From Lachnospiraceae bacterium (lineage in GTDB: Bacteria > Bacillota > Clostridia > Lachnospirales > Lachnospiraceae): 64,000 bases of DNA. The notes beneath the pieces are model-generated. The model was not told the DNA's origin. It searched no databases and saw nothing but the letters and a program-made list of their open reading frames with translations. The position numbers and the translations under genes were made by a program. The stretch lies in contig JAFRSU010000068.1 in the NCBI GenBank assembly GCA_017427415.1, positions 1 through 64,000 of the forward strand, read 5' to 3'. Each line of letters starts with the position of its first letter. Position 1 is the first letter of the stretch. Positions 1 through 64,000 of the stretch are shown one piece after another.

Positions 1-3000
1 AAGTTCCCTGCTTTTATACCATCTGGTGTATCAGGCCATTGTCCGTGTCGATACAACTCTACAGCATTTCTTTTGTATTCATAACTATAGCGCATGAAAA
101 TACCCTCCTTACTGGTTGTCCAGTAAAGAGGGTACATATCATATCGATCCCGGGACTGTAAATATTCCTGTAAAGTATTGACTTTGATCTTTATCACTTC
201 GTTTGTCTCTTCATCGAAGGACATAAATTCATTTTTCAGCCGGTATAATTCTTCCGTTTCAGGACAGTAAGCAGAAAATCCGTTAAAGTCCGCCTGCTTT
301 TTCCATGTATCGGTACTAAGCAGCATTACCGCTCCTTGGGATGTTACAAAGAATACTCTGTTCCTCGTATCATCTTCAAAGATATCCACCTTCACATCCG
401 AATTAGCAGAGCTCTTATCATAGTTAAATCTTCCGCCGAATACCTGCTCTTTGGTCTCTATATTATATATGTAGAGAATACTGCTCCTTGTCCAAATAGC
501 AAGTTTTGTATCATTATTGAGGAAACTTACGGAAGAAATATCATTATATCCGGTAGGTGCAGCAAATTCCCTGTATAAATCTCCCGTTCTCCCGTCAAAT
601 ATCCTAAGCATACTGTCATTGCCTAAGATCATGACCTTTTTATCCGTTTTTCCGGATATGATCATTTTTTCACCGACAGATCCCGGATTTTTCTCTTCCA
701 ACGTGACGGTATTCCCATCAGCAGGATCGATCAAAAGATATGATGTGATCTGACTTTGGTCCGCACTCAGGCTCACCATCATCATCCCGCTTTCTCCTAT
801 ACATATCTTGGAGCTGCGCAGGTACCCGTTTTTGATACAGGGTGACAGACCATCCGGTATTTCAGCCTGTCCTACCTCTCCGGTTCCTACTCTCCAGCAG
901 ATATCATATTTCGGATCCAGAATATCAAAACCATCTGCTTCACATATAGCCAGATTATATATCTCCCCGACCTTCGATATGGCACATGCACAATCTACGA
1001 GTCTCTTTCCGACAAACACGTCTTCCACTGTCCCATTTTCAATATCATATATATACAAGTGCGAAGATCCCGCTCCGAAGGTAAAATGCTTTTTGTCAGG
1101 CCAGATAAAAGCATCGTTCATTATTGTTGAAACAGAGAGGATAGAACCCTCCGGTGGAGCGATAATATACTCGGCTGTTACACTTTCTGTCTTTGTATCT
1201 ATAAATTTAAGCTCCACATTGTCGTTTTCTGCGGCTTTCCAATATGCCAATATACCGTCACCGGCATACTTTATCCTTTCGTTTGCGGTCACACTTCCGT
1301 CATCTGGTGCTTCGTACCATCCTACAGCCGAAAAATCCTTGTCTTTATCGGGCTTTAAGATATATACGGCACCGGGATTGTTTTCGCATACCTCTGCAAG
1401 TATGGATGTATCCTTTATTGTAAGGCCGGCTTTTCCTGTCCGGTTTTCAGCATAGTCTTTTGAAACCGCCATATGCCTGATCAGATTTCTGTCGGTAAAA
1501 GGAGCTTTTGTATATGCCCTGTCACCATAATAGATCGTCTGGAAACCGTCTTCGGTCATATATGCATATGTATTTTTTTTGCGGTTTACGCATGAAAGAT
1601 CGAGTACCCTTACTCCCAGATCGGTATTCAGCCTGAGGAATCTTTGCTCCGAAAGGCTATACACCGCCACCAGTGATTCGCAGCTGAAAATGATCCTGTC
1701 ATCATTTCGGGCGAATGTGGATTTATATTCTTTATAAAAATCTCTTGCGGGCAGGGTGATAGCGATCTCGTAGGCGACCTGAACATTTCCTTCCTCATCG
1801 AGTTCTTCCGCGACAACAACCTTTTTCAGGTTATCATAATGTATTATCGTAAGCAGGCCGTCATCTCCGTATTCCATACCTATCACAAATGAGAGTGTTC
1901 TCTCATTCACCGCATTTTCCATTTTGTTAAGGCGGAGGATTTTTATCTCATCGGTCTCAAAATCCACACTGAAGAGGCACGAAGCATCCGTGCTGAGCAT
2001 ACCGAAGCTGTAATATACCATGCATGTCAGTTTTTTCCCGTCCTCCGAGAAGATACCGCACTGCCTGCCTGAAGCCTGCAGCATATTTCCTTCGAAAATA
2101 TCTCCGACATCCAATTCCTTTATGATATTGCCGTCAGCAGTATCTATCAGCAAAATGGAGTCACCCTTCATTACATAGTTTTCCATATAGGAACCGGATA
2201 TCACCGCAAGTTTTGTCTTGTCTTGTGATAACACATGAAGATCGGCAAACATGAGCGAGCCGAGACTCTTACTCCATACACAGCTTCCGTCGTCAAGCGA
2301 GAGTGCTGTCACTTCTTTTTCGCCCAGGCACAGCATGATCCCTTTATCGCTTATCTCTATCATTCTCTGCTTGTCTGCGGCAAAATATCCGTGTATGGTA
2401 TTTGTAGCCCCTCTCCAGATCAGACTGCAGTCTTCGGTAGAGTAGCAATTTACATAACCTCTGGCATCGCGTACATATAATCTGCTGTTATCTTCGGATA
2501 AAAGGAGCTCTTCTATACTGTCGTCTGTTTTGAGCACATTTACCGTTCTGAAACAGTTGTCATAGTGCATCGCACCTTGTGAGCGTGTAAGCAGATACTG
2601 GGCTTCATCGGCAAATGTATCCAGCCCTTCCTGGGTGGATATTGCCTTTATCGCACATTCAAGAGCGTTTTGGGTTTCGCCTTTTTCATACAGAAGCTCT
2701 CCCTCTCCGAGTAAAGCTTCCGCTTCCTTGATCCTCAGTTCTTTATTTTTCTGCTTGATATCTTCATACTGAGCTGTTATTTCTTTATTCTGCTCGGATA
2801 TTTCCTTATTCTGCTCCGAGATCTCTTTGTTCTGATCCTCTATGGTTTTATTTTGGGTAAGGATCTCCTGATACTGGTTCGTGATCTGTTCATTCTGCTC
2901 TTCTATCTTTACGTTTTTCATATAGATGGAGATACAATATCCGAGTGCCACTATAGCTATCACAGATACAAGAGCCATGATGCAATGCAGATTATGTCTT

Positions 3001-3554
3001 TTTTCTCTCTGCCACAACGAATCAAAGGGTACCCCCATGATAGCAGCATACAGACGGACTGCCTCCTTATGCATCCTGCTTTTTCTGAATTTGTTGTCAA
3101 CGCCTGTCAGATTGGCAGCCAAAGGCTCTACTTTTCCTGTCTCGTTGCCGTTTTCATCATACACGGTAGTGATAAGTTTAGGGAAAGAGGTGTCCGGAGT
3201 CCCGTCAACCAATACCGCTATGACATGTGAGCGGTCATGATGGTCAAGGAAATAGCTGATCTCCCTTTCTACCCAGATCGACTCCGGAGTATCAGGGGTA
3301 CATACTACTATAAGATAATCGGTATTATCCAGTGCCGTACAGATGCTGTCGGTAAGGTTGCTTGAAACAGGGAGTTCTTCCTCGTCCCTGAATACCCTTC
3401 CGAGCTTTTTCCCGCCCCATTTTTCACGCAGTTCTCCCGGGACCGTATAGCGCTCGATCATGGTATGCAGCTTTTTAGCCACTGCCTTATCCAGTTCTTT
3501 ATGCCTGTAGCTTATAAAAGCACAGTATTTTCTTGCAGTTATCTCACTTTGCAC
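1..3554 (-). CDS. TIR domain - transmembrane - coiled coil - beta-propeller-like protein (C-terminus off the left edge)
   Basis: The reading frame is open from a GTG at 3554 to base 1, so about 1184 residues are visible and the end is missing. I chose the GTG because AGGGA lies 7 nt upstream. Residues 8-120 form a TIR domain (KYCAFISYRHKELD at the start, FRDEEELPVSSN, then SIWVEREISYF). S92-x-W94-xxx-E98 fits the SxWxxxE signature, with E98 as the putative NADase glutamate. A single membrane helix lies at about 191-211. A charged coiled coil rich in repeated EQNKEI follows at about 215-290. The rest is a long run of beta-rich repeats like a WD40/PQQ-type propeller (for example SSVSFLNNDTKLAIWT). 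The frame overlaps the preceding small membrane gene by 16 bases, so the two are probably translationally coupled. TIR domains in bacteria act as NAD-consuming effectors or scaffolds; the role here is unknown. Confidence 0.85.
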   Translation of the reverse strand, partial: MQSEITARKYCAFISYRHKELDKAVAKKLHTMIERYTVPGELREKWGGKKLGRVFRDEEELPVSSNLTDSICTALDNTDYLIVVCTPDTPESIWVEREISYFLDHHDRSHVIAVLVDGTPDTSFPKLITTVYDENGNETGKVEPLAANLTGVDNKFRKSRMHKEAVRLYAAIMGVPFDSLWQREKRHNLHCIMALVSVIAIVALGYCISIYMKNVKIEEQNEQITNQYQEILTQNKTIEDQNKEISEQNKEISEQNKEITAQYEDIKQKNKELRIKEAEALLGEGELLYEKGETQNALECAIKAISTQEGLDTFADEAQYLLTRSQGAMHYDNCFRTVNVLKTDDSIEELLLSEDNSRLYVRDARGYVNCYSTEDCSLIWRGATNTIHGYFAADKQRMIEISDKGIMLCLGEKEVTALSLDDGSCVWSKSLGSLMFADLHVLSQDKTKLAVISGSYMENYVMKGDSILLIDTADGNIIKELDVGDIFEGNMLQASGRQCGIFSEDGKKLTCMVYYSFGMLSTDASCLFSVDFETDEIKILRLNKMENAVNERTLSFVIGMEYGDDGLLTIIHYDNLKKVVVAEELDEEGNVQVAYEIAITLPARDFYKEYKSTFARNDDRIIFSCESLVAVYSLSEQRFLRLNTDLGVRVLDLSCVNRKKNTYAYMTEDGFQTIYYGDRAYTKAPFTDRNLIRHMAVSKDYAENRTGKAGLTIKDTSILAEVCENNPGAVYILKPDKDKDFSAVGWYEAPDDGSVTANERIKYAGDGILAYWKAAENDNVELKFIDTKTESVTAEYIIAPPEGSILSVSTIMNDAFIWPDKKHFTFGAGSSHLYIYDIENGTVEDVFVGKRLVDCACAISKVGEIYNLAICEADGFDILDPKYDICWRVGTGEVGQAEIPDGLSPCIKNGYLRSSKICIGESGMMMVSLSADQSQITSYLLIDPADGNTVTLEEKNPGSVGEKMIISGKTDKKVMILGNDSMLRIFDGRTGDLYREFAAPTGYNDISSVSFLNNDTKLAIWTRSSILYIYNIETKEQVFGGRFNYDKSSANSDVKVDIFEDDTRNRVFFVTSQGAVMLLSTDTWKKQADFNGFSAYCPETEELYRLKNEFMSFDEETNEVIKIKVNTLQEYLQSRDRYDMYPLYWTTSKEGIFMRYSYEYKRNAVELYRHGQWPDTPDGIKAGN

Positions 3555-3826
3555 ATTTCTTCCCTCATCTTCTTTTTATATTTATCACTGATAAGTCTTA
3601 AGATCAGACTCACCGCAAGGCTTATAAGTGATATGCTTATGCCCAGATTGAAATGCGGTCTGAACATGGTGGCATAGGTGTGTACCTCAAATTCTATAAG
3701 GTCGTAGATCTTAAACGACCAATATATCCAGTACACACAGCCTGCTGCACATACTACCCACATGAGTATCCTGCATGCAAACAGGATGTGGATCTTCTTT
3801 TCATAGCTTTTTATCTGTTCTTCCAA
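3539..3826 (-). CDS. Small two-helix membrane protein, partner of the TIR protein
   Basis: A 95-residue protein with a TTG start preceded by AGGAG at a 7-nt spacing. It has two hydrophobic segments (about residues 13-36 and 61-79) and a basic C-terminal tail (DKYKKKMREEMCKVR). Its stop codon lies inside the start region of the TIR gene, a strong sign of co-translation. I do not recognise the family. By position it could anchor, gate or regulate the TIR protein, which itself has one membrane helix. Transcription probably begins near 3980, from the TATAAT at 3986-3991 on the minus strand. Confidence 0.7.
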   Translation of the reverse strand: MEEQIKSYEKKIHILFACRILMWVVCAAGCVYWIYWSFKIYDLIEFEVHTYATMFRPHFNLGISISLISLAVSLILRLISDKYKKKMREEMCKVR

Positions 3827-3846
3827 AGGTGGGCTCCTTTCTGTTT

Positions 3847-3949
3847 AACTTGGTTACGGTCGGCTGCCAAGTTTTAACATTCTGCTGCGGTCGGGCTGCC
3901 ACGTGTATGCAGGACGAACACACCAAAGAGTTCGTCCTTGCATTACACG
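3847..3949 (-). promoter_or_regulatory. Structured 5' leader of the TIR operon
   Basis: A long hairpin spans 3902-3949. Its arms pair CGTGTA-TGCA-GGACGAAC with GTTCGTCC-TTGCA-TTACACG, broken only by small bulges, around a 10-nt loop. A second inverted repeat AACTTGG...CCAAGTT lies at 3847-3873. A motif close to GGCAGCCGACCG occurs in both parts (3858-3870 and 3889-3900). There is no U-tract after the long hairpin, so a simple terminator is unlikely. I cannot match it to a known riboswitch. Confidence 0.55.
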
Positions 3950-3985
3950 GGCGCGCCCTCCCTCGTACAAGTACAATTTATATTT

Positions 3986-4083
3986 ATTATAACAACAATC
4001 TCTAAAAATCTATGTAGGCAATGTCTTAAAACAGTCTGTATACGGTCTGTACATAGTCTGTATTTAGTCAGCATAAAGTCTGT
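3986..4083 (-). promoter_or_regulatory. Promoter with an 11-bp-phased operator array upstream of the TIR operon
   Basis: On the minus strand a 7-bp unit ACAGACT recurs at exactly 11-bp spacing. Plus-strand unit positions are 4077-4083, 4066-4072 (GCTGACT), 4055-4061, 4044-4050 (ACAGACC), 4033-4039 and a degenerate 4022-4028 (TAAGACA), separated by 4-bp spacers. Eleven is not a multiple of 3, so this is not coding. The 7+4 architecture is that of direct repeats bound by PhoB/OmpR-family winged-helix regulators. A TATAAT at 3986-3991 follows on the same strand with no good -35, as expected for activator dependence. Which regulator binds is unknown. Confidence 0.65.
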
Positions 4084-4091
4084 CAAAACTG

Positions 4092-6020
4092 TTAAAAGAT
4101 AAAGCCTGCTATCAGATAAAGTACAAAAGCAATGCCTGAAATAGCGATACTGTAACGTACTCTGATATTGCATATCACATCGGGATTACATCCGATGGAT
4201 GTTCCGACATTTAAGGCGTCTGCTGTGAACATGCAGATTTTTTCGCCGGCTATGCCTGCTCCGGATATGGCTCCGATACACAGTGCAGGTGAAAGTCCCA
4301 TAGCATATGCAAAGCTCATGGCTAAGGGGAACACTATGGCATACATGGACCATGAGGATCCTAAAGCTATGGTCAGCAGTACCGATGCCACAAATATAAA
4401 TGCCGGCATCAAGGGGCCAACACCTTTTACACTGTTAAGCACATCTGCCAGATAACTGCTTAATGATAACTGCTCAAGTAAAGTAGAAAAACACATAGTG
4501 AGCAGATACATCAGTATCGGCAGTATAGAATTGGCTATACCTGTGATCAGGTGTTCCATAAACTGTTCGGGAGACATAAGACCCTGTGCACAATACAGTA
4601 CAAATGTAACAAGCAGTGCTGCTACTAAGCCGCAGGCACTGTCCACTATAAAACTGCCGTTAATTATGCTCCTGATGGCCAGCGCAGTGACTGCGAGAAC
4701 TATGATCGGAAGAAGTACATTCACAGCCTTTCCCCATATCTCGGGTTCCGATACGTTCAGATATTTTTCGGAGCCGTCCGGCCAAAGTTTACCGTTTTCC
4801 TTAAATCTTTTTTCCGCACTTTTGATCTGTTTTCCTTTCGGAAGCTTTTCATAAGCAAATAATACCATACTTATGACTACCAATATAGAGAAGAAGTTAA
4901 AAGGAATGGATTTGCAGAATTCTTCAAATACATTGCCCTTTACCGATGGTCTTAAGGATGCGATAACGAATATGCCCCAAAGAGAAAGCGGTATGAACGA
5001 GCTTAGTACCGTGGGGAGCATGCTGAAAAACAACCCCGTTTTTTCTCTGACGATATTGTTTTTCTTGGCAGATGCAAATGTAGCCGTAGAAGCACACATC
5101 ATATTTAATCCGTCATCTATAGAAGTGGCCGCCATAATCCCGAGGGATGTGACAAATACTTTTTTCGGTGTAGTGCAATGCTTATCGGAAAACTTCTTAA
5201 ATGCCGTAACAGCACCCGAGGCTGCGATCAGGTTGACCAGTCCTCCGATCAGCGCCATTACAAATACGGTAAATGCATTATCCCGCAGTGACATTGTATC
5301 TATCATGGCATCGGCATAGCTTGCCGAAAGTCCGCTCCTGTATACCAACACTGCCGCTAAGATCCCGGCCGCCACCAGTGATTCTATAGTTCGTTTTGTA
5401 ACGATAACATATACCAGCATCAAAACAAGGGGCAGGATAAATATCGGAAGTGTCTCATCCTTCGGTACCAGGAATCCGCAGAGTATATATATAAGAAGCA
5501 ATATCCCATAATGCAGGAAAAACCTCTTTTTTGTCATCGGTACCTGATTGGACGGATGCTGCAATATACCCTTTCTCATACCGGAAAGTGCAAGTATCTG
5601 TGAATGCTTACCCGATACCTGACCGTATACTTTTTTCATAAGCTTCCCGTATATATCGGGATGCTCCCTGATGATTTCATTAAAGTCCTCAGTACCTATT
5701 TTATATACTATAGTGCGGCCTACGGAACGGATGGTGGACAGACGTTTCTGTCCCGAGAGTACACCATACTCACCGAAATACTGTCCCTCATGCATGAGGT
5801 TGATCTGCTCGCCTTCACGGTTAAGGCACACTGCCATACCTGACTCAAGGAAATACATACCATCGGGCTCGTCATCTATCTTTATGATGTCGGTCCCGTT
5901 TTCCACGACCATCCTTTCCATAACCTTACGGATATGGTCCATTTCCTTTTTTCCTTTAGGGCCTTCTTCTATCCCAAAGAAATCACTTATGTACTTTTCA
6001 TCTATCTGTTTATCAGACAT
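4092..6020 (-). CDS. Cyclic-nucleotide-binding domain fused to an NhaC-like Na+/H+ antiporter
   Basis: 642 residues. About 25-150 form a cNMP/Crp-type sensor domain (MYFLESGMAVCLNREGE, then GEYGVLSGQKRLSTIRSV, the phosphate-cassette region). From about 165 there are roughly 11-12 membrane segments of the NhaC/ion-transporter type: SIDDGLNMMCAS matches the NhaC SIDDYLN motif, and LGSSWSMYAIVFPLA matches GSSWGT. The usual GDxxSPISDTT stretch is replaced by GEKICMFTADALN, so the transported ion or exchange mode may differ. ATG start with AGAGG upstream. Transcribed from its own promoter at 6088-6116. The fusion suggests transport gated by a cyclic nucleotide, although this cassette lacks a clear canonical arginine and the ligand cannot be named. 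Confidence 0.85.
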   Translation of the reverse strand: MSDKQIDEKYISDFFGIEEGPKGKKEMDHIRKVMERMVVENGTDIIKIDDEPDGMYFLESGMAVCLNREGEQINLMHEGQYFGEYGVLSGQKRLSTIRSVGRTIVYKIGTEDFNEIIREHPDIYGKLMKKVYGQVSGKHSQILALSGMRKGILQHPSNQVPMTKKRFFLHYGILLLIYILCGFLVPKDETLPIFILPLVLMLVYVIVTKRTIESLVAAGILAAVLVYRSGLSASYADAMIDTMSLRDNAFTVFVMALIGGLVNLIAASGAVTAFKKFSDKHCTTPKKVFVTSLGIMAATSIDDGLNMMCASTATFASAKKNNIVREKTGLFFSMLPTVLSSFIPLSLWGIFVIASLRPSVKGNVFEEFCKSIPFNFFSILVVISMVLFAYEKLPKGKQIKSAEKRFKENGKLWPDGSEKYLNVSEPEIWGKAVNVLLPIIVLAVTALAIRSIINGSFIVDSACGLVAALLVTFVLYCAQGLMSPEQFMEHLITGIANSILPILMYLLTMCFSTLLEQLSLSSYLADVLNSVKGVGPLMPAFIFVASVLLTIALGSSWSMYAIVFPLAMSFAYAMGLSPALCIGAISGAGIAGEKICMFTADALNVGTSIGCNPDVICNIRVRYSIAISGIAFVLYLIAGFIF

Positions 6021-6087
6021 AACAGTATCCTCTTATGGTCTCCAAATCCGCATTGTATCGTAAAATCGTATTACACTTCAACTTTTA

Positions 6088-6116
6088 ATATTAGCAAATT
6101 CCCGGATAAAAGTCAA
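6088..6116 (-). promoter_or_regulatory. Sigma-A promoter of the cNMP/NhaC-like gene
   Basis: TTGACT (plus 6111-6116), a 17-bp spacer, then TAATAT (6088-6093) preceded by TGC as an extended -10. It reads toward the antiporter start at 6020, giving a leader of about 60 nt. Confidence 0.75.
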
Positions 6117-6151
6117 TTCAAAAGGATAATCCAATTATATCATTCTCCACA

Positions 6152-6219
6152 TTAATTTTATCATTTCCGTCAAAATGATAAAATTAAAGCCCTGAAAAGG
6201 CAATCGTCTTTTCAGGGCT
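6152..6219 (-). terminator. Terminator downstream of guaA plus an adjoining perfect palindrome
   Basis: A 13-bp stem (AAGCCCTGAAAAG / CTTTTCAGGGCTT, about 6187-6219) is followed on the minus strand by a T-rich stretch, a good intrinsic terminator for guaA. Directly beyond lies a perfect 15-bp-arm inverted repeat (6152-6166 with 6173-6187, 6-nt loop) made almost entirely of A and T. Confidence 0.75.
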
Positions 6220-6284
6220 TATCACTGATATCCCAAAGTACTCTGTTTACGCCGGGTACGGTATAGCGATGATACGGTCACCGC
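6214..6284 (-). pseudogene. Duplicated 3' remnant of guaA
   Basis: About 70 bp here repeat the end of guaA (compare 6354-6422) with a 2-bp insertion and a few substitutions. Read on the minus strand, one frame gives VPGVNRVLWDISDKP then a stop, against VPGVNRVLWDISEKP in guaA. It lies 46 bases beyond the guaA stop and shares bases with the terminator arm. It is a decayed tandem copy or the scar of a replaced guaA. Confidence 0.8.
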
Positions 6285-6329
6285 CTAAAGGGCGCACCCG
6301 TTTAAGAAGGCTTGGTTGATCAAAAAGAA

Positions 6330-7313
6330 TTATTCCCATTCAATTGTGGATACGGGCTTCTCGCTGATATCCCAGAGTACTCTGTTTACGCCGGGTACGG
6401 TAGCGATGATGCGGTCACGGATGGTGGTGAGCACCTTGAAAGGTATCTCAGGTACTGTAGCGGTTACAGCGTCAACGGTATTTACCGCACGGATAACTAC
6501 TGCCCAGCCCATGTAACGCTCGCCCTTGCCGTCCACATAGCGGATGCCTGTGGATACGAAATCGGGGATAGCACAGAAATACTGCCAGGGTATCTGATCC
6601 AGCTTGCCGATCTCTTCACGTACGATAGCATCTGCAGCACGAAGTGCTTCAAGTCTGTCACGGGTGATGGCGCCTACACAGCGTACACCGAGTCCGGGAC
6701 CGGGGAAGGGCTGACGGAATACCATCTGGTCGGGAAGACCCAGCTGCTTTCCTACTACACGAACCTCATCCTTATATAAGAACTTAACGGGCTCTACCAG
6801 CTCAAAGTTAAGCTCTGCGGGAAGTCCGCCTACATTGTGATGAGCCTTAACGCCCTCTGACTCTAATATATCAGGATAGATGGTACCCTGTGCTAAGAAC
6901 TTGATACCTTCCTGCTTCTTTGCTTCCTCTGCAAATACGTCGATAAACTCTTTGCCTATGATCTTTCTCTTGGTCTCGGGATCCGATACGCCTGCAAGCT
7001 TATCAAGGAATCTGTCTGTTGCATCTACATATACAAGGTTTGCATTAAGCTGCTTTCCGAAAACCTCTACTACCTGTTCGGGCTCACCCTTTCTGAGTAA
7101 TCCATGGTTAACATGTACACATACAAGCTGTCTGCCGATAGCCTTGATAAGAAGGGCAGCTACAACGGATGAATCAACTCCGCCTGATAATGCCAAGAGC
7201 ACCTTCTGGTCTCCTACCTGTGCCTTAATGGCCTCTACCTGCTCTAAGATAAACTGTTCTGCAAGTTCGGGCGTGTTGATACGTTTCATTGTTTCCGGGC
7301 GCTTTTCGCTCAT
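6330..7313 (-). CDS. guaA: GMP synthase ATP-pyrophosphatase subunit, without a glutaminase domain
   Basis: 327 residues containing the ATP-PPase P-loop SGGVDSSVVAAL (residues 44-55) and the C-terminal GMP synthase dimerisation domain through DISEKPVSTIEWE. It adenylates XMP and aminates it to GMP. Ordinary bacterial GuaA is about 510-525 residues, with an N-terminal class I glutaminase. Here the frame starts just before the ATP-PPase domain, with AGGA 8 nt before the ATG, and the preceding gene is a response regulator. The protein resembles the archaeal two-subunit type (GuaAb). It must either use free ammonia or pair with a glutaminase encoded elsewhere. Last gene of the flagellar/comF run. 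Confidence 0.9.
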   Translation of the reverse strand: MSEKRPETMKRINTPELAEQFILEQVEAIKAQVGDQKVLLALSGGVDSSVVAALLIKAIGRQLVCVHVNHGLLRKGEPEQVVEVFGKQLNANLVYVDATDRFLDKLAGVSDPETKRKIIGKEFIDVFAEEAKKQEGIKFLAQGTIYPDILESEGVKAHHNVGGLPAELNFELVEPVKFLYKDEVRVVGKQLGLPDQMVFRQPFPGPGLGVRCVGAITRDRLEALRAADAIVREEIGKLDQIPWQYFCAIPDFVSTGIRYVDGKGERYMGWAVVIRAVNTVDAVTATVPEIPFKVLTTIRDRIIATVPGVNRVLWDISEKPVSTIEWE

Positions 7314-7366
7314 TTTGATATCCTCGCTTTCGTGGTTAAAAATTTATAAGATCCTTCGCTGTCGCT

Positions 7367-7438
7367 CAGGATGACAATACTATTCAGGATGACAATACTA
7401 TTTAGGGTGACAGTACTGTTCTGTATGACGGTATCATT
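7367..7438. repeat. Four tandem 18-bp repeats between the cheY-like gene and guaA
   Basis: Units at 7367-7384, 7385-7402, 7403-7420 and 7421-7438. The first two are identical (CAGGATGACAATACTATT) and the next two progressively diverged. The last unit contains the stop codon of the response-regulator gene. The leftmost unit joins ATCCT...AGGAT, a short hairpin related to one at 26890-26912. Confidence 0.85.
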
Positions 7439-7793
7439 CGAAACATTTACTCAGTGCCTTAAGAAGCATTTCATGATCTATGGGCTTTTCTACTACAAGG
7501 TTAAGCCCCATTTCATCAAGCTCCTTCATGGTATCATCGTCACATAAGGAACTTAGCATGACTATGCGTGCATCAGGATTGATCTTTCTTATTTCCTTGG
7601 CGGTCTCTATACCGTCTATGCCGGGCATGATGATATCGATCGTTACCACATCAGGGGAAAATGTCTTGAATTTTTCTATCCCGGCTTCTCCGTTTCTTGC
7701 ATGTGCCACCACTTCATATCCGGCAGCAGTAACGATATCTTTTATTTCCATAGCTATAAATGGAGAATCATCTATGATCATTAAAGTCTTCAT
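7434..7793 (-). CDS. CheY-like single-domain response regulator
   Basis: 119 residues, a receiver domain with no output domain. It has the acidic pair D8-D9 (MIIDDSPF), the phospho-acceptor aspartate in VVTIDIIMPGIDG, the conserved Ser/Thr in MLSSLCDD and the lysine in VVEKPID. These proteins take a phosphoryl group from a histidine kinase such as CheA and signal to the flagellar switch or other partners. Its place among flagellar genes (yvyF upstream, the mbl/flhO/flhP run beyond) supports a motility role, though the name CheY proper cannot be assigned from this window. Confidence 0.85.
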   Translation of the reverse strand: MKTLMIIDDSPFIAMEIKDIVTAAGYEVVAHARNGEAGIEKFKTFSPDVVTIDIIMPGIDGIETAKEIRKINPDARIVMLSSLCDDDTMKELDEMGLNLVVEKPIDHEMLLKALSKCFE

Positions 7794-7878
7794 TCCTCAT
7801 ACCTCGCCGCAGGCAAATAATATTTCATCGGTGCCGTGCCTGCTCCAACATCGAATTCTTCAGATATGCACCCCCCGA

Positions 7879-8283
7879 TCATTCGTCAAGGAAACGCATC
7901 TTGGCCGATGCGGATTTCCCGGGATGTTCAGCTCCGTGTTCGGGTTTTATCATATTTGAAAGACGGTTGGCAAGATTCTGTTTACACTTCTGACAAAACC
8001 TTCCGGTAAGTATATTGGCTCCGCAGTTTTCACATTCTATGCCGACCAGCGTACCTTCAGCAAACGAAAGGCGTTCTTCTCTTACCCATTGCTTGAGCAT
8101 CCTCATGGATACTCCGGTTTCATCAGATACTTTTTGTATGTTTGCTCCCGGATTTTCCTTTATGAACTTTCTGCATGCTTCGAATTTTTCTTCAAGTTCC
8201 TTCATGCATACAGGACATACCGGAGTTATTTTCCCGATATAGTTATACAATCTTCCGCAGTTTTTGCAGGTTCTGACTTCCAT
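7879..8283 (-). CDS. yvyF: YvyF-type flagellar operon protein (TIGR03826 family)
   Basis: 134 residues. The N-terminus has a zinc-ribbon-like CKNCGRLYNY...CPVCMKEL. The middle is a helix-turn-helix-like segment (IQKVSDETGVSMRMLKQWVREERL), and a second CENCGANI...CQKC pair lies near residues 84-99. This is the arrangement of the YvyF family, encoded next to comFC and flgM/flgK in Bacillus. Here comFC is directly upstream, 54 bases away. The biochemical role of the family is not settled. Confidence 0.8.
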   Translation of the reverse strand: MEVRTCKNCGRLYNYIGKITPVCPVCMKELEEKFEACRKFIKENPGANIQKVSDETGVSMRMLKQWVREERLSFAEGTLVGIECENCGANILTGRFCQKCKQNLANRLSNMIKPEHGAEHPGKSASAKMRFLDE

Positions 8284-8337
8284 ATATCACACCTTCCTTC
8301 CCTTAAGAATTCAATATATAATAACACCATCAATAAA

Positions 8338-9039
8338 TCACATCTGACCGGCGAATACCGTCATAAATCCGACTTCTACGGCACCTGCATCTAACAGAGC
8401 CTTGGTACATGCGTTAAGCGTACCGCCTGTAGTATATACATCATCTATAAGGCATATCCTTCTGTACGGGACATGCTCGCAGGTACATTCGATACCGTAA
8501 GATCTGTTTTCTTTCCTTTCCCTTCCGGAAAGAGACTTTTGTTGGACAGCTTTTCCTGTTCGTTTAAGCAGCCCGTCATCCACCGGTATACCAAGTTTTT
8601 CTCCAATTTTATCTGCCAGATATTCTGACTGGTTAAATCCTCTTTCATTATATCTGGCTTTTGTTACAGGTACAGGGATCAGCACCTCCGGTTTCTGCCT
8701 TTTGATGTATCCCGAAAGTCCGGCTGCCATTTCTAAAGCAAAGAAATCCCCATGGCTTTTCCAACCGTTTTTCTTATAATCGATCATGGCATTACGGGCC
8801 GTTTCATTGTACTCAAACAAAGGAAAACCGTATATATAGCCGTGCTTTTTCTCTTTACACTCGGCGCACAAGGCACTTTCCGCTTCCAAAATATGCCTTC
8901 CGCACTTGAAACATCTCGGTTCTTCTATAGGTTTAAACCGCTTCCTGCACTCCGGATGGATCAGGGATCCGTCGTCTTCCATAGGCTCCCTGCATGCGGG
9001 GCATCGGGGCGGATATAAAATTTTAAGTAGATTATCCAA
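8338..9039 (-). CDS. comFC: ComF-family phosphoribosyltransferase-like protein
   Basis: 233 residues. An N-terminal four-cysteine zinc motif (PPRCPACRE and later CFKCGRH...CAECKEK) precedes a type I phosphoribosyltransferase fold with the PRPP loop ICLIDDVYTTGGTLNAC near residues 194-210. The internal YNERGFNQSEYLA is typical of ComFC/GntX. ComFC takes part in DNA uptake and transformation in naturally competent Firmicutes. No comFA helicase neighbours it here. Confidence 0.9.
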   Translation of the reverse strand: MDNLLKILYPPRCPACREPMEDDGSLIHPECRKRFKPIEEPRCFKCGRHILEAESALCAECKEKKHGYIYGFPLFEYNETARNAMIDYKKNGWKSHGDFFALEMAAGLSGYIKRQKPEVLIPVPVTKARYNERGFNQSEYLADKIGEKLGIPVDDGLLKRTGKAVQQKSLSGRERKENRSYGIECTCEHVPYRRICLIDDVYTTGGTLNACTKALLDAGAVEVGFMTVFAGQM

Positions 9040-9140
9040 TATTATACTCCAACATATTTTTTAATGCAAGACGGGATGGTCTATTTTCGTAAAATTTCCG
9101 TAAAAATTTTGAGGAACCCCAAGGTAGCTTTAGAGTTTGT

Positions 9141-11447
9141 TTATTCTACCATCTCTTCAAGGTGGACCTTCAGTCCCGAGTAGCGGTTTTGTTCCTTTTC
9201 GTTCTTTATCATGGAAGACACAGCCTGACGGCTCCCCACTATCGTTACACATTTTTTCGCTCTCGTTACCGCAGTATACAAAAGGTTCCGGTTAAAGAGC
9301 TGCCAAGGACCCGAAAGCAGCGGCATGACTACCGCAGGATACTCGCTTCCCTGTGACTTATGGACTGTGATACAGTATGCAAGCTCGAGCTCATCGAGTC
9401 CCGAGAACGGATAAAACACGGTCTTGTCATCATCAAATACTATCTCCATCTCGTCCGCATATGTATTGATACTCTTAATGATACCGCAATCCCCGTTAAA
9501 TATCCCCGATCCCGAGTTCTTTAAAAAGCCTCGCGAGTTACGGGATTCCCATTCTATCTGATAGTTGTTTTTTATCTGCATTACTTTATCGCCTTCACGG
9601 AAGGTAATATCTCCGTATACTTTTTCCTTCTTTGAAGGAGACGGCGGATTAAGATATTCCTGCAATACGGTGTTCATCTTCTCTACGCCGAGTTCTCCCT
9701 TACGCATGGGAGTAAGTACCTGTATATCCCCCGATGAAGCCTTGACATATGTCGGAAGCTTGTCCCTGACCAAAGCTATGATAAGTCCTCTTATATCATT
9801 TATGTTATCTCTCTGCAAGAAGAAAAAGTCCTTGCTCTTGTTGTCTAAAGCTATCTCTTCACCTTTATTTATCTTATGAGCATTAACTACTATGTCGCTT
9901 ACGGCTGCCTGTCTGAATATCTTGGTAAGCCTCACCGTCGTAAAACGTCCGGATGCTATGATATCCTTAAGCACATTTCCGGCGCCGACCGGAGGCAGCT
10001 GGTTGGCATCGCCCACCATGATAAGCCTGGTACCCTGGGAAACTGCACGAAGCAGTGCATGCATAAGTGCTATGTCCACCATGGACATCTCATCTATGAT
10101 GATGACATCAGCCTCTAACGGATTTGTTTCGTTTTTTTCAAAGCTTCCGTGCCTGTCATCCTTCCTGGCCGACTCATCCTCTTCCACGCCGCCCTTCATC
10201 TGCAGCATACGGTGGATCGTGGACGCTTCCCTGCCCGTCGTCTCAGTTATACGTTTGGCAGCCCTGCCTGTAGGTGCAGCCAAGAGTATGTCCATCCCTT
10301 CATTTTCAAAAAATCTGATAAGGGCATTTATTGTAGTGGTTTTTCCGGTACCGGGACCTCCGGTAAGTATCAATACTCCGTTCCCGGCTGCGGCAAATAT
10401 GGCATCCCGCTGTATCGGATCAAGTTCTACCGATAGGCTTTCCTCTATTTCCTTTATGTAACGCTCCGTCTTTTCTCTGTTTGCCTTTTGTTTTACGTCC
10501 AGATCAAGAAGCATTCTGGCTACAGCCAGCTCCATATAATAATAAGGAGCCAGATAGTAGCACCGAACCTTTTCAGGCAAAACATTTTCATCATCCATAC
10601 CGGCTTCATTACTTAAACTGTCCGCCTTATTAAGAGGCATGTCGGAGGGTATGACTTTTCTGTCCATGATAAGGGAGTCAAGAGGCATCTCGATGGCATC
10701 AGGCTCTATATCCAAAAGCTTTGCAGTCATCTCAAAAAACTCGTTTTCCGGAAGGAATGTGTGTCCGAGTCCCACTGCTTCCGACAACACATAAAGTATT
10801 CCTGCTCTCGTCCTGTATTTTGAATCTATACTTATACCGCCGCGTAGTGCTATCTCATCGGCAGTCTTAAATCCTATGCCCTTTACCTCTTCTGCCAAAC
10901 GGTACGGATTGTTTTTCAATACTTCATATATCCCTGCCCCGTATTGCTTATATATCTTTACGGACAGGTTGGAGGATATGCCGTATCTTTGTAAGAACAT
11001 CATGGCAGTCCTCAGTTCCCTTTTATCGTAAAAGCTTTCACTGATGGCTCTGGCCATACGCTCACTGATGCCTTTTATATCCGCTAAACGCTCAGGCTCT
11101 TCCTCTATCACACGGAAAGTCTCATCCCCGAACTCGGATACTATTCTTTTCGCAAGTGCCTTGCCTATGCCTTTTATCGCGCCCGACCCTAAGTACCTCT
11201 CCATGGCATCGGCATCCTCAGGCTCGATATTCTCAGCTTCTATTACCTTATACTGTTTACCGTAGACATTGTGCTGTGTCTCCTGGCAGGTCAGACGGAA
11301 ATATTCACCTTCCGAAATATACGAAAAGCTTCCCACCAAAGTCAGCATATCCGTGCTGTCCTTAGTAGCAAGCTCAAATACGGTATAACCGTTATCTTCA
11401 TTTCTGTATACTATATTGTTAACGCATCCTTCAATCTGTATTGTCAT
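9141..11447 (-). CDS. recD2: RecD2-type ATP-dependent DNA helicase
   Basis: 768 residues from the chosen ATG; a GTG 21 bases upstream is also in frame. The family normally starts with a sequence like MTIQIEGCVNNIVYRNEDNGYTVF, so I prefer the ATG. Helix-hairpin-helix repeats occupy about 80-200, followed by the Walker A motif ILTGGPGTGKTTT, the Walker B region VIIIDEMSMVD, GDANQLPPVG, and the superfamily 1 motif VI near TAVTRAKK at the C-terminus. RecD2 is a 5'-3' helicase for DNA repair and replication-fork maintenance, not part of RecBCD in Firmicutes. It overlaps the flgJ-like gene by 17 bases. Confidence 0.9.
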   Translation of the reverse strand: MTIQIEGCVNNIVYRNEDNGYTVFELATKDSTDMLTLVGSFSYISEGEYFRLTCQETQHNVYGKQYKVIEAENIEPEDADAMERYLGSGAIKGIGKALAKRIVSEFGDETFRVIEEEPERLADIKGISERMARAISESFYDKRELRTAMMFLQRYGISSNLSVKIYKQYGAGIYEVLKNNPYRLAEEVKGIGFKTADEIALRGGISIDSKYRTRAGILYVLSEAVGLGHTFLPENEFFEMTAKLLDIEPDAIEMPLDSLIMDRKVIPSDMPLNKADSLSNEAGMDDENVLPEKVRCYYLAPYYYMELAVARMLLDLDVKQKANREKTERYIKEIEESLSVELDPIQRDAIFAAAGNGVLILTGGPGTGKTTTINALIRFFENEGMDILLAAPTGRAAKRITETTGREASTIHRMLQMKGGVEEDESARKDDRHGSFEKNETNPLEADVIIIDEMSMVDIALMHALLRAVSQGTRLIMVGDANQLPPVGAGNVLKDIIASGRFTTVRLTKIFRQAAVSDIVVNAHKINKGEEIALDNKSKDFFFLQRDNINDIRGLIIALVRDKLPTYVKASSGDIQVLTPMRKGELGVEKMNTVLQEYLNPPSPSKKEKVYGDITFREGDKVMQIKNNYQIEWESRNSRGFLKNSGSGIFNGDCGIIKSINTYADEMEIVFDDDKTVFYPFSGLDELELAYCITVHKSQGSEYPAVVMPLLSGPWQLFNRNLLYTAVTRAKKCVTIVGSRQAVSSMIKNEKEQNRYSGLKVHLEEMVE

Positions 11448-11817
11448 TACGCGTAGCCCCAAAATCACGTTTCATTGCATTAAAAAGCTGCTGTGCCAGT
11501 CCCAGCTCACTATGCTCGGTGATCTGGTTTGCATACTCATGGTACAGTCTGTCTCCGAACATGTTCATATAAGGAGAATTATCCTCTTCGGAATCAGTAA
11601 GTGTTTTCTTTGTTTTTTCAAGTACTTTTTCAAGCAGATAAGACTCAAAGCTTTTGCAGACATCCATCAGTTCTTCGTCTGATGCGTCCTGAAGCTTCGA
11701 GGATGAAAGCTTGCTCTGAAGCACAGCTCCGTTATCTACCTTATTTTTTGCATTGTCATTTATCATGCCGGTAATGAAGGAATCATAACCGGTAGAACTG
11801 CCTATTGATATACTCAT
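11431..11817 (-). CDS. Rod-binding protein, FlgJ N-terminal-domain type
   Basis: 128 residues with the FlgJ rod-binding signature ELMDVCKSFESYLLEKVLEKTKKT and a later DRLYHEYANQITEHSELGLAQQL. There is no muramidase domain, so peptidoglycan cutting for rod assembly would need another enzyme. It follows the two rod/hook genes at 12041-13689 on the same strand and overlaps recD2, consistent with one transcription unit. Confidence 0.85.
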   Translation of the reverse strand: MSISIGSSTGYDSFITGMINDNAKNKVDNGAVLQSKLSSSKLQDASDEELMDVCKSFESYLLEKVLEKTKKTLTDSEEDNSPYMNMFGDRLYHEYANQITEHSELGLAQQLFNAMKRDFGATRNDNTD

Positions 11818-11871
11818 AGTTTACCCCGTACTCATGCACCTAAAAACTATAGGTGCATTCTTTTATAGTAA

Positions 11872-12047
11872 GAGATAATAATACGGATTGCTCCGCTACC
11901 GCTCTCGCAATCCTAAACACACCTCAAATCTCGTGCTTTGCTTCGCAAATCACTTCTTTTCGGTGTGTTTTATCGGTCAGCCATTGTAAAATTTCTTTGC
12001 AAGCGAGCTTGCACGAAATTTTTAATGGCCTCCCTCATTATTATCTC
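11872..12047. mobile_element. 176-bp MITE-like element with nested hairpins
   Basis: Terminal inverted repeats GAGATAATAAT (11872-11882 against 12037-12047) bracket three further hairpins: GGATTG...CAATCC (11885-11912), AAACACACC...GGTGTGTTT (11915-11970) and a long arm CCATT...AATGG with AAATTTC/GAAATTT (11981-12028). No reading frame of note lies inside. The right terminus supplies the stop codon of the neighbouring rod gene. The shape fits a miniature transposable element or a strongly folded intergenic RNA. No transposase is present. Confidence 0.6.
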
Positions 12048-12853
12048 AAGTTGTTAGCCTGCTGCATCATTTCGTCGGCGGCGGAGATGACTTTGGAGTT
12101 CATCTCGTAGGCACGCTGGGTGGTGATGAGGTTTACTATTTCGTCTATGGTCTGTACATTGGAGCCTTCAAGATATGTTGCATGGATGTTGCTTTCTTTA
12201 AGTCCTGCGTCATCTCCTTCATATCTGGGAGTGCCGGAGTTGGGTGACTCTATAAAGTAACTGTCGGAAAGCTTATCAAGTCCTGCAGGATTATTGAACT
12301 GGGCAAGTCCCATCTGGATACCGAGACTTACCGCATTACCTTCATCATCACGGTAGTTGAATCTGCCGTAACTGTCGACTGATATCCTGTCAACCGAATA
12401 CTCCTCGCCGAAGTGTATCCTCTGCCCGTCTCTGTCAAGTACTGCATAACCGTCTGCTGTAGCCAGGGTAACCCCGTCTCCTTCGATCGCATACTGGAAG
12501 GAACCGTTTCTGGTGTAAGCTTCTGTCCCGTCAGGCATCTGGATCCTGAAAAGTCCGCGGCCTTCTATGCAAAAATCAGTATCATTTCCGGTCTCCTGCA
12601 TGATACCCTGCGTATATACGGAAGTCAATGACGATACTCTTACACCGGTACCCACCTGGGCTATAACAGGCTTTGGATCGCCGTTGTTATCGGTCTGTTT
12701 CCTCTGAAGCTTCTGATATAAAAGTGACGAAAACTCGGTATTCTGTTTTTTGAAACCGGTTGTATTAACATTTGCCAGATTATTGGCAATATTATCAAGG
12801 CTTACCTGCTGGGCGTTCATGCCCGAAGCGCCTGTCCAAAGAGCTCTTATCAT
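12041..12853 (-). CDS. flhP: Flagellar distal-rod / hook-basal-body protein (FlhP/FlgG type)
   Basis: 270 residues. The N-terminal MIRALWTGASGMNAQQVSLDNIANNLANVNTTGFKK is the flagellar rod/hook signature (Flg_bb_rod), and the C-terminal NVQTIDEIVNLITTQRAYEMNSKVISAADEMM is the matching C-terminal domain. Length fits FlgG. AAGGAGG precedes the ATG. The order mbl-flhO-flhP matches Bacillus subtilis. The last codons and stop (LR then TAA) lie within the right end of the MITE-like repeat, so the insertion touched the gene end. Confidence 0.92.
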   Translation of the reverse strand: MIRALWTGASGMNAQQVSLDNIANNLANVNTTGFKKQNTEFSSLLYQKLQRKQTDNNGDPKPVIAQVGTGVRVSSLTSVYTQGIMQETGNDTDFCIEGRGLFRIQMPDGTEAYTRNGSFQYAIEGDGVTLATADGYAVLDRDGQRIHFGEEYSVDRISVDSYGRFNYRDDEGNAVSLGIQMGLAQFNNPAGLDKLSDSYFIESPNSGTPRYEGDDAGLKESNIHATYLEGSNVQTIDEIVNLITTQRAYEMNSKVISAADEMMQQANNLR

Positions 12854-12912
12854 ATGCCGGACCTCCTTTTAGATTCTGTTTACACCTCATCCGTCTGTTA
12901 TGCTACATTAAT

Positions 12913-13689
12913 TTATTGAACTCTGCCTACAGAGTTGGCTGCCTGCTCCATTACGGAATCAGCTGCCTTTATAACCTTCTGGTTTGCTTCATATGCTCTT
13001 GTGGTAGCTATAAGATCTACCATTTCATTTACTACCAGTATGTTCGACTGCTCGGTGTAGCCCTGTCTGATCGCACCGGTCGGTTCTGTTTCCGTATAAC
13101 CGTCTACAGGACGGTAATATGTATCCTGGAACTTTTTGAGATATTCATAATCCTCAAAATCGGTAAGCACTACTCTGTCTATCACTTCACCGTCAGCAAA
13201 TACATACCCTTGGGTATCGATCACTACATTCTGTGCATCGAGGGGTATCTGAAGGTCTCCCGATTCCGACTGGAGGTGGTTGCCGTTCGCATCTACCACA
13301 TACCCGTCAAAGGTCATATGGAACATGCCTGCTCTGGTGAAGCTCTCATGGACATTGCCCTCACGGTCGGTAACATTTACTCTGAAAAAACCTTTCCCGT
13401 CTATGGCAAGGTCATATGTATTATTAGTCTGGCGGATCGACCCTTGAGTAAAATCGGTATGTATCTCACCGATCTTAGCACCCAAGCTCACATCACCTAT
13501 ACTTCTCTGACGCCAACCCTCCGAGCTGTCTCTTATCTTGATGGCAAGCAGCTCGTCAAAGCTCTGGCTTGTGGCAAACTCCTTTTTGTAGCCGACAGTA
13601 GTGGCATTTGCCATATTGTTGGAGATAACGTCAAGACGTTTCTGCTGGTTATACATTCCGGTCCAACCGGTATACAGGCTTCTGAGCAT
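12913..13689 (-). CDS. flhO: Flagellar rod / hook-basal-body protein (FlhO/FlgF type)
   Basis: 258 residues. The N-terminus MLRSLYTGWTGMYNQQKRLDVISNNMANATTVGYKK and the C-terminus QSNILVVNEMVDLIATTRAYEANQKVIKAADSVMEQAAN are the paired rod/hook domains. It starts 16 bases after the mbl stop and precedes the FlhP-type gene by 59 bases. Together they build the proximal and distal rod between MS ring and hook. Confidence 0.92.
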   Translation of the reverse strand: MLRSLYTGWTGMYNQQKRLDVISNNMANATTVGYKKEFATSQSFDELLAIKIRDSSEGWRQRSIGDVSLGAKIGEIHTDFTQGSIRQTNNTYDLAIDGKGFFRVNVTDREGNVHESFTRAGMFHMTFDGYVVDANGNHLQSESGDLQIPLDAQNVVIDTQGYVFADGEVIDRVVLTDFEDYEYLKKFQDTYYRPVDGYTETEPTGAIRQGYTEQSNILVVNEMVDLIATTRAYEANQKVIKAADSVMEQAANSVGRVQ

Positions 13690-13705
13690 GGGCTAAGTCC
13701 CCCTT

Positions 13706-14692
13706 TTACTTCATTTTACGTTCACTGATAAACTCTACGTATTTTCCTGTTCCGATGGCTACTGCAGTAAGAGGATCGTCAGCTGTCATGGTAGTGATAC
13801 CTGTCTTCTCTTCGATAAGGTCTTCAAGACCGTTAAGAAGTGAACCGCCTCCCGTAAGGATGATGCCGCGGTCTGCTATATCCGCTGCAAGCTCGGGGGG
13901 AGTCTTCTCCAACACTCCATGGATCGCATCCACTATCTGGCCTGTAGCACCGGCCAAGGCTTCCTCGGTCTCCTCAGATGTAACCGATATGGTCTTGGGA
14001 AGACCTGTAACTAAGTTTCTTCCTCTTACGTCCATCGATACAGATTCGGGTCTGCGGTATACCGAGCCTATCTTTATCTTGATATCCTCTGCGGTCCTCT
14101 CACCTATCAGAAGATTATGCTTCTGTCTCATGTACTTTACGATAGCTTCATCAAAGTCATCACCGGCTGTTTTGATGGAAGCACTTACAACAGTGCCGCC
14201 TAAGGATATAACAGCTATATCCGTGGTACCGCCGCCTATATCCACTATCATGTTGCCCTGAGGCTTTGAAATATCTATGCCGGCTCCGATAGCTGCTGCT
14301 ATGGGCTCTTCTATGATGGCTACTTCACGAGCACCTGCCTGGTATGTGGCATCCTCTACGGCCTTTCTCTCTACCTCGGTAACACCGCTCGGTACACATA
14401 CGCTTATAACCTTAAAACGCTTCTTACCTACTGCCTTCTGTATAAAGTACTTAAGCATTTTCTCGGTAACCGTATAGTTGGAGATAACGCCCTGTCTTAA
14501 AGGACGTACCGCTACTATATTGCCGGGAGTACGGCCGAGCATGAGTCTCGCTTCCTCGCCGATAGCCTTTATCTTATTGGTCTCCCTGTCAAATGCTACT
14601 ACCGAGGGCTCCTTTAATACTACGCCCTTACCCTTTATATATACAAGCACACTTGCAGTACCTAAATCTATTCCTATATCAGTGCTGAACAT
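13706..14692 (-). CDS. mbl: MreB/Mbl actin-like cell-shape protein
   Basis: 328 residues of the MreB family: phosphate-1 motif DIGIDLGTASVLVY, VAVRPLRQGVISNY, the phosphate-2 motif IVDIGGGTTDIAVISLGG and the adenosine motif IILTGGGSLLNG. It polymerises under the membrane and guides cell-wall synthesis. Its position directly before flhO-flhP matches Mbl rather than MreB (no mreC/mreD follow), hence the symbol. ATG with GAGGAG upstream, under the promoter at 14762-14790. Confidence 0.9.
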   Translation of the reverse strand: MFSTDIGIDLGTASVLVYIKGKGVVLKEPSVVAFDRETNKIKAIGEEARLMLGRTPGNIVAVRPLRQGVISNYTVTEKMLKYFIQKAVGKKRFKVISVCVPSGVTEVERKAVEDATYQAGAREVAIIEEPIAAAIGAGIDISKPQGNMIVDIGGGTTDIAVISLGGTVVSASIKTAGDDFDEAIVKYMRQKHNLLIGERTAEDIKIKIGSVYRRPESVSMDVRGRNLVTGLPKTISVTSEETEEALAGATGQIVDAIHGVLEKTPPELAADIADRGIILTGGGSLLNGLEDLIEEKTGITTMTADDPLTAVAIGTGKYVEFISERKMK

Positions 14693-14725
14693 TTCATCTC
14701 CTCTTTCTATGGCTTTTCAAATATC

Positions 14726-14790
14726 GTCACTAAACTGATAGTGACAAAAAGCCTTCATAACATTATACATGAAAAAGCGCAAATATTCAA
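14726..14790 (-). promoter_or_regulatory. Sigma-A promoter of the mbl operon with an inverted repeat in the leader
   Basis: TTGAAT (plus 14785-14790), a 17-bp spacer and TATAAT (14762-14767) on the minus strand. About 15 nt after the start point lies a perfect inverted repeat GTCACTA-N6-TAGTGAC (14726-14745), which could be an operator or a leader hairpin. Confidence 0.75.
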
Positions 14791-14799
14791 CACATTTTT

Positions 14800-14962
14800 T
14801 TCGTTCATCCTTGAACCTGCCCTAGATTCGGCATCCTGCCACGGGCTTAAGAGATGGGTGCTACCCTAAAGAAGTGCATAGATATACTGATACATTCTGC
14901 TTTATATATCGGAGAGTTTGCCTGATTCCTTAATAGTCGTTTTATTTTTTTCAAAGCATGCT
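14800..14962. other. Intergenic stretch between leuS and mbl, no feature recognised
   Basis: Contains a short hairpin-like TTCATCCTTGAA and GGGTGCTACCC, but no open frame, tRNA or conserved RNA motif that I can identify on either strand. Confidence 0.5.
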
Positions 14963-14998
14963 AAAAAAGAAAAAGCAGGTGCCGGAAACGACACCTGC
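14963..14998 (-). terminator. Intrinsic terminator of leuS
   Basis: On the minus strand GCAGGTG and CACCTGC arms (14975-14998) around a CGTTTCCGG-like loop, followed by a 12-nt T-rich tract, starting 9 bases after the leuS stop. Confidence 0.9.
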
Positions 14999-15007
14999 AA
15001 AAAATCA

Positions 15008-17449
15008 TTATTTAACTACGATATTTACGATCCTGCCCTTTACGTAGATTTCCTTTACTACGGTCTTGCCGGCTATGGCTGCCTGAACATACTTGTTGGC
15101 ATTAGCCTTGGCGATGGCGGATTCGCTTTCCTCGTTTACACCTACTTCGATGGTAGCCTTTACCTTACCGTTGATCTGAACAGCTATCTCAACTGTATCT
15201 TCCTTGATGGCGTCCTCATCATATGTCGGCCAGGGCTCATATGCGATAGTAGCATCATGTCCTAAGATGTTCCACATTTCCTCACCGATATGAGGACAGA
15301 TACATGACAGCATCTTGATAAGTCCTTCTGCATACTGCTTAGGGCACTTACCTGCCTTGTATACTGCATTGACAAATATCATCATCTGGCTGATAGCGGT
15401 GTTAAAGCCTAAGGATTCGAAGTCTGATGTAACCTTCTTTACCGTCTGGTGATATACCTTCTTTAATGACTCATCATCACCGTCTGTGAGGTTATCCTCG
15501 TTAGTAAAGAATGCCCATACACGGTTAAGGAAACGTCTGGCTCCCTCAACACCCTGAGGGCTCCAGGGCTTTGATACTTCTAACGGACCCATGAACATCT
15601 CATAAAGTCTTAAGGTATCAGCACCGTACTGATTTACTATATCTGAAGGGTTAACTACGAACTCAGGGAAACGCTTACCCATCTTGATACCGTTTTCACC
15701 TAAGATCATACCCTGATGTACCAGCTTCTTGAACGGTTCCTTGACAGGTGAAAGACCCTTGTCATACAGATATCTGTTCCAGATCCTTGAATACATAAGG
15801 TGTCCGACTGCATGCTCGGGTCCTCCGATATAGAGGTCTACGGGCATCCAGTGCTTTAAGAGCTCATAGTTTGCGAACTCTTTATCATTATCGGGATCGA
15901 TATAACGGAAATAATACCATGATGATCCTGCGGAACCGGGCATGGTAGAGGTCTCACGCTTACCCTTTATACCGTTGTGATCGTACTGCTTCCACTCTGT
16001 AGCATTCTCCAGAGGAGCCTGTCCGTTCTTGGACTTGTAATCTTCAAGCTCGGGAAGTACCAAAGGCAGCTCATCATCGTCAAGTACGTGGATCTGACCA
16101 TCCTCAGTATGTACTACAGGGACGGGCTCGCCCCAGTAACGCTGACGTGCGAATATCCACTCACGGAAATGATAGTTGACGGTACGCTTTGCTACACCCA
16201 TCTTCTCTAATTTCTGAGTGATGGCTTCCTTAGCTTCCTCTACGGTAAGTCCGGTAAACTCCTCGGAATTGATAAGCTTATAGCCTTTTCCCAAGTAATC
16301 GTATTTTTCAAGTGCGTGACCTGATACATCGATATGTCCGTCCTTTTCATTTCCGTCGATAACCTGGATCATGTCGATGTTATGAGCTATAGCATACTCA
16401 AAGTCACGCTGATCGTGGCTGGGTACAGCCATAACAGCGCCTGTTCCGTAATTAGCCAGTACGAAGTCTCCGATAAAGAGCTCAGCTTCTTTTCCGTTTA
16501 CGGGGTTGATACACTTAACACCCTCAAGACGACATCCGGTCTTACCCTTATTGAGCTCGGTACGGTCCATATCGTTCTTTTTCTTGGTCTCTTCTATATA
16601 TGCTTTTACTTCTTCCTGATTTTTGATCCTGGGCATTAAGTCCTGAACCAACTGTCCGTCGGGAGCAAGTACCATAAATGTGATACCGTATATGGTCTCG
16701 ATACAGGTGGTAAATATTGAGAACTCTCCTCCACCCACTATCTGGAACTTAACCTCGACACCCTCTGATTTTCCGATCCAGTGTCTCTGCATATCCTTGG
16801 TGGACTCAGGCCAGTCTATCTCATTTAAGCCTTCAAGAAGCTTCTCTGCAAATGCAGGCTGGTCGATAACCCACTGTTTCATGTTCTTACGAACTACGGG
16901 GAATCCGCCACGCTCCGACTTTCCGTCTATAACCTCATCGTTGGAAAGTACGGTGCCGAGTTCCTCGCACCAGTTAACAGGCATGTCGATATATTTTGCA
17001 TAGCCGTCAAGATAAAGCTGCTTAAATATCCACTGTGTCCAGTGATAGAACTTGGGATCTGATGTGGCTACGAGCTTGCTCCAGTCGTAGTCAAATCCGA
17101 GCTCTTTAAGCTGCTTGGAGAAGGTCTTGATATTCTCAGCGGTAAAGCCCTCCGGATGATGTCCTGTATTTATAGCATACTGCTCAGCAGGAAGTCCGAA
17201 AGAGTCATATCCCATGGGATGTAGTACGTTGTAGCCCTGCATCCTCTTCATCCTTGATATTATGTCCGTAGCTGTATAACCTTCCGGATGACCCGCATGA
17301 AGGCCTACACCCGAAGGATAAGGGAACATATCAAGTGCGTAGAACTTGGGCTTAGAAAAGTCCCATACATCTGTCTTAAAGGTTTCGTGTTCGCTCCAGT
17401 AGGCCTGCCACTTAGGCTCTATCTGTTTAGGGTCATATACTCTTTCCAT
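15008..17449 (-). CDS. leuS: Leucyl-tRNA synthetase
   Basis: 813 residues, class I synthetase charging tRNA-Leu. The HIGH motif is HAGH at 51-54. The editing domain (about 225-415) keeps the GTGAVMAVPSHDQRD stretch with D346. Its threonine-rich peptide reads TTCIET (247-252) where most LeuRS have TTRPDT. The catalytic loop usually written KMSKS is KMGKR at 589-593. The zinc-like insertion and C-terminal domain look complete (IKEDTVEIAVQINGKVKATIEVG). Single-gene unit ending in a strong terminator. Aminoacylation seems intact; the altered editing peptide could change proofreading or be a lineage feature. Confidence 0.95.
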   Translation of the reverse strand: MERVYDPKQIEPKWQAYWSEHETFKTDVWDFSKPKFYALDMFPYPSGVGLHAGHPEGYTATDIISRMKRMQGYNVLHPMGYDSFGLPAEQYAINTGHHPEGFTAENIKTFSKQLKELGFDYDWSKLVATSDPKFYHWTQWIFKQLYLDGYAKYIDMPVNWCEELGTVLSNDEVIDGKSERGGFPVVRKNMKQWVIDQPAFAEKLLEGLNEIDWPESTKDMQRHWIGKSEGVEVKFQIVGGGEFSIFTTCIETIYGITFMVLAPDGQLVQDLMPRIKNQEEVKAYIEETKKKNDMDRTELNKGKTGCRLEGVKCINPVNGKEAELFIGDFVLANYGTGAVMAVPSHDQRDFEYAIAHNIDMIQVIDGNEKDGHIDVSGHALEKYDYLGKGYKLINSEEFTGLTVEEAKEAITQKLEKMGVAKRTVNYHFREWIFARQRYWGEPVPVVHTEDGQIHVLDDDELPLVLPELEDYKSKNGQAPLENATEWKQYDHNGIKGKRETSTMPGSAGSSWYYFRYIDPDNDKEFANYELLKHWMPVDLYIGGPEHAVGHLMYSRIWNRYLYDKGLSPVKEPFKKLVHQGMILGENGIKMGKRFPEFVVNPSDIVNQYGADTLRLYEMFMGPLEVSKPWSPQGVEGARRFLNRVWAFFTNEDNLTDGDDESLKKVYHQTVKKVTSDFESLGFNTAISQMMIFVNAVYKAGKCPKQYAEGLIKMLSCICPHIGEEMWNILGHDATIAYEPWPTYDEDAIKEDTVEIAVQINGKVKATIEVGVNEESESAIAKANANKYVQAAIAGKTVVKEIYVKGRIVNIVVK

Positions 17450-17530
17450 ACGACTGTCCTTCTTTCTTTTTATAATTATTCCCCATTCTATCCCAAATGA
17501 GTAAAAAGTGCAAGAGGAAAATGTAAAACA

Positions 17531-18451
17531 TTATGGTTCATACTTGCCCCAATCGTCCCCAAAAATCTCTAGGATATTTTCTAAATGCTTCTTTATCTCA
17601 GAATCTGTTTCATCAGTATTACAGGATATGAACCTAATGTATTCTCCCCACCCCGGAATAGCATACAGTATCTGTTTTCCATACTCAAACTCCATATCCT
17701 CAAATGCATACTTTTCATATATGTCCTTAAAATCATTATAAAAATGCGACATTTTGAAGGCATCATGTATACATTTTTGACATTCTTCAAAAGCCTTACG
17801 TCCTATTCCTTTTACCGGTTCATACTCACTAAAATGTTCTTTCAGAAATAAATAAAGACCTTTTACTGTATTTAGCTTCATTTCAGAATCTGTAATATCA
17901 TAAAATCTTTTATCTCCGTTTACATCAATAAAGTATCCCAAATACGAAACCATACTATCTGTTTTTGTCGCATAACACATTATATACATTACCTCTTCTA
18001 CAAGATAGTATCTTTCAAAAGTATATGTCATATCTTCTTTTATAGTATATGTATCTATCCAGGTATTAGCATTCTTATCGGTAGAGGTATTATAGGGATC
18101 AGTCCATTTTATTCTTACTTTTCCCGGTTTTAAGATTTCAAAATACCATGTAACCTCATAAGGTCCTCCCCATAGTCCTCCTTCTTCTTTCCGGTTTTTG
18201 AACGATATTATTCCCTCATCCAACAGTTCAAACTCATGATATCCATTATGTGGTTGAGGTTCGCTAAATGATATTACTATAGCATTTTTTCTTAATTCTG
18301 CTTCTTTCTTAGCTTCGTCTATTAAAGCATCAGTAAACCAATCAATACCAGATCCAACTTCCTCAATATTTTTACGCATCTTAAAAAACCATAAACTGAA
18401 AAGGAAACAAATAACAATAAATATCGCACATGCAATGATTATCTTCTTCAT
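17531..18451 (-). CDS. Membrane-anchored protein with a chagasin-like (I42-type) domain, orphan paralogue of 37967-38362
   Basis: 306 residues from the ATG at 18451, which has GGAG 5 nt before it; an ATG 30 bases upstream is less likely. A membrane helix occupies about 3-24. Residues about 55-150 match the small protein next to the 1521-residue protease-like gene: NGYHEFELLDEGIISF, then YEVTWYFEILKPGKVRIKWT and WIDTYTI. This pattern (a Gly-Tyr turn, a W-x-F strand, a Pro-Gly turn) resembles I42 inhibitors of papain-like cysteine peptidases. The C-terminal half (about 150-306) is not recognised. More AT-rich than leuS and cvfB beside it, suggesting transfer. The inhibitor role is inference. 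Confidence 0.6.
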   Translation of the reverse strand: MKKIIIACAIFIVICFLFSLWFFKMRKNIEEVGSGIDWFTDALIDEAKKEAELRKNAIVISFSEPQPHNGYHEFELLDEGIISFKNRKEEGGLWGGPYEVTWYFEILKPGKVRIKWTDPYNTSTDKNANTWIDTYTIKEDMTYTFERYYLVEEVMYIMCYATKTDSMVSYLGYFIDVNGDKRFYDITDSEMKLNTVKGLYLFLKEHFSEYEPVKGIGRKAFEECQKCIHDAFKMSHFYNDFKDIYEKYAFEDMEFEYGKQILYAIPGWGEYIRFISCNTDETDSEIKKHLENILEIFGDDWGKYEP

Positions 18452-18594
18452 ATTATCTCCGTTACGTATAGGACATATCAAATTAGTGCTATCGAAAAAC
18501 TATCAATTTAAATAATGTTACTTATCTTAATTATCTCAAAAAAAATATTAAAGTCAAGGAAGATCATAATGGTTATAAATATCTTTTTCTTCAT

Positions 18595-18623
18595 TGACAA
18601 AACAATCATTCAACAATATAATG
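18595..18623 (+). promoter_or_regulatory. Consensus sigma-A promoter of cvfB
   Basis: TTGACA (18595-18600), 17 bp, TATAAT (18618-18623), a perfect consensus 37 bases before the ATG at 18660. Confidence 0.85.
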
Positions 18624-18659
18624 ACAGCATAATAATTTACTCATCAGAAAGAAAAAAAC

Positions 18660-19682
18660 ATGACCGGATATAATAACAATCGTAAAAAAACAAATAATGG
18701 AAAACAAGGAAGATTCAGCAGGAAACCATCTGCTGCCCCCCAAAAAACAGAAAAGAAAAACTCTGACCCTGTCAAGGATATAAGAAGCTCTCTTCCTGAT
18801 GCAGCCGAGATCAAGGATCTGCTGGGTACCGTATCCGATTTCAGGATCGTAAAACTTATACCTATAGGTGCTTTTCTGTCTCCTATAGCTCCTACGGGGC
18901 AAAACGAGGAATCTGTGACAGAAAATTTTGAGATACTGCTGCCCAAGAACGAGTTCGCTGACAAGTCGCTCAGACGCGGTGATATCATACAGGCTTTTAC
19001 ATACCTTGACTCAGAAGACAGACCTGTGGCCACATTAAGGACTCCCGCACTCAGTCTGGGCGGCCTCGCTCTCTTAAAATGCAATCAGGCTACCACCTTA
19101 GGTGCATTTCTTGACTGGGGACTTATGAAGGATCTGTTCCTTCCCTTTAACGAGCAGACATATAAAGTAAAAGCCGGCGATGAAGTACTGGTTACCATGT
19201 ATATGGACAAGAGCAGCCGTCTGTGTGCTTCCATGAAAGTATACAAATTGCTTAAAACCGATTCAGCTTACAAGCCCGGTGACCATGTGACAGGTCTTGT
19301 GTACCAGCTCTCCGACAGATTCGGTGCTTATATCGCAGTGGATGATATTTACTCTGCAAGGATACCTGCCAAGGATCTGGTAAAGTCTTTAAGAATCGGT
19401 GAGCGTCCTACCTTAAGAGTATCAAAGGTGCTTCCCGACGGAAAGCTCGAGCTTTCCATGCGTGAGCCCGGATATCTGCAGATAAATGAAGACTGCGAAA
19501 GAATACTTAACGAGCTTAAAGCATCTGAAAAAGGCTTCCTGCCCTACCATGATAAGACAGAAAGCCTGATACTTAAAAATAAGTTTAATATGTCGAAAAA
19601 TTCTTTCAAACGTGCTATCGGCCACCTGTATAAGGAGGGGCTGATTACGATATATTCTAACGGTATTGAACTTAAAGGGTAA
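18660..19682 (+). CDS. cvfB: CvfB/YitL-like S1 RNA-binding protein
   Basis: 340 residues. An N-terminal basic, low-complexity tail of about 35 residues (NNNRKKTNNGKQGRFSRK) precedes S1-like beta barrels. The motifs GAFLDWGLMKDLFLPFNEQ, GDEVLVTMYMDKSSRLCASMKV and GAYIAVDDIYSARIPAKDL are typical of CvfB. The C-terminus is a winged helix (LILKNKFNMSKNSFKRAIGHLYKEGLITI). CvfB proteins bind RNA and affect virulence or stress gene expression in Firmicutes. Longer than the usual ~280-300 residues because of the tail. One of few plus-strand genes here. Confidence 0.88.
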   Translation: MTGYNNNRKKTNNGKQGRFSRKPSAAPQKTEKKNSDPVKDIRSSLPDAAEIKDLLGTVSDFRIVKLIPIGAFLSPIAPTGQNEESVTENFEILLPKNEFADKSLRRGDIIQAFTYLDSEDRPVATLRTPALSLGGLALLKCNQATTLGAFLDWGLMKDLFLPFNEQTYKVKAGDEVLVTMYMDKSSRLCASMKVYKLLKTDSAYKPGDHVTGLVYQLSDRFGAYIAVDDIYSARIPAKDLVKSLRIGERPTLRVSKVLPDGKLELSMREPGYLQINEDCERILNELKASEKGFLPYHDKTESLILKNKFNMSKNSFKRAIGHLYKEGLITIYSNGIELKG

Positions 19683-19738
19683 CACCTCATCCGTCGCCTT
19701 CGGCGCCACCTTCCCCTCCAAAGGGGAAGGCTTTTTTT
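19683..19738 (+). repeat. CTTCG-loop hairpin repeat after cvfB, probably its terminator
   Basis: A copy of family A: CACCTCATC lead, hairpin with CTTCG loop (arms CGC/GCG), then CCTTCCCC...GGGGAAGG and a run of seven T, so it can terminate cvfB. Confidence 0.75.
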
Positions 19739-19774
19739 ATTTTGCTCAATCAGAAAATCATCCCACTGATTGGT

Positions 19775-22687
19775 TTAAAGCATACTCTTCAAGAACTCGC
19801 CTGTAAAGGACTTCTTGTTCTTTGCTATCTGTTCCGGAGTGCCTTCGGCTACGACCGTACCGCCCCTGGCTCCGCCTTCGGGGCCGATGTCTATGATGTA
19901 GTCAGCACACTTTATCACGTCCAGGTTATGCTCGATGACTACCACGGTATTGCCGCTGTCGGTAAGTCTCTGTAAGATGTCTATCAGCTTCTTTACATCA
20001 TCAAAGTGGAGACCGGTAGTCGGCTCATCTAAGATATAGATGGTCCTGCCGGTGCTTCTCTTGCTAAGCTCTGTCGCAAGCTTTACACGCTGTGCCTCAC
20101 CGCCCGAAAGGGATGTAGAAGGATGCCCAAGCTTTAAGTAGCCCAGCCCCACTTCATTCAACGTTTCTATCTTACGCCTGATGGAAGGTACGTTCTCAAA
20201 GAATGTGACCGCCTCTTCTATAGGCATATCCAGCACTTCGTATATATTCTTTCCTCTGTATCTAACATCAAGAGTATCCCTGTTGTAACGCTTTCCCTGG
20301 CATACCTCACAAGGTACATATATATCGGGCAGGAAGTTCATCTCTATCTTTATGATACCGTCTCCACTGCAGGCCTCACATCTGCCTCCCTTTACGTTAA
20401 AACTGAAGCGGCCTTTTGTGTAGCCCTTGGTCTTTGCATCAACTGTGGATGCAAAAAGATCACGGATAAGATCAAATGCACCGGTATATGTAGCAGGGTT
20501 TGATCTCGGTGTTTTTCCTATGGGTGACTGGTCGATATCGATGACTTTATCGAGCTTATCCATACCCAGGATATCATCATGTTTTCCCGGGATAATGGTA
20601 CGAGCACGGTTCAAGTCTTTTGCAAGCCTCTTATACAATATCTCTGTAATGAGCGAGCTTTTTCCTGAGCCCGATACTCCCGTGATACATGTAAATACTC
20701 CGAGCGGGATCTTCACATCTATGTTTTTAAGATTGTTTTCTCTTGCACCTTTTACGGTAAGATAGTCCGCAGGTTTTCTCCTTTTTTTAGGCACCGGTAT
20801 GCTTAATTTTCCGCTAAGATACTGTCCGGTGATAGAGTTGGGATTCTTTGATATCTCCTCCGCAGTACCGATGGCTACTACCTCGCCGCCGTTTGAGCCC
20901 GCTCCCGGACCTATGTCTATGATACAGTCGGCGGCCCTCATGGTGTCTTCGTCATGCTCAACCACAATAAGGGAGTTGCCCAGGTCCTTGAGATCCTTAA
21001 GTGCTTTGATGAGTTTTCCGTTATCCCTCTGATGCAGTCCTATACTCGGTTCATCCAATATATAAGCTACTCCTACAAGACCCGAGCCTATCTGTGTGGC
21101 CAGCCTTATACGCTGTGCCTCGCCTCCTGAAAGAGATGCCGTGGCTCTGGAAAGTGTAAGGTAATCAAGACCTACCTCGATCAAAAATCCGATACGGGCA
21201 TTTATCTCTTTTAAGATAAGTCCTCCTATCTTCTTCTGCATCTCGGTGAGTTCTAAGGACTTCATGAACTTTGAGAGCTCCACTATCGACAGGTCGGTAA
21301 CCTCAGATATATTCTTATCCCCCACCGTAACAGCTAAGGCTTCTTTCTTCAGTCTCTTACCCTTACATGTGGCACAGGGGATGATCTGCATGTACTGCTC
21401 GTATTCCTGTTTGGTGCTTTCAGCCGCCTCACGGTATCTGCGCTTAATATTGCCCATGATGCCGTCAAAAGCGGTATCAAACGTGCCCTCGCTGTGGGCA
21501 CCTTTATAATATATGTTGAGCCTTCTTCCCTCGGTCCCGTACAGGATGAGGTTTCTCTCACGCTCTGAGAGCTGATTGAAGGGCTTTTTAAGATTGATCT
21601 TATACTCCTTAGCCATAGCATCAAGTATGATGCGCCCGTAAGAGCCCGTATCAGGCAGGGATTTCCATCCCGGTACGGTGATGGCATCCTTTTCTATGAT
21701 GCTCATGTTCTGATCGGGTATGATAAGATCCAGGCTAAACTCCTGGCGTGAACCTAAACCCGCGCAGTCAGGACATGCACCAAACGGGTTATTGAACGAG
21801 AAAGTACGGGGCTCGAACTCCTCTATACTTATACCGCAGTCGGGACAGGAGAAGTTCTGGCTTAATGTTATCTCTGTCGGAAGTGCCTCTGCTGTCTTTC
21901 CCGACTTCGATGACTTTTCTCCGTCGGATGAAGCAGTGTCACTGCCTGCAGGACTTCCGACTATCTCGCATACAGTAAGCCCTCCTCCAAGCTTAAGACT
22001 GCTCTCGAGTGAGTCTGAAAGTCTCTTTTCTATACCTTCCTTAACCACAAGTCTGTCTATAATGACAGATATATTGTGTTTGATATTTTTGTCGAGCTTG
22101 ATATCCTCGCTTAAGTCATACATATGACCATCCACGGATACACGCACGTAGCCGCTTCGTCTGGCCTGATCGAACACCTTTGTGTGCTCACCTTTTCGGC
22201 CGCGTACCACGGGAGATAAGAGCTGTATCCTGGTGCTTACAGGCAGTGCCATGATCTCGTCCACCATCTGGTCTATGGTCTGTCTCTTGATCTCTTTTCC
22301 GCAGTTCGGACAATGAGGTATGCCTATCCTTGCATAAAGCAGACGGAAGTAATCATAGATTTCCGTGACTGTACCTACGGTCGAACGGGGGTTATGGTTG
22401 GTTGACTTCTGGTCTATGGATATGGCAGGAGGAAGCCCTTCTATGGACTCCACATCGGGCTTTTCCATCATGCCCAAGAACTGTCTTGCATAAGAAGAGA
22501 GGGACTCCATGTACCTTCTCTGTCCCTCCGCATATATGGTATCAAAGGCTAGAGATGACTTTCCCGATCCCGACAGTCCGGTGAGTACCACGAAGCTGTC
22601 ACGCGGGATATCCACGCTTAGATTTTTCAGGTTGTTCTCCTTTGCACCTCTGATCTTTATGTAGTTTTTTACCATGTCGTTTTTCAT
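19775..22687 (-). CDS. uvrA: UvrA, excinuclease ABC subunit A
   Basis: 970 residues from the ATG at 22687 (AGGA 11 nt before); two nearby ATGs are also possible. Two ABC ATPase modules ([16 protein letters not shown] near the N-terminus and [15 protein letters not shown] later, each with an LSGGEAQR signature) flank zinc sites CPNCGKEI and CEACSGDG...CEVCQGKRY. UvrA scans DNA for bulky lesions and loads UvrB. A serine-rich insert of about 25 residues (near 265-290) precedes the [14 protein letters not shown] zinc site. It follows uvrB on the same strand, with a repeat between. Confidence 0.95.
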
Positions 22688-22738
22688 TTTTAATGTTTTC
22701 CTGTTTCTGGTTTTATTTCTCAGTACTAGTGTCTCTGA

Positions 22739-22830
22739 CACCTCATCAGTCAGCTACGAAGGTCACAAGGTTCCGTCAGCTTCGCTGACACCTTATGACA
22801 TATGACAGCTTCCCTTCGCCAGGGAGGGCA
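22739..22830. repeat. Diverged hairpin repeat between uvrB and uvrA
   Basis: A rearranged family A copy: a CACCTCATCAGTCAG start, a broken middle, then an intact GTCAG-CTTCG-CTGAC hairpin and a degenerate CTTCCC...GGGAGGG arm. Confidence 0.65.
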
Positions 22831-22833
22831 TCA

Positions 22834-24852
22834 TCATTTTTCGGCGAGTTTACGGCGGATCTCCATCATCTTATCCCTAAGTTCTGCTGCCTTCTCAAAC
22901 TCGAGCTCGGCTGCTGCCTTCTGCATCTCCTTCATCAGCTTGTCGGCTGCTGCCTCAAGCTCCTGTATGCTCATGGACTCGGGTTCTTTCTTTATGCCGT
23001 AGTAATCCTTGTCCACCTTCTTGGAGATACTGATGAGCTCTCTTACCTTCTTTACTATGGTCTTGGGAGTGATACCGTTTTTATCGTTGTATTCCTGCTG
23101 GATCTTTCTTCTTCTGTTAGTCTCATCGATCGCATTTTTCATGGAATCGGTCATGGTATCGGCATACATCACCACATGTCCGTGCTCGTTACGCGCGGCA
23201 CGTCCTATGGTCTGTATAAGTGATACCTCAGAACGTAAGAAACCTTCCTTATCTGCATCCAGTATGGCCACAAGGCTTACCTCGGGGATATCGAGACCTT
23301 CACGCAGCAGGTTGATACCTACAAGCACATCAAACACATCCATACGCATGTCACGGATGATCTTGGAACGTTCCAAGGTATCCACGTCCGAGTGCAGGTA
23401 TTTTACCCTGATACCGGCCTGTCTTAAGTATTCGGTCAGTTCTTCCGCCATACGCTTTGTAAGCGTGGTCACGAGCACCTTTCCGGCTATCGGCTTTTCT
23501 CCGGTCTCATCAGGGGTCTGCCCCTTCTTTATCTCTTTTCTGATCTCGGAGATAAGGTCATCTATCTGTCCTAAAGCAGGCCGTACATCCACTTCCGGAT
23601 CCAGAAGCCCGGTAGGTCTGATCACCTGCTCGGTACGCATGAGTTCATGCTCTGCCTCATATTGTCCGGGAGTAGCCGATACAAACATTACCTGGTCAAG
23701 TCTGTCCTCAAATTCATCAAACTTTAAAGGTCTGTTGTCAAGTGCCGAGGGAAGTCTGAAGCCGTAATCCACCAGCACCTGTTTTCTGGCTCTGTCACCG
23801 TTGAACATACCTCTGAACTGCGGTATGGTCATATGGGACTCGTCAACTATCATAAGATAGTCGTCACCGAAATGCTCTAAAAGAGTATGCGGAGTAGCTC
23901 CTGCAGGAAGCCCCGCAAGGTGCCTCGAATAATTCTCTATACCTGAACAGATGCCCGTTTCACGCAGCATCTCTATGTCAAAATTGGTCCGTTCGCTGAT
24001 CCTTTGAGCCTCTATGAGTTTTTCGCGGTCTTTAAAGTATTTTACTCTTTCTTCAAGCTCTGCTTCTATGTTGGTGATAGCTTTTTTCATCCTGTCTTCA
24101 GGAACAACGTAGTGAGAAGCAGGGAACAGCATCACATGCTCCAAAACAGCCTTAACCTTACCCGTAAGTGCCTCTGTCTGGGATATCCTCTCCACTTCAT
24201 CGCCGAAAAACTCGATACGGTATGCGTATTCATCCGAAGCTATGGGATATACCTCCACTACGTCTCCCTTTACACGGAAAGTACCGCGGTGGAAATCTAT
24301 CTCATCCCTTATATACTGCATATCCACGAGACGTCTTATCATTTCATCCCTGTCTACAGTCATACCGGGGCGTAAGGACAACGTCATCTCGGTATAGTCC
24401 TCCTGGGCAGCTATACCGTATATGCAGGATACGCTCGCTACGATTATAACATCCCGCCTCTCTGCAAGTGCCGCAGTAGCCGAATGGCGCAAGCGGTCTA
24501 TCTCGTCATTTATCGCAGAATCCTTTTCTATATATGTATCCGTCGAAGGCACATAAGCCTCAGGCTGATAATAATCATAATATGATACAAAATACTCTAC
24601 CGCGTTCTCCGGGAAAAACTCCTTAAACTCCCCGTATAGCTGCGCGGCAAGTGTCTTATTGTGTGCTATGACTATAGTAGGTTTATTGAGCGCCGCTATG
24701 ACATTCGCCATGGTAAATGTCTTACCGGAACCGGTGACACCGAGCAGCGTCTCGAACTGGTTTCCGGCCTTAAAACCATCCACCAGCTCTTTTATAGCTT
24801 CGGGCTGATCGCCCGTAGGCTTAAAATCACTATGTAATACAAAATGGTCCAT
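22834..24852 (-). CDS. uvrB: UvrB, excinuclease ABC subunit B
   Basis: 672 residues from the ATG at 24852, with AGGAAA 8 nt upstream. Walker A is [17 protein letters not shown]. The beta-hairpin region is [12 protein letters not shown], followed by the Walker B-like IVDESHMT and the helicase motifs [29 protein letters not shown] domain ([21 protein letters not shown]) closes the protein and contacts UvrC. Damage verification step of nucleotide excision repair, cotranscribed with uvrA. Confidence 0.95.
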
Positions 24853-24930
24853 AATCTGTTTCCTATAAGTTCCTTCGCATAAGTTAAGGATGACAATATA
24901 TCGTAAGTATATCGATTCCGCCGGCATTCA

Positions 24931-24976
24931 AGAAAGAAAAGCGGAGAAAAATGCGCATTTACATTCCACCGCTTTT
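24931..24976 (-). terminator. Hairpin after the cheW-like gene
   Basis: AAAAGCGG and CCGCTTTT arms (24937-24944, 24969-24976) followed on the minus strand by a T/C-rich tract, 39 bases beyond the cheW-like stop. Confidence 0.6.
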
Positions 24977-25014
24977 TAGTTACATATTACATCGCTTTGG
25001 CTTATCTTACATCA

Positions 25015-25635
25015 TTATGATATGCCATCGTTTTTCCCTGCAGTATTTTCCGGCTCTGCTTCAGTACCGGCTCCTTCTGCCACAGTGGCTGCTTCTTCCT
25101 CCTTACGCTTTGCTTCCTCTTCAGCCTTACGCTTAGCTTCTTCCTCTTCCTTGCGGCGTCTTTCAGCTTCCTCAGCCTCATAGATGACCTTTATGCCGGC
25201 CTTTACATTTTGGGCCTCATCACGTGAAAGAAGGCGGTTATGGTCTACAACCAAAAGCAGCCTTCCATGATGGCAGCAGGCTCCCACCATATACGCAGTT
25301 TTACCCGAGTTGACCACTATGGGGATACGCTGGAACTCTCCGTCGGCAAGTACATCTATCTCGACTACTTTATCCACACGGTATGCCACAGTCCCGATAA
25401 ATGTACTCATATATATCAGCTGGCTGTACTTCGGCTGCTCGCTTTTATCTGTCCCGAAAAGACTGCGCAGTCTGACTATGGGCACCCATTCTCCCCTGAA
25501 CTTTATGAGTCCTTCCACGAAGTCGGGTGCACCGCCAAGCAGCATTTGGGGAACTCCGTTTTCTATACTCCGGACACTTGCACTGTCAAGGCCGTAATAT
25601 TGTCCGTCGATGTCACAGATGACTTGTTTGTTCAT
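25015..25635 (-). CDS. CheW-like chemotaxis coupling protein with a charged tail
   Basis: 206 residues. Residues 1-140 are a CheW domain (VICDIDGQYYGLDSASVRSIE, then GLIKFRGEWVPIVRLRSLFG, the usual GxixlRGxxxPvvdLr core). Residues about 150-206 are an unusual tail of Glu/Lys/Arg heptads (ERRRKEEEEAKRKAEEEAKR) ending in an acidic stretch, probably a coiled coil or solubility spacer. CheW links chemoreceptors to the CheA kinase. No cheA is nearby; the cheY-like gene and flagellar genes are in the same window. Possibly a dedicated CheW for one receptor class. Confidence 0.85.
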   Translation of the reverse strand: MNKQVICDIDGQYYGLDSASVRSIENGVPQMLLGGAPDFVEGLIKFRGEWVPIVRLRSLFGTDKSEQPKYSQLIYMSTFIGTVAYRVDKVVEIDVLADGEFQRIPIVVNSGKTAYMVGACCHHGRLLLVVDHNRLLSRDEAQNVKAGIKVIYEAEEAERRRKEEEEAKRKAEEEAKRKEEEAATVAEGAGTEAEPENTAGKNDGIS

Positions 25636-25640
25636 AATAT

Positions 25641-25687
25641 CACCTCATCAGTCAGCTTCGCTGACAGCTTCCCCTCAAGGGGAAGCC
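25641..25687. repeat. CTTCG-loop hairpin repeat (family A) between prfB and the cheW-like gene
   Basis: CACCTCATCA lead, GTCAG-CTTCG-CTGAC hairpin, then GCTTCCCC-TCAA-GGGGAAGC. Confidence 0.85.
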
Positions 25688-25724
25688 TTGGATGTGTCAC
25701 AAAAGACAGTGTTTTAATACTTTA

Positions 25725-26864
25725 TTACTCGGTCAGGTCTCCGCCCTTGTAAGGAGGACAGCCCTGTTTAAGCCACTTTAAGTATCCGTTGATAAAAAGA
25801 TCTATGCCTCCGTTAAGTACCGCATCCGCATTGGCGGTGCTGACTCCGGTACGAAGGTCCTTTATCATCTTGTAAGGCTGCAGGAAATAAGAACGTATCT
25901 GGCTGCCGAAGTTGTTATCCTTTATCTCGCCACGGATATCGGCTGTTTTATCAAGGTTTTCCTGCTGCTTTAAGATAAGGAGCTTTGACTTTAGTATCTG
26001 CATAGCCTTATCCTTGTTCTGATACTGTGAACGCTCATTCTGGCAGGATACTACGATACCTGTCGGGAAGTGGGTGATACGGATAGCGGATGAGGTCTTA
26101 TTTACCTTCTGTCCGCCGGCACCCGATGAACGGAATACATCTATACGGATGTCGTCATCAGGGATATCGATATCAAGATCTTCCTCTATGTCGGGCATGA
26201 CATCACATGATACGAAGGATGTCTGCCTTTTTGCCTGGGCATTAAATGGAGATATACGTACAAGTCTGTGTACGCCGTGCTCCGACTTTAAATGTCCGTA
26301 GGCATTCATACCGTTTATCTGCATGGTTACCGACTTATATCCTGCTTCATCACCCTCTAAGAAGTCGAGCAGTTCCAGTGAAAATCCTTTTGACTGCGCC
26401 CACATGGAATACATACGGTATAACATGCTGCACCAATCGCAGGCTTCTGTTCCGCCTGCACCTGCATGAAGGGTAACTATCGCGTTATTTTTATCAAACT
26501 CTCCGTCCAGAAGTGTAGCAAGCCTTACTTCTTCAAAGTTGTTGGTGAATCTTTCGAACTCAGCCTGTACCTCTTCTACCATGGATTCGTCGTTTTCTTC
26601 GTTTACCATCTCGATAAGATCGTAGAGGTCATTGTACTGTGCCTCTAAGTCCTTATACTCCTGGATGGTATCCTTAAGGTTTTTAAGCTCCTTCATATAG
26701 TTCTGGGCTTTTGCCGCATCATTCCAGAAGCCTTCTTCCTCCATGATGCCTTCTATTTCCTCAACCCTGAAGCCTTTTTTCTCAAGGTCAAGGGATTCGC
26801 CTACTTCCTTTAAGGGAGCTGCGTATTGATTTAATTCGTATTTTATCTGATCTAATGCTACCAT
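25725..26864 (-). CDS. prfB: Peptide chain release factor 2, without programmed frameshift
   Basis: 379 residues in one continuous frame. The anticodon-like tripeptide SPF (VRISPFNAQAK) marks RF2 (UGA/UAA specific), and the GGQ motif is SSGAGGQKVNKTSSA. In many bacteria codon 26 is an in-frame UGA within CTTTGAC, read by +1 slippage. Here codons 25-26 are CTT GAC, one T fewer, so the protein is made without slippage and cannot autoregulate that way. It follows secA on the same strand, with repeats between. Confidence 0.95.
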   Translation of the reverse strand: MVALDQIKYELNQYAAPLKEVGESLDLEKKGFRVEEIEGIMEEEGFWNDAAKAQNYMKELKNLKDTIQEYKDLEAQYNDLYDLIEMVNEENDESMVEEVQAEFERFTNNFEEVRLATLLDGEFDKNNAIVTLHAGAGGTEACDWCSMLYRMYSMWAQSKGFSLELLDFLEGDEAGYKSVTMQINGMNAYGHLKSEHGVHRLVRISPFNAQAKRQTSFVSCDVMPDIEEDLDIDIPDDDIRIDVFRSSGAGGQKVNKTSSAIRITHFPTGIVVSCQNERSQYQNKDKAMQILKSKLLILKQQENLDKTADIRGEIKDNNFGSQIRSYFLQPYKMIKDLRTGVSTANADAVLNGGIDLFINGYLKWLKQGCPPYKGGDLTE

Positions 26865-26940
26865 GTTTTCCTCGAAATATTATCTTTTGATCCTTCGCTT
26901 CGCTCAGGATGACATTTTTGGTTTTTCTATCATAGAGTTT

Positions 26941-27003
26941 TTTCAATCAAAGAACCGTTCCGATGATTGAAAATGTGACAATGGAGCCGTTCCTCTGTCA
27001 TAA
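26941..27003. repeat. Two hairpins with GAACCGTTCC-type loops (family B)
   Basis: First: TTTCAATCA / TGATTGAAA arms around AAGAACCGTTCCGA (26941-26972). Second: TGACA / TGTCA arms around a loop with GAGCCGTTCC (about 26976-27000). The loops resemble each other while the arms are unrelated. Confidence 0.75.
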
Positions 27004-27010
27004 TGATCGA

Positions 27011-27055
27011 CACCTCATCCGGCACTTCGTGCCACCTTCCCCTCAAGGGGAAGGC
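27011..27055. repeat. CTTCG-loop hairpin repeat (family A) after secA
   Basis: CACCTCATCC lead, GGCA-CTTCG-TGCC hairpin, then CCTTCCCC-TCAA-GGGGAAGG, ending 11 bases before the secA stop region. Confidence 0.85.
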
Positions 27056-27065
27056 TTAGATGATG

Positions 27066-29720
27066 TCAGGTCTCGTACTTGCCGGAGGCTTTGCAGCAGA
27101 ACTTGTACTTCTTGCCGCTTCCGCAAGGGCAGGGATCGTTGGGAAGGATTTTTTTGGCTACGCGGCGCTTAGGTGCGTTTACTACGGAGTCATCCTTGTT
27201 GGTACCTGATTCTTTTGCTACCTGCTCACGCTCTACCTTTCTCTCTACCTGTACTCTTAAGAGCATCCTTACGGTGTCCTCAGCTATACCGTCGGTCATC
27301 TCCTGGAACATATCGAAGCCCTGCATCTTGTATGAATCGATAGGATTACGCTGTGCATAGGACTGAAGTCCGATGCTCTGGCGGAGCTGGTCCATATCGT
27401 CGATATGATTCATCCATCTGGTATCTATAGCCTTTAAAAGGACGATACGCTCAACCTCACGGAAGTCCTCAGGCTGTGCAAATTCGCTTTCTTTTGCTTC
27501 ATATATCTCAAGGGCACGTTTCTCAAGTCTTTCGGTAAGAGCCTTCTTCTTAATGCTCTTTATCTCATCCTCGGCTATCTCTATACGTTCCATGGGAACG
27601 ATGGGCAGCAGCATATCGTTAAGAGCTTTGATATCCCATTCTTCAGGTACCTGATCGTCACCTATGACAGCATTTACGCAGCCGTCCACGGTATCATCCA
27701 GCATCCTAAGGATGGTATCCCTCATGCTCTCGCCGTTAAGAACTCTCATTCTCTCGGCATAGATGATCTCACGCTGCTCGTTGTTTACACTGTCGTATTC
27801 CATGATGTTCTTACGGATACCGAAGTTGTTGTTCTCTATCTTCTTCTGAGCACGCTCTATGGCATTGGTAAGAAGCTTGTGGTGTATCTCCTGTCCGTGC
27901 TGAACACCCAGGGTCTTAAATACGCTCATCATCCTCTCGGAACCGAACAGACGCATAAGGTCGTCTTCAAGTGAGATGAAGAACTTGGATTCACCGGGAT
28001 CTCCCTGACGTCCGGAACGTCCGCGGAGCTGATTGTCTATACGGCGTGCCTCATGACGTTCGGTACCTATGATACGGAGTCCGCCTGCAGCCTTAACCTT
28101 TTCAACCTCTTCCTTGTACTTAGCCTCGTCCATACCCTCTTCGAAGGTACCGCCGAGCTTGATATCGGTACCACGGCCGGCCATGTTGGTAGCGATGGTA
28201 ACAGCACCGTAACGTCCTGCTTCCGCTACTATCTCAGCTTCCATCTCATGGAACTTGGCATTTAAGACATTGTGCTTTATATTCTTTTTCTTAAGATACA
28301 TGCTGATCTCTTCAGAAGCCTCGATCGTGATGGTACCTACAAGTACCGGCTGTCCCTTCTGATGAGCCTCGATGATGGCATCGATGATAGCCTCGATCTT
28401 CTCCTGATGAGTACAATATACGGCATCCTCATAGTCTATTCTTATAACAGGCTTGTTCGGAGGTATGGTAACTACATCCATGCCGTATATCTCACGGAAT
28501 TCCTTATCCTCAGTGATAGCGGTACCGGTCATACCGCACTTCTTCTGATACTTATTGAAGTAGTTCTGAAGGGTGATGGTAGCCAGGGTCTTGGACTCCC
28601 TGTTGACCTTTACATGCTCTTTTGCTTCTATCGCCTGATGGAGACCGTCGGAATAACGTCTGCCCGGAAGGATACGTCCCGTAAAGTCATCTACTATCAG
28701 TACTTCGTTATCTTTTACTACATAGTCCTTATCCCTGAACATAAGGTAATGAGCCTTTAATGCCAGGATGATATTATGCTGGATCTCAAGGTTCTCCACA
28801 TCAGAGAAGTTGTCGATATGGAAGAACTGCTCTACCTTTGCAACACCCTGTGCGGTAAGGTGGACTGTGTTTTCCTTTTCGCTTACTACGAAATCACCTG
28901 TTTCCTCAGGCTCCTCACCGCCGAACTTCGCAGCCATAACTGTTTCCATCTTGCTGAGCTCTTTTTCGGTACCCTTCTGCATCTGGCATGCCAGGATATC
29001 ACACATCTCGTAAAGCTTGGTGGACTTGCCGGAAGGACCTGATATGATAAGAGGAGTACGTGCCTCATCTATCAAACAGGAGTCAACCTCGTCGATAACG
29101 GCGAAGTGAAGCTTACGCTGTACCATCTGCTCCTTATATACCACACGGTTGTCACGAAGGTAGTCGAAACCGAACTCGTTGTTGGTACCGTATGTGATAT
29201 CGCAGTTGTATGCCGCACGTCTGTCGTCGGCATTCATTGTATTAAGGATATATCCGCAGGTAAGTCCCATGAATTCATATATTTTTCCGTTGTTTTCCGC
29301 ATCACGCTTAGCCAGGTAATCGTTTACCGTAACTACGTGTACACCTTCGCCTTCAAGGGCGTTAAGATATATAGCCAGTGAAGATGTAAGTGTTTTACCT
29401 TCACCGGTGAACATCTCAGAGATACGTCCCTGATGAAGTATGATGGCACCTAAGAGCTGTACATGGAATGCTCTCTGGTGAAGTGTTCTTACACCTGCCT
29501 CTCTGGCTGCAGCAAATGCCTCTGGAAGAAGGTCATCAAGAGTCTCGCCGTTAGCCAGTCTTTTCTTAAACTCATCGGTCATAGCTCTTAACTCTTCATC
29601 CGACTTTGCCTGCATCGTAGGCTCTAAGTCCTCTATCTTCTGAGCGATCGGTTCGATCCTTTTGATCTCACGCTCACTCCTTGTCTTAAATATTTTTCTC
29701 CATAAACTCTTTTTAGCCAT
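27066..29720 (-). CDS. secA: SecA, preprotein translocase ATPase
   Basis: 884 residues. Walker A is [21 protein letters not shown], nucleotide-binding domain 2 includes [17 protein letters not shown] and [18 protein letters not shown]. The C-terminal zinc motif [17 protein letters not shown] binds SecB/phospholipid in other bacteria. Drives export of unfolded proteins through SecYEG, which this cell needs for the large secreted proteins at 33-43 kb. ATG with AGAGGA upstream. Confidence 0.97.
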
Positions 29721-29744
29721 TTTATAGTCCTCTTTTTCTGTTTC

Positions 29745-30917
29745 CTATATATCAAAATCATCCGGATTAAGCACTTCTGTTTTTAAACCCGATGAAAGCT
29801 TATAAAATTCTTTTTGCTTATTATTATACCATTTAATATAATCAGCCTTAGACTTATGCCCACGATATACGTACCAAACATCCCTTCCACTTTTACAATT
29901 CAAAGGAATAAAATGGATCATAATATCTAGCACCTTTTTTTTATTTCCATTTGGAGTAAATCTTACTCCAAATATTCTGTTATACGTCATCTCAACTAAT
30001 TTTGCTGACGTGAGATTTTCTGCTACTCCAGAAGGTATAATAAAATTTTTATCTTCCCAATATAAGCCATATTTCCCATCATTACATTTAACCCTTTTTA
30101 ATTCTATAGGTCTAATTCTTCTTTTGTTTATATCCCCATAATCCGACTCAAAACTAATATTATCAAAGGTAATCTCATTATTTTCTATATAGTCTCCTGT
30201 AAATAGAATTCCTATTCCTTGAGAACTCTGTCCTTTATTATACACAAATACAACATTGGGTTTTCCTAAAGTACACGGTTTTAAACCGTACTCATAAATA
30301 TTAAGTTGTGTAGAAGTTTTAGAACCCGATTCTTTTGTTTTTTTAAAATATAAGTAATTTATACTTTCTTCTAAAGATCTATTAATGCTCGCCGGGAAAA
30401 TTGCTTGATCAATATCCATATCAATCATAGGGGCAATTTCCTTAATAGCTTCTTCTGCGAAAATATACTGTTTATTGGTAATTGTATCAATAATCAGAGG
30501 ATTTTTTACCGTTTCTTTCCATAATGCCAAGTTTGTTTTATGAATGGTTTTTCCATCATAACTTTTTCCAATATTTATCCACCCTTCATTTCTTTTTCCG
30601 GCTTTAAACAATCCCAAATATGCCCAATCACTATCTATACACTCAGATACAATAATATCAGTATTGAATAGTTTTACCAAACGAATCGCGACCCCTTTAA
30701 TTTCCTCATAATCTCGTAAATGTAAAGCTTCCGTAGTAAATGAAACCCAATTGCTATTATTGGGAGAATATACTTTTATGGTACAAACATCATCCCCCGA
30801 ATTATCAGATAATGTAAAGCCCCTGTTACTCATTTCAGCTTTTATAATTTCTCGAAGTTTTAAAGCGGAATACTCATCATTCTTTCTAATGTGTATGTTT
30901 GAACAAGTTACTCCCAT
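29745..30917 (-). CDS. Hypothetical protein, AT-rich, no recognised family
   Basis: 390 residues from the ATG at 30917, where GGAGGG lies 8 nt upstream; an in-frame start 30 bases upstream lacks a site. No signal peptide, no membrane helix, no cysteine clusters. It is rich in Asn, Ile and Lys, with a beta-rich middle (VVFVYNKGQSSQGIGILFTGDYIENNE) and an aromatic, basic C-terminus (YRGHKSKADYIKWYNNKQKEFYK). Base use is clearly more AT-rich than secA before it, and fic genes follow, so it may belong to a transferred patch. I cannot assign a function. Confidence 0.6.
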   Translation of the reverse strand: MGVTCSNIHIRKNDEYSALKLREIIKAEMSNRGFTLSDNSGDDVCTIKVYSPNNSNWVSFTTEALHLRDYEEIKGVAIRLVKLFNTDIIVSECIDSDWAYLGLFKAGKRNEGWINIGKSYDGKTIHKTNLALWKETVKNPLIIDTITNKQYIFAEEAIKEIAPMIDMDIDQAIFPASINRSLEESINYLYFKKTKESGSKTSTQLNIYEYGLKPCTLGKPNVVFVYNKGQSSQGIGILFTGDYIENNEITFDNISFESDYGDINKRRIRPIELKRVKCNDGKYGLYWEDKNFIIPSGVAENLTSAKLVEMTYNRIFGVRFTPNGNKKKVLDIMIHFIPLNCKSGRDVWYVYRGHKSKADYIKWYNNKQKEFYKLSSGLKTEVLNPDDFDI

Positions 30918-31083
30918 TATTTTCCCTCCAGCACTACTTCTGACCATCCAAAAGATTACAAGACCTTTTCAAGAACCTAGCCATAATGCTATCAAATTAT
31001 TCTATCATTTATATAAATATATGTCAATTTCTTTTAATATAAATGCAAGTATGTCAATTAAATTAGTATAAAGTAAAGACTAT

Positions 31084-31126
31084 AAAAAGCAGAAAAAGGC
31101 AGTTGTACAAATCCTGCCAACCGCCT
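31084..31126 (-). terminator. Terminator after the truncated fic copy
   Basis: AGGCGGTTG and CAACTGCCT arms followed on the minus strand by TTTTTCTGCTTTTT. Confidence 0.8.
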
Positions 31127-31169
31127 AATAACATCCTATTTCCTACAATATATAGCCAACTTTCAAATT

Positions 31170-31541
31170 TCAGTTTCTTACATATTTTGTTCCTCTACCG
31201 GAACCGACCTTCCTGATTGATCCGGTTCTTATCATTTGCCCAAGAACCGCTTCTACCGTAGTAGCACTAACGTCCGGAAGTATTTTCCCGATATCAGCTT
31301 TAGATATAGGCGTTAGGCTGTTAAGCACGGTAGCTTCAATCCTTGCCTGCTTGGTAACTTTCTTACTCCCGATTACTGCAAATCTCTTGTCCAGTTCTTT
31401 GTAGCAAGCATATACCGTTGTAATAAATTCCATGATGAATGCTGAATAATCCTGATTGTTTTCATGCCACCCCTCAGATGATTTTTGCAGTGCTTCGTAA
31501 TAATTTCCTTTTCTATGATTAATCTGCTCTTCAAAAGAAAT
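31170..31541 (-). pseudogene. C-terminal remnant of a fic gene
   Basis: About 123 codons read ISFEEQINHRKGNYYEALQKSSEGWHENNQDYSAFIMEF and on to a winged-helix end (SKADIGKILPDVSATTVEAVLGQMIRTGSIRKVGSGRG). This matches the C-terminal part of the intact fic gene at 31769-32869 (KDVYYDALEAASTGW, then GTGKGTFYS). The Fic active-site motif and everything before it are gone, and an in-frame stop precedes codon one at 31542-31544. An internal ATG at 31433 could still yield an 87-residue DNA-binding-like fragment. Confidence 0.8.
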
Positions 31542-31565
31542 TTATATTTATATGCACAAAGTCAA

Positions 31566-31583
31566 GTTTATATGCATATAAAC
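31566..31583. promoter_or_regulatory. Perfect 18-bp palindrome
   Basis: GTTTATATGCATATAAAC is self-complementary; TATATGCA-like half sites recur at about 31550, 31612 and 31640. Possible operator of the lost fic-type gene or of its winged-helix remnant. Confidence 0.5.
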
Positions 31584-31768
31584 AGATCATTTTTTCTGCA
31601 CATTATTTCGGCTATATGCATTAATCAACCCCACTTTTTATGCATACCAGATGCCACCCTATTCAATACCTCAATAATCATATCGCTTACTCACAGAAAT
31701 CAATTACTTCATTACCATTTTCTCCTATTCCATAGATATTCTCCTATTTCCGTGACCTTTTTAGGATG

Positions 31769-32869
31769 TTATTTAATGCTTTTCGAATAAAATGTTCCTT
31801 TTCCGGTTCCATGTTTTTCAACATAACCTTCATCTAAAAGTTTTTTCAAAGCTGCTTCAACAGACTTATCGCTGATACTGGGACAGATATTCACAATCTC
31901 TCTCTTTGTAAATTTACCCAGTTTTGTGTCTATAGCAGCCTTTACAATATCATAAGCTTTACTCTTTATTGTTACAACACGCTTTTTACCATTCTCTGTT
32001 TCAGTTACAATTGTAGTATCACTTATTATATTTATTCTGCTCTCAAATTCACGGTAACATGCAAGAATTACTCCAAGCATATATTTTATAAAATATGTCG
32101 GATCTTCTTTTCCTTCAAGCCATCCAGTCGATGCTGCTTCCAATGCATCATAATATACATCTTTTGTCTTTTCTATATGTTTTTCAATACTGATATATTT
32201 TCCAACAATATATCCTGATCTGTACAATAGTAGAAGGGTTAACAGCCTGCTCATTCTTCCGTTTCCATCATTAAACGGGTGAATACAGAGAAAATCATGC
32301 AAAAAAACAGGTATAATCAATAAAGGATCAATGGATAAATCTTCTATAATTTTGCTATAATTTTCGCATAAGGCATTAATGCAAGGTTCTGTTTCATATG
32401 GAGGAACAGGGGTAAACCTGATAATTTCTGTCCCATCTTCTTTTACCTCTTTAAGATAGTTTTGTGTAATCTTATATCTGCCGCCATTACGGGTATCCCC
32501 ATACTGCATTAAGTCCCTATGTAATTGTAAAATTATATTTCCATTAATGGGAATATACTCATAGTTCTCATGAATAGTATTCAAAACATCCCTATATCCG
32601 GCGATTTCTCTTTCATCACGATTTCTAGGAGTAGTTTTTTCTCTTGCTATCTGACTAATTCTTGTGCTTGTTGTGACTATACCTTCAATCCTGTTTGAAG
32701 ACTCAATCGACTGAACTTTAGCTATTTCAACAAGTTTTTCCATTTCTACCGGTTTTTGCCTTAAAAAAAGCTCTTGTTTTCCCTTATACTCATGAATTTG
32801 AGAAAGATAATTCAAAATCTCATTATCCCAACGATATTTTTTATATTTTGTATAATCAAATGTTCGCAT
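31769..32869 (-). CDS. Fic-domain protein (class II, N-terminal inhibitory helix)
   Basis: 366 residues. The Fic motif IHPFNDGNGRMSRL lies at 196-209 with catalytic H197. The N-terminal inhibitory motif S58-N-R-I-E62-G63 fits [S/T]xxxE[G/N], so activity should be self-restrained. The C-terminus (about 290-366) is a winged helix (TKREIVNICPSISDKSVEAALKKLLDEGYVEK), suggesting DNA binding or autoregulation. Fic enzymes usually transfer AMP to proteins. ATG with AGGAA upstream. No separate antitoxin is visible, as expected for class II. Confidence 0.9.
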   Translation of the reverse strand: MRTFDYTKYKKYRWDNEILNYLSQIHEYKGKQELFLRQKPVEMEKLVEIAKVQSIESSNRIEGIVTTSTRISQIAREKTTPRNRDEREIAGYRDVLNTIHENYEYIPINGNIILQLHRDLMQYGDTRNGGRYKITQNYLKEVKEDGTEIIRFTPVPPYETEPCINALCENYSKIIEDLSIDPLLIIPVFLHDFLCIHPFNDGNGRMSRLLTLLLLYRSGYIVGKYISIEKHIEKTKDVYYDALEAASTGWLEGKEDPTYFIKYMLGVILACYREFESRINIISDTTIVTETENGKKRVVTIKSKAYDIVKAAIDTKLGKFTKREIVNICPSISDKSVEAALKKLLDEGYVEKHGTGKGTFYSKSIK

Positions 32870-32992
32870 TTTTATTCCTAGCTCCTCTCTTTATTCCTAA
32901 ATTATATATGTTTTTAGGAGAATGTCAACAAGCAAATATAAAAATGTTTTCTTGCATATTTTTGTAAGATCACATGCCGCATTAATACAAAA

Positions 32993-33015
32993 GATGCTGC
33001 CGTTTCCGGCAGCAC
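32993..33015 (-). terminator. Terminator of the LRR protein gene
   Basis: GTGCTGCCG and CGGCAGCAT arms around a GAAA loop, followed by CTTTTGT on the minus strand, 45 bases beyond the stop. Confidence 0.8.
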
Positions 33016-33059
33016 CTTTATGGTTTTTCGATATGTAATTGTATTACCTTATTGCCTTA

Positions 33060-34502
33060 TTACTTTGTAAATGTTGCATTCTTGCTCAAGCCTTTTGCGG
33101 TCAGCACTTTCTTATATGAAGATAGTTTCTTGGAAGGAACTGTAACCTTAACATTGTCCTGAGTTTCGGCAAAGGCTTCCTTACCTACTGTTTTGGATGT
33201 CAGCTTCTTGGACTTTATAACGATATCCTTTAACGAACTTGCATAGTAAAATGCCTGCTCTTCAATATACTTTACATATGCACCTATTACTAACTTCTCC
33301 ATCTTACTGTCATAATCAAATGCATACCTGCCGATGCCGGTAACCTTATATGTTATGCCGTCCACCTTTATGGTCTTGGGGATAGTTACTGTTGTCTTTT
33401 CTTTTTCATAATCATCTATTCCTGCCACATAGACTGCACCGGCTTTTTTCTTGGTGCCTACGGTCTTGATGCCATATATCAGGTTGCCGACAGATACCAC
33501 ATCATCTTTTTTGATAGTGGTATCAGCTTTAGCTGAGATGGTGCAATGCTTGCCGGTGATACGATAATCATAAACATCATAGTATACAAACTCATATCCT
33601 GCAGCCGTAATCTCGTCGTAATCAGCATAGCGGGCTAATTCTACAGGCGCATCTGCATCCGTATAAACAACTACCGAACTGCTTGCTTCCCCTGTGTCAC
33701 CGTTCCAATCATAAACCGAATTGCAAAGATAACTCTTTCCGCCCTTTTTAAGCAATGAGTAATATGTATCAAATCCGATTTCATTTTTTCTCTTAACGCT
33801 GGACTCCATTTGTACCGTATCCTTAGAAAGAAGTCCGCCTGAAAGTTTTACTCCGTCAAGAACTATACCGTTCTTTTTCTCCAGTGTCATGTATACGCCA
33901 ACAAGAATATCGTTATAGTCTCCGTCACTTTCAACGTTTACTGTTGCGTTGCCCGTAACCTTAAAGAAGCTTGACGCGCCAAGGCTTTCCACGAATAATT
34001 TGATACCGCTGCTTCCGTAAAGAGAGTCTCTGTCATCTTTTCCACCCTTAACATTAAGAACGCCATCTCCTGTGATGGTAAGGCTGCCGCCGTAATAATC
34101 AGACCAGATATAAAGCATTTCAAGAGTGTTTTCACCCTTTAATTCTAATTTAAAATCATCTCCCATCATATTGCAGGAAATCTCTTTGCCTGTATAGTTA
34201 TTAAGTGTAAGGGTATTGGTTTTCTCATTGTAGCTTATACCCTTGGGGATATTGGTGGTATATTCTGTGCCATACTCATCATTATTCTTTTTTATATTAT
34301 CCGACAGGTATATGTAATTGCCGATCTTTTCCTCATCGCCCCATACATTAATCCCTGTTACTTTACCTTCAGTCTGAATGTAAGCATATGATTCGGCATC
34401 CTTACAAGGTCCGTCGGCTGCACTTACACCTTTGGGGTTAACAAAAAGCACTCCTAACAGTACCAGACATACTGCTAACAAAATACCAGTTCTTTTCTTC
34501 AT
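33060..34502 (-). CDS. Secreted protein with a BspA-type leucine-rich repeat domain
   Basis: 480 residues. A signal peptide spans about 1-29 (AVCLVLLGVLFVNPKGVSAAD). The middle (about 80-230) has beta-helix-like repeats (KGISYNEKTNTLTLNNYTG, GSLTITGDGVLNVKGG) like carbohydrate-binding Cthe_2159-type folds. The C-terminus (about 345-470) carries LRR_5/BspA repeats (VTGIGRYAFDYDSKMEKLVIGAYVKYIEEQAFYYASSLKDIVI). No anchor is visible, so it is probably released or held by charge. Likely an adhesin or glycan-binding surface protein. AGGAAG ribosome site before the ATG. Confidence 0.8.
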   Translation of the reverse strand: MKKRTGILLAVCLVLLGVLFVNPKGVSAADGPCKDAESYAYIQTEGKVTGINVWGDEEKIGNYIYLSDNIKKNNDEYGTEYTTNIPKGISYNEKTNTLTLNNYTGKEISCNMMGDDFKLELKGENTLEMLYIWSDYYGGSLTITGDGVLNVKGGKDDRDSLYGSSGIKLFVESLGASSFFKVTGNATVNVESDGDYNDILVGVYMTLEKKNGIVLDGVKLSGGLLSKDTVQMESSVKRKNEIGFDTYYSLLKKGGKSYLCNSVYDWNGDTGEASSSVVVYTDADAPVELARYADYDEITAAGYEFVYYDVYDYRITGKHCTISAKADTTIKKDDVVSVGNLIYGIKTVGTKKKAGAVYVAGIDDYEKEKTTVTIPKTIKVDGITYKVTGIGRYAFDYDSKMEKLVIGAYVKYIEEQAFYYASSLKDIVIKSKKLTSKTVGKEAFAETQDNVKVTVPSKKLSSYKKVLTAKGLSKNATFTK

Positions 34503-34640
34503 ATAGTCTTCCTCCCAGAATCACGGTCATCCTACACTCTGCTTCGGATGACAAAGTTATTAAACAACTAATATTTATATCGGCATAGCAAACGGTTTTT
34601 ATAACCCGATTTCTTGCTGTTAGGATGAAAATTCGGATAA

Positions 34641-34676
34641 AAAATGAGCCGTTTTTCATTCAAACGACTCATTTTT
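34641..34676 (-). terminator. Terminator of the ABC exporter gene
   Basis: AAATGAGTCGTTT pairs with AAACGGCTCATTT, followed on the minus strand by TTTATCC, 25 bases beyond the stop codon. Confidence 0.75.
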
Positions 34677-34700
34677 ATATGCGTTTATCACATCAGCATG

Positions 34701-36497
34701 TTACGCCGAGAACTGGCTGTTATACAGGTTAGCATAGAAGCCGCCCTGATTAAGCAGTGTTATATGATTACCCTGCTCTATGACATGTCCGTCCTTCATG
34801 ACCAGTATGACATCCGCGTTCTTGATGGTAGATAGCCTGTGGGCTACGACAAAGCTTGTACGGCCTTCCATCATGGTATCAAATGCCTTGCGGATCTTAA
34901 GCTCTGTTCTGGTATCGATGGAGGATGTAGCCTCATCTAAGATAAGCATCGGAGGAAGTGACAGCATGACACGTGTGATACATAAGAGCTGTTTCTGTCC
35001 ACCGGATAAAGATCCTCCGTCCTCTGCTATCACAGTATCGTATCCGTTAGGCAGACGTCTGATAAAGCTATGTGCATGGGACTTCTTGGCTGCCTCTATG
35101 ATCTCCTCGTCCGTGGCATCAGGCTTTCCGACTATGATGTTGTCCCTGATGGTACCTTTCTTAAGCCAGGTATCCTGGAGCACCATACCGTAGTTTTTAC
35201 GGAGTGAATGTCTTGTGAGCTTCTTGATGGGAGTACCGTCCACGCTTATCTCACCGGAATTGACATCGTAAAATCTCATGATAAGGTTGATCAGTGTGGT
35301 CTTTCCGCAGCCGGTAGGTCCTACTATGGCTATACGCTGTCCGGGATTAACCTTAAGGTTAAGGTTCTCTATGAGCTTTTTCTCAGGTACGTATGAGAAG
35401 CTTACATCGTTAAGCTCTACTATACCCTTTGCATCCTGAAGTTCTTTTGCATCCGCTGCGTCAGGCTTTTCAGGCTCTGCCTCTATAATGGAGAATACCC
35501 TGTCCGCACATGCAAGTGCATTCTGGAGCTCCGTGACTACGCCTGATATCTCGTTAAAAGGCTTGGTATACTGATTTGCATACGACAGGAATATGGTAAG
35601 CTGTCCGACCGTAAGTCCGCCTCTTATGACGGATAAGCCGCCTGTAAGTGCTACGCCGGCATATACTATATTATTGACCACACGGGTGGAAGGGTTAACC
35701 AGCGATGAGAAAAATGTAGCTCTGAGTGAACATTTTCCAAGTCTGTCATTGATCTCGTCAAACTGTTCTATCACTTTATCCTCACGGTTAAATGACTGCA
35801 CTACCTTCTGATTGGTGATCATCTCATTGATAAGTGCTGTCTGCTCGCCTCGGGTCTGTGTCTGGAGTTTAAACATACCGTAGGTTTTTCTGGCGATAAA
35901 GGATGCCACAAAAAGCGAAAGCGGCGTAACGACAAATACTACGAGTGCTATAAGCGCGTTCTCATAGAACATGAAAAACAGTGTGCCTATGATGGTGATA
36001 ACGCCCGTAAAAAGCTGGGTAAATCCGAGCAGCAGTCCGTCTGCAAACTGGTCTACATCCGCTATCATACGGCTGACCATATCACCTGAAGACGTCCTGT
36101 CAAGGTAGCTTAACGGAAGACGCTGAATGTTGCGGAATGCCTTTTTTCTTACAGCCTGTGTAACTAAAAATACTATCTTGTTGTTACATAAAGTCATAAG
36201 CCACTGTGCCAGGGCTCCTGCAAGGATTACCATACCCATCTTGAAGAGTATAGATGAAAAGTCGTCCCAAAAAGCGGAGGACGCATAACCGACCCATACT
36301 TCTTCCACATACTCTCCGCCATCCGCCAGCTTCTTTACGAGATCTACCGCATCACCTGTAAGGATGGGCAGGAACAGGGCAGACAGTACCGAGAATACTG
36401 CCAGAAGTATAGTGATGGCACAGTATCCCTTGTATGGTTTTATGTATTTTAATACTTTTTTAAGTACAGAAAGCTGTACTCCTTTTATTTTTTTCAT
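34701..36497 (-). CDS. ABC exporter half-transporter (membrane plus ATPase)
   Basis: 598 residues. I place the start at 36497, where ATGA overlaps the stop of the SpoU gene; a TTG 18 bases upstream is in frame. Six membrane helices occupy about 15-310. The ATPase domain has Walker A VGPTGCGKTTLIN, signature LSGGQKQLLCI, Walker B LILDEATSSID and the switch histidine in VVAHRLST. Type I exporter of the MsbA/multidrug family. No second half-transporter neighbours it, so it may act as a homodimer. Substrate unknown. Confidence 0.9.
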   Translation of the reverse strand: MKKIKGVQLSVLKKVLKYIKPYKGYCAITILLAVFSVLSALFLPILTGDAVDLVKKLADGGEYVEEVWVGYASSAFWDDFSSILFKMGMVILAGALAQWLMTLCNNKIVFLVTQAVRKKAFRNIQRLPLSYLDRTSSGDMVSRMIADVDQFADGLLLGFTQLFTGVITIIGTLFFMFYENALIALVVFVVTPLSLFVASFIARKTYGMFKLQTQTRGEQTALINEMITNQKVVQSFNREDKVIEQFDEINDRLGKCSLRATFFSSLVNPSTRVVNNIVYAGVALTGGLSVIRGGLTVGQLTIFLSYANQYTKPFNEISGVVTELQNALACADRVFSIIEAEPEKPDAADAKELQDAKGIVELNDVSFSYVPEKKLIENLNLKVNPGQRIAIVGPTGCGKTTLINLIMRFYDVNSGEISVDGTPIKKLTRHSLRKNYGMVLQDTWLKKGTIRDNIIVGKPDATDEEIIEAAKKSHAHSFIRRLPNGYDTVIAEDGGSLSGGQKQLLCITRVMLSLPPMLILDEATSSIDTRTELKIRKAFDTMMEGRTSFVVAHRLSTIKNADVILVMKDGHVIEQGNHITLLNQGGFYANLYNSQFSA

Positions 36498-37381
36498 CTT
36501 TTCAAAATCTCCCAAAATGCAACGGCACTTGCAGCAGCTACGTTTAAGGAATCCACATTGTGTGACATAGGTATTTTAACAGTGTAGGTGCAGGCCTTTA
36601 TCACTTCTTCAGGCAGTCCGTCACCTTCTGTACCAAGGACTATGGCGATTTTTTCCGCTGCCTTTAACCTCGGGTCATCTACCGATACAGAATCATCCGT
36701 AAGCGCCATGGCTACCGTGGTGTATCCGAATCCGTGGAGTTGTTTTATAAGTCCCGTACCTGAACCTTTAACCTCTGCATGATCCGTATTATCATTATCC
36801 TCTTCCCGTTCTTTCTCCCCGAATGTCCACGGTACCTGGAATACCGTACCCATACTGACACGTGCGGAACGCCTGGACAGGGGATTTACCGAGCCGCTTG
36901 TAAGTACCACACCGTCCACACCAAGTGCGGCGGCTGACCTTATGATAGCTCCGGCATTGGTCGGATTCATTATATCATAAAGTACAGCAAGTTTGTTTTT
37001 ATTTTTACAAAAATCCGAAAGAGCCGGTAAAGGCTTACGTCTTAAGACCGCCCAGAGTCCGCGTACAAGCGCGTATCCAGTGAGATCCTTTAACAGCTCA
37101 TGCCCTGCTATATATACCGTGACTTTGTCCTTTATCTCCTTAGGGCAGGCTGCTTCTATCATATCTATGACAGGGCGGGCTTCCTTTTCCAGCCGTTCGT
37201 CTTCCACCAGCAGGGATATCGGCTCGTATCCGGCCTCTAATGCACGTAACACCACATTGGCACTCTCGGAGACGAACACTCCGATATCAGGCTCAAAGTA
37301 ACGAAGCAGCTGTACTTCGGAGAGCTTGGTATATACTTCCAGCTCGGGAAGATTTATATCATCTATGTGTATGTAATTCAT
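36494..37381 (-). CDS. SpoU/TrmH-family RNA 2'-O-methyltransferase
   Basis: 295 residues. The SPOUT motifs are NPTNAGAIIRSAAALGVDGVVL (motif 1, about 139-160), VLGTEGDGLP (motif 2) and IPMSHNVDSLNVAAASAVA (motif 3), forming the trefoil-knot SAM site. The N-terminal domain resembles the substrate-binding part of TrmH/RlmB-like enzymes. Methylates a ribose 2'-OH in rRNA or tRNA; the exact target cannot be read from sequence. Overlaps the exporter gene by ATGA. Confidence 0.88.
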   Translation of the reverse strand: MNYIHIDDINLPELEVYTKLSEVQLLRYFEPDIGVFVSESANVVLRALEAGYEPISLLVEDERLEKEARPVIDMIEAACPKEIKDKVTVYIAGHELLKDLTGYALVRGLWAVLRRKPLPALSDFCKNKNKLAVLYDIMNPTNAGAIIRSAAALGVDGVVLTSGSVNPLSRRSARVSMGTVFQVPWTFGEKEREEDNDNTDHAEVKGSGTGLIKQLHGFGYTTVAMALTDDSVSVDDPRLKAAEKIAIVLGTEGDGLPEEVIKACTYTVKIPMSHNVDSLNVAAASAVAFWEILKR

Positions 37382-37396
37382 ACCGTTTACTATTTA

Positions 37397-37447
37397 CACC
37401 TCATCCGTCAGCTTCGCTGACACCTTCCCCTCGAGGGGAAGGCTTTT
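37397..37447. repeat. CTTCG-loop hairpin repeat (family A) between the Dabb and SpoU genes
   Basis: CACCTCATCC lead, GTCAG-CTTCG-CTGAC hairpin, then CCTTCCCC-TCGA-GGGGAAGG and TTTT. Confidence 0.85.
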
Positions 37448-37464
37448 AGCATACATGTATTTGA

Positions 37465-37767
37465 TTAAACCTCAAAATCAAAACAGCTTCTTAACTTGGT
37501 AAAAGGACGTACTTTTCCGTTTGCTACGGCGACATGCTCGGGGTGTACTGCATATCCTTTTAAAGCTTCCTCATCGGTAAATGTGGAATCAAGCATAAGG
37601 TCTGTGTTAGAGCTTGCAAGTCCGTCGATATATACTTTTATATCCACGATGCCCGGCACCTTATCCTTTAATCCCTCAAGTCCTTCCTTGATACCTTTCT
37701 TAATATCAGCTTTTTCCTGATTACTGTATTCTTCTTTTAATGTCCAGATAATTATATGTTTTACCAT
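37465..37767 (-). CDS. Dabb-family (stress-responsive alpha/beta barrel) protein
   Basis: 100 residues beginning MVKHIIIWTLKEE and containing DIKVYIDGLASSNTDLMLDSTFTDEEALKGYAVHPEHVAV, the Dabb signature (hydrophobic strand, D/E-ALxxYxxHPxH). A small ferredoxin-fold dimer, often of unknown substrate. AGGAG 8 nt before the ATG. Confidence 0.88.
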   Translation of the reverse strand: MVKHIIIWTLKEEYSNQEKADIKKGIKEGLEGLKDKVPGIVDIKVYIDGLASSNTDLMLDSTFTDEEALKGYAVHPEHVAVANGKVRPFTKLRSCFDFEV

Positions 37768-37966
37768 GTATTATATCTCCTTTATTATTTGCATAGATGT
37801 GTTGTATTACACCTAATCAAGCCTATGTTAAACATCATACTGATTAGTGTCACAAAAAATTTCTATTATACCTGTTATTTTATATACCTCATGGGAAACG
37901 TTATACCCAAAGGCATAAATCAAACGGACAAGAATGTAATACATTAAATTATTGAAAATGTAAAGA

Positions 37967-38362
37967 TTAATCTATAACCTGTGTTTCGAGTGAATATGAA
38001 TAGTCTTTATATATTGTATATGTGTCAATCCACCCTTTTGCTTGGTCTAGCTCCAAAGAATCGTCTTGAGTTGTCCATTTAATTCTAACTATTCCTGGAG
38101 ATAGTATCCTAAAAAACCAAGTTATATTATAACCTTCTTGCCAAATCACCTTTTCTTTCTTTATTTCTTTTAATTCAATTATCCCCTTGTCTAAAATTTC
38201 ATAATTATAGCTTGGTCTAGTTGGTTTTTCATACAAATTGACTACTATTTCTTCAGAATCGTTTTTAACAGAAGAGAATTTAAACACTTTAAACATAATC
38301 AAAAAAAAGGACAAACAAAGAATAGCCATTATAACAAAAAATATTATAAATATAAACTTACG
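37967..38362 (-). CDS. Membrane-anchored chagasin-like (I42-type) protein beside the 1521-residue protease-like gene
   Basis: 131 residues from a GTG at 38362 with AGAGGG 7 nt upstream; an ATG at 38386 that overlaps the preceding stop as ATGA is the alternative. A membrane helix fills about 3-25, so the rest faces outward. The ectodomain reads EKPTRPSYNYEILDKGIIEL, then YNITWFFRILSPGIVRIKWT and GWIDTYTI. This follows the plan of chagasin/I42 inhibitors (a PT-x-GY-like loop, a W-x-F strand, a Pro-Gly turn, a final strand), which block papain-like cysteine peptidases. It is clearly related to the 306-residue protein at 17531-18451. Position suggests inhibition of, or immunity to, the C39/papain-like domain upstream. 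Inference, not shown. Confidence 0.6.
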   Translation of the reverse strand, partial: RKFIFIIFFVIMAILCLSFFLIMFKVFKFSSVKNDSEEIVVNLYEKPTRPSYNYEILDKGIIELKEIKKEKVIWQEGYNITWFFRILSPGIVRIKWTTQDDSLELDQAKGWIDTYTIYKDYSYSLETQVID

Positions 38363-38382
38363 CACAAAAACACCCTCTTTAG

Positions 38383-41300
38383 TCATTTTCTATCAAGATA
38401 CATAATAGTATGTCTTGAGTTTACAAAAAAACTCAATAAATTTGAAACATCTAAATGTCCGCCAATTCCAAATACTTCATCAGCATATGCCTTTGCTTCC
38501 CAGCATTCCTGTAAGTCAATTTTTATCAGTCTACTCCAAGAGGAACAGTATACAAAAGTTTTCTTTAATATTTTGTCTTGTTCAATTTTAACAATATTAA
38601 CATTATGCAATCCAACACTACCGGTTCTGTTAGATGACGGAATAATATACTTATAATTAGTTTTTCCTACTATATGAAGTAGCACCGGAAAGTTTTTTCT
38701 TAAGGACGAACATATTTTCGACTCTATATCTGTATAATTATAATTTTGACTGTCACAAGTAAAAATGAAATTCGAAATATTTTTATCTTCTAAATAAGAA
38801 TTAAGATTTCTGGCAATAGTTGTAGGTACCACCCCCCAAGTACCAGATTTCTTGGTTATCGCATCAGATATAGTAATTCCATAATATTCTGATATAATCT
38901 TATCATTTATTATCATATGTAACAAACTAATAACAGTACTTTCTACATCCATAAGATTGACATAGTTTTTCTCTAACCAACGAACATAATCATTATATTC
39001 ATTAAAGCTTATTTGCTCTTTAGAAGTATCAACCGGGGTCAATTGAAGATTTTTAAAATGTCTATTGTATTTTTGTAAATAAAGTAAGTAATCGGCAGCT
39101 GCAATCACCCCACATCCATTAGACAGTTGCTTGCTTTGCAGATCATCTATTCCATCAATAGGATTCTTACTATAAAACCACTCTTGATTTCCACCATACA
39201 TATCATTATCTAAATTAATCCTGGCTCCAGTTTTGGGGTCATGTACGTATTCTGCAGATGTATCAATAGAAACATACTTATCAAAATCCAATAATTGCAC
39301 TATTCTAACATCGCTGTTAAAACCATCAGAATAATAAAGCCTTGCTTCATCATAATCTGAATACCCATCATTGTCAAAATCATCACAAAGTGGGTGACTT
39401 CTGACATTATATGAGTTAAAACTCAAAAGCATTGTATTCTCAAAATAACTAATTCTGACATTATCTTCATCAATTACGCCTCTAAAGATTTGTCTGTCCA
39501 TACCCATTTCCAAGCCATCGTCAAGCCCGTCACCATCTGTGTCAGAATTGTATGGATCAGTATAAACTATAGTTCCATCAGGGAGGATCATCCCTGTTAA
39601 TTCTGTACAGTCCGGAATCCCATCACCATCTGAATCCTTTGTATCAGCCACTCCTAAAGCCATTGTCAGTATCATGCTGATAGCATCATCAAAATCACTT
39701 GGTTTTTCAACAAAATACACTTCCCCACCGGTATCCCTTATATTACGCATCAGAGCACCTCTGGTAACCGAATCCAAAGAAGGTCCTACATAAATATAAT
39801 ATAATTCAATACCGTCATCTTTGAAGCTTTTTATTTTATTGAACTGTGTCAACTTTTCGTCTGAAACAAGTATAAGCTTTTTCTTATTCTGAGAAACATT
39901 ATCTACAGAGAAAAAATTATCATGAAGAGATCTGCGCATAAAGTCATAATCGCATGTTCCTTCCTCTGCCTTTATCTTATATGATTTTTCCAAAAAAGAA
40001 TTCTTATTTGCGTCAAATGTACTGTTTTCTACCTTATATCTCCATACTGTCGTCCTATTATCATTCGTCGTTGGAATCGAGTGTTCGCCTTCTTCTTCGC
40101 TTCTGTATATCTCCATTAACCCTATAGAGATTTCCGGTCCAAACAAGTCGATGTTTTCACCGATAGCTGCGATAATTTTTGCCATTTTCTCTGAATCAGT
40201 TTTATAACATGCCTGTCCCGGATTGAATAAGAACATTATTTCATAATTCGGATATTCAGATGCAAGCTCATTTCTTATAGAATCGAGAGCCGATTTAACC
40301 ATTCCTTCATTACTTATTGTATAAAATTTGCCACCACAGTCTTCGATACTCTCTGTAATATTTGTCAGAAGAACGCCATCTATTTCATTGCCGGTATATA
40401 GCTGATATATGCATATCCCTGATTCTTTTAATTCATTTACCAATTCCTGCCTCTGTTGGGTCTGATCGGCTATAAGATATGAGTTAGATACCCATATCAC
40501 AACCTTATTATCTTTTGTCTCTGTCGAACAATTTTGAAAAAATGATTTCATCCCCTCTAGTTCCTGCATTATGGTCGCATACTGATCCCGTGGCTGTATT
40601 TTATCCAAAAAATCTCTCAAGGATGCATACGATTTTGTAAAACTCAGGAATCTTTGATGTGAAGAGTACTTCTTACCATCCGTATATGTTATACTCTCTT
40701 CTGTATCATCAACTTCCACTTGGTATCCGAATGCTGAACTTAAACCTATTTCATCGTCTTCCAATTTTGCCCTTGCTATTCGGTTAAACCCATTTATTAC
40801 AAGAGAAGTATTATTCTTAAAATAATCTCTACCCACATCTATTGCTACCTGTATATCAATATGTGGATCGTCAATTCCAAGAGTAGAACGGATTTGTTTT
40901 CCTTCGGACGATTTATTAAACAAATCCAATATCAAACTTTTTAGAGCTATCATTCTGATTGAAAAATGATCTGCCGGACAGGTTATGGTATTAGCTTCGG
41001 TATCAATAATTGCATCTTCCAATATTACAAAATGCTGATGCTCCTCATCATACCAGAGCATACAAAGATCGTTTTCATCAACATCTCCCAATTTATCCTC
41101 ATAGTATTCAAAGGTTATCACAGCATTTTCATATTCTTTTTCTACGGAAATATCAAAAGGAACACCTACCCTAGCACTGAATGTAGAAGAGAAAACATGT
41201 CTTCCGAACATATTTTCTATATATACGCTGTCCTCCACATCCCCTGCTATATCGAGATCAACTTTGACACTCTTTATGGCGCCAAAAGATTCAGGTATAA

Positions 41301-42948
41301 CATATTCTCCTTTAAAAAGGGGTATAGTTTCTCCTACTCTATTACATAGATCATCATATTCATATCCTAGATCATCCGTATATAAGGCAACATTCTGCCT
41401 TATTTTTTCTTCACCATCAATTATACCATTTCCATCAGTATCCGGATTCAGGGGATTGAAATCATGCTCAAGCTCAAATTTATCTTTGAGTCCATCTCCA
41501 TCGGTATCTGATAAATATGCGCTTGTATTATAAACACTTATCTCATCACTGTCCGTTAATCCATCTTGATCGAAATCCTTATCACTTTCAAAATCAGAGT
41601 CAGGAACTTTGGGATCCATGCCATTGGTCAGCTCTATAGAATCCGGTATCCCGTCTCCGTCAGTATCAGGATTATCCGGATTAGTTCCTATGCCCAGTTC
41701 AATATATAATGGTAGCCCATCTCCATCAGTATCAGAATATAATTCTTCCAATGTATAATCCGGTATTTCTGTCGGAACCGGAGTATCTGTTACGGGTGGT
41801 GCTTCCGTTATCGTAGGAGTGATTTCATAAGTCTGGTTTTCAGTTGGTGTCACATTTGGTGTTATCGTAGGTTCTTCCGTTATAACGACAGAAGGTGTAC
41901 CCGAAATCATTTCAGTCGGAGTTATTTCTTCGGTGGGAGTTACTGCTTCTGTGGGCGTAATTTCATCCGTTGGTGTTATAACATCTGTAATTGTTGGTTC
42001 AGGGGTGATTGTTTCTGTAGGTGTTTCCGTAACAGTTACTCTAGGCTCATCTGTAACGGTAGGCACAGGGGTTAAAGCCTCTGTAACAGTAGATGCGGGA
42101 TCCCCATTCTCATTAATACGGATATCTGTCATAAAGGTATCTATAACTGTTCCGGTCACAGGTACTCCATAGGTTCCGTTTGCTGTAAAGCCTATGTATA
42201 TCTGCTCTCCGGGCTTTATCTCAGAATTATAGTTTCTATTTTTTATTATATAGTGATTACCCTGTCTTTCTATAAGATCAGCTGTATGGAAATCTATTAC
42301 ATCGATATCGGTTGTAAATTCCAAGCTCCAATCCTCAATTACAGTCTCAGATATGTTTCTAAGAGTAAAAACCCCGTTGTAATTATAATTTGTTTCCCCA
42401 TATATTAACGCGCTGAAAACATAATCAACACCCGGTACATCTACCTCTTTCTGTGCCATGTTATAAGTATCAGGCAGTACAAAAGAGCTGTATTTTGCCG
42501 GTATGCTCAAAGACATTCCTAATTCTATCTGTGCCCCAATGGGTATATCTTTATTATGGCGGTCATTCTTTACGGTATAACGGAATAAATCAGTGCCGTC
42601 ACCGGATAAAAAGCTTTCTTTATCAATAATTACTGCATTCCATATGTTTGTTATATCACATCCCATAGTAAAAGTCAGTGCCCAGTTATCTATAACTTCT
42701 GCACCGGTATTTCTGATTACTAACCTTGCATTGCACGCTCCCTGCCAGGCATCTGTGATCATAATCTCTACGCCATATCCTGTCCCCTCATAGTTATATA
42801 TAAGTCCTGGATATATCGTATCATTCGAAACAGGCTCATCAGCTGAAACCGAAACCCCGGCAGGCAGCAATCCTATTATCAGACTTAAAACAAGCAGAAT
42901 CGCCATTAAACGGTTTTGATACATTTTTTTCTTTGCTGTTTTTCTCAT
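38383..42948 (-). CDS. Large secreted multidomain protein: CBM2-like modules, calcium repeats, vWA-like domains, C39/papain-like cysteine peptidase
   Basis: 1521 residues. Signal peptide about 1-36. Two CBM2-like beta-sandwiches (about 45-165 and 172-283, each with an IxNTG or LRNIS strand and WxLxF core). A Pro/Thr stalk (about 285-395). Thrombospondin-3/EF-like calcium repeats (DTDGDG pattern, about 405-515, again 1103-1145 and 1188-1200). Two vWA-like regions (about 698-900 and 903-1095) that lack a canonical DxSxS metal site. The C-terminus (about 1265-1521) resembles C39/papain-like cysteine peptidases: SNGCGVIAAADYLLYL with C1279, then VGLHNVNIVKI with H1448. The third-residue region reads VYCSSW, without the usual Asp/Asn. 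No sortase motif. Preceded by a c-di-GMP-I riboswitch, followed by the I42-like gene. Confidence 0.85.
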   Translation of the reverse strand: MRKTAKKKMYQNRLMAILLVLSLIIGLLPAGVSVSADEPVSNDTIYPGLIYNYEGTGYGVEIMITDAWQGACNARLVIRNTGAEVIDNWALTFTMGCDITNIWNAVIIDKESFLSGDGTDLFRYTVKNDRHNKDIPIGAQIELGMSLSIPAKYSSFVLPDTYNMAQKEVDVPGVDYVFSALIYGETNYNYNGVFTLRNISETVIEDWSLEFTTDIDVIDFHTADLIERQGNHYIIKNRNYNSEIKPGEQIYIGFTANGTYGVPVTGTVIDTFMTDIRINENGDPASTVTEALTPVPTVTDEPRVTVTETPTETITPEPTITDVITPTDEITPTEAVTPTEEITPTEMISGTPSVVITEEPTITPNVTPTENQTYEITPTITEAPPVTDTPVPTEIPDYTLEELYSDTDGDGLPLYIELGIGTNPDNPDTDGDGIPDSIELTNGMDPKVPDSDFESDKDFDQDGLTDSDEISVYNTSAYLSDTDGDGLKDKFELEHDFNPLNPDTDGNGIIDGEEKIRQNVALYTDDLGYEYDDLCNRVGETIPLFKGEYVIPESFGAIKSVKVDLDIAGDVEDSVYIENMFGRHVFSSTFSARVGVPFDISVEKEYENAVITFEYYEDKLGDVDENDLCMLWYDEEHQHFVILEDAIIDTEANTITCPADHFSIRMIALKSLILDLFNKSSEGKQIRSTLGIDDPHIDIQVAIDVGRDYFKNNTSLVINGFNRIARAKLEDDEIGLSSAFGYQVEVDDTEESITYTDGKKYSSHQRFLSFTKSYASLRDFLDKIQPRDQYATIMQELEGMKSFFQNCSTETKDNKVVIWVSNSYLIADQTQQRQELVNELKESGICIYQLYTGNEIDGVLLTNITESIEDCGGKFYTISNEGMVKSALDSIRNELASEYPNYEIMFLFNPGQACYKTDSEKMAKIIAAIGENIDLFGPEISIGLMEIYRSEEEGEHSIPTTNDNRTTVWRYKVENSTFDANKNSFLEKSYKIKAEEGTCDYDFMRRSLHDNFFSVDNVSQNKKKLILVSDEKLTQFNKIKSFKDDGIELYYIYVGPSLDSVTRGALMRNIRDTGGEVYFVEKPSDFDDAISMILTMALGVADTKDSDGDGIPDCTELTGMILPDGTIVYTDPYNSDTDGDGLDDGLEMGMDRQIFRGVIDEDNVRISYFENTMLLSFNSYNVRSHPLCDDFDNDGYSDYDEARLYYSDGFNSDVRIVQLLDFDKYVSIDTSAEYVHDPKTGARINLDNDMYGGNQEWFYSKNPIDGIDDLQSKQLSNGCGVIAAADYLLYLQKYNRHFKNLQLTPVDTSKEQISFNEYNDYVRWLEKNYVNLMDVESTVISLLHMIINDKIISEYYGITISDAITKKSGTWGVVPTTIARNLNSYLEDKNISNFIFTCDSQNYNYTDIESKICSSLRKNFPVLLHIVGKTNYKYIIPSSNRTGSVGLHNVNIVKIEQDKILKKTFVYCSSWSRLIKIDLQECWEAKAYADEVFGIGGHLDVSNLLSFFVNSRHTIMYLDRK

Positions 42949-43013
42949 ACTCTTCTTCCTTTCATTTTCTTAAAACCAGTTCTTTGCCATCATTATATAA
43001 ACATACTGCATAA

Positions 43014-43046
43014 CTAAAAAATGCCACAACAAATAAATGCTGCAGC
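43014..43046 (-). terminator. Candidate switchable terminator after the GEMM aptamer
   Basis: GCTGCA pairs with TGTGGC (two G-U pairs) and is followed by ATTTTTT on the minus strand. Its 5' arm is also the 3' strand of the aptamer closing stem, so ligand-bound aptamer and terminator would exclude each other: an ON switch. Confidence 0.55.
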
Positions 43047-43148
43047 CGAACTATCAGTTTCAATATGTTTATTGTTAGGAGTTCTTGAACATATGCCACT
43101 GACTTCTAACTTTGCGTCCCAAGGTCACCCTTGGTTTGCCCCACCGCT
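43041..43148 (-). promoter_or_regulatory. c-di-GMP-I (GEMM) riboswitch
   Basis: Minus strand reads GGGGCAAACC, a CCAAGG-GTGA-CCTTGG hairpin with a GNRA loop, then GGGACGCAAAG exactly as in the Vibrio Vc2 aptamer. A second, longer stem follows (TCAGT...ACTGA, ATATGTT...AACATAT), then GTTCGGCTGC. These are the invariant parts of the GEMM-I aptamer. It sits in the leader of the 1521-residue secreted protein, whose ATG is about 90 bases further on. Confidence 0.92.
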
Positions 43149-43191
43149 ATTATCTCAAAATCATCCACTAAAGTCAAGATAATTCTCTTGA
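43149..43191 (-). promoter_or_regulatory. Promoter of the riboswitch-protease unit with an inverted repeat at its -35
   Basis: TTGACT (plus 43172-43177), 17 bp, GATAAT (43149-43154) on the minus strand; transcription would start at or next to the aptamer. An inverted repeat TCAAGA-N6-TCTTGA (43174-43191) overlaps the -35, between this promoter and the divergent ald promoter. Confidence 0.7.
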
Positions 43192-43212
43192 TTGTTTTGA
43201 AGTCATAATAAG

Positions 43213-43241
43213 TTGACATTACCTTTTCTGAAATATATAAT
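43213..43241 (+). promoter_or_regulatory. Consensus sigma-A promoter of ald
   Basis: TTGACA (43213-43218), 17 bp, TATAAT (43236-43241): perfect consensus, with a short leader of about 33 nt to the ATG at 43281. Confidence 0.88.
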
Positions 43242-43280
43242 TAAAGGACTAAAATATTTTGATAAATGGGGTAAAAAATT

Positions 43281-44390
43281 ATGAAAATCGGATGTGTAAA
43301 AGAAATCAAAAACAATGAATTCCGTGTAGGTCTGACACCTGACAATGTCCGTGCTTATGTAGCTGCAGGACACCATGTATATATGGAAAAGGGCGCCGGT
43401 ATCGGATCGGGATTCGCTGACAACGAGTATGTGGATGCAGGTGCTTCCCTCATCGACAACGCTGCAGATGTATGGCATCTGTCAGACATGATGATCAAGG
43501 TAAAGGAGCCGCTCCCCGAGGAGTACAGCCTGTTCCATGAAGGCCTGATCCTTTATACCTATCTTCATCTTGCAGCCGACAAGGAACAAATGGATGCATT
43601 ACTTGAAGGCAAGGTTAAGGCTGTAGCTTATGAGACCATCCAGGAGGACCGTTTCCTTCCCTGCCTCGCACCCATGTCACAGATAGCCGGACGTCTTTCC
43701 ATCCAGGAAGGTGCTAAGTACTTAGAGAAGAAATTCGGCGGAGAAGGCATACTTTTAGCCGGTGTACCCGGTACACCCAAGGCAAACGTTGTCATCCTCG
43801 GCGGCGGTACCGTAGGTATGAATGCCTGCAAGATAGCAGTCGGTATGGGTGCTAATGTAACTATCCTCGATGTCAACTTAAAGAGACTTGAAGAGCTTGA
43901 CAATATGTTCGGAGCTCATATCCAGACACTTGTCAGCAACGACAGCAACGTAGAAAGAGTAGTAAAAGATGCGGACCTCGTCATCGGTTCCGTACTTATC
44001 CCCGGCGGTTCCACACCCAAGCTGTTCAAGAAAAAATATCTGCCCGAGATGAAGAACGGTGCTGTATTTGTAGATGTAGCCATCGACCAGGGCGGATGCG
44101 GCGAGAGCAGCCATGTTACCACTCATGACGATCCCGTATTTATCGAAGACGGCGTAGTTCATTACTGTGTAGGAAATATGCCCGGTGCAGTTCCCAGAAC
44201 AAGTACCATCGCTCTTACCAATGCCACTCTTAAGTACGGTCTTATGATAGCTAAGGACGGCTTAGAGGAAGCAAGTAAGAAGAGTGCAGCCATCTATTCA
44301 GGTGTTAACTGCTACTTAGGTAAGCTTACCAACAAGAATGTTGCTTTGGCACATGGTTATGATTTTACAGAGCTTTCTGAGATGATCTAA
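43281..44390 (+). CDS. ald: Alanine dehydrogenase
   Basis: 369 residues. N-terminal MKIGCVKEIKNNEFRVGLTP carries the catalytic-domain RVGLTP motif; YLHLAADKEQMDALL and the Rossmann motif VVILGGGTVGMNACKIAVGMGANVTILD (NAD+ binding, about 170-198) follow, and the end GNMPGAVPRTSTIALTNAT is family specific. It interconverts L-alanine with pyruvate plus ammonia, linking carbon and nitrogen metabolism. Monocistronic, with consensus promoter and strong terminator. Confidence 0.95.
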   Translation: MKIGCVKEIKNNEFRVGLTPDNVRAYVAAGHHVYMEKGAGIGSGFADNEYVDAGASLIDNAADVWHLSDMMIKVKEPLPEEYSLFHEGLILYTYLHLAADKEQMDALLEGKVKAVAYETIQEDRFLPCLAPMSQIAGRLSIQEGAKYLEKKFGGEGILLAGVPGTPKANVVILGGGTVGMNACKIAVGMGANVTILDVNLKRLEELDNMFGAHIQTLVSNDSNVERVVKDADLVIGSVLIPGGSTPKLFKKKYLPEMKNGAVFVDVAIDQGGCGESSHVTTHDDPVFIEDGVVHYCVGNMPGAVPRTSTIALTNATLKYGLMIAKDGLEEASKKSAAIYSGVNCYLGKLTNKNVALAHGYDFTELSEMI

Positions 44391-44397
44391 AATTTAA

Positions 44398-44439
44398 GGC
44401 TGAGAAAAAGGTTTCAATACCGATTTCTCAGCCTTTTTT
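44398..44439 (+). terminator. Intrinsic terminator of ald
   Basis: GGCTGAGAAA and TTTCTCAGCC arms with a 16-nt loop, then six T, starting 7 bases after the stop. Confidence 0.92.
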
Positions 44440-44444
44440 GTTTT

Positions 44445-44550
44445 CACCTCATCCGTCAGCTACGCTGACACGTTAGAGCAGTACCCAACGAAGCGAAGCT
44501 GAGTTGTTGGTACTGCCTATGTGCTCTGCACTCCCCTCAAGGGGAAGGCA
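44445..44550. repeat. Family A hairpin repeat interrupted by a nested hairpin
   Basis: The CACCTCATCC lead, GTCAG-CTACG-CTGAC hairpin and the later CCCCTCAAGGGGAAGG are separated by about 60 bases that fold on themselves (AGAGCA...TGCTCT outside, CAGTACC...GGTACTG inside). Confidence 0.75.
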
Positions 44551-44593
44551 ATGTGTTGCTATATACTCCCCAAAGGGGAGGACAGGAACTTTT

Positions 44594-45139
44594 TTAATCT
44601 TCCCCCAAGAGCTTCACGGTTTTATAATCGTGCCCTACAGCGGGAAGAAAAATATCAATGATGTCCTTTGTCTTTATCTTAAGACTCGATGTACATACGC
44701 AGGGGTGGCATCCGATATATTCACCCGTTAGAATATCCTCATCTATCAGGAGCTGTACATGATGTTCCTTATCATTCATGAGACCCATGATGCTGACCGC
44801 ACCCGGTTCGATATCAAGGTACTGCAGCATGTCCTCAGGCCCTGCAAATGAAAGTCTGGCCGAATTGATCTGGGCTGAGAGCTCCTTGGTCTTAAACTTT
44901 TTGTCCCCCGGCATCATCAGAAGATAATAATTGGTCTTCTGCCTATTGCACAGGAACAGATTTTTGCATATGATCACTCCGAGTACTGCATCTATGACGT
45001 TGCAGGCCTCCATATTGTCGGCTCTTTCGTGGTCGGTACGTACATATTCTACACCGATGCTGTCAAGAAAATCATATGTCCTTATCTCTCTTTGTAACCT
45101 GCCCTCCATATTTTCGGGACGTCCTTTAAAAAGTTCCAT
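44594..45139 (-). CDS. YbaK/ProX-type aminoacyl-tRNA deacylase (prolyl-tRNA editing protein)
   Basis: 181 residues from the ATG at 45139, the family's usual start (MELFKGRPENMEGRLQREIRTYDFLDS); a GTG 27 bases earlier is possible. The YbaK/ProX fold is shown by VIDAVLGVIICKNLFLCNRQKTNYYLLMMPGDKKF, with the conserved lysine in CKNLFL, and by GCHPCVCTSSLKIKTKDI. Such proteins hydrolyse mischarged Ala- or Cys-tRNA-Pro in trans. Faces the ald gene, with a repeat-rich gap between. Confidence 0.88.
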   Translation of the reverse strand: MELFKGRPENMEGRLQREIRTYDFLDSIGVEYVRTDHERADNMEACNVIDAVLGVIICKNLFLCNRQKTNYYLLMMPGDKKFKTKELSAQINSARLSFAGPEDMLQYLDIEPGAVSIMGLMNDKEHHVQLLIDEDILTGEYIGCHPCVCTSSLKIKTKDIIDIFLPAVGHDYKTVKLLGED

Positions 45140-45359
45140 CGTAGTTACTGTTTGCTCCTTTTTCACTTATCATATTATTTTTCGAATGCTTTAAGAAGCT
45201 TCATTTAAGTACCCTGTACTGCAAAGCGTTTTTATTTTATCACTTTTTTTCCGTTTTGTCGACCTTTCGGATCATCTATATATAAACAGAAGATTTCGCT
45301 TGCTTTTTCCTTTGCTTTGGTATAAAATCGCATGGGTTTATGAAAAGAGGTTAACAGAT

Positions 45360-46289
45360 ATGACTTGGGTATTACTTGTGCTCGCATACGGACTCATCAA
45401 AGGTATGCGTGAAGTATTAAAGAAAAAAGCTTTGGAAAAGAACACTACGCTGGAAGTGCTTTTTCTGTATACCCTTCTGTCATTCATATTTGTCCTCCCC
45501 GAAATACACGGAGCATTTAATGATGACTTCTCCACTCTGATAGTAGTAGCTTTAAAATCACTGGCCATATTCTTAGCCTGGATATTCAGCTTCAATTCCA
45601 TCCGCTTTATCCCGATAAGCCTATACGGTATCCTGGATCTGTCGCGAGTGCTTTTTGCCACACTTTTCGGTGTACTGGTCATGAAAGAAACACTTGGGAC
45701 CGGCCAGTTACTCGGGCTATTCTTAGTCGCATTGGGACTTCTTCTCCTAAAGGCCGAGCCCCATAAAAAAATAGAAAAAAAGGATGACCGGAATATCCCT
45801 GCCATCCATGTATTTTTGTTGTTTTTATCCTGTATGCTGAACTCTGTGTCAGGTATCCTGGACAAAGTCCTGATGACTTATACTCCCATATCCGACGGGC
45901 ATCTCCAGTTCTGGTATATGCTGTTCTTAGTTATTTATTACAGCATATATGTGATAGTGATACTTATTATCAATCATAGGAAAAGTGTATCATCAAATTC
46001 AAAAAAAGATTTGCCTTCGAACAATTCTGTATTCAATCTCAAATCCGCACTGAAAAATCACTGGATATGGCTGCTTGCAGTTCTCTTTGTTATTGCGGAC
46101 AGATGCCTCTTTATCGCAAATGCGGACCCTGACAGCAAGGTTACCGTTATGACACTTATCAAACAGTCAAGCTGCTTTGTCACCATCATTGCCGGTAAAT
46201 TTATCTTCCACGAGAAAAAGATACTCCACAAATTCCTGTGCGCATGTGTCATTGTAGCCGGAATAGTGATTTCGGTACTTTTAAGATGA
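45360..46289 (+). CDS. DMT/EamA-family transporter
   Basis: 309 residues from the ATG at 45360 (AGAGG 10 nt upstream). About ten membrane helices in two halves: the first ends near the KAEPHKKIEKKDDRN loop, the second contains VTVMTLIKQSSCFVTIIAGKFIFHEK, the EamA repeat pattern. Likely exports or imports a small metabolite; substrate not predictable. Convergent with the GH13 gene, overlapping it by 9 bases at the ends. Confidence 0.8.
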   Translation: MTWVLLVLAYGLIKGMREVLKKKALEKNTTLEVLFLYTLLSFIFVLPEIHGAFNDDFSTLIVVALKSLAIFLAWIFSFNSIRFIPISLYGILDLSRVLFATLFGVLVMKETLGTGQLLGLFLVALGLLLLKAEPHKKIEKKDDRNIPAIHVFLLFLSCMLNSVSGILDKVLMTYTPISDGHLQFWYMLFLVIYYSIYVIVILIINHRKSVSSNSKKDLPSNNSVFNLKSALKNHWIWLLAVLFVIADRCLFIANADPDSKVTVMTLIKQSSCFVTIIAGKFIFHEKKILHKFLCACVIVAGIVISVLLR

Positions 46290-47828
46290 TAAAGTTGCAA
46301 AAAATGCAGATACACCGCTTATCACGATACTGTTTTCGTTTATCTTCGGAGCGTTGCCAAAGCTGTATATAAGCTTTGAAACACTCTGATCAATAGTTAT
46401 CTCAGTTTCTTCGTCTGACGGATTTATCGCAACAAGGATTTTTTCATCATTAAAAGAACGTACATATACCAACGGCTTACCCGGTGCGCCGTCAGATACA
46501 AAGTCGATCTCGCCCAGGCTCTGAAGCGGCTTATGTGATTGCCTTATTGCTATAAGTTTTTTTATCTCGGATCGTAAAGAATCCTCATCCGCCATCTGTG
46601 CCTTTACCGTAGGCCGGGCGGTATCCGGGTCTATGGGGATATACAGCTTTTCTGCAGATGCAGATGAAAATCCGGCATTTTTGCTGTCATCCCACTGCAT
46701 CGGAGACCTCGCACCCGTCCTGTTATATCCGCCTTCCTTGGATGTAAGTCCTTCAACATACCTCATCCCGATCTCGTCTCCGTAATATATATAAGGAGCT
46801 CCGGGCATGGACAAAAGGAATGCAAAAGCAAGTTTCAACCTGTCGCCTTTTATATAACGCGAGAGTCTGTCCATATCATGGTTTCCCGAAGGTATACATA
46901 TGAGCCCTTTTCTCTCGGATTTTTTGTAGCTCTCCATATATTTCTTTACAAATTCGGAAGCGTCTCCCTCACCGCCGAAATAAGGCTTTTCACATCTAAA
47001 CAGATCGTTATAATGTGAAGGTCCGAAGTGGAGAAGAAAGTCCATATGGAAGCCGCCTTTAAGGCTCTTATCCGGCTCACCCCATTCGGATACAAATGCG
47101 GCACTCGGGAATTCTTCATCGAGTATTTTCCTTACATCCTGCCAGAGAGCTATTGTCCCTTTACTGTCCTCATCATTTTTTACCAGAGAGCCTGCCATAT
47201 CCACTCTGAACCCGTCGCAGCCTTTTGACAGCCAGAAGCGTATCACATCCAACATAGCTTTTCTGGTAGCCATCGGTCCTTCGGCATCCATAGCCTGCTG
47301 CCATGGACGGTCCGGCTTATAAAAGCCGTAGTTGAGCGCCGGCTGATGAGAAAAGAAATTGACCGCACAGCTTCCGTCACGATCGGATATACCTCTGAGT
47401 GACCCATATCCTGTCGGCTCCTCCCAGATACTGTCCGTCCATATATAACGGTCCGTATACTCGTTTTTTTCTGCCTTCATACTTTCTTTAAACCACGGAT
47501 GATCCCACGAAGTATGCCCCGGCACGAGATCCAAAAGCACATGCATTCCCAGCTTATGTGCTTCAGTAAACATACGCACTATATCATCATTTGTACCATA
47601 TCTGGGCGCTACTTTATAGTAATCTGCCACATCATATCCGGCATCTCCAAACGGGGAATCAAAACACGGATTGATCCATATGGCATTGCATCCGAGTTCC
47701 TTTATATACGGCAGTTTTTCCGTTATACCGTTTATATTTCCTATACCGTCCCCATCTGTATCCAAAAAGCTTTGCGGATATATTTCATAAAATACCGCAT
47801 TGTCCAGCCATTCAGGTCGTTTGCTCAT
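46281..47828 (-). CDS. GH13 alpha-glucosidase-type glycoside hydrolase
   Basis: 515 residues from the ATG at 47828, which has AGGAGG 6 nt upstream. The GH13 regions are DLVPGHTSWDHPWF (region I), GFRVDMAGSL (II, nucleophile Asp), FVSEWGEP (III, acid Glu) and SGNHDMDR (IV). No signal peptide, so it is cytoplasmic, suggesting hydrolysis of imported short alpha-glucosides (oligo-1,6-glucosidase/trehalulose-hydrolase-like; exact linkage uncertain). C-terminal beta domain is present. Confidence 0.9.
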   Translation of the reverse strand: MSKRPEWLDNAVFYEIYPQSFLDTDGDGIGNINGITEKLPYIKELGCNAIWINPCFDSPFGDAGYDVADYYKVAPRYGTNDDIVRMFTEAHKLGMHVLLDLVPGHTSWDHPWFKESMKAEKNEYTDRYIWTDSIWEEPTGYGSLRGISDRDGSCAVNFFSHQPALNYGFYKPDRPWQQAMDAEGPMATRKAMLDVIRFWLSKGCDGFRVDMAGSLVKNDEDSKGTIALWQDVRKILDEEFPSAAFVSEWGEPDKSLKGGFHMDFLLHFGPSHYNDLFRCEKPYFGGEGDASEFVKKYMESYKKSERKGLICIPSGNHDMDRLSRYIKGDRLKLAFAFLLSMPGAPYIYYGDEIGMRYVEGLTSKEGGYNRTGARSPMQWDDSKNAGFSSASAEKLYIPIDPDTARPTVKAQMADEDSLRSEIKKLIAIRQSHKPLQSLGEIDFVSDGAPGKPLVYVRSFNDEKILVAINPSDEETEITIDQSVSKLIYSFGNAPKINENSIVISGVSAFFATLSS

Positions 47829-47961
47829 TTTGCTCCTCCTTGCGTTTAGAATTCTATATGTAAAACATAACATAATTCATCCATAAATACAATCGATTTA
47901 TACAGATAAAAAGGGATAAAAAGGACCAGTATAAATGCTTAGAGAAAATGTCGAAGCAGAA

Positions 47962-47990
47962 TTGACTCCCAAGTATATCTTTGTTATAAT
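47962..47990 (+). promoter_or_regulatory. Sigma-A promoter of the 48025 gene
   Basis: TTGACT (47962-47967), 17 bp, TATAAT (47985-47990). It lies after an upstream in-frame ATG at 47935, which supports ATG 48025 as the true start. Confidence 0.85.
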
Positions 47991-48024
47991 TTTTGTATAT
48001 AAACACAAAAAGGCAGGGAATAAA

Positions 48025-48657
48025 ATGGCTTCAAGCATTGTACATCTTGCAATAACAAATGAATTGATCAAAACTCATGAATTTAATAATATCAGCAGAC
48101 TGAAGCTTGGTGTAGTACTCCCTGACGCAGGCGAGACAAATCTCGGACATCTGAAAATAAAAATTCCCGAAACCAATGGATCAACATATGATTTCGAGAA
48201 ATTCAGATGTAAGTATAGGAACCTGCTTAAAACAGATGACCTGTATCTCGGATACTATCTGCATCTGGTACAGGACATCTGCTACAGACATTTTGTATAT
48301 GACAGATACCACTGGAACCCGACCATACCCGGCAATGTCGACCGGCTGCACCGGGATTATGCGATAACGAACCATTATGTAGCCGTAAAATATGGCCTGA
48401 AAAACGATATCGTTATCCCCGATGATTTTGATCGGGAACCTATAAATGAGATCTGCCGATTTGACATAAAATGGCTGACCGAGGCCTTAGATACATTCTT
48501 TCATCAAACGGATGAAGGTGATATATTCTTCTTTACCAAAGAAATGACGGATGAGTATATCACTGAAGCTATAGCGTTATGTAACAAGGAACTTTTAGCC
48601 TTAAAAACAGGTGCCGGCATGATCGACGGATATGAAAACGCCTGGCACCATCTGTAA
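48025..48657 (+). CDS. Zinc-dependent phospholipase C-like helical protein
   Basis: 210 residues starting MASSIVHLAITNELIKTHEF. The spaced His/Asp set (H7, VLPDAG near 31-36, LGYYLHLVQDICYRHF near 75-90, HRDYAITNHY) fits the all-helical zinc-dependent phospholipase C/S1-P1-type superfamily found in many Firmicute hypothetical proteins. No export signal. Whether it cuts lipids or nucleic acids, or is non-catalytic, is unknown. Confidence 0.55.
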   Translation: MASSIVHLAITNELIKTHEFNNISRLKLGVVLPDAGETNLGHLKIKIPETNGSTYDFEKFRCKYRNLLKTDDLYLGYYLHLVQDICYRHFVYDRYHWNPTIPGNVDRLHRDYAITNHYVAVKYGLKNDIVIPDDFDREPINEICRFDIKWLTEALDTFFHQTDEGDIFFFTKEMTDEYITEAIALCNKELLALKTGAGMIDGYENAWHHL

Positions 48658-48663
48658 ATATAT

Positions 48664-49662
48664 TTAAAGATATTTTTTTAAAAAGCCTTCAAGTTTATCA
48701 AACGGGATATAATCCTTATCTCCGCCATCATACAGGTCGGTATGAACAGCATCCGGGATGATCATAAGCTCTTTATTGTCCTTGTATTTGCTGTCCTTGA
48801 TCATATCAGCGTATGCATCCTTTGAAAAATAACAGGAATGTGCTTTTTCTCCATGGATCAACAGAACTGCGCTCCTTATCTCATTTGAATATTTTAATAT
48901 GGGTTGGTTGATGAACGATTCGCAACCGATCACGTTCCAGCCTCCGTTACTGTTGAGCGATCTTTTATGATAGCCTCTGCCGGTCTTATAATAATCATAA
49001 TAATCTTTTACAAAGAAGGGAGCATCCGAAGGCAGCGGATCTACCACTCCTCCGCCAAGCTTATACTCTCCTGCTTTTAAGTCCGCTAGTCTCTGCGCAC
49101 ACATGGATTTTCTTTTTTCGTAGCGTGCCTCCTCGCTGTCCTCCGAATCAAAGTAGCCCTTAGCATTTACACGTGTCATGTCATACATAGTAGATGTCAC
49201 TGTAGCTTTAACCCTTGTATCTAAGGCCGCGGTATTGATAGCCAGTCCGCCCCAGCCGCATATTCCGATGATACCGATACGGTTCGGATCTGCTTTTTCA
49301 TTTAATGACAGAAAATCAACCGCAGCCATAAAATCTTCCGTATTGATATCGGGAGAGGCCATATATCTGACATTTCCGCCACTCTCCCCGGTAAAAGACG
49401 GATCAAATGCAATAGTCAGGAAACCTCTTTCCGCCATAGTCTGTGCATACAGACCCGAGCACTGCTCTTTTACTGCACCGAAAGGACCGCTCACAGCTAT
49501 GGCAGGAAGCTTTCCTGCAGCATCCTTAGGCACATACATATCTGCTGCCAAAGTGATACCATAGCGATTTACGAATGTTACCTTGCTATGCTCTACCTTA
49601 TCACTCTTTTTAAATGTTTTATCCCATTCGGAAACTAATTTCAGTTCTTCTTTTTTGATCAT
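48664..49662 (-). CDS. Alpha/beta hydrolase with a cysteine nucleophile elbow
   Basis: 332 residues. The nucleophile elbow is GIIGICGWGGLAIN, so cysteine replaces the usual serine (G-x-C-x-G, as in dienelactone hydrolases). The oxyanion region is AIAVSGPFGAVKEQ, the acid lies in VLLIHGEKAHSC and the histidine in IIPDAVHTDLYD. Cytoplasmic YcjY/dienelactone-hydrolase-like enzyme of unknown substrate. Good GGAGG site before the ATG. Confidence 0.82.
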   Translation of the reverse strand: MIKKEELKLVSEWDKTFKKSDKVEHSKVTFVNRYGITLAADMYVPKDAAGKLPAIAVSGPFGAVKEQCSGLYAQTMAERGFLTIAFDPSFTGESGGNVRYMASPDINTEDFMAAVDFLSLNEKADPNRIGIIGICGWGGLAINTAALDTRVKATVTSTMYDMTRVNAKGYFDSEDSEEARYEKRKSMCAQRLADLKAGEYKLGGGVVDPLPSDAPFFVKDYYDYYKTGRGYHKRSLNSNGGWNVIGCESFINQPILKYSNEIRSAVLLIHGEKAHSCYFSKDAYADMIKDSKYKDNKELMIIPDAVHTDLYDGGDKDYIPFDKLEGFLKKYL

Positions 49663-49705
49663 ATTCCGGCCTCCTCTATAATATGTACTGTTTTATAATG
49701 CTCTC

Positions 49706-50881
49706 TTAATTTTCAATTACAACCGTCACATCGCCTCCGGACAGAAGGTCTTTCAGTTGACTTCCATCCATGCCCGTTATCTTTCCGAGCCTTGTATAAC
49801 TCCAGGAATTACTTCCATAGAATATCACCATCTTATCACCCGAATAAAGGACGATATCCCCGGCTGATGTAGAAGTCTGCACATCGTTTCTCGGCAGGCT
49901 TTTTCCGATCGGGCCGACCTGTTCAAATCCGCCGTACATTGACATACTTATTGTTACCGGGCCTGTTTTTGCCATTTCCTTTAATGCCGCTACTGATTCA
50001 TTTTCTTCCCATTTAACGGTGACTTCCGTATTTCCTATCTTCATTCTCATATCTGTCTCTTTTTTTTCGTCATTTTTATCCGAATTATCAGTTGTTCCTA
50101 TTTCCTTACCGATCCACTCTTCTATATCTTTTTCGGATGAGCGTGTAAGGTCTTTTCCTGCCTTAACTGCAGCGCCTTCTGCCATATCCCTTATATGCTG
50201 CATGCTTCCGGAAATCCCGCTGCTTCCGGATGTACAGAATGGCATCAGAGTTTTACCTTCCATGCTGTATTTTGAAAGGAATGTCCTGATCACTCCGGGT
50301 TCTTTGCCCCACCAGATGGGATATCCGAGATATATGGTTTTATACTGGTCCAGATTCTTTATCACAGTAGTTATCGAAGGTTTTGCATCTGCCGCCTGTT
50401 CCTTGTTTGCACGGCATTCATCATTGGAATATTTGAGATCTTCTGATGTGTAAGCTTTTAAAGGCTGTAATCTTATCATATCCGCGCCTGTGATTTTCTG
50501 TATCTTTTCTGCGGCATCTTCTGTTGTTCCGGTTGCTGAAAAATAGATTATCAGGGTATCTTTGGCCCCGCCGGATACAGTTACCGTGCATTCATAATTC
50601 TTTTTTCCATACTTAGCTGTAATAATGGCACTGCCTTCTTTTTTCGCGGTCACCTTACCCTTTTTCACCGATGCAACCGTGCTGTCAGAAGAAGACCATA
50701 CTGCTTTCTTTGAAGACTTTGCGTTTTTAAGTTTCAGCTTATAGTTCTGCCCTTTTGCCATATGAAGAGTCTTGGCAGATATCCTGACTGCCGCATTAGT
50801 CGGTACTCCGGACGGAAGCCATATAAAAAGTCCTGCAAGTACGCTTACAAATACAAGTATAAAAATCAATCTCTTCTTCAT
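49706..50881 (-). CDS. Secreted Big2 - flavodoxin - cyclophilin-like fusion
   Basis: 391 residues from the ATG at 50881 (AGGAGG 7 nt before). Signal/anchor helix about 3-24. A Big_2 immunoglobulin-like domain (about 30-100: LHMAKGQNYKLKLKNAKSSKKAVW). A flavodoxin domain (about 105-255: DTLIIYFSATGTTEDAAEKI as the FMN phosphate loop, IYLGYPIWWGKEPGVIRTFLSKY). A cyclophilin-like domain (about 280-391: TGPVTISMSMYGGFEQVGPIG). The last two domains occur separately in quinone/FMN-linked redox proteins. A flavoprotein outside the membrane is unusual and implies extracellular electron transfer or repair. Divergent LysR gene controls it, by position. Confidence 0.82.
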   Translation of the reverse strand: MKKRLIFILVFVSVLAGLFIWLPSGVPTNAAVRISAKTLHMAKGQNYKLKLKNAKSSKKAVWSSSDSTVASVKKGKVTAKKEGSAIITAKYGKKNYECTVTVSGGAKDTLIIYFSATGTTEDAAEKIQKITGADMIRLQPLKAYTSEDLKYSNDECRANKEQAADAKPSITTVIKNLDQYKTIYLGYPIWWGKEPGVIRTFLSKYSMEGKTLMPFCTSGSSGISGSMQHIRDMAEGAAVKAGKDLTRSSEKDIEEWIGKEIGTTDNSDKNDEKKETDMRMKIGNTEVTVKWEENESVAALKEMAKTGPVTISMSMYGGFEQVGPIGKSLPRNDVQTSTSAGDIVLYSGDKMVIFYGSNSWSYTRLGKITGMDGSQLKDLLSGGDVTVVIEN

Positions 50882-50930
50882 CCTGATACCTCCTTGTCCC
50901 ACTTTTCTTTTTCATTGGTATTCTACCATA

Positions 50931-51010
50931 TTGACAAGCCTTTCGCTAATGAATATAATGAATACCGTGATATTCCAATTCAGAATATCATAAGTCTAAA
51001 ATAACGCCAA
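50931..51010. promoter_or_regulatory. Overlapping divergent promoters with a shared inverted-repeat operator
   Basis: Plus: TTGACA (50931-50936), 17 bp, TATAAT (50954-50959) for the LysR gene, perfect consensus. Minus: TTGGCG (51005-51010), 17 bp, TATTCT (50982-50987) with extended TGA, for the flavodoxin fusion. Inverted repeat TGATATTC-N7-GAATATCA (50968-50990) covers the plus start site and the minus -10, so one bound regulator could repress both; LysR boxes of the T-N11-A type fit. Confidence 0.75.
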
Positions 51011-51054
51011 ACCACTTAAAGAAAAAAATACCTGATGTCATAGAAAGGAATCCC

Positions 51055-51924
51055 ATGGAAATAAAAAACCTGCGCTATTTTCTAGCTGTTGCACACGAAG
51101 AAAACATGTCCCGAGCTGCCGAAATACTGCACGTCACTCAGCCCACCCTATCAAAAGCTCTGAAAGCACTCGAAGAAGAACTGGGTAAAAAGCTTTTCAC
51201 ACGTCACAGTTTTTCCATCAAGCTGACTGAAGAAGGTATGCTGTTACAAGATCGTGCACAGGATCTTATTTCTATGGCGGACAAGATTGAACAGGAGTTT
51301 CTGACCCTTGATGACATAACCGGGGGAGATATCTATTTCGGGTTGGCGGAGTCCTATCAGATCCGTTTTCTCGCACACGAGATAAGAAAACTTAAAGAAA
51401 AATACCCGTCATTTACCTATCACATAACGAGCGGAGACACCGAACAGGTAACAGAAAAACTGGATAAGGGATTGCTCGATTTTGCAGTAATATGTGAAAC
51501 TCCGAACAAAGACAAATATGAATATCTTGCTTTTCCGACTGCCGATCGCTGGGGTGTGATCATGCCCAAGACTCATCCCTTAGCAAAGAAAAAGAGCATT
51601 AAAGCAGCGGACCTCATAGGTCAGCCGCTCTACTGCTCTGAGCAAAGCTGGAATATTGAAATAAAAAACTGGGCCGGTAAATTATATCCCGAACTTCATC
51701 TGGAAGGTTCCTTCAGACTTTCTTATAACGCTTCCATATTTGCTAAAGAAGGGCTTGGTATACTGCTTACCTTTGAACATCTGATAGACTGTTCGGAGAA
51801 TAGTGATCTGGTTTTCAGACCACTATCCCCAAAGCAGGAAACAAAGCTTTATCTGATATGGAATAAGTACCAGACCTTTACTCCGATAGCAGAAAAATTT
51901 CTTAACCAGATCAAGAAGGTGTGA
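51055..51924 (+). CDS. LysR-family transcription regulator
   Basis: 289 residues. N-terminal winged helix (MEIKNLRYFLAVAHEENMSRAAEILHVTQPTLSKALKALEEELGKKLFTR) and a periplasmic-binding-like effector domain from about 90. Typical length. Divergent from the secreted flavodoxin fusion, its probable target, with the shared operator at 50968-50990 suggesting autorepression. The inducer is unknown. Confidence 0.92.
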   Translation: MEIKNLRYFLAVAHEENMSRAAEILHVTQPTLSKALKALEEELGKKLFTRHSFSIKLTEEGMLLQDRAQDLISMADKIEQEFLTLDDITGGDIYFGLAESYQIRFLAHEIRKLKEKYPSFTYHITSGDTEQVTEKLDKGLLDFAVICETPNKDKYEYLAFPTADRWGVIMPKTHPLAKKKSIKAADLIGQPLYCSEQSWNIEIKNWAGKLYPELHLEGSFRLSYNASIFAKEGLGILLTFEHLIDCSENSDLVFRPLSPKQETKLYLIWNKYQTFTPIAEKFLNQIKKV

Positions 51925-51945
51925 CAGGCCCACACTAGTCCGAAA

Positions 51946-53778
51946 TCACACTGCGATATAGGCGCCTGCCTGTACCTTCCACATTTGGGCGTATTTGCCG
52001 TTCAGGGAGAGCAGCTCCTCGTGCGTTCCCTGCTCTACGATGCTGCCTTTTTCAAGCATGATGATCCTGTCGGCTATACGAGTGGTTGAGAGTCTGTGGG
52101 ATATAAATATGACCGTTTTATCCCCGGTAGCTTCGATCATGGCATGATTCAGCTGGTATTCCGCTATCGGGTCGAGCGCACTCGAAGGTTCATCAAGTAT
52201 CATAAGTCCCGCATCCTTATAGAACACTCTTGATATCGCAAGCTTCTGGCTTTCACCGCCGGAAAGGTTTACGCCTTCTTTGGAAAACTCAGTTGTAAGG
52301 TCCGTATCAAGACCTTTTTTGAATCTGTCGATACGTTCCATAAGACCGCTTTGTGAAAGTGCCTTTCTTACACCATCATCTTCGATGCCGTCTGCCACAT
52401 CCAGTACTACATTTTCTTTTACAGTTCCTGCAAATATCTGGAAATCCTGAAATACCGTACCGATGGTATCGCGGTACCTCTTTACATCATAATCCCTGAT
52501 ATCCCTGCCGTCTGCCTTTATCACGCCGCCCTTGGTGTCATAAAGTCTCATTAAGAGTTTAACCAGTGTTGTTTTTCCGGCACCGTTATAGCCTACAAGT
52601 GCGATCTTTTCACCGGGCTTTATATGAAGGTCCATGTCCTTTATAAGCATATCATGATTGTTTCCGTATGCAAAGGATACCTTATCAAGCTCGATCTCTT
52701 TTGCCTTGTTTTCCGGTGCGAGATTCTCCTTCGATACGATCTTCGGCTCGTAGTTTAAGAACTCTCTTATCTTATTTACATATAAGCTTGTCTCGCATGC
52801 ATAAGGATAGGTCTCCGAGAATACTCTCATGCTGTTTTTAAGTCTTCCGAAAGATGCATAAAGGATAGCCACGGTACTGAAAGAAATACTATGAAGTACA
52901 GCCGCCTGGTATACAAGATAACCTATGAACAGAACATCCGCGAAAAAGCTGTTGCAGACATACCGCCTCATGAATCCGAAGAACCATTTTTTTAAGGCAT
53001 ATTTCTTTTCAACAGCGTATACTTCGTCGTTAGCTGCCTCAAAGCGCTCCATTAAGACATCCGAAACACCGGGATTTAACCTGATCTCCTTGGCATAGTC
53101 GTTAAGGTAATATATCCTTTTTATATAGTCTCTTTTTCTTGATGCAGGTATACTCTCGATTTTGGCAAGATAGTTCTGCTTATTGTACAGCTGCTCAAAG
53201 ATCATTGAGAAAACAAATGCACCAAGTGCAAATAATATGGCTGTCTTATCCTTATAAATGAAATAGATAGCGGTCGAAACAAAAGCTGCCAGACCGCTCA
53301 GCGTATCGATCACGAATTTGATGACTCTTTCGATCTGATCGTCGATCTGCGAAATGGCAAGCACCTGACTGTTATAAAACTCCGGATCGTCATAACACTC
53401 AAGATCCATATCTCTTGCCTTTTCGTAAAGCTTCATCTTGATCTTCTGGCGTACCTTGGGCCTTTCACGGGGTGCCACATAGTCACTTTGATAGACCGTA
53501 AAAAGCATTCCGACCGTGATCAATGCCGCAAGGAGCAGGATAATTCCCGCAACACGGGCAAACGGATAACCGAATTCCGCTGATTCGAGAACATAGCCGA
53601 TAAGTACCGTATGCTCGAAGAAAATGGAGAGCTGGCCTCTCACCGCATCCGCGGCCTGATATAAAACAAAGGAGGGTGAGGCAGAAAAGATGAGCTTTAG
53701 CATGTAAAAATTATTTGAAAAAACTGTCTTTACCGACTGCTTTGTTTTTTGCCTTTCTTCTTTAGGTATGTATTTCAT
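51946..53778 (-). CDS. ABC exporter, second half of a heterodimer
   Basis: 610 residues: N-terminal membrane domain (about 1-330), then an ATPase with Walker A LVGYNGAGKTTLVKLLMRLYD, signature LSGGESQKLAISRV, Walker B LMILDEPSSALD and SHRLSTTRIADR. The YDDPEFYNSQ motif in the first cytoplasmic loop matches its partner's YEDPDFYNRY. Its ATG overlaps the partner stop by one base (TAATG). Type I exporter of the peptide/drug class; substrate unknown. Confidence 0.9.
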   Translation of the reverse strand: MKYIPKEERQKTKQSVKTVFSNNFYMLKLIFSASPSFVLYQAADAVRGQLSIFFEHTVLIGYVLESAEFGYPFARVAGIILLLAALITVGMLFTVYQSDYVAPRERPKVRQKIKMKLYEKARDMDLECYDDPEFYNSQVLAISQIDDQIERVIKFVIDTLSGLAAFVSTAIYFIYKDKTAILFALGAFVFSMIFEQLYNKQNYLAKIESIPASRKRDYIKRIYYLNDYAKEIRLNPGVSDVLMERFEAANDEVYAVEKKYALKKWFFGFMRRYVCNSFFADVLFIGYLVYQAAVLHSISFSTVAILYASFGRLKNSMRVFSETYPYACETSLYVNKIREFLNYEPKIVSKENLAPENKAKEIELDKVSFAYGNNHDMLIKDMDLHIKPGEKIALVGYNGAGKTTLVKLLMRLYDTKGGVIKADGRDIRDYDVKRYRDTIGTVFQDFQIFAGTVKENVVLDVADGIEDDGVRKALSQSGLMERIDRFKKGLDTDLTTEFSKEGVNLSGGESQKLAISRVFYKDAGLMILDEPSSALDPIAEYQLNHAMIEATGDKTVIFISHRLSTTRIADRIIMLEKGSIVEQGTHEELLSLNGKYAQMWKVQAGAYIAV

Positions 53779-55619
53779 TATGCGATCACCTCCTCTTCAT
53801 TCTCTATAGCGAGGTAGTTCATCGCCTGTTTTTTATACATGGCAGCGTAACTGCCGTTCTTCTCCATGAGTTCCTTGTGAGTTCCCTCCTCAATGAGGGT
53901 TCCCTTTTCAAGCATAAAGACCTTGTCGCAATTCTTTACGGATGAAAGCCTGTGAGATATAAAGAGCATGGTGTGATCCTGTCCTTCACCGATAATGCTG
54001 TTAAACAGTTCATACTCGGCGATAGGGTCAAGTGCACTTGAAGGCTCATCAAATATCTTCATGGGCGCATCCTTTATAAAGGTCCTGGCTACAGCCACCT
54101 TCTGGCTCTCACCGCCCGAAAGCACGCAGCCCTTATCATCAAATTCCCTTGTCATCACGGAATCGATGCCTTTATCAAGCTGCTCGATCCTATCTAAGAC
54201 ATCAGCCTTTTTCAGAGCTTCTTTTACAAGCTCATCCTCATTTTCATAATGTCTTCCCATAAGGACGTTTTCCTTTACCGTCATACCGAAGAGCTTAAAA
54301 TCCTGGAAGGTGGTAGCAAAGATATCCCTGTAGGCTTTCAGATTATATGTCTTTATATCTTTTCCGTTATAAAGGATCTCTCCCGAATCGGGATCGTACA
54401 GCCTCAGCATAAGCTTGATGATAGTGGTTTTTCCGGCGCCGTTGTGTCCGACAAGTGCAGCGATCTCCCCTTTACTTACTTTAAATGAAAGGTTGTGAAT
54501 GATCTCCTTATCCTTATAGGAAAAAGAAACATTTTTAAATTCCAAGCTTTCAAAATCGGTGTCGGGCATCTCACCGTCAAAATCCTCCGGGATCTTTTCT
54601 TCGTATTCAAGGAATCCTTTGAGATTATTTAAATACATGCCGTTTTTAAGAACTTCCATGACATTCTCAAATACCCTGATTAGTATCCATGTCATGGCAA
54701 CCATCAGACTCGCCATGATGGTAAGATCGGCCAAGGAAATACTTCCGGTCACTCTGTTTCGGTAGATCGCATAAAGAAGCACACCTTCAAATATAACGGT
54801 AAAAGTAAACGTGATGCGCCAAAAGTTCATATGTGCATTTTTAAATGCATATTTATTTGCAACCTTCACGTTGTTTACCGTTGCATCCCCATACTGTTTT
54901 CTCATAAGAGAGAATACATTTGAAAGCCTTATTTCTTTGGCTCCGTCGGGAAGATACATCATACGACTGACATAATTTAAGACCTTCTCATTCGGCGCCT
55001 GTTCCTTATATCTTTTATAGTCATATTTATTTTTCAGATTTCCGAAGACGAAATTGCCGATCAGCGGTGAAATGATGAAAAGCATAGCATAATGGTCTAT
55101 CTCATACATCATATAAAATACTGAAACGGACGCCGCAGCACCTATGACAGCACCAATCATTCCCCTGATGACAGCAGTGATCTTCTGCTCCGCTCCATCC
55201 ATCGCCATTGTATAGCGGTTGTAAAAATCAGGATCCTCATAACAGGAAAGCTCCACATTTTTTGCCTTCACGTAGAGTTTTTTATAGATGCCACCGTACA
55301 ATCTGTTCGTCTTTAAAGGATAAACAACATTATCCACATATCCGGTGTATATGGCAAGGATGCAGAATATCACGCCACATATCAGGATGAAACTCAATAT
55401 ATCCTTAAACTCCCTGCCTTCAGACAGATCATTTACGATGACCTTCATGAATACTCCGTCAAAGAATACCCACTCACTTTGTCCGATGAGCCACATTATG
55501 ACAGTATGCACTATGAAGCTCGGGCAGATCGCTGCAGCAAGCTTCATGGCAAACCACGAATTTTTCATAGTTGCGGCAAAGGACAGTTTTTCTTTTTTCT
55601 TTTTCTCGTTTTCTTTCAT
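53778..55619 (-). CDS. ABC exporter, first half of a heterodimer
   Basis: 613 residues from the ATG at 55619 (GAGAG 7 nt upstream); a start 30 bases earlier is possible. Membrane domain then Walker A LVGHNGAGKTTIIKLMLRLYD, signature LSGGESQKVAVART, Walker B KIFDEPSSALD and SHRLSSVKNCDK. Short basic, Lys-rich N-terminus (ENEKKKKEK). Pairs with the next gene. Starts 41 bases after a GNAT gene. Confidence 0.9.
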   Translation of the reverse strand: MKENEKKKKEKLSFAATMKNSWFAMKLAAAICPSFIVHTVIMWLIGQSEWVFFDGVFMKVIVNDLSEGREFKDILSFILICGVIFCILAIYTGYVDNVVYPLKTNRLYGGIYKKLYVKAKNVELSCYEDPDFYNRYTMAMDGAEQKITAVIRGMIGAVIGAAASVSVFYMMYEIDHYAMLFIISPLIGNFVFGNLKNKYDYKRYKEQAPNEKVLNYVSRMMYLPDGAKEIRLSNVFSLMRKQYGDATVNNVKVANKYAFKNAHMNFWRITFTFTVIFEGVLLYAIYRNRVTGSISLADLTIMASLMVAMTWILIRVFENVMEVLKNGMYLNNLKGFLEYEEKIPEDFDGEMPDTDFESLEFKNVSFSYKDKEIIHNLSFKVSKGEIAALVGHNGAGKTTIIKLMLRLYDPDSGEILYNGKDIKTYNLKAYRDIFATTFQDFKLFGMTVKENVLMGRHYENEDELVKEALKKADVLDRIEQLDKGIDSVMTREFDDKGCVLSGGESQKVAVARTFIKDAPMKIFDEPSSALDPIAEYELFNSIIGEGQDHTMLFISHRLSSVKNCDKVFMLEKGTLIEEGTHKELMEKNGSYAAMYKKQAMNYLAIENEEEVIA

Positions 55620-55659
55620 AATTACTCTCTCGATTTTTGGTCCACCCACTGATCCACAA

Positions 55660-56136
55660 TCAATGGCGATATTTCTCCATCCTGATCACATGATCTTCGT
55701 CCGGTTCGCTGATACCGTTTTTAAAGCCGTATCCCATTTTGGTGTAAAAAGGGACACCGGTTATGGATGCGGGTATCTCTATTCTGTTTGCTCTTAAGAA
55801 ATATTCATCTGATTCGAGTGCTTCGATGATTGCTCTTCCTACGCCCTTTCTCTGATATTCCGGAAGGACAAAGATGGTAAACAGGCTGCTCTCGGTCTCA
55901 CTGTTCCAGTAAGGACCGATGGCTCCGCATCCGATGATGGTATCTCCATCAAGTGCCACATAAAAATGTGTCCAGGTTGATCTTCTTTGGATAAATTCAG
56001 GTGTATGAGCATCTGCCATAGCTTTGGTTATATCGGGCGGATAGTCCTTGCTGTTAGAAATCATTATGGTTTTATGGATCATCTCCACTACTTCATTTAC
56101 GTCTTCGGGACGCAACAATCTTATCCTTGTATTCAT
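55660..56136 (-). CDS. GNAT-family acetyltransferase
   Basis: 158 residues with the acetyl-CoA site VLPEYQRKGVGRAIIEALE (motif A, Q-x-x-G-x-G) and the usual beta-bulge before it (LFTIFVLPEY), ending GYGFKNG. Substrate unknown. First of several GNATs in the 55-61 kb stretch. Confidence 0.88.
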   Translation of the reverse strand: MNTRIRLLRPEDVNEVVEMIHKTIMISNSKDYPPDITKAMADAHTPEFIQRRSTWTHFYVALDGDTIIGCGAIGPYWNSETESSLFTIFVLPEYQRKGVGRAIIEALESDEYFLRANRIEIPASITGVPFYTKMGYGFKNGISEPDEDHVIRMEKYRH

Positions 56137-56177
56137 TTATTTAGGATCTCCAATCTTTTCACATCAGTTTCATTTTA

Positions 56178-56696
56178 CTATTCTTCGCGCCTTAACTTGT
56201 CATAGAATTCCTTATATCTGTCATTATGTGTTTTAATGGCAAGATCGGAATCCAGGTACTCGATAAGTCCTGCCCTGTCAACCCATTTATACTCTGTGGT
56301 CTCGCCCTCCTGGAGCACTATGGAATCCTTGGGGCAGTCCGTTATGACAAGATACGAATAAAACATGCTGTGGCTCATTTCTCTACGGGTATGGCTGATA
56401 AAAATGAACTCATCCGCTTTGATCCCTGTTTCCTCAAACAGTTCTCTTTTTGCACAGTCAATGGGTGATTCCCCGGATAGCGCAGATCCGCCCGCACTTG
56501 CTTCCCAGTATCCCGGATATACATCCTTTTCAGGGTGTCTTTTGGTCAGAAGATATGTCCCGTCTGTATGCTGCACCAGTATATCGCATACCATATGATA
56601 TCTTCCGTCGGGAATCTTATTATAGTTTCCGGGAATCCTCTCCCAGGTTTCACCTGTTCTCTCGTCATTTACATCATACAGATCCCATATTTCCAT
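56178..56696 (-). CDS. NUDIX hydrolase
   Basis: 172 residues with the Nudix box GGSALSGESPIDCAKRELFEETGI (written in two parts: GGSALSGESPI and DCAKRELFEETGI) matching GX5EX7REUXEEXGU. The N-terminus MEIWDLYDVNDERTGETWER resembles isopentenyl-diphosphate-isomerase-like Nudix proteins. Hydrolyses a nucleoside diphosphate-linked substrate, or isomerises; specificity unclear. AGGAG lies inside the racemase gene end, so the two are cotranscribed. Confidence 0.88.
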   Translation of the reverse strand: MEIWDLYDVNDERTGETWERIPGNYNKIPDGRYHMVCDILVQHTDGTYLLTKRHPEKDVYPGYWEASAGGSALSGESPIDCAKRELFEETGIKADEFIFISHTRREMSHSMFYSYLVITDCPKDSIVLQEGETTEYKWVDRAGLIEYLDSDLAIKTHNDRYKEFYDKLRREE

Positions 56697-56700
56697 CGTT

Positions 56701-57411
56701 TTATCTCCTATCGATCATTGCCATATCTATTAGTTTCCTGATGTGTATCTCAACACTATCCAGGCAGTCAACCGGACAATTATCATTGTTCAGCAGTAAG
56801 GGGAGTTCCGTACAACCCAGGATAACCGCTTCTATCCCCTGTTCCTTTTTCATCTTTTCTATGATAGTCTGAAATTCCTTTAAAGTACTTTCTTTAACTA
56901 TGCCTAGTTCGAGTTCTTCAAGGATTCTCTTTGCTATCAGATCCCTGTCAGTTTTTTCCGGAACACAAACTTCCACACCTGCTTCTAAAAGGTCTTTTTT
57001 CATATAGTCCTGTTCCATGGTAAAGATGGTCCCCAGAAGCCCTACCTTTTTATAACCCCTTTTTGTTACTTCTTCGCATACCGCTTTGGGAATACTTACC
57101 AGTTTTACACCGGACTTTTTCTCGATCTCTTCCAAAACAACATGCATGGTCACTGCAGTAAGCGATATCACTTCTGATCCGCAGTTCTTTAAATATGTGA
57201 CTTTCTCTGCGAGATAATCTGCCAGTCCCACCATATCCGAGCTTTCCATATATCTCCAGGCTTTTCTGAAATTCACGCTTTCAATCGCGATGTCAGGCAT
57301 CTCTTTTCCACAGGTCTGCTTATCTATCCTTTGATTAAGTTCCTTATAATATGAAAGTGTGGACTCCGGTCCTGTCCCGCCTATAAGACCAATCTTCTTC
57401 AATTTTTGCAT
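56701..57411 (-). CDS. Aspartate/glutamate racemase family protein
   Basis: 236 residues. The N-terminus IGLIGGTGPESTLSYYKELN and the second catalytic region VILGCTELPLLL are typical. The first catalytic cysteine (usually CNTxH) is replaced by a threonine segment, LTAVTMH. A Thr/Cys pair is known for the E. coli broad L-Asp/Glu racemase YgeA, so activity is plausible with L-substrate bias. GGAGG site before the ATG. Confidence 0.88.
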   Translation of the reverse strand: MQKLKKIGLIGGTGPESTLSYYKELNQRIDKQTCGKEMPDIAIESVNFRKAWRYMESSDMVGLADYLAEKVTYLKNCGSEVISLTAVTMHVVLEEIEKKSGVKLVSIPKAVCEEVTKRGYKKVGLLGTIFTMEQDYMKKDLLEAGVEVCVPEKTDRDLIAKRILEELELGIVKESTLKEFQTIIEKMKKEQGIEAVILGCTELPLLLNNDNCPVDCLDSVEIHIRKLIDMAMIDRR

Positions 57412-57437
57412 ATTTCCTCCAAAATATCAACAGCGAA

Positions 57438-57468
57438 GTGTGACAAGAGAACCGTCCCCCTGTCACAC
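57438..57468. repeat. Hairpin with a GAACCGTCCC-type loop (family B)
   Basis: GTGTGACA and TGTCACAC arms around AGAGAACCGTCCCCC. Confidence 0.85.
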
Positions 57469-57474
57469 TCCGGT

Positions 57475-57990
57475 TTATAATACTTTCTGCATCCAGATAA
57501 GGTCATACCATCTGTCAAACTTTTTCCCGACGGCTTTCATATTTGCCACTTCGATATAGCCCTCTTTTGTATGAAACTTTATGCTGTCGTGTGTAAGATA
57601 TTCGTCTTCATTTTCAATATATGCAATTCCTGCAAGAAGATTGACTATTCCTTGACTTTTAAGTCTTTTTTCAAGCTCCCTGTATAGCAGTGCTCCTACA
57701 CCCTGCCTGCGGCAATCCTTATCTATGTATATGGATGTCATTGCTGTCCAATCATATGCTTCGCGCGTACTGTATGCACTTGCATATGCATATCCCAGCA
57801 CCTGACCGTCCTTCTCGCAGACAAGATAGGGATATTTTTTTGTATACTCCCGTATTCTGTTTTCAAACTCTTCTATGGTCGGCACATGGTATTCAAATGA
57901 TACTGCCGTATTCAACACATAATGTGAGTATATTTCGACCAGCCTTTTCGCATCTGAAATCCTGACATCTCTGATAATATATTCGCCCAT
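57475..57990 (-). CDS. GNAT acetyltransferase, phosphinothricin-acetyltransferase-like
   Basis: 171 residues. MGEYIIRDVRISDAKRLVEIYSHYVLNTAVSFEYHVPT at the start and SIYIDKDCRRQGVGALLYRELEKRL (CoA site) are those of the Pat/YncA subfamily, which acetylates phosphinothricin or methionine sulfoximine-like amines. Ends just inside the family B hairpin region. Confidence 0.88.
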   Translation of the reverse strand: MGEYIIRDVRISDAKRLVEIYSHYVLNTAVSFEYHVPTIEEFENRIREYTKKYPYLVCEKDGQVLGYAYASAYSTREAYDWTAMTSIYIDKDCRRQGVGALLYRELEKRLKSQGIVNLLAGIAYIENEDEYLTHDSIKFHTKEGYIEVANMKAVGKKFDRWYDLIWMQKVL

Positions 57991-58027
57991 ATGTTTATCT
58001 CTTTCCTATTGTTCTGAATATTTGGAA

Positions 58028-58056
58028 TGGACCACTAACCACGTCCCCCCGGTCCA
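58028..58056. repeat. Family B hairpin overlapping the end of the C_GCAxxG gene
   Basis: TGGACC and GGTCCA arms, loop with CCACGTCCCCCC; an outer stem TTTGGAA/TTCCAAA extends it. The repeat encodes the last residues of the neighbouring protein. Confidence 0.7.
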
Positions 58057-58484
58057 CATATTTCTTCCAAAATATCAACTGCATTTGCTACCATCTTGGG
58101 ACAGAAGTCAATGAACAGTTTATTGTCCCTTGCATATTGTACGCCTTCAGGTGTCCTTATATCGCAGCCTAGTAATTCATTACATATATAGGAGCCGCCT
58201 TTCTCAGCAAACTTCTTCATCATTTCATCATTGACTGCATTAGCACGCTGCCTGCTTATCAAATCCTCCTTGTCGGTCTGGCCATATTTTAGCCCCAACA
58301 CCATCAATGCCCCCGTACATGCACCGCACACCTCTCCTTTTCGCATGCCGGAACCAAAGCAGGCGCCAAGCTTTAATGCCTGTTCTTCCGTTATCCCGCA
58401 TTCATCGGCGAATGCCGCAAGCACTGCCTGAGAACAATGAAATTTATCTGCAAATAATTGTAATGCTTTTTCTTTATGTGTCAT
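58035..58484 (-). CDS. C_GCAxxG_C_C-family redox-active-looking protein
   Basis: 149 residues from the ATG at 58484; the longer frame lacks a site. The cysteine pattern (HCSQAVLAAF, then GEVCGACTGALMVLG, a later YICNELLGCD and FCPKMVANAV) defines the C_GCAxxG_C_C family, possibly metal- or cluster-binding, function unknown. The tail GPGGRG is read from the overlapping hairpin repeat. Confidence 0.82.
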   Translation of the reverse strand: MTHKEKALQLFADKFHCSQAVLAAFADECGITEEQALKLGACFGSGMRKGEVCGACTGALMVLGLKYGQTDKEDLISRQRANAVNDEMMKKFAEKGGSYICNELLGCDIRTPEGVQYARDNKLFIDFCPKMVANAVDILEEICGPGGRG

Positions 58485-58512
58485 AATCCTATACTCTTTC
58501 AGTCTTATCAGT

Positions 58513-59039
58513 CTACCTTTTGCGGCAGATGTAGAGCAGATGGTTGGTACAACCAAGTAATTCCCTCTTCTCTGCTATGGCCAGATACCATTTGCAAAAT
58601 GCTTCAAAATCTTTGTCCGAGATGGAGAAATCAGCTCTGTCTTCGATAGGTTCTAGTATCCCGTCCACTCCTGCGGTGGTTATCCACTGTACAGGTTTTG
58701 TTTCAAATAGAGCCTCAAATTCCGGTACCTCATATCCGGTAAACAACTGCTCTTTGAAATGTTTCACCTTATAATCTTCAGTGAAGTTTTCTTCCTCTCC
58801 TGCTTCCCAGTTACCCTGAAAATAGTTTGCATACATGATAGCATAAACCGATATAAATGCAAAGAGTATCTCCCCGTACCGGCTCCTATTTCAAGGACCT
58901 TTGTTCCTGGTCCGGCATATTTATGAACGTAAGCCATTGTCGTAGCATATTCAAGCTGCCCGTGTCTTGACCTTGTTAATCTGTCTTCTTCCTTGTTTTC
59001 TTTATAAAAACCGCTGACAATCTCTTCACGTGTACTCAT
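58513..59039 (-). pseudogene. SAM methyltransferase gene with an internal deletion and frameshift
   Basis: The 5' part (from ATG 59039) reads to the SAM motif I VLEIGAGTGRYSL. Then the frame breaks near 58865. In the next frame the sequence resumes with FAFISVYAIMYANYFQGNWE and runs to HLLYICRKR at 58513. Family members carry about 80-100 residues between these points (motifs II-IV), so they are deleted here. The remaining pieces cannot make a working enzyme. A GNAT gene lies upstream and the C_GCAxxG gene downstream. Confidence 0.85.
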
Positions 59040-59049
59040 GTACTCCCTC

Positions 59050-59604
59050 CTAACTCATTTCTCTGATCATAAAGTACTCGTTACGATATGTACCGTCCTT
59101 CAAACGAATCGCATTTGGTTTTATTCCCGCTATCCTGAATCCCATTTTTTCATAGAGAGCTCTGGCACGGCTGTTTCCCTCGACAAACTCCAGCTCCATC
59201 TGGGTAATGTTCTCGTTCTCCTCTGCGATTTTGATCATTTCCTGGAAAAGCCTTGTACCGATACCCTGATTCCAAAATTCCTTAAGCAATGCTATCGCTA
59301 CGCTTGCTCTGTGTCTTACCTTAAGTCCTGTCTTCCATACAATCTGACAGTTTCCTGCTACTTTTCCCTCTACTACACATACAAGCATTGCCTCATTTTC
59401 AGCTGCATTTATACGGTCGAAAAGTGCCTTTTCGCCCTCAGGCGTGTATTTGCTGCATTCTTCAGGGTAACGCAATATGAACTCGGTTTCTCCGGCCGAG
59501 ATATACAGATAGTCAAGCATCCCCTGTATATCCTCATCTTTTGGGCTTCTTATAATTGCATGTCTTCCGTCTTTTAACGTAAACTCTATATCTTTTATTA
59601 TCAT
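59050..59604 (-). CDS. GNAT-family acetyltransferase
   Basis: 184 residues from the ATG at 59604, which has AAGGAG 7 nt upstream. The CoA motif is LLKEFWNQGIGTRLFQEMIK, then ARALYEKMGFRIAG near the end. Closest by pattern to RimI/RimL-like N-acetyltransferases; substrate unknown. Confidence 0.88.
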   Translation of the reverse strand: MIIKDIEFTLKDGRHAIIRSPKDEDIQGMLDYLYISAGETEFILRYPEECSKYTPEGEKALFDRINAAENEAMLVCVVEGKVAGNCQIVWKTGLKVRHRASVAIALLKEFWNQGIGTRLFQEMIKIAEENENITQMELEFVEGNSRARALYEKMGFRIAGIKPNAIRLKDGTYRNEYFMIREMS

Positions 59605-59634
59605 ATAAAACTCCTTTTTCCCCATGTGGAAAGC

Positions 59635-60687
59635 TTAAAGCTTCAGCTCATAATCTATAAGTGTCATGTTATCATTTATGATCTTCTCCTCACCGACACG
59701 TACAAATCCACATTTCTCATACAAATGGCAGTTCGCCGGCTCCTGAAGGATGGTTTCAAGCTTCCAGGTAGTCACTTCAGGAAGCATCTCAAATGCCTTC
59801 CTGATAGCTACATATCCCATCCCTTTATTCTGATACTTAGGGAGAATAAACAGCGGGCTGATGAACGCCACTTTTTTCTCATCCGGATCGTTATGTCCTA
59901 TATTTATAGCTCCCACACGGGCTCCGTCCTTTACTATAAAATAGTATTTTCTGTTGGGACGTGCTGCTCTGCCGCGTACACGATCTATAGACTCTATGGC
60001 AGGCGAACCTTCATCATGATATTTCTCGTAGAGCGGCATGAAACTCTCTATCTGCATCTCATACATCTGAGGTATCTCATCCTCACGGACCTCCTCTAAT
60101 TTCATACGTGCCATAAGCTCTGTATTGCTGACGCTTGGAAGATTGAAATGCTTTTTTATCATGGCCGCCACTTCTGCCGGCTCCAGGTTAGTATTATCTA
60201 TTTTTATATAGTTTTTAAAATTTATCTCTCCGTCCAGACTTACCAGGCGATACTTCGTCTCTTCCCTTATCATCCTGTCCTGTGAGAGAACTATATCACG
60301 TTTTGATGCCTTGTTTTTCAATCTGTTCTCGGTTTTATTTCTCTCAATTCTGACATCTCTGTCTGCCACAAGCTCCACATAGTATACGGTTCCGCCGGTA
60401 GCCTCAAATTTATTAGTAAGGTAATCCACATAATCCCAGTCCGACTGAAGGTCAAATGCCCACATGTAGGTAAAGATCATGCCGGTATACTTCGTATTCA
60501 TAAATGCATCAAATATATCATCACGCAGCTTGTTAACAACTGCTCCCTCATATTTTCCGAATATCTCAATCACCGGCTCTATCATCATATGATTATGAAA
60601 CAGTCTGTAATCCGTTATCTTCATCAGCTCCTGCCCGACCGTCATTTTTCCGACGGCTCCGGCGCCTATCAATATTATTAAGTTCAT
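59635..60687 (-). CDS. P-loop kinase-like domain fused to a GNAT domain
   Basis: 350 residues. About 1-180 is a P-loop NTPase of the shikimate/nucleotide-kinase fold, with Walker A LIGAGAVGKMTVGQEL and a later basic lid-like stretch (RIERNKTENRLKNKASKRD). About 190-350 is a GNAT domain with ISPLFILPKYQNKGMGYVAIRKAF and HLYEKCGFVRVGEE. Both active sites look intact. The fusion suggests consecutive modification (phosphorylation and acetylation) of a small amine such as an aminoglycoside-like compound, but that is a guess. Strong AAGGAG before the ATG. Confidence 0.82.
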   Translation of the reverse strand: MNLIILIGAGAVGKMTVGQELMKITDYRLFHNHMMIEPVIEIFGKYEGAVVNKLRDDIFDAFMNTKYTGMIFTYMWAFDLQSDWDYVDYLTNKFEATGGTVYYVELVADRDVRIERNKTENRLKNKASKRDIVLSQDRMIREETKYRLVSLDGEINFKNYIKIDNTNLEPAEVAAMIKKHFNLPSVSNTELMARMKLEEVREDEIPQMYEMQIESFMPLYEKYHDEGSPAIESIDRVRGRAARPNRKYYFIVKDGARVGAINIGHNDPDEKKVAFISPLFILPKYQNKGMGYVAIRKAFEMLPEVTTWKLETILQEPANCHLYEKCGFVRVGEEKIINDNMTLIDYELKL

Positions 60688-60708
60688 GTTTGCTCCTTTT
60701 GTTTTTTA

Positions 60709-60755
60709 CACCTCATCCGCCCCTTCGGGGCACCTTCCCCTCAAGGGGAAGGCTT
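60709..60755. repeat. CTTCG-loop hairpin repeat (family A)
   Basis: CACCTCATCC lead, GCCC-CTTCG-GGGC hairpin, then CCTTCCCC-TCAA-GGGGAAGG. Confidence 0.85.
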
Positions 60756-60756
60756 A

Positions 60757-61278
60757 TCAGTCAGTAAAATCTCTACGATATAATTTCGACTTGAATTTAG
60801 CACTCTTATCCATTTTCTCGTATTCGTGGTCTCCGACACAGTGCATTCCGAGTTTTTCCATTACCCTTCTGCTCTTGTTGTTTTCCTCTGCGAATTCGCC
60901 GATGATAGCTTTGACAGGTCTGATTTTCCGGATCTCTTTTATAATTCCTTCCATGGCTTCAACCGCATATCCGTGTCCCCACTGGTCTGCACGGATGTTG
61001 TAACCGATCGTCCATGCATCCTTTTCAGGTACGTAAACCAGGCCTCCCTGACCTATGAGTTCACCGGTTTCTTTCAGAGTAAATCCAAGATCGTAGTTAT
61101 CCGGATCGTCCAGATTTCTGCTTTCAAGATAAGTTCTGACATCCTCTGCTTTTGTGTAGAGGGGATAGATCATATATTTATTTACATTTGGATCGCCGCA
61201 CCACTTAAAAGCTGCTTCATAATCATCAGGTACTACGGGTCTTAATATAAGTCTTTCTGTTTCTATCGTTACTCTCAT
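60757..61278 (-). CDS. RimJ/RimL-like GNAT acetyltransferase
   Basis: 173 residues from the ATG at 61278 (AGAGG 9 nt upstream). METERLILRP-type start (MRVTIETERLILRPVVPDDY), then TIGYNIRADQWGHGYAVEAMEGII and NNKSRRVMEKLGM, the RimJ/RimL pattern. Cotranscribed with the 61304 gene, whose end overlaps its ribosome site region. Confidence 0.88.
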   Translation of the reverse strand: MRVTIETERLILRPVVPDDYEAAFKWCGDPNVNKYMIYPLYTKAEDVRTYLESRNLDDPDNYDLGFTLKETGELIGQGGLVYVPEKDAWTIGYNIRADQWGHGYAVEAMEGIIKEIRKIRPVKAIIGEFAEENNKSRRVMEKLGMHCVGDHEYEKMDKSAKFKSKLYRRDFTD

Positions 61279-61303
61279 AATATTGTCCTCTCTGATCTGT
61301 TTT

Positions 61304-61717
61304 TTATTCATCTTCACATAAAACCGTATTAATCTTTACATCGGCTCTCTGGTTCTTCACCGCTATCTGAAATTCATCTTCATATATCACTTCACCGGGA
61401 ATTTCATCGACTTCCGACTTATATAATTGCACTCCGTATTTTTTTGCCATAGCCCTGTAAAACGTCATCTGTTTATATATATCATTTCCCTTTTCGTTAT
61501 CCTTAAACCAGGTGATGGCTCCTTCGGGATTCCCCTGTTCATAATATGGCGGTACAGGGAGCACTTCTTCAAAATATTCCCTGTTTTTCCAGTATTCTTT
61601 TATTTCTTCTTCATTCATGGTATTATCATCCACCAGCTTCCACACGGCTGTAAAAATGCCTCTGGGCTGTTGAGTCATATATGCTATATCTGCCATATGT
61701 ACCCTGTAATACTTCAT
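61304..61717 (-). CDS. Hypothetical protein, 137 residues
   Basis: No family recognised. The sequence begins MKYYRVHMADIAYMTQQPRGIFTAVWKLV, has WFKDNEKGNDIYKQMTFYRAMAKKYG in the middle and an acidic end. Soluble, no cysteine pattern, length typical of small stand-alone domains. AGGAGG before the ATG, and it continues into the RimJ/RimL-like gene. Confidence 0.75.
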   Translation of the reverse strand: MKYYRVHMADIAYMTQQPRGIFTAVWKLVDDNTMNEEEIKEYWKNREYFEEVLPVPPYYEQGNPEGAITWFKDNEKGNDIYKQMTFYRAMAKKYGVQLYKSEVDEIPGEVIYEDEFQIAVKNQRADVKINTVLCEDE

Positions 61718-61768
61718 CAGTAATCCTCCTAATTCAAACCGAGAACTTTCCCAGCCATTAATCCTCCA

Positions 61769-61800
61769 AATCGATCAGAGAACCGTCCCTCTGATTGATT
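61769..61800. repeat. Hairpin with an AGAACCGTCCCT loop (family B)
   Basis: AATCGATCAG and CTGATTGATT arms, complete if one G-T pair is allowed, which favours pairing at the RNA level. Confidence 0.85.
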
Positions 61801-61813
61801 CTTCGGTTGATAT

Positions 61814-61845
61814 AAAAAAACCACCTATCCGGAAAAGATAGGTGG
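61814..61845 (-). terminator. Terminator of the small 62.1-kb transcript
   Basis: CCACCTATC and GATAGGTGG arms, 7-nt loop, followed by seven T on the minus strand. Confidence 0.92.
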
Positions 61846-61872
61846 CAAGTATTATAATACTATACTCGTATT

Positions 61873-62058
61873 CTATGCTTCTCCGTAACCTGTAACTTCA
61901 CACACGCCTCTAAAACCATGCGCGTAAATCTGGTTCATGGTTTCATAATTAATGTATGAAGGCTTGGTCACGAATCTGCTCATAAAACATACCTTGTCGC
62001 AGGCAGGATATACATCAACGCTGTGCCTGCTACGGCATTGATGACAGTCTGAAATCAA
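61873..62058 (-). CDS. Possible small cysteine-containing peptide
   Basis: A 61-codon frame from TTG 62058 (MISDCHQCRSRHSVDVYPACDKVCF...), or 36 residues from ATG 61983 (MSRFVTKPSYINYE to EVTGYGEA). The best ribosome site before the ATG is a weak AAGG at 8 nt. The only good site (AGAGG, near 62072) serves a different, 11-codon frame. The unit has its own promoter and terminator, so it may be a small RNA instead of a coding gene. No family recognised. Confidence 0.35.
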   Translation of the reverse strand: MISDCHQCRSRHSVDVYPACDKVCFMSRFVTKPSYINYETMNQIYAHGFRGVCEVTGYGEA

Positions 62059-62096
62059 CTTTCAAACTATTGTCCTCTTTCAAAAATATTGGGTAT

Positions 62097-62125
62097 AGGA
62101 TACTACTTCTGCTTTTTATTGTCAA
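62097..62125 (-). promoter_or_regulatory. Promoter of the small transcript
   Basis: TTGACA (plus 62120-62125), 17 bp, TATCCT (62097-62102) on the minus strand. With the terminator at 61814-61845 this predicts an RNA of about 275 nt. Confidence 0.8.
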
Positions 62126-62192
62126 CCACTTTTTTTTAAAAATTTAAATTTTCTGCAAATTCATTTTCTAACCGACTGTATTTTCAGTGTTT

Positions 62193-62993
62193 TCAGCTGC
62201 CGGTGGAGCGGTAGAATCTCATGCCGCGGTAAAATAGCATTATCATAACAGCTAATACCAATGCACCTGAAAGCGGTGTGACAAAGGCTGTCCATACCGG
62301 CCATCCGTAGAGTGGCTTTCCAAGAATATATGAAGCCGGTACATGCATGGTAAGTGCAAATGGTGCAACTACTGAAAACAGTATCTTTAGTGGTCTCGGA
62401 TATATGTCTATCGGGTACTGGCAGGCACTTCGTCCGCCGTAGGTCAAGGCATTGACCAGCTCCACTGATTTTACGCTGTGTATGCAGAATATGTCTTCTA
62501 TCATGAACAGCCCCAGGATGAGCATACAGCTCATAGCTACCGACTCCAGGAGGGCTAAAACTTTCAGTACACTCCAGGAAACATCGGACATGCTGCTCCC
62601 CATAACGAGGGCAACCACGCCTACCGCTATACAGGAAATACGTCTCGGGTCCATACCGCTGCAAAGCACCTGGGTAAGTACTCCTCTGGGCCTGAGCAGC
62701 AGGGTATCAAGCTGTCCCGATCTTACCATCGAAGGGAAGTTACCGGTCACGCCTCTTCCGAAGAACTCAGTGATATAGAAGGATACTGACATCAGACCGA
62801 AAAAGAAGAACAGATTGCCGCCGATCCATTGTTTTAAGGTTTCAAAGCGGTCGATCACAAGTATCACCGCCAGCATTTCTCCGCCTTCCATCACGAGCTG
62901 CGCTAAGGTCTGCATGATAAATGAGGATGTATATTGGAGCTGGCTCTTTAGAAGCATTCCCATTGATCTTATATAGAGATGTAATGTATTCAT
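62193..62993 (-). CDS. ABC-2 type permease (second of a pair)
   Basis: 266 residues with six predicted membrane helices. The family region is FFGRGVTGNFPSMVRSGQLDTLLLRPRGVLTQVL (PF06182-type ABC-2 permeases), and Pro/Gly-rich turns close the helices. Acts with the upstream permease and ATPase as an exporter; substrate unknown. GGAGG before the ATG. Confidence 0.85.
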   Translation of the reverse strand: MNTLHLYIRSMGMLLKSQLQYTSSFIMQTLAQLVMEGGEMLAVILVIDRFETLKQWIGGNLFFFFGLMSVSFYITEFFGRGVTGNFPSMVRSGQLDTLLLRPRGVLTQVLCSGMDPRRISCIAVGVVALVMGSSMSDVSWSVLKVLALLESVAMSCMLILGLFMIEDIFCIHSVKSVELVNALTYGGRSACQYPIDIYPRPLKILFSVVAPFALTMHVPASYILGKPLYGWPVWTAFVTPLSGALVLAVMIMLFYRGMRFYRSTGS

Positions 62994-63000
62994 GTTGAGC

Positions 63001-63792
63001 TCATCCTCCCTGCACTATCATTTTCTTTCTGTTTGCCCTCCAGAACCAAACTCCCAAAAGTATCAGGATAACAGCCCAGACAGCCTGTCTTAAAAATATT
63101 AACGGTGCACCGGATACCGGATATTCTCCGGTATAAAGCCTGATCGGAGCATCCAGCAGCTGTGCATACGGCAGCATAGTTATCACCTTCTGCCAGCTGT
63201 CGGGAAATAATGTTAATGGGAGCAGGTTACCCGAAAAGGTAACCATAAGAAGATTCAGCAACCCCTGCATTCCTTTCGCATCAAGAGTCCTCATGGTAAA
63301 TCCCATAGTGATGTTCTCTAATGCACACATGCAGAGAAGACCTATTACAAGTGCTAAAATACAGGATAGAAGCCCTGCAAATGAAGTAGGCAGTACCATT
63401 CCCCACCCCTTAGGCAGCAAAAATGCCACTATCATCATAGGAATGCCTCTCATCAGACTTCCCATAAGCTTTTGTGCGGAAATTCTTATATAATAGAACC
63501 AGTACATATCAACGGGGCGGCACAGGTCATACGAGATATTACCTGTCTTTACCTTATCCCATAGATCCATATCGGTAGCTACCATCATACGGAAAAAGGC
63601 TTGTTGGAGCCATACATATGTCGTGACCTGCTCTATCGGTATGGTCTGGGCTTTGCTGTCAAACAATGCTCTGTACAACGCTACAAGTACTATCCCAAAG
63701 AACATCTGGCATATGATCCCGCCCAGCATTGCGCCTCTGTACTGCGTCTCCATCTTTAATCTCATTTTGAATACGGAAATGTAAGCTCTCAT
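63001..63792 (-). CDS. ABC-2 type permease (first of a pair)
   Basis: 263 residues, six helices, with VKTGNISYDLCRPVDMYWFYYIRISAQKLMG, the permease-ATPase coupling region typical of the family. Its ATG overlaps the stop of the ATPase gene by ATGA, and the second permease follows 7 bases after its stop. Confidence 0.85.
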   Translation of the reverse strand: MRAYISVFKMRLKMETQYRGAMLGGIICQMFFGIVLVALYRALFDSKAQTIPIEQVTTYVWLQQAFFRMMVATDMDLWDKVKTGNISYDLCRPVDMYWFYYIRISAQKLMGSLMRGIPMMIVAFLLPKGWGMVLPTSFAGLLSCILALVIGLLCMCALENITMGFTMRTLDAKGMQGLLNLLMVTFSGNLLPLTLFPDSWQKVITMLPYAQLLDAPIRLYTGEYPVSGAPLIFLRQAVWAVILILLGVWFWRANRKKMIVQGG

Positions 63793-64000
63793 AGGTCCAT
63801 CTCCTTATACATGGCGGCTATCATATGATCGAGGTTCTGTGACTCTAAAGTCATCTCGCTGATATTTCCGGCATTTTGCAAAAGTGTGAGCATATCGGCT
63901 GTCGGGATATCGGAAGGTGAATATGTGATCTTTATCTCTCCGTCCTTTTTCTCCATGCTTGCGCCATCGGGCAGACTGAGCGTAATATCCTCCGAAGAAA
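63789..64000 (-). CDS. ABC transporter ATPase of the ABC-2 operon (3' end only)
   Basis: The visible 70 residues (SSEDITLSLPDGASM to MYKEMDL) are the C-terminal substrate/permease-facing extension of an ATPase for PF06182-type exporters; the Walker motifs lie outside the window. Identity rests on the position and the ATGA overlap with the first permease. Confidence 0.7.
   Translation of the reverse strand, partial: SSEDITLSLPDGASMEKKDGEIKITYSPSDIPTADMLTLLQNAGNISEMTLESQNLDHMIAAMYKEMDL

What the first reader, a model, noticed from the sequence alone, without database searches (positions are those of the whole stretch)
37967..43177. c-di-GMP-switched surface cysteine-peptidase with a membrane-tethered chagasin-like partner
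Four pieces line up on one strand: a promoter, a GEMM-I riboswitch, a 1521-residue exported protein ending in a C39/papain-like domain (C1279, H1448), and an overlapping small membrane protein whose ectodomain follows the plan of I42 inhibitors of papain-like peptidases. The same protein carries CBM2-like and calcium-binding modules, which would place it on plant fibre or the cell surface. The layout parallels the c-di-GMP-controlled protease/adhesin logic of other Clostridia, but with a built-in inhibitor. I know of no description of this combination.
Basis: partly seen in the sequence, partly recalled or inferred. Interest (0 to 1): 0.88.

Follow-up and report, generated by a model that had tools for sequence, protein, structure and literature searches.

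The report
c-di-GMP-switched surface toxin with immunity partner
A gut (probably rumen) bacterium carries a large exported, carbohydrate-binding protein whose tail looks like a cysteine-protease toxin of a kind that related bacteria swap between delivery proteins, made next to a small membrane-anchored guard protein and apparently switched on by a biofilm signal; if right, it links the attached lifestyle to fighting neighbours.

Summary
The anatomy is real: promoter, c-di-GMP-I riboswitch (43.3 bits), 1521-aa exported CBM2/TSP3 protein, and a 139-aa TM protein overlapping it by ATGA. The C39/papain-like call holds at family level (Cys kept in 37/37 testable members, His 38/38, upstream Gln 36/37; 9/33 hit Pfam C39_2). 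The chagasin-like call is moderately supported: two relatives hit I42 below cut-off and a template-free model has an I42 inhibitor as best PDB match, but the inhibitory loops are eroded and a profile-profile comparison failed.

Comparative evidence changes the meaning. The same C-terminal domain ends LXG (T7SS) and eCIS-core effectors and other CBM2-TSP3-vWA proteins. Long carriers are followed by a small TM/lipoprotein gene in 12/13 testable cases, stand-alone copies in 2/23. The chassis carries other tails with other small neighbours, including a second copy in this genome and a relative in another family with its own intact c-di-GMP-I riboswitch. Best reading: a riboswitch-controlled polymorphic toxin-immunity locus, with the I42-like protein as tethered immunity protein. 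The leader predicts c-di-GMP ON. Catalysis, target, delivery and inhibition are untested; the window partner lacks the C-terminal half of its relatives.

The parts
43149..43177 (-). Sigma-70-type promoter: -35 TTGACT 43177-43172, 17-bp spacer, -10 GATAAT 43154-43149
   Evidence: Read from the sequence; the congener's leader keeps TTGACT-17-GATAAT
43038..43150 (-). c-di-GMP-I (GEMM-I) riboswitch aptamer; P1 strands about 43147-43143 and 43046-43042
   Evidence: Rfam RF01051 43.3 bits, gathering 35; P1 from folding
43016..43046 (-). Intrinsic terminator GCUGCAGCA-UUUAUU-UGUUGUGGC-A-U6 sharing GCUGC with aptamer P1 (predicted c-di-GMP ON switch)
   Evidence: -12.5 kcal/mol hairpin; alternative folds -37.5 and -35.9; congener hairpin keeps all pairs with two substitutions
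38383..42948 (-). Large exported protein, 1521 aa (polymorphic toxin candidate)
   Evidence: congener homologue 51-56%
42841..42948 (-). Signal peptide, residues about 1-36
   Evidence: Sequence pattern, inferred
42487..42771 (-). First CBM2, residues 60-154 (a second CBM2 stretch follows, about residues 170-270)
   Evidence: PF00553 E 5.8e-20, two stretches
41389..41739 (-). TSP3 (calcium-binding type) repeats, residues about 404-520, after a Pro/Thr linker
   Evidence: PF18884 E 4.5e-12, six stretches in the protein
39649..40866 (-). vWA-like segments, residues about 695-1100, no intact MIDAS motif; more TSP3 repeats follow at about 1103-1215
   Evidence: Homology with L089 and L070, in which Pfam sees VWA
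38386..39207 (-). C-terminal C39/papain-like domain, residues 1248-1521: Q1255 (39186-39184), C1279 (39114-39112), H1448 (38607-38605)
37967..38386 (-). Small partner, 139 aa: TM segment (about residues 9-37) and I42-like ectodomain (about 44-136); candidate immunity protein
17531..18451 (-). Orphan full-length paralogue of the small partner
   Evidence: 43% identity, E 2.5e-19

Best explanation
The locus is a polymorphic toxin-immunity pair. The large protein is exported by Sec. Its CBM2, TSP3 and vWA-like modules are a reusable delivery and attachment chassis, and its C-terminal C39/papain-like cysteine-hydrolase domain is the swappable toxin. The overlapping small gene makes a membrane-tethered immunity protein whose I42-like ectodomain sits outside the membrane, where it would bind and block the toxin domain arriving from sibling cells or passing through during export. 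Transcription is predicted to be switched on by c-di-GMP: the liganded aptamer holds P1, whose 3' strand otherwise starts the terminator hairpin. Shown: anatomy, conservation of the module, its presence on known delivery domains, tail swapping on the chassis, association with small membrane proteins. Inferred: toxicity, site of action outside the membrane (cell wall or membrane proteins), inhibition, direction of the switch.
For: (1) The C-terminal domain is found in 32/391 Clostridia genomes, on an LXG carrier (PF04740, 30.2 bits over 26.5, L073), an eCIS-core carrier (PF13699 E 4.4e-10, L071) and CBM2-TSP3-vWA carriers; T7SS-like genes flank one locus (L072, my reading). (2) The next gene is a small TM/lipoprotein gene in 12/13 testable long carriers against 2/23 stand-alone copies, Fisher P 9e-7 (rule applied by hand, homologues not independent); tandem copies in L023, L024, L072 and apparently L077. 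(3) The chassis swaps tails: in this genome (L118:3334-6876) another tail and an overlapping TM-less small gene; in another family (L089) a third tail, an overlapping TM protein and an intact c-di-GMP-I riboswitch of 52.7 bits. Further tails in L119-L125, including a class 3 lipase. (4) Partner: PF09394 E 0.013 and 0.018 in two relatives; best Foldseek PDB match is the I42 inhibitor EhICP2, prob 1.00, chagasin prob 0.96. Orphan and tandem partner copies exist. (5) Peptidase family evidence. (6) Leader folding.
Against: No toxicity, catalysis or binding was tested. AlphaFold of the peptidase domain failed (pLDDT 30), and the window domain alone hits no peptidase family. The third catalytic position reads Ser and varies. 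The partner lacks the RPW loop, keeps little of NPTTG and GXGG, and the profile-profile comparison with I42 was not significant; Foldseek E-values are only 0.02-0.1. The window partner lacks the C-terminal half of its relatives and may be decayed. One long carrier (eCIS core) has no small neighbour. Intact riboswitches were found at only two chassis loci; the leaders of the congener and of the second own-genome copy are incomplete. How a CBM2-bearing secreted protein would reach a target cell is unknown.
Confidence: 0.6

Rival explanations
1. One reading: a surface cysteine peptidase used for attachment, nutrition or release from plant fibre, with a membrane-tethered chagasin-like inhibitor that protects the producer's own surface proteins; no antagonism.
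For: CBM2 modules and a rumen congener; I42-like fold of the partner; c-di-GMP control is usual for adhesins and surface proteases of Bacillota (PMC6200980).
Against: The domain also ends LXG and eCIS-core effectors and is followed there by unrelated small membrane proteins; tails are swapped on the same chassis; tandem and orphan partner copies.
Confidence: 0.22
2. The C-terminal domain is a non-toxic processing or cross-linking enzyme (autoprocessing, anchoring, amidase or transglutaminase-like), and the partner is a chaperone or regulator.
For: Papain-fold domains have such roles; in polymorphic toxins some papain-like domains are thought to be releasing peptidases (PMC3482391); the third catalytic residue is unusual; many stand-alone copies lack signal peptide and partner.
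Against: Extreme C-terminal position, the usual place of the toxin; loss of the small neighbour in stand-alone copies rather than in long carriers.
Confidence: 0.12
3. A decaying locus: the large gene may still be made, but the partner is a truncated remnant and the pair no longer works.
For: The partner lacks half of the length of its relatives; leaders of two related loci are incomplete; the congener's large gene is frameshifted in the assembly.
Against: Open 1521-codon frame, intact promoter, aptamer and terminator, conserved catalytic residues, partner ending close to the domain boundary.
Confidence: 0.06

Closest known systems
Polymorphic toxin systems, Tox-PLC39 / Tox-PL papain-like tails (Zhang et al. 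2012, PMC3482391)
   Same: C39/papain-like domain at the extreme C-terminus of multidomain exported proteins, on several delivery systems, with an immunity-type gene downstream and swapped tails
   Different: That survey lists no immunity family for Tox-PLC39 and does not mention thrombospondin or vWA carriers or chagasin; no riboswitch control is described
TelC-TipC of Streptococcus intermedius (PMC6193138)
   Same: Toxin acts outside the membrane; the immunity protein has an N-terminal TM and an extracytoplasmic inhibitory domain; multiple immunity paralogues
   Different: TelC is a T7SS lipid II phosphatase and TipC has another fold; here Sec export, papain-like tail, I42-like partner
Chagasin / I42 inhibitors of clan CA cysteine peptidases (PMC2607524)
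   Same: Predicted all-beta Ig-like fold; the partner is a papain-like enzyme
   Different: NPTTG, GXGG and RPW loops eroded; TM anchor; full-length relatives have an extra C-terminal domain
c-di-GMP riboswitch-controlled surface proteins of Bacillota (PMC6200980, PMC7423583)
   Same: c-di-GMP aptamer before a gene for a large exported surface protein
   Different: Those are adhesins or virulence factors; here the gene has toxin-immunity organisation

Membership tests
c-di-GMP-I riboswitch (RF01051) | Covariance-model score above gathering threshold, in a 5' leader | tested here: met
   43.3 bits over 35, between promoter and start codon
c-di-GMP-I riboswitch (RF01051) | Ligand binding and regulation | not testable with these tools
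   Only predicted alternative folds
Clan CA, Peptidase C39-like | Conserved Cys and His with upstream Gln | tested here: met
   37/37, 38/38 and 36/37 in the family, all three in the window
Clan CA, Peptidase C39-like | Asn/Asp third catalytic residue | tested here: not met
   SSWG/SSWS at that place, variable; alignment-based, so another residue could serve
Clan CA, Peptidase C39-like | Significant match of the window domain to a family model | tested here: not met
   Window domain itself none; 9/33 members match C39_2, best 9.7e-6
Clan CA, Peptidase C39-like | Papain-like fold | tested here: inconclusive
   Model pLDDT 30 from a 2-row alignment
Inhibitor I42 (PF09394) | Profile match above curated cut-off | tested here: not met
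   16.2 and 15.7 bits against 27.2 in two relatives, none for the window protein
Inhibitor I42 (PF09394) | Chagasin (Ig-like) fold | tested here: met
   Model of the congener, this region mostly pLDDT 65-90; EhICP2 prob 1.00, chagasin 0.96, though E only 0.02-0.1
Inhibitor I42 (PF09394) | NPTTG, GXGG and RPW/F loops | tested here: not met
   SPEAG/QPHNG/KPTRP, WGNG/WGGP/WQEG, no RPW
Inhibitor I42 (PF09394) | Inhibits papain-like peptidases | not testable with these tools
   No binding or activity assay
Polymorphic toxin system | C-terminal domain shared between different delivery heads | tested here: met
   LXG, eCIS core, CBM2-TSP3-vWA
Polymorphic toxin system | One delivery head with swapped C-terminal domains | tested here: met
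   Window, L118, L089, L119
Polymorphic toxin system | Immunity-type gene directly downstream | tested here: met
   Small membrane-protein gene behind 12/13 long carriers; function untested
Polymorphic toxin system | Toxicity neutralised by the partner | not testable with these tools
   Needs experiment

The most novel reading that the evidence does not exclude
A class of Sec-exported, carbohydrate-binding polymorphic toxins (CBM2-TSP3-vWA chassis) in rumen and gut Clostridia whose expression is turned on by c-di-GMP riboswitches, so that the attached state arms the cell against competitors, and whose papain-like toxins are neutralised by membrane-tethered chagasin-fold immunity proteins, an I42 fold in a role not described before.
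Probability: 0.4. Interest if true: 0.85.

Novelty: new variant of a known kind. Interest (0 to 1): 0.72.

Why it matters
If true, it ties a second messenger of the attached lifestyle directly to antagonism through a riboswitch, gives Gram-positive gut bacteria a Sec-exported, fibre-binding toxin chassis besides T7SS, and supplies a candidate immunity fold (I42) for papain-like toxin tails. Each step is testable with two genes and a leader reporter.

Tried and rejected
Direct Pfam and NCBIfam scans of the two window proteins gave nothing for the peptidase and partner domains; phmmer of the small protein against PDB gave only chance. Genome-contig scans returned no relative of the peptidase domain and only the congener for the small protein; a viral-contig scan found none. 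The 7-member domain profile against PDB gave noise; the 33-member profile gave streptopain. Profile-profile of the small family against a 5-sequence I42 set was not significant, both sides shallow. The congener's leader does not score as a riboswitch, so it counts as a remnant judged by sequence identity, not as an intact switch. The tails of L118 and L089 matched no Pfam or NCBIfam family, so their toxin nature is inferred from context; the HIKKH stretch of L118 recalls EndoU/BECR nucleases from memory only. No paper found joins c-di-GMP riboswitches with polymorphic toxins, but only open-licence papers are held.

Full report
What is there. On the - strand, a promoter (TTGACT-17-GATAAT) is followed by a c-di-GMP-I aptamer at 43150-43038 (43.3 bits, gathering score 35), a terminator hairpin at 43046-43016, a ribosome-binding site and a 1521-codon gene (42948-38383). 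The product has a signal peptide, two CBM2 stretches, a Pro/Thr linker and bacterial TSP3 repeats, vWA-like segments and a C-terminal domain with C1279 and H1448. An ATGA overlap leads into a 139-aa protein with an N-terminal TM segment.

The switch. The terminator's 5' strand GCUGC is also the 3' strand of aptamer P1. Folding gives -37.5 kcal/mol with the terminator and -35.9 with P1 forced, a small gap that ligand binding could reverse, so c-di-GMP should permit read-through (ON). The congener's leader keeps promoter and terminator, with two substitutions that preserve all pairs, but lacks most of the aptamer; this may be real loss or a fault of the metagenome assembly.

The pair in other genomes. 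A congener (a water-buffalo rumen MAG) has the large protein at 51-56% identity and, four bases behind it, a 280-aa relative of the small protein. Its large gene is split by a frameshift near the 5' end in the assembly. The window's small protein matches only the first half of that relative, and nothing of the second half remains downstream in any frame. A full-length paralogue stands alone in the window at 17531-18451, and another congener has two in tandem, with no match to the large gene. So the partner family is not tied to one peptidase gene, as is usual for immunity genes.

The C-terminal domain. Successive profile searches recover a family across Clostridia: 32 of 391 genomes, with a second, stand-alone copy in this genome (L078). 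In 38 aligned members the Cys is kept in all 37 where the site is present, the His in all 38, a Gln in YGGNQ in 36 of 37; the position of the third catalytic residue reads SSWG and varies. Nine of 33 members match Pfam Peptidase_C39_2 (best 9.7e-6), and the best PDB matches of the family profile are streptopain entries (E 0.004). This supports a clan CA papain/C39-like domain for the family; for the window domain it rests on homology, since it hits nothing by itself and its model failed.

Carriers and neighbours. Long carriers include an LXG protein (L073), an eCIS-core protein (L071) and CBM2-TSP3-vWA proteins (window, congener, L069, L070, L079). The next gene downstream is a small TM or lipoprotein gene in 12 of 13 testable long carriers and 2 of 23 stand-alone copies (rule applied by hand, homologues not independent; one carrier at a contig end and one cut gene left out). 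These neighbours look unlike one another in sequence and occur in tandem in L023, L024, L072 and apparently L077.

Tail swapping. The chassis profile finds a second chassis protein in this genome (L118:3334-6876) with CBM2, vWA and TSP3 but a different tail and an overlapping small gene without a TM segment. Its leader has a sub-threshold c-di-GMP-I match, 31.2 bits, that runs straight into the signal-peptide region, so it is incomplete. In another family (G139, L089) the chassis carries a third tail, an overlapping TM protein and an intact c-di-GMP-I riboswitch of 52.7 bits. Other chassis-like proteins end in further tails, including a class 3 lipase with a small membrane protein behind it. 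Chassis loci outside the order showed no c-di-GMP riboswitch.

The small partner. Two full-length relatives match Pfam I42 below cut-off (E 0.013, 0.018). A template-free model of the congener ectodomain from three sequences gives an all-beta region, mostly pLDDT 65-90; against 350,542 PDB chains its best match is the I42 inhibitor EhICP2 (prob 1.00, E 0.019), and chagasin entries follow (prob up to 0.96). The model's alignment held no known I42 sequence. Against this, the canonical loops (NPTTG, GXGG, RPW; PMC2607524) are eroded, and a profile-profile comparison with few sequences was not significant. I call it I42-like in fold, not a member by the curated test.

How it most likely works. High c-di-GMP lets transcription pass the terminator. 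The large protein is exported and held by its carbohydrate-binding and calcium-binding modules near fibre or cells; its papain-like tail attacks an extracytoplasmic target of competitors; the tethered I42-like protein protects producers and kin. TelC-TipC (PMC6193138) is the closest tested precedent for a toxin acting outside the membrane with a tethered immunity ectodomain. In the same genome, the TM-less small gene behind the other tail would fit a cytoplasmic target. Delivery, target, activity and inhibition are inferences.

Novelty. Polymorphic toxins and C39-like tails are known (PMC3482391). I found no description of this chassis, of c-di-GMP riboswitch control of such a locus, or of an I42-like immunity protein; the literature held is open-licence only. 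I file it as a new variant of a known kind.

Noticed in passing
own genome C24:26968-27054 (+), locus L143: Another c-di-GMP-I riboswitch (66.8 bits) precedes a short peptide with a double-glycine-type leader, a membrane protein and a C39 ABC transporter, a bacteriocin-like locus. With the window and the partial C32 leader, three of eight c-di-GMP-I matches in this genome sit at antagonism-like loci.
   Followed up: partly
own genome C32:3334-7400, locus L118: Second CBM2-TSP3-vWA protein with another tail and a small overlapping gene; its riboswitch match runs straight into the signal-peptide region, with no clear start codon.
   Followed up: partly
window 17531-18451 (-): Orphan full-length paralogue of the small partner protein.
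   Followed up: yes
window 11876-12043 (-): Clostridiales-1 RNA, 86.8 bits.
   Followed up: no
L019:1215-2747 (congener): Behind the small gene lie pieces of a second exported TSP3 protein lacking vWA and tail; G003 has a similar 539-aa protein (L090:5886-7502).
   Followed up: no
L028:1492-2061 and L029:950-1525: Lipoprotein-like proteins matching only the C-terminal half of the partner family, the half missing from the window protein; function unknown.
   Followed up: no
own genome C34:3368-3571, locus L139:3032-3967: Rhodanese-like domain fused to an I42 domain that just reaches the Pfam cut-off.
   Followed up: no

Follow-up and report, generated by a model that had tools for sequence, protein, structure and literature searches.

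A predicted c-di-GMP-I ON riboswitch with a promoter abutting its aptamer, ahead of a secreted-protein gene of a Lachnospiraceae bacterium

In Bc3, Bc4, and Bc5 of Bacillus thuringiensis, three class I c-di-GMP (c-di-GMP-I, GEMM-I) riboswitches with ON logic, the ligand-free terminator takes up the ligand-binding C, P1, and part of the P3 strand (PMC4759541). The pilM GEMM-I element of Geobacter metallireducens is also a transcriptional ON switch with mutually exclusive aptamer and terminator, and its P1 is not preformed; Cd1, a c-di-GMP-I riboswitch of Clostridioides difficile, has no detectable P1 helix and still binds c-di-GMP (PMC9262584). The closing helix P1, present in Vc2 and absent in Cd1, lies outside the Rfam structure; in Vc2 it starts with G14-C93, six nucleotides 5′ of G20 (PMC3764141). 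Loop residues 34 and 35 of the Vc2 structure dock on pairs 60-78 and 59-79 (PMC3764141, PMC3494683). The riboswitch described here, in a 64,000-nt stretch of DNA (the window), belongs to this already known type, since ON-type terminators and P1-less class I aptamers have both been published (pilM, Bc3-5, and Cd1).

Covariance-model analysis of the 64-kb window confirmed the minus-strand element at 43150-43038 as a c-di-GMP-I aptamer. The Rfam model RF01051 matched it with 43.3 bits (gathering score 35; E 3.7e-5) over 87 of 87 model positions. The initial annotation, which had proposed a GEMM-I aptamer and this very search as its check, was thus borne out: every motif that it named lies on the minus strand, i.e., GGCAAACC (43140-43133), the GUGA-capped stem (GUGA, 43128-43125), GGGACGCAAAG (up to 43110), and GCTGCA (43046-43041). 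The alignment retains the ligand-contact bases (Vc2 numbering) G20 (G43140), A47 (A43113), and C92 (C43042), and P2 and P3 lie side by side, with the AG bulge in P3. The strand reads TTGACT-N17-TGAGATAAT-AGCGGTGG-GGCAAACC-AAGG-GUGA-CCUUGG-GACGCAAAG, followed by P3 and then by ACUGAUAGUUCGGCUGCAGCA-UUUAUU-UGUUGUGGC-AUUUUUU, with the start codon 65 nt further on. Two related classes were rejected: c-di-GMP-I-GGC (RF03167) scored 40.7 bits, below its gathering score of 59, the window having A, not G, at the A47 position, and GEMM-Ib/cGAMP riboswitches need A at position 20, where the window has G43140. The same genome holds seven other RF01051 matches, six of them above the cut-off. The score of the window aptamer is the second-lowest of these eight (the six best span 67 to 52 bits), which is explained mainly by the distal P3 insertion of 39 nt and a missing receptor motif, the core being intact.

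Features of the riboswitch locus (window coordinates)
Feature	Position	Strand	Basis
Promoter: -35 TTGACT (43177-43172), 17-nt spacer, extended -10 TGAGATAAT, hexamer GATAAT (43154-43149)	43149..43177	-	Consensus scan; conservation in the orthologue leader L010
Predicted transcription start, most likely G43142; range 0-4 nt ahead of G43140 (G20 equivalent)	43140..43144	-	Inferred from -10 spacing
c-di-GMP-I (GEMM-I) aptamer, Rfam limits	43038..43150	-	RF01051; transcribed part probably from near 43142
P2 stem-loop CCAAGG-GUGA-CCUUGG	43119..43134	-	Sequence and Rfam alignment
CAAAG including the A47 equivalent (A43113) and P3 5′ strand ending GUCAGU, without CUAA receptor motif	43098..43114	-	
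P3 distal extension, 39 nt, mostly a weak hairpin; shorter or absent in relatives	43059..43097	-	
P3 3′ strand (ACUGAUAGUUCGGCU) and C92 equivalent (C43042)	43042..43058	-	
Terminator hairpin 43046-43023 (9 bp, -10.8 kcal/mol) and six-T tract 43021-43016; 5′ arm overlaps P3 base and C92	43016..43046	-	
Ribosome-binding site AGGAAG, 6 nt before ATG	42955..42960	-	Sequence
Regulated gene, 1521-aa secreted protein: two CBM2 matches, Pro/Thr linker, TSP3 calcium-type repeats, weak vWA-like region, C-terminal C39-like Cys/His motif	38383..42948	-	C39-like and vWA parts inferred
Next gene, 139-aa membrane-anchored protein, probably cotranscribed; similar frame after the orthologue in L010	37967..38386	-	

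The CUAA/UAUG receptor in P3 is common in c-di-GMP-I riboswitches but not universal. In the window, the loop GUGA faces the continuous helix GUCAGU/ACUGAU, not GAAA with a CUAA/UAU receptor, so that a GNRA loop with an 11-nt-like CUAA/UAUG receptor is missing, as is the receptor from many bona fide members of the class. A scan of 84,980 genomes retrieved at least 120 loci in which a class I core carries a GYRA loop. Among the matches listed (L173-L292), the third loop base covaries with the receptor pair (Fisher p = 8e-8, U-A versus C-G): with G, pair 60-78 was U-A in 40, C-G in 11, and A-U in 4, and with A it was C-G in 27, U-A in 6, and A-U in a single case. The published tendency of GYGA toward AG/CU and of GYAA toward GG/CC (PMC3494683) thus reappears inside one riboswitch class, and the survey offers, within such a class, a small natural experiment on the rules that match GNRA loops to receptors. 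The rarer A-U form occurs in the window, L048, and L008; among the matches listed, four unrelated bacteria (L177, L178, L192, and L210) also combine it with GUGA. This occurrence elsewhere, together with the loop/receptor covariation, indicates that the missing CUAA motif is no sign of decay. Packing of P2 on P3 would probably involve the GUGA loop and the C-A/U-G step of the P3 helix, in place of GAAA with its CUAA/UAU receptor. GYGA loops usually have a partner other than the A60:U78 that G34 would contact here, which counts against our preferred explanation.

These data also bear on the idea of a decayed or ligand-shifted aptamer that, with the canonical receptor lost and a long insertion in P3, would not respond to c-di-GMP. 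Its low rank within the genome, the broken copies among its relatives (L010 and L008, see below), and the abolition of Cd1 binding by mutation of the loop adenines (PMC9262584) fit this idea. We nonetheless judge it highly improbable, because no ligand-contact base is altered and the C-G cross-strand pair is preserved, GYGA loops on plain helices are widespread in this family and obey the covariation, and the GUCAGU/ACUGAU helix is found in L048 as well. Further points against it are G at position 20, instead of the A of cGAMP types, and the RF03167 score below cut-off.

Downstream, the aptamer strand GCTGCA opens the hairpin GCTGCAGCA-TTTATT-TGTTGTGGC (43046-43023), behind which come one A and a run of six T. 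In the 5′ arm of this terminator, GCUGCAGCA, the GCU that ends the P3 strand is joined by G, the C92 equivalent, and AGCA; an aptamer strand is thus common to the terminator arm, as in ON-type transcriptional riboswitches. The strand sharing noted in the initial annotation therefore stands, and folding adds mutual exclusion of the two structures and comparison adds retention of the hairpin in relatives. The unconstrained terminator state was computed at -36.1 kcal/mol and the aptamer-enforced state, with Rfam pairs imposed (G21-C, C22-G, P2, and P3), at -31.7 kcal/mol. Upon lengthening of the transcript from 117 to 120 nt, the pair probability of the P3 base fell from 0.91 to 0.008, while that of the terminator rose from 0 to 0.98. 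This trade-off marks the two structures as alternatives, and ligand capture before nucleotide 120 should give read-through. The folding model leans toward termination by 4.4 kcal/mol, a point against the ON-switch reading, so switching must be kinetic or depend on tight binding.

A strand-sharing terminator of at least 9 bp arose in 98 of 5000 dinucleotide shuffles (2%) of the downstream 60 nt. The hairpin by itself is therefore modestly improbable, and it is its conservation in relatives that makes it firm. Across the window, L010, and L048, 27 of 27 cells are paired, with variation at four of the nine pairs (one two-sided and three one-sided changes); in this three-sequence comparison the shuffle control is uninformative, and sliding the partner lowers pairing to 30-70%. 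The stem is weak, with 4 G-C and 3 G-U among its 9 pairs, which counts against the ON-switch reading. An ineffective terminator, with the aptamer acting otherwise, e.g., on translation or RNA stability, would accord with these few G-C pairs, with the 65 nt between hairpin and start codon, and with the long alternative pairings predicted downstream. It seems improbable, however, given that hairpin and U tract persist with pair-preserving changes in L010 and L048, that the Shine-Dalgarno sequence (42960-42955) is distant from the switching strand, and that many relatives have the same layout. Strand-sharing terminators were found in approximately 40 of 142 aptamers surveyed in the same bacterial family, the exact number being cut-off dependent; the ON layout is thus common and, although offered as remarkable, has precedents in Bc3-5 (PMC4759541) and pilM (PMC9262584). 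For the non-ON switches of the genus, an antiterminator role of the P3 loop (GGATGTT versus the arm AGCATC) was rejected, as the conservation that inspection had suggested proved no stronger than in shuffled sequence. These non-ON switches (L001, L005, L006, L041, L044, L059, and L061) often precede a small protein or domain with a MKGYLTLAEAAEKWNV-like start (excisionase/HTH type).

The extended -10 promoter adjoining the aptamer matches 10 of 12 consensus positions, and 8 nt separate its hexamer from G20, the first G in GGCAAACC. The promoter invoked in the initial annotation is present, TTGACT-17-TGAGATAAT at 43177-43149, and puts +1 at about 43142. The closing stem deduced from this position as short would instead be missing: in Vc2, P1 occupies nucleotide 14 and those 5′ of it, no closer than 6 nt to G20. 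The lack of a P1 helix has a published precedent in Cd1 (PMC9262584). Given the 8-nt distance, no 5′ strand of P1 is expected in the transcript, and the A that follows C92 in the window makes the apical G14-C93 pair of Vc2 impossible. Judged from promoter position, the transcript probably has no P1. The orthologue leader L010 keeps both boxes (TTGACT and TGtGATAAT) and the 8-nt distance to GGCAAACC, whereas the 8 nt themselves differ, as expected of a promoter spacer and not of an RNA helix strand.

Spacing was compared across 31 aptamers of the genus (L008 left out). In ON-type switches with a recognizable promoter, the distance from the -10 hexamer to G20 was 6, 6, 7, 7, 8, 14, and 22 nt (6-8 nt in five of seven), versus 16-41 nt in the other switches (Mann-Whitney p = 0.0015, an optimistic value for related sequences); the median in the wider family survey was about 24 nt among strong promoters. 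We give even weight, for and against, to the existence, among the ON-type c-di-GMP-I switches of the genus, of a sub-group built without P1, in which an extended -10 promoter fixed 6-8 nt before G20 would leave the 5′ triphosphate end beside the ligand pocket and ligand binding alone would hold the 3′ strand against the terminator. An ordinary P1-containing ON switch, driven by a promoter further upstream and closed by a short P1 of GCGGU (43147-43143) with GCAGC (43043-43039), appears unlikely, if less so than the alternatives above. The minimum-energy fold including the 5′ flank does pair these strands, in a weak 4-pair helix around a G-A mismatch; a second promoter-like site lies at 43232-43205, and other aptamers of the family have longer 5′ flanks. 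Against it speak the promoter abutting the aptamer, the conservation in L010 of boxes and spacing but not of the would-be P1 strand, and the A after C92. The promoter-abutting, P1-less design seems to be the most interesting testable feature of this riboswitch and its sole unusual trait; with the start point as predicted, it would provide a natural minimal class I aptamer in which to probe the need of P1 for binding and switching. Elsewhere in the window, a perfect sigma-70 consensus promoter (12/12, TTGACA-17-TATAAT; 43213-43241, plus strand) serves a divergent alanine dehydrogenase gene (43281-44390), and a Clostridiales-1 RNA (RF01699, 86.8 bits) lies at 11876-12043 on the minus strand.

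The L048 element of a sister genome (G006:C123) resembles that of the window in its GUCAGU/ACUGAU helix and strand-sharing terminator; it has a GCGA loop and a promoter 6 nt before G20, and differs in a short P3 loop and in the downstream gene (289 aa). In G001, an orthologous gene (57% identity) carries one in-frame TAG, and its leader (L010, 6190-6058, minus strand) has promoter and terminator, with the aptamer deleted from the P2 loop to P3. This leader is predicted to be locked off, and its loss of most of the aptamer counts against our preferred explanation. On contig C32, a half aptamer of 31 bits continues into the part of a CBM2 paralogue that encodes its signal peptide, and this paralogue has no normal start codon (L008, 1501-1560; L023, 1387-1600); the fusion probably arose by deletion. 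Both look like broken copies, although draft assemblies could mislead.

The regulated gene encodes a protein with a signal-peptide-like N terminus, in agreement with its earlier description as secreted. Its vWA-like stretch has an E value of 0.04, below the cut-off, and its C-terminal NGCGVIAA...LHNVNI resembles C39-type cysteine peptidases by eye, without Pfam support; the orthologue shares the Cys and His of this motif. A structural model of the C-terminal domain, built from two sequences, reached a mean pLDDT of 30. A protein-query search of genome contigs found no relatives of the 1521-aa protein. In a sister genome (L013, 2363-3354, the same place as L047), a 266-aa secreted protein bearing a C39-like GCELAACY motif is encoded behind a c-di-GMP-I aptamer and its strand-sharing hairpin and is followed by a CBM2-subtilase protein, a comparable set of functions spread over separate genes. 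With 27 GGDEF matches in the genome of the window itself, production of c-di-GMP is likely, and the 1521-aa protein may reasonably be supposed to act in attachment to polysaccharide induced by c-di-GMP. The riboswitch would thus tie c-di-GMP to a cellulose/chitin-binding-type secreted protein in a relative within the Clostridia.

We consider the locus a likely transcriptional ON switch of the class I c-di-GMP type, with a start at or near G20 and an RNA that has P2 and P3 and no P1. RNA polymerase would start at G20 or a few nucleotides from it. Without ligand, nascent GCUGCAGCA would quit the P3 base and the C92 pocket and pair with UGUUGUGGC, forming the terminator before the U tract. The doubling of the 3′ strand as terminator 5′ arm implies ligand-induced read-through: c-di-GMP bound between G20, A47, and C92 on the newly made aptamer would retain the shared strand and block the terminator, and the CBM2/TSP3 secreted-protein gene would be transcribed.

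Such a switch would share class I identity, ON logic, and the capture of the ligand-binding C by the terminator with Bc3, Bc4, and Bc5, which, unlike the window element, stand in tandem, have a P1 stem and a canonical tetraloop and receptor, and precede a different gene (PMC4759541). It is reminiscent of pilM in the mutual exclusion of aptamer and terminator, but pilM senses cGAMP and forms P1 only with ligand (PMC9262584). With Cd1 it has in common the predicted lack of P1, whereas Cd1 is an OFF switch with separate terminator and antiterminator, the canonical receptor, and more nucleotides before the G20 equivalent (PMC9262584).
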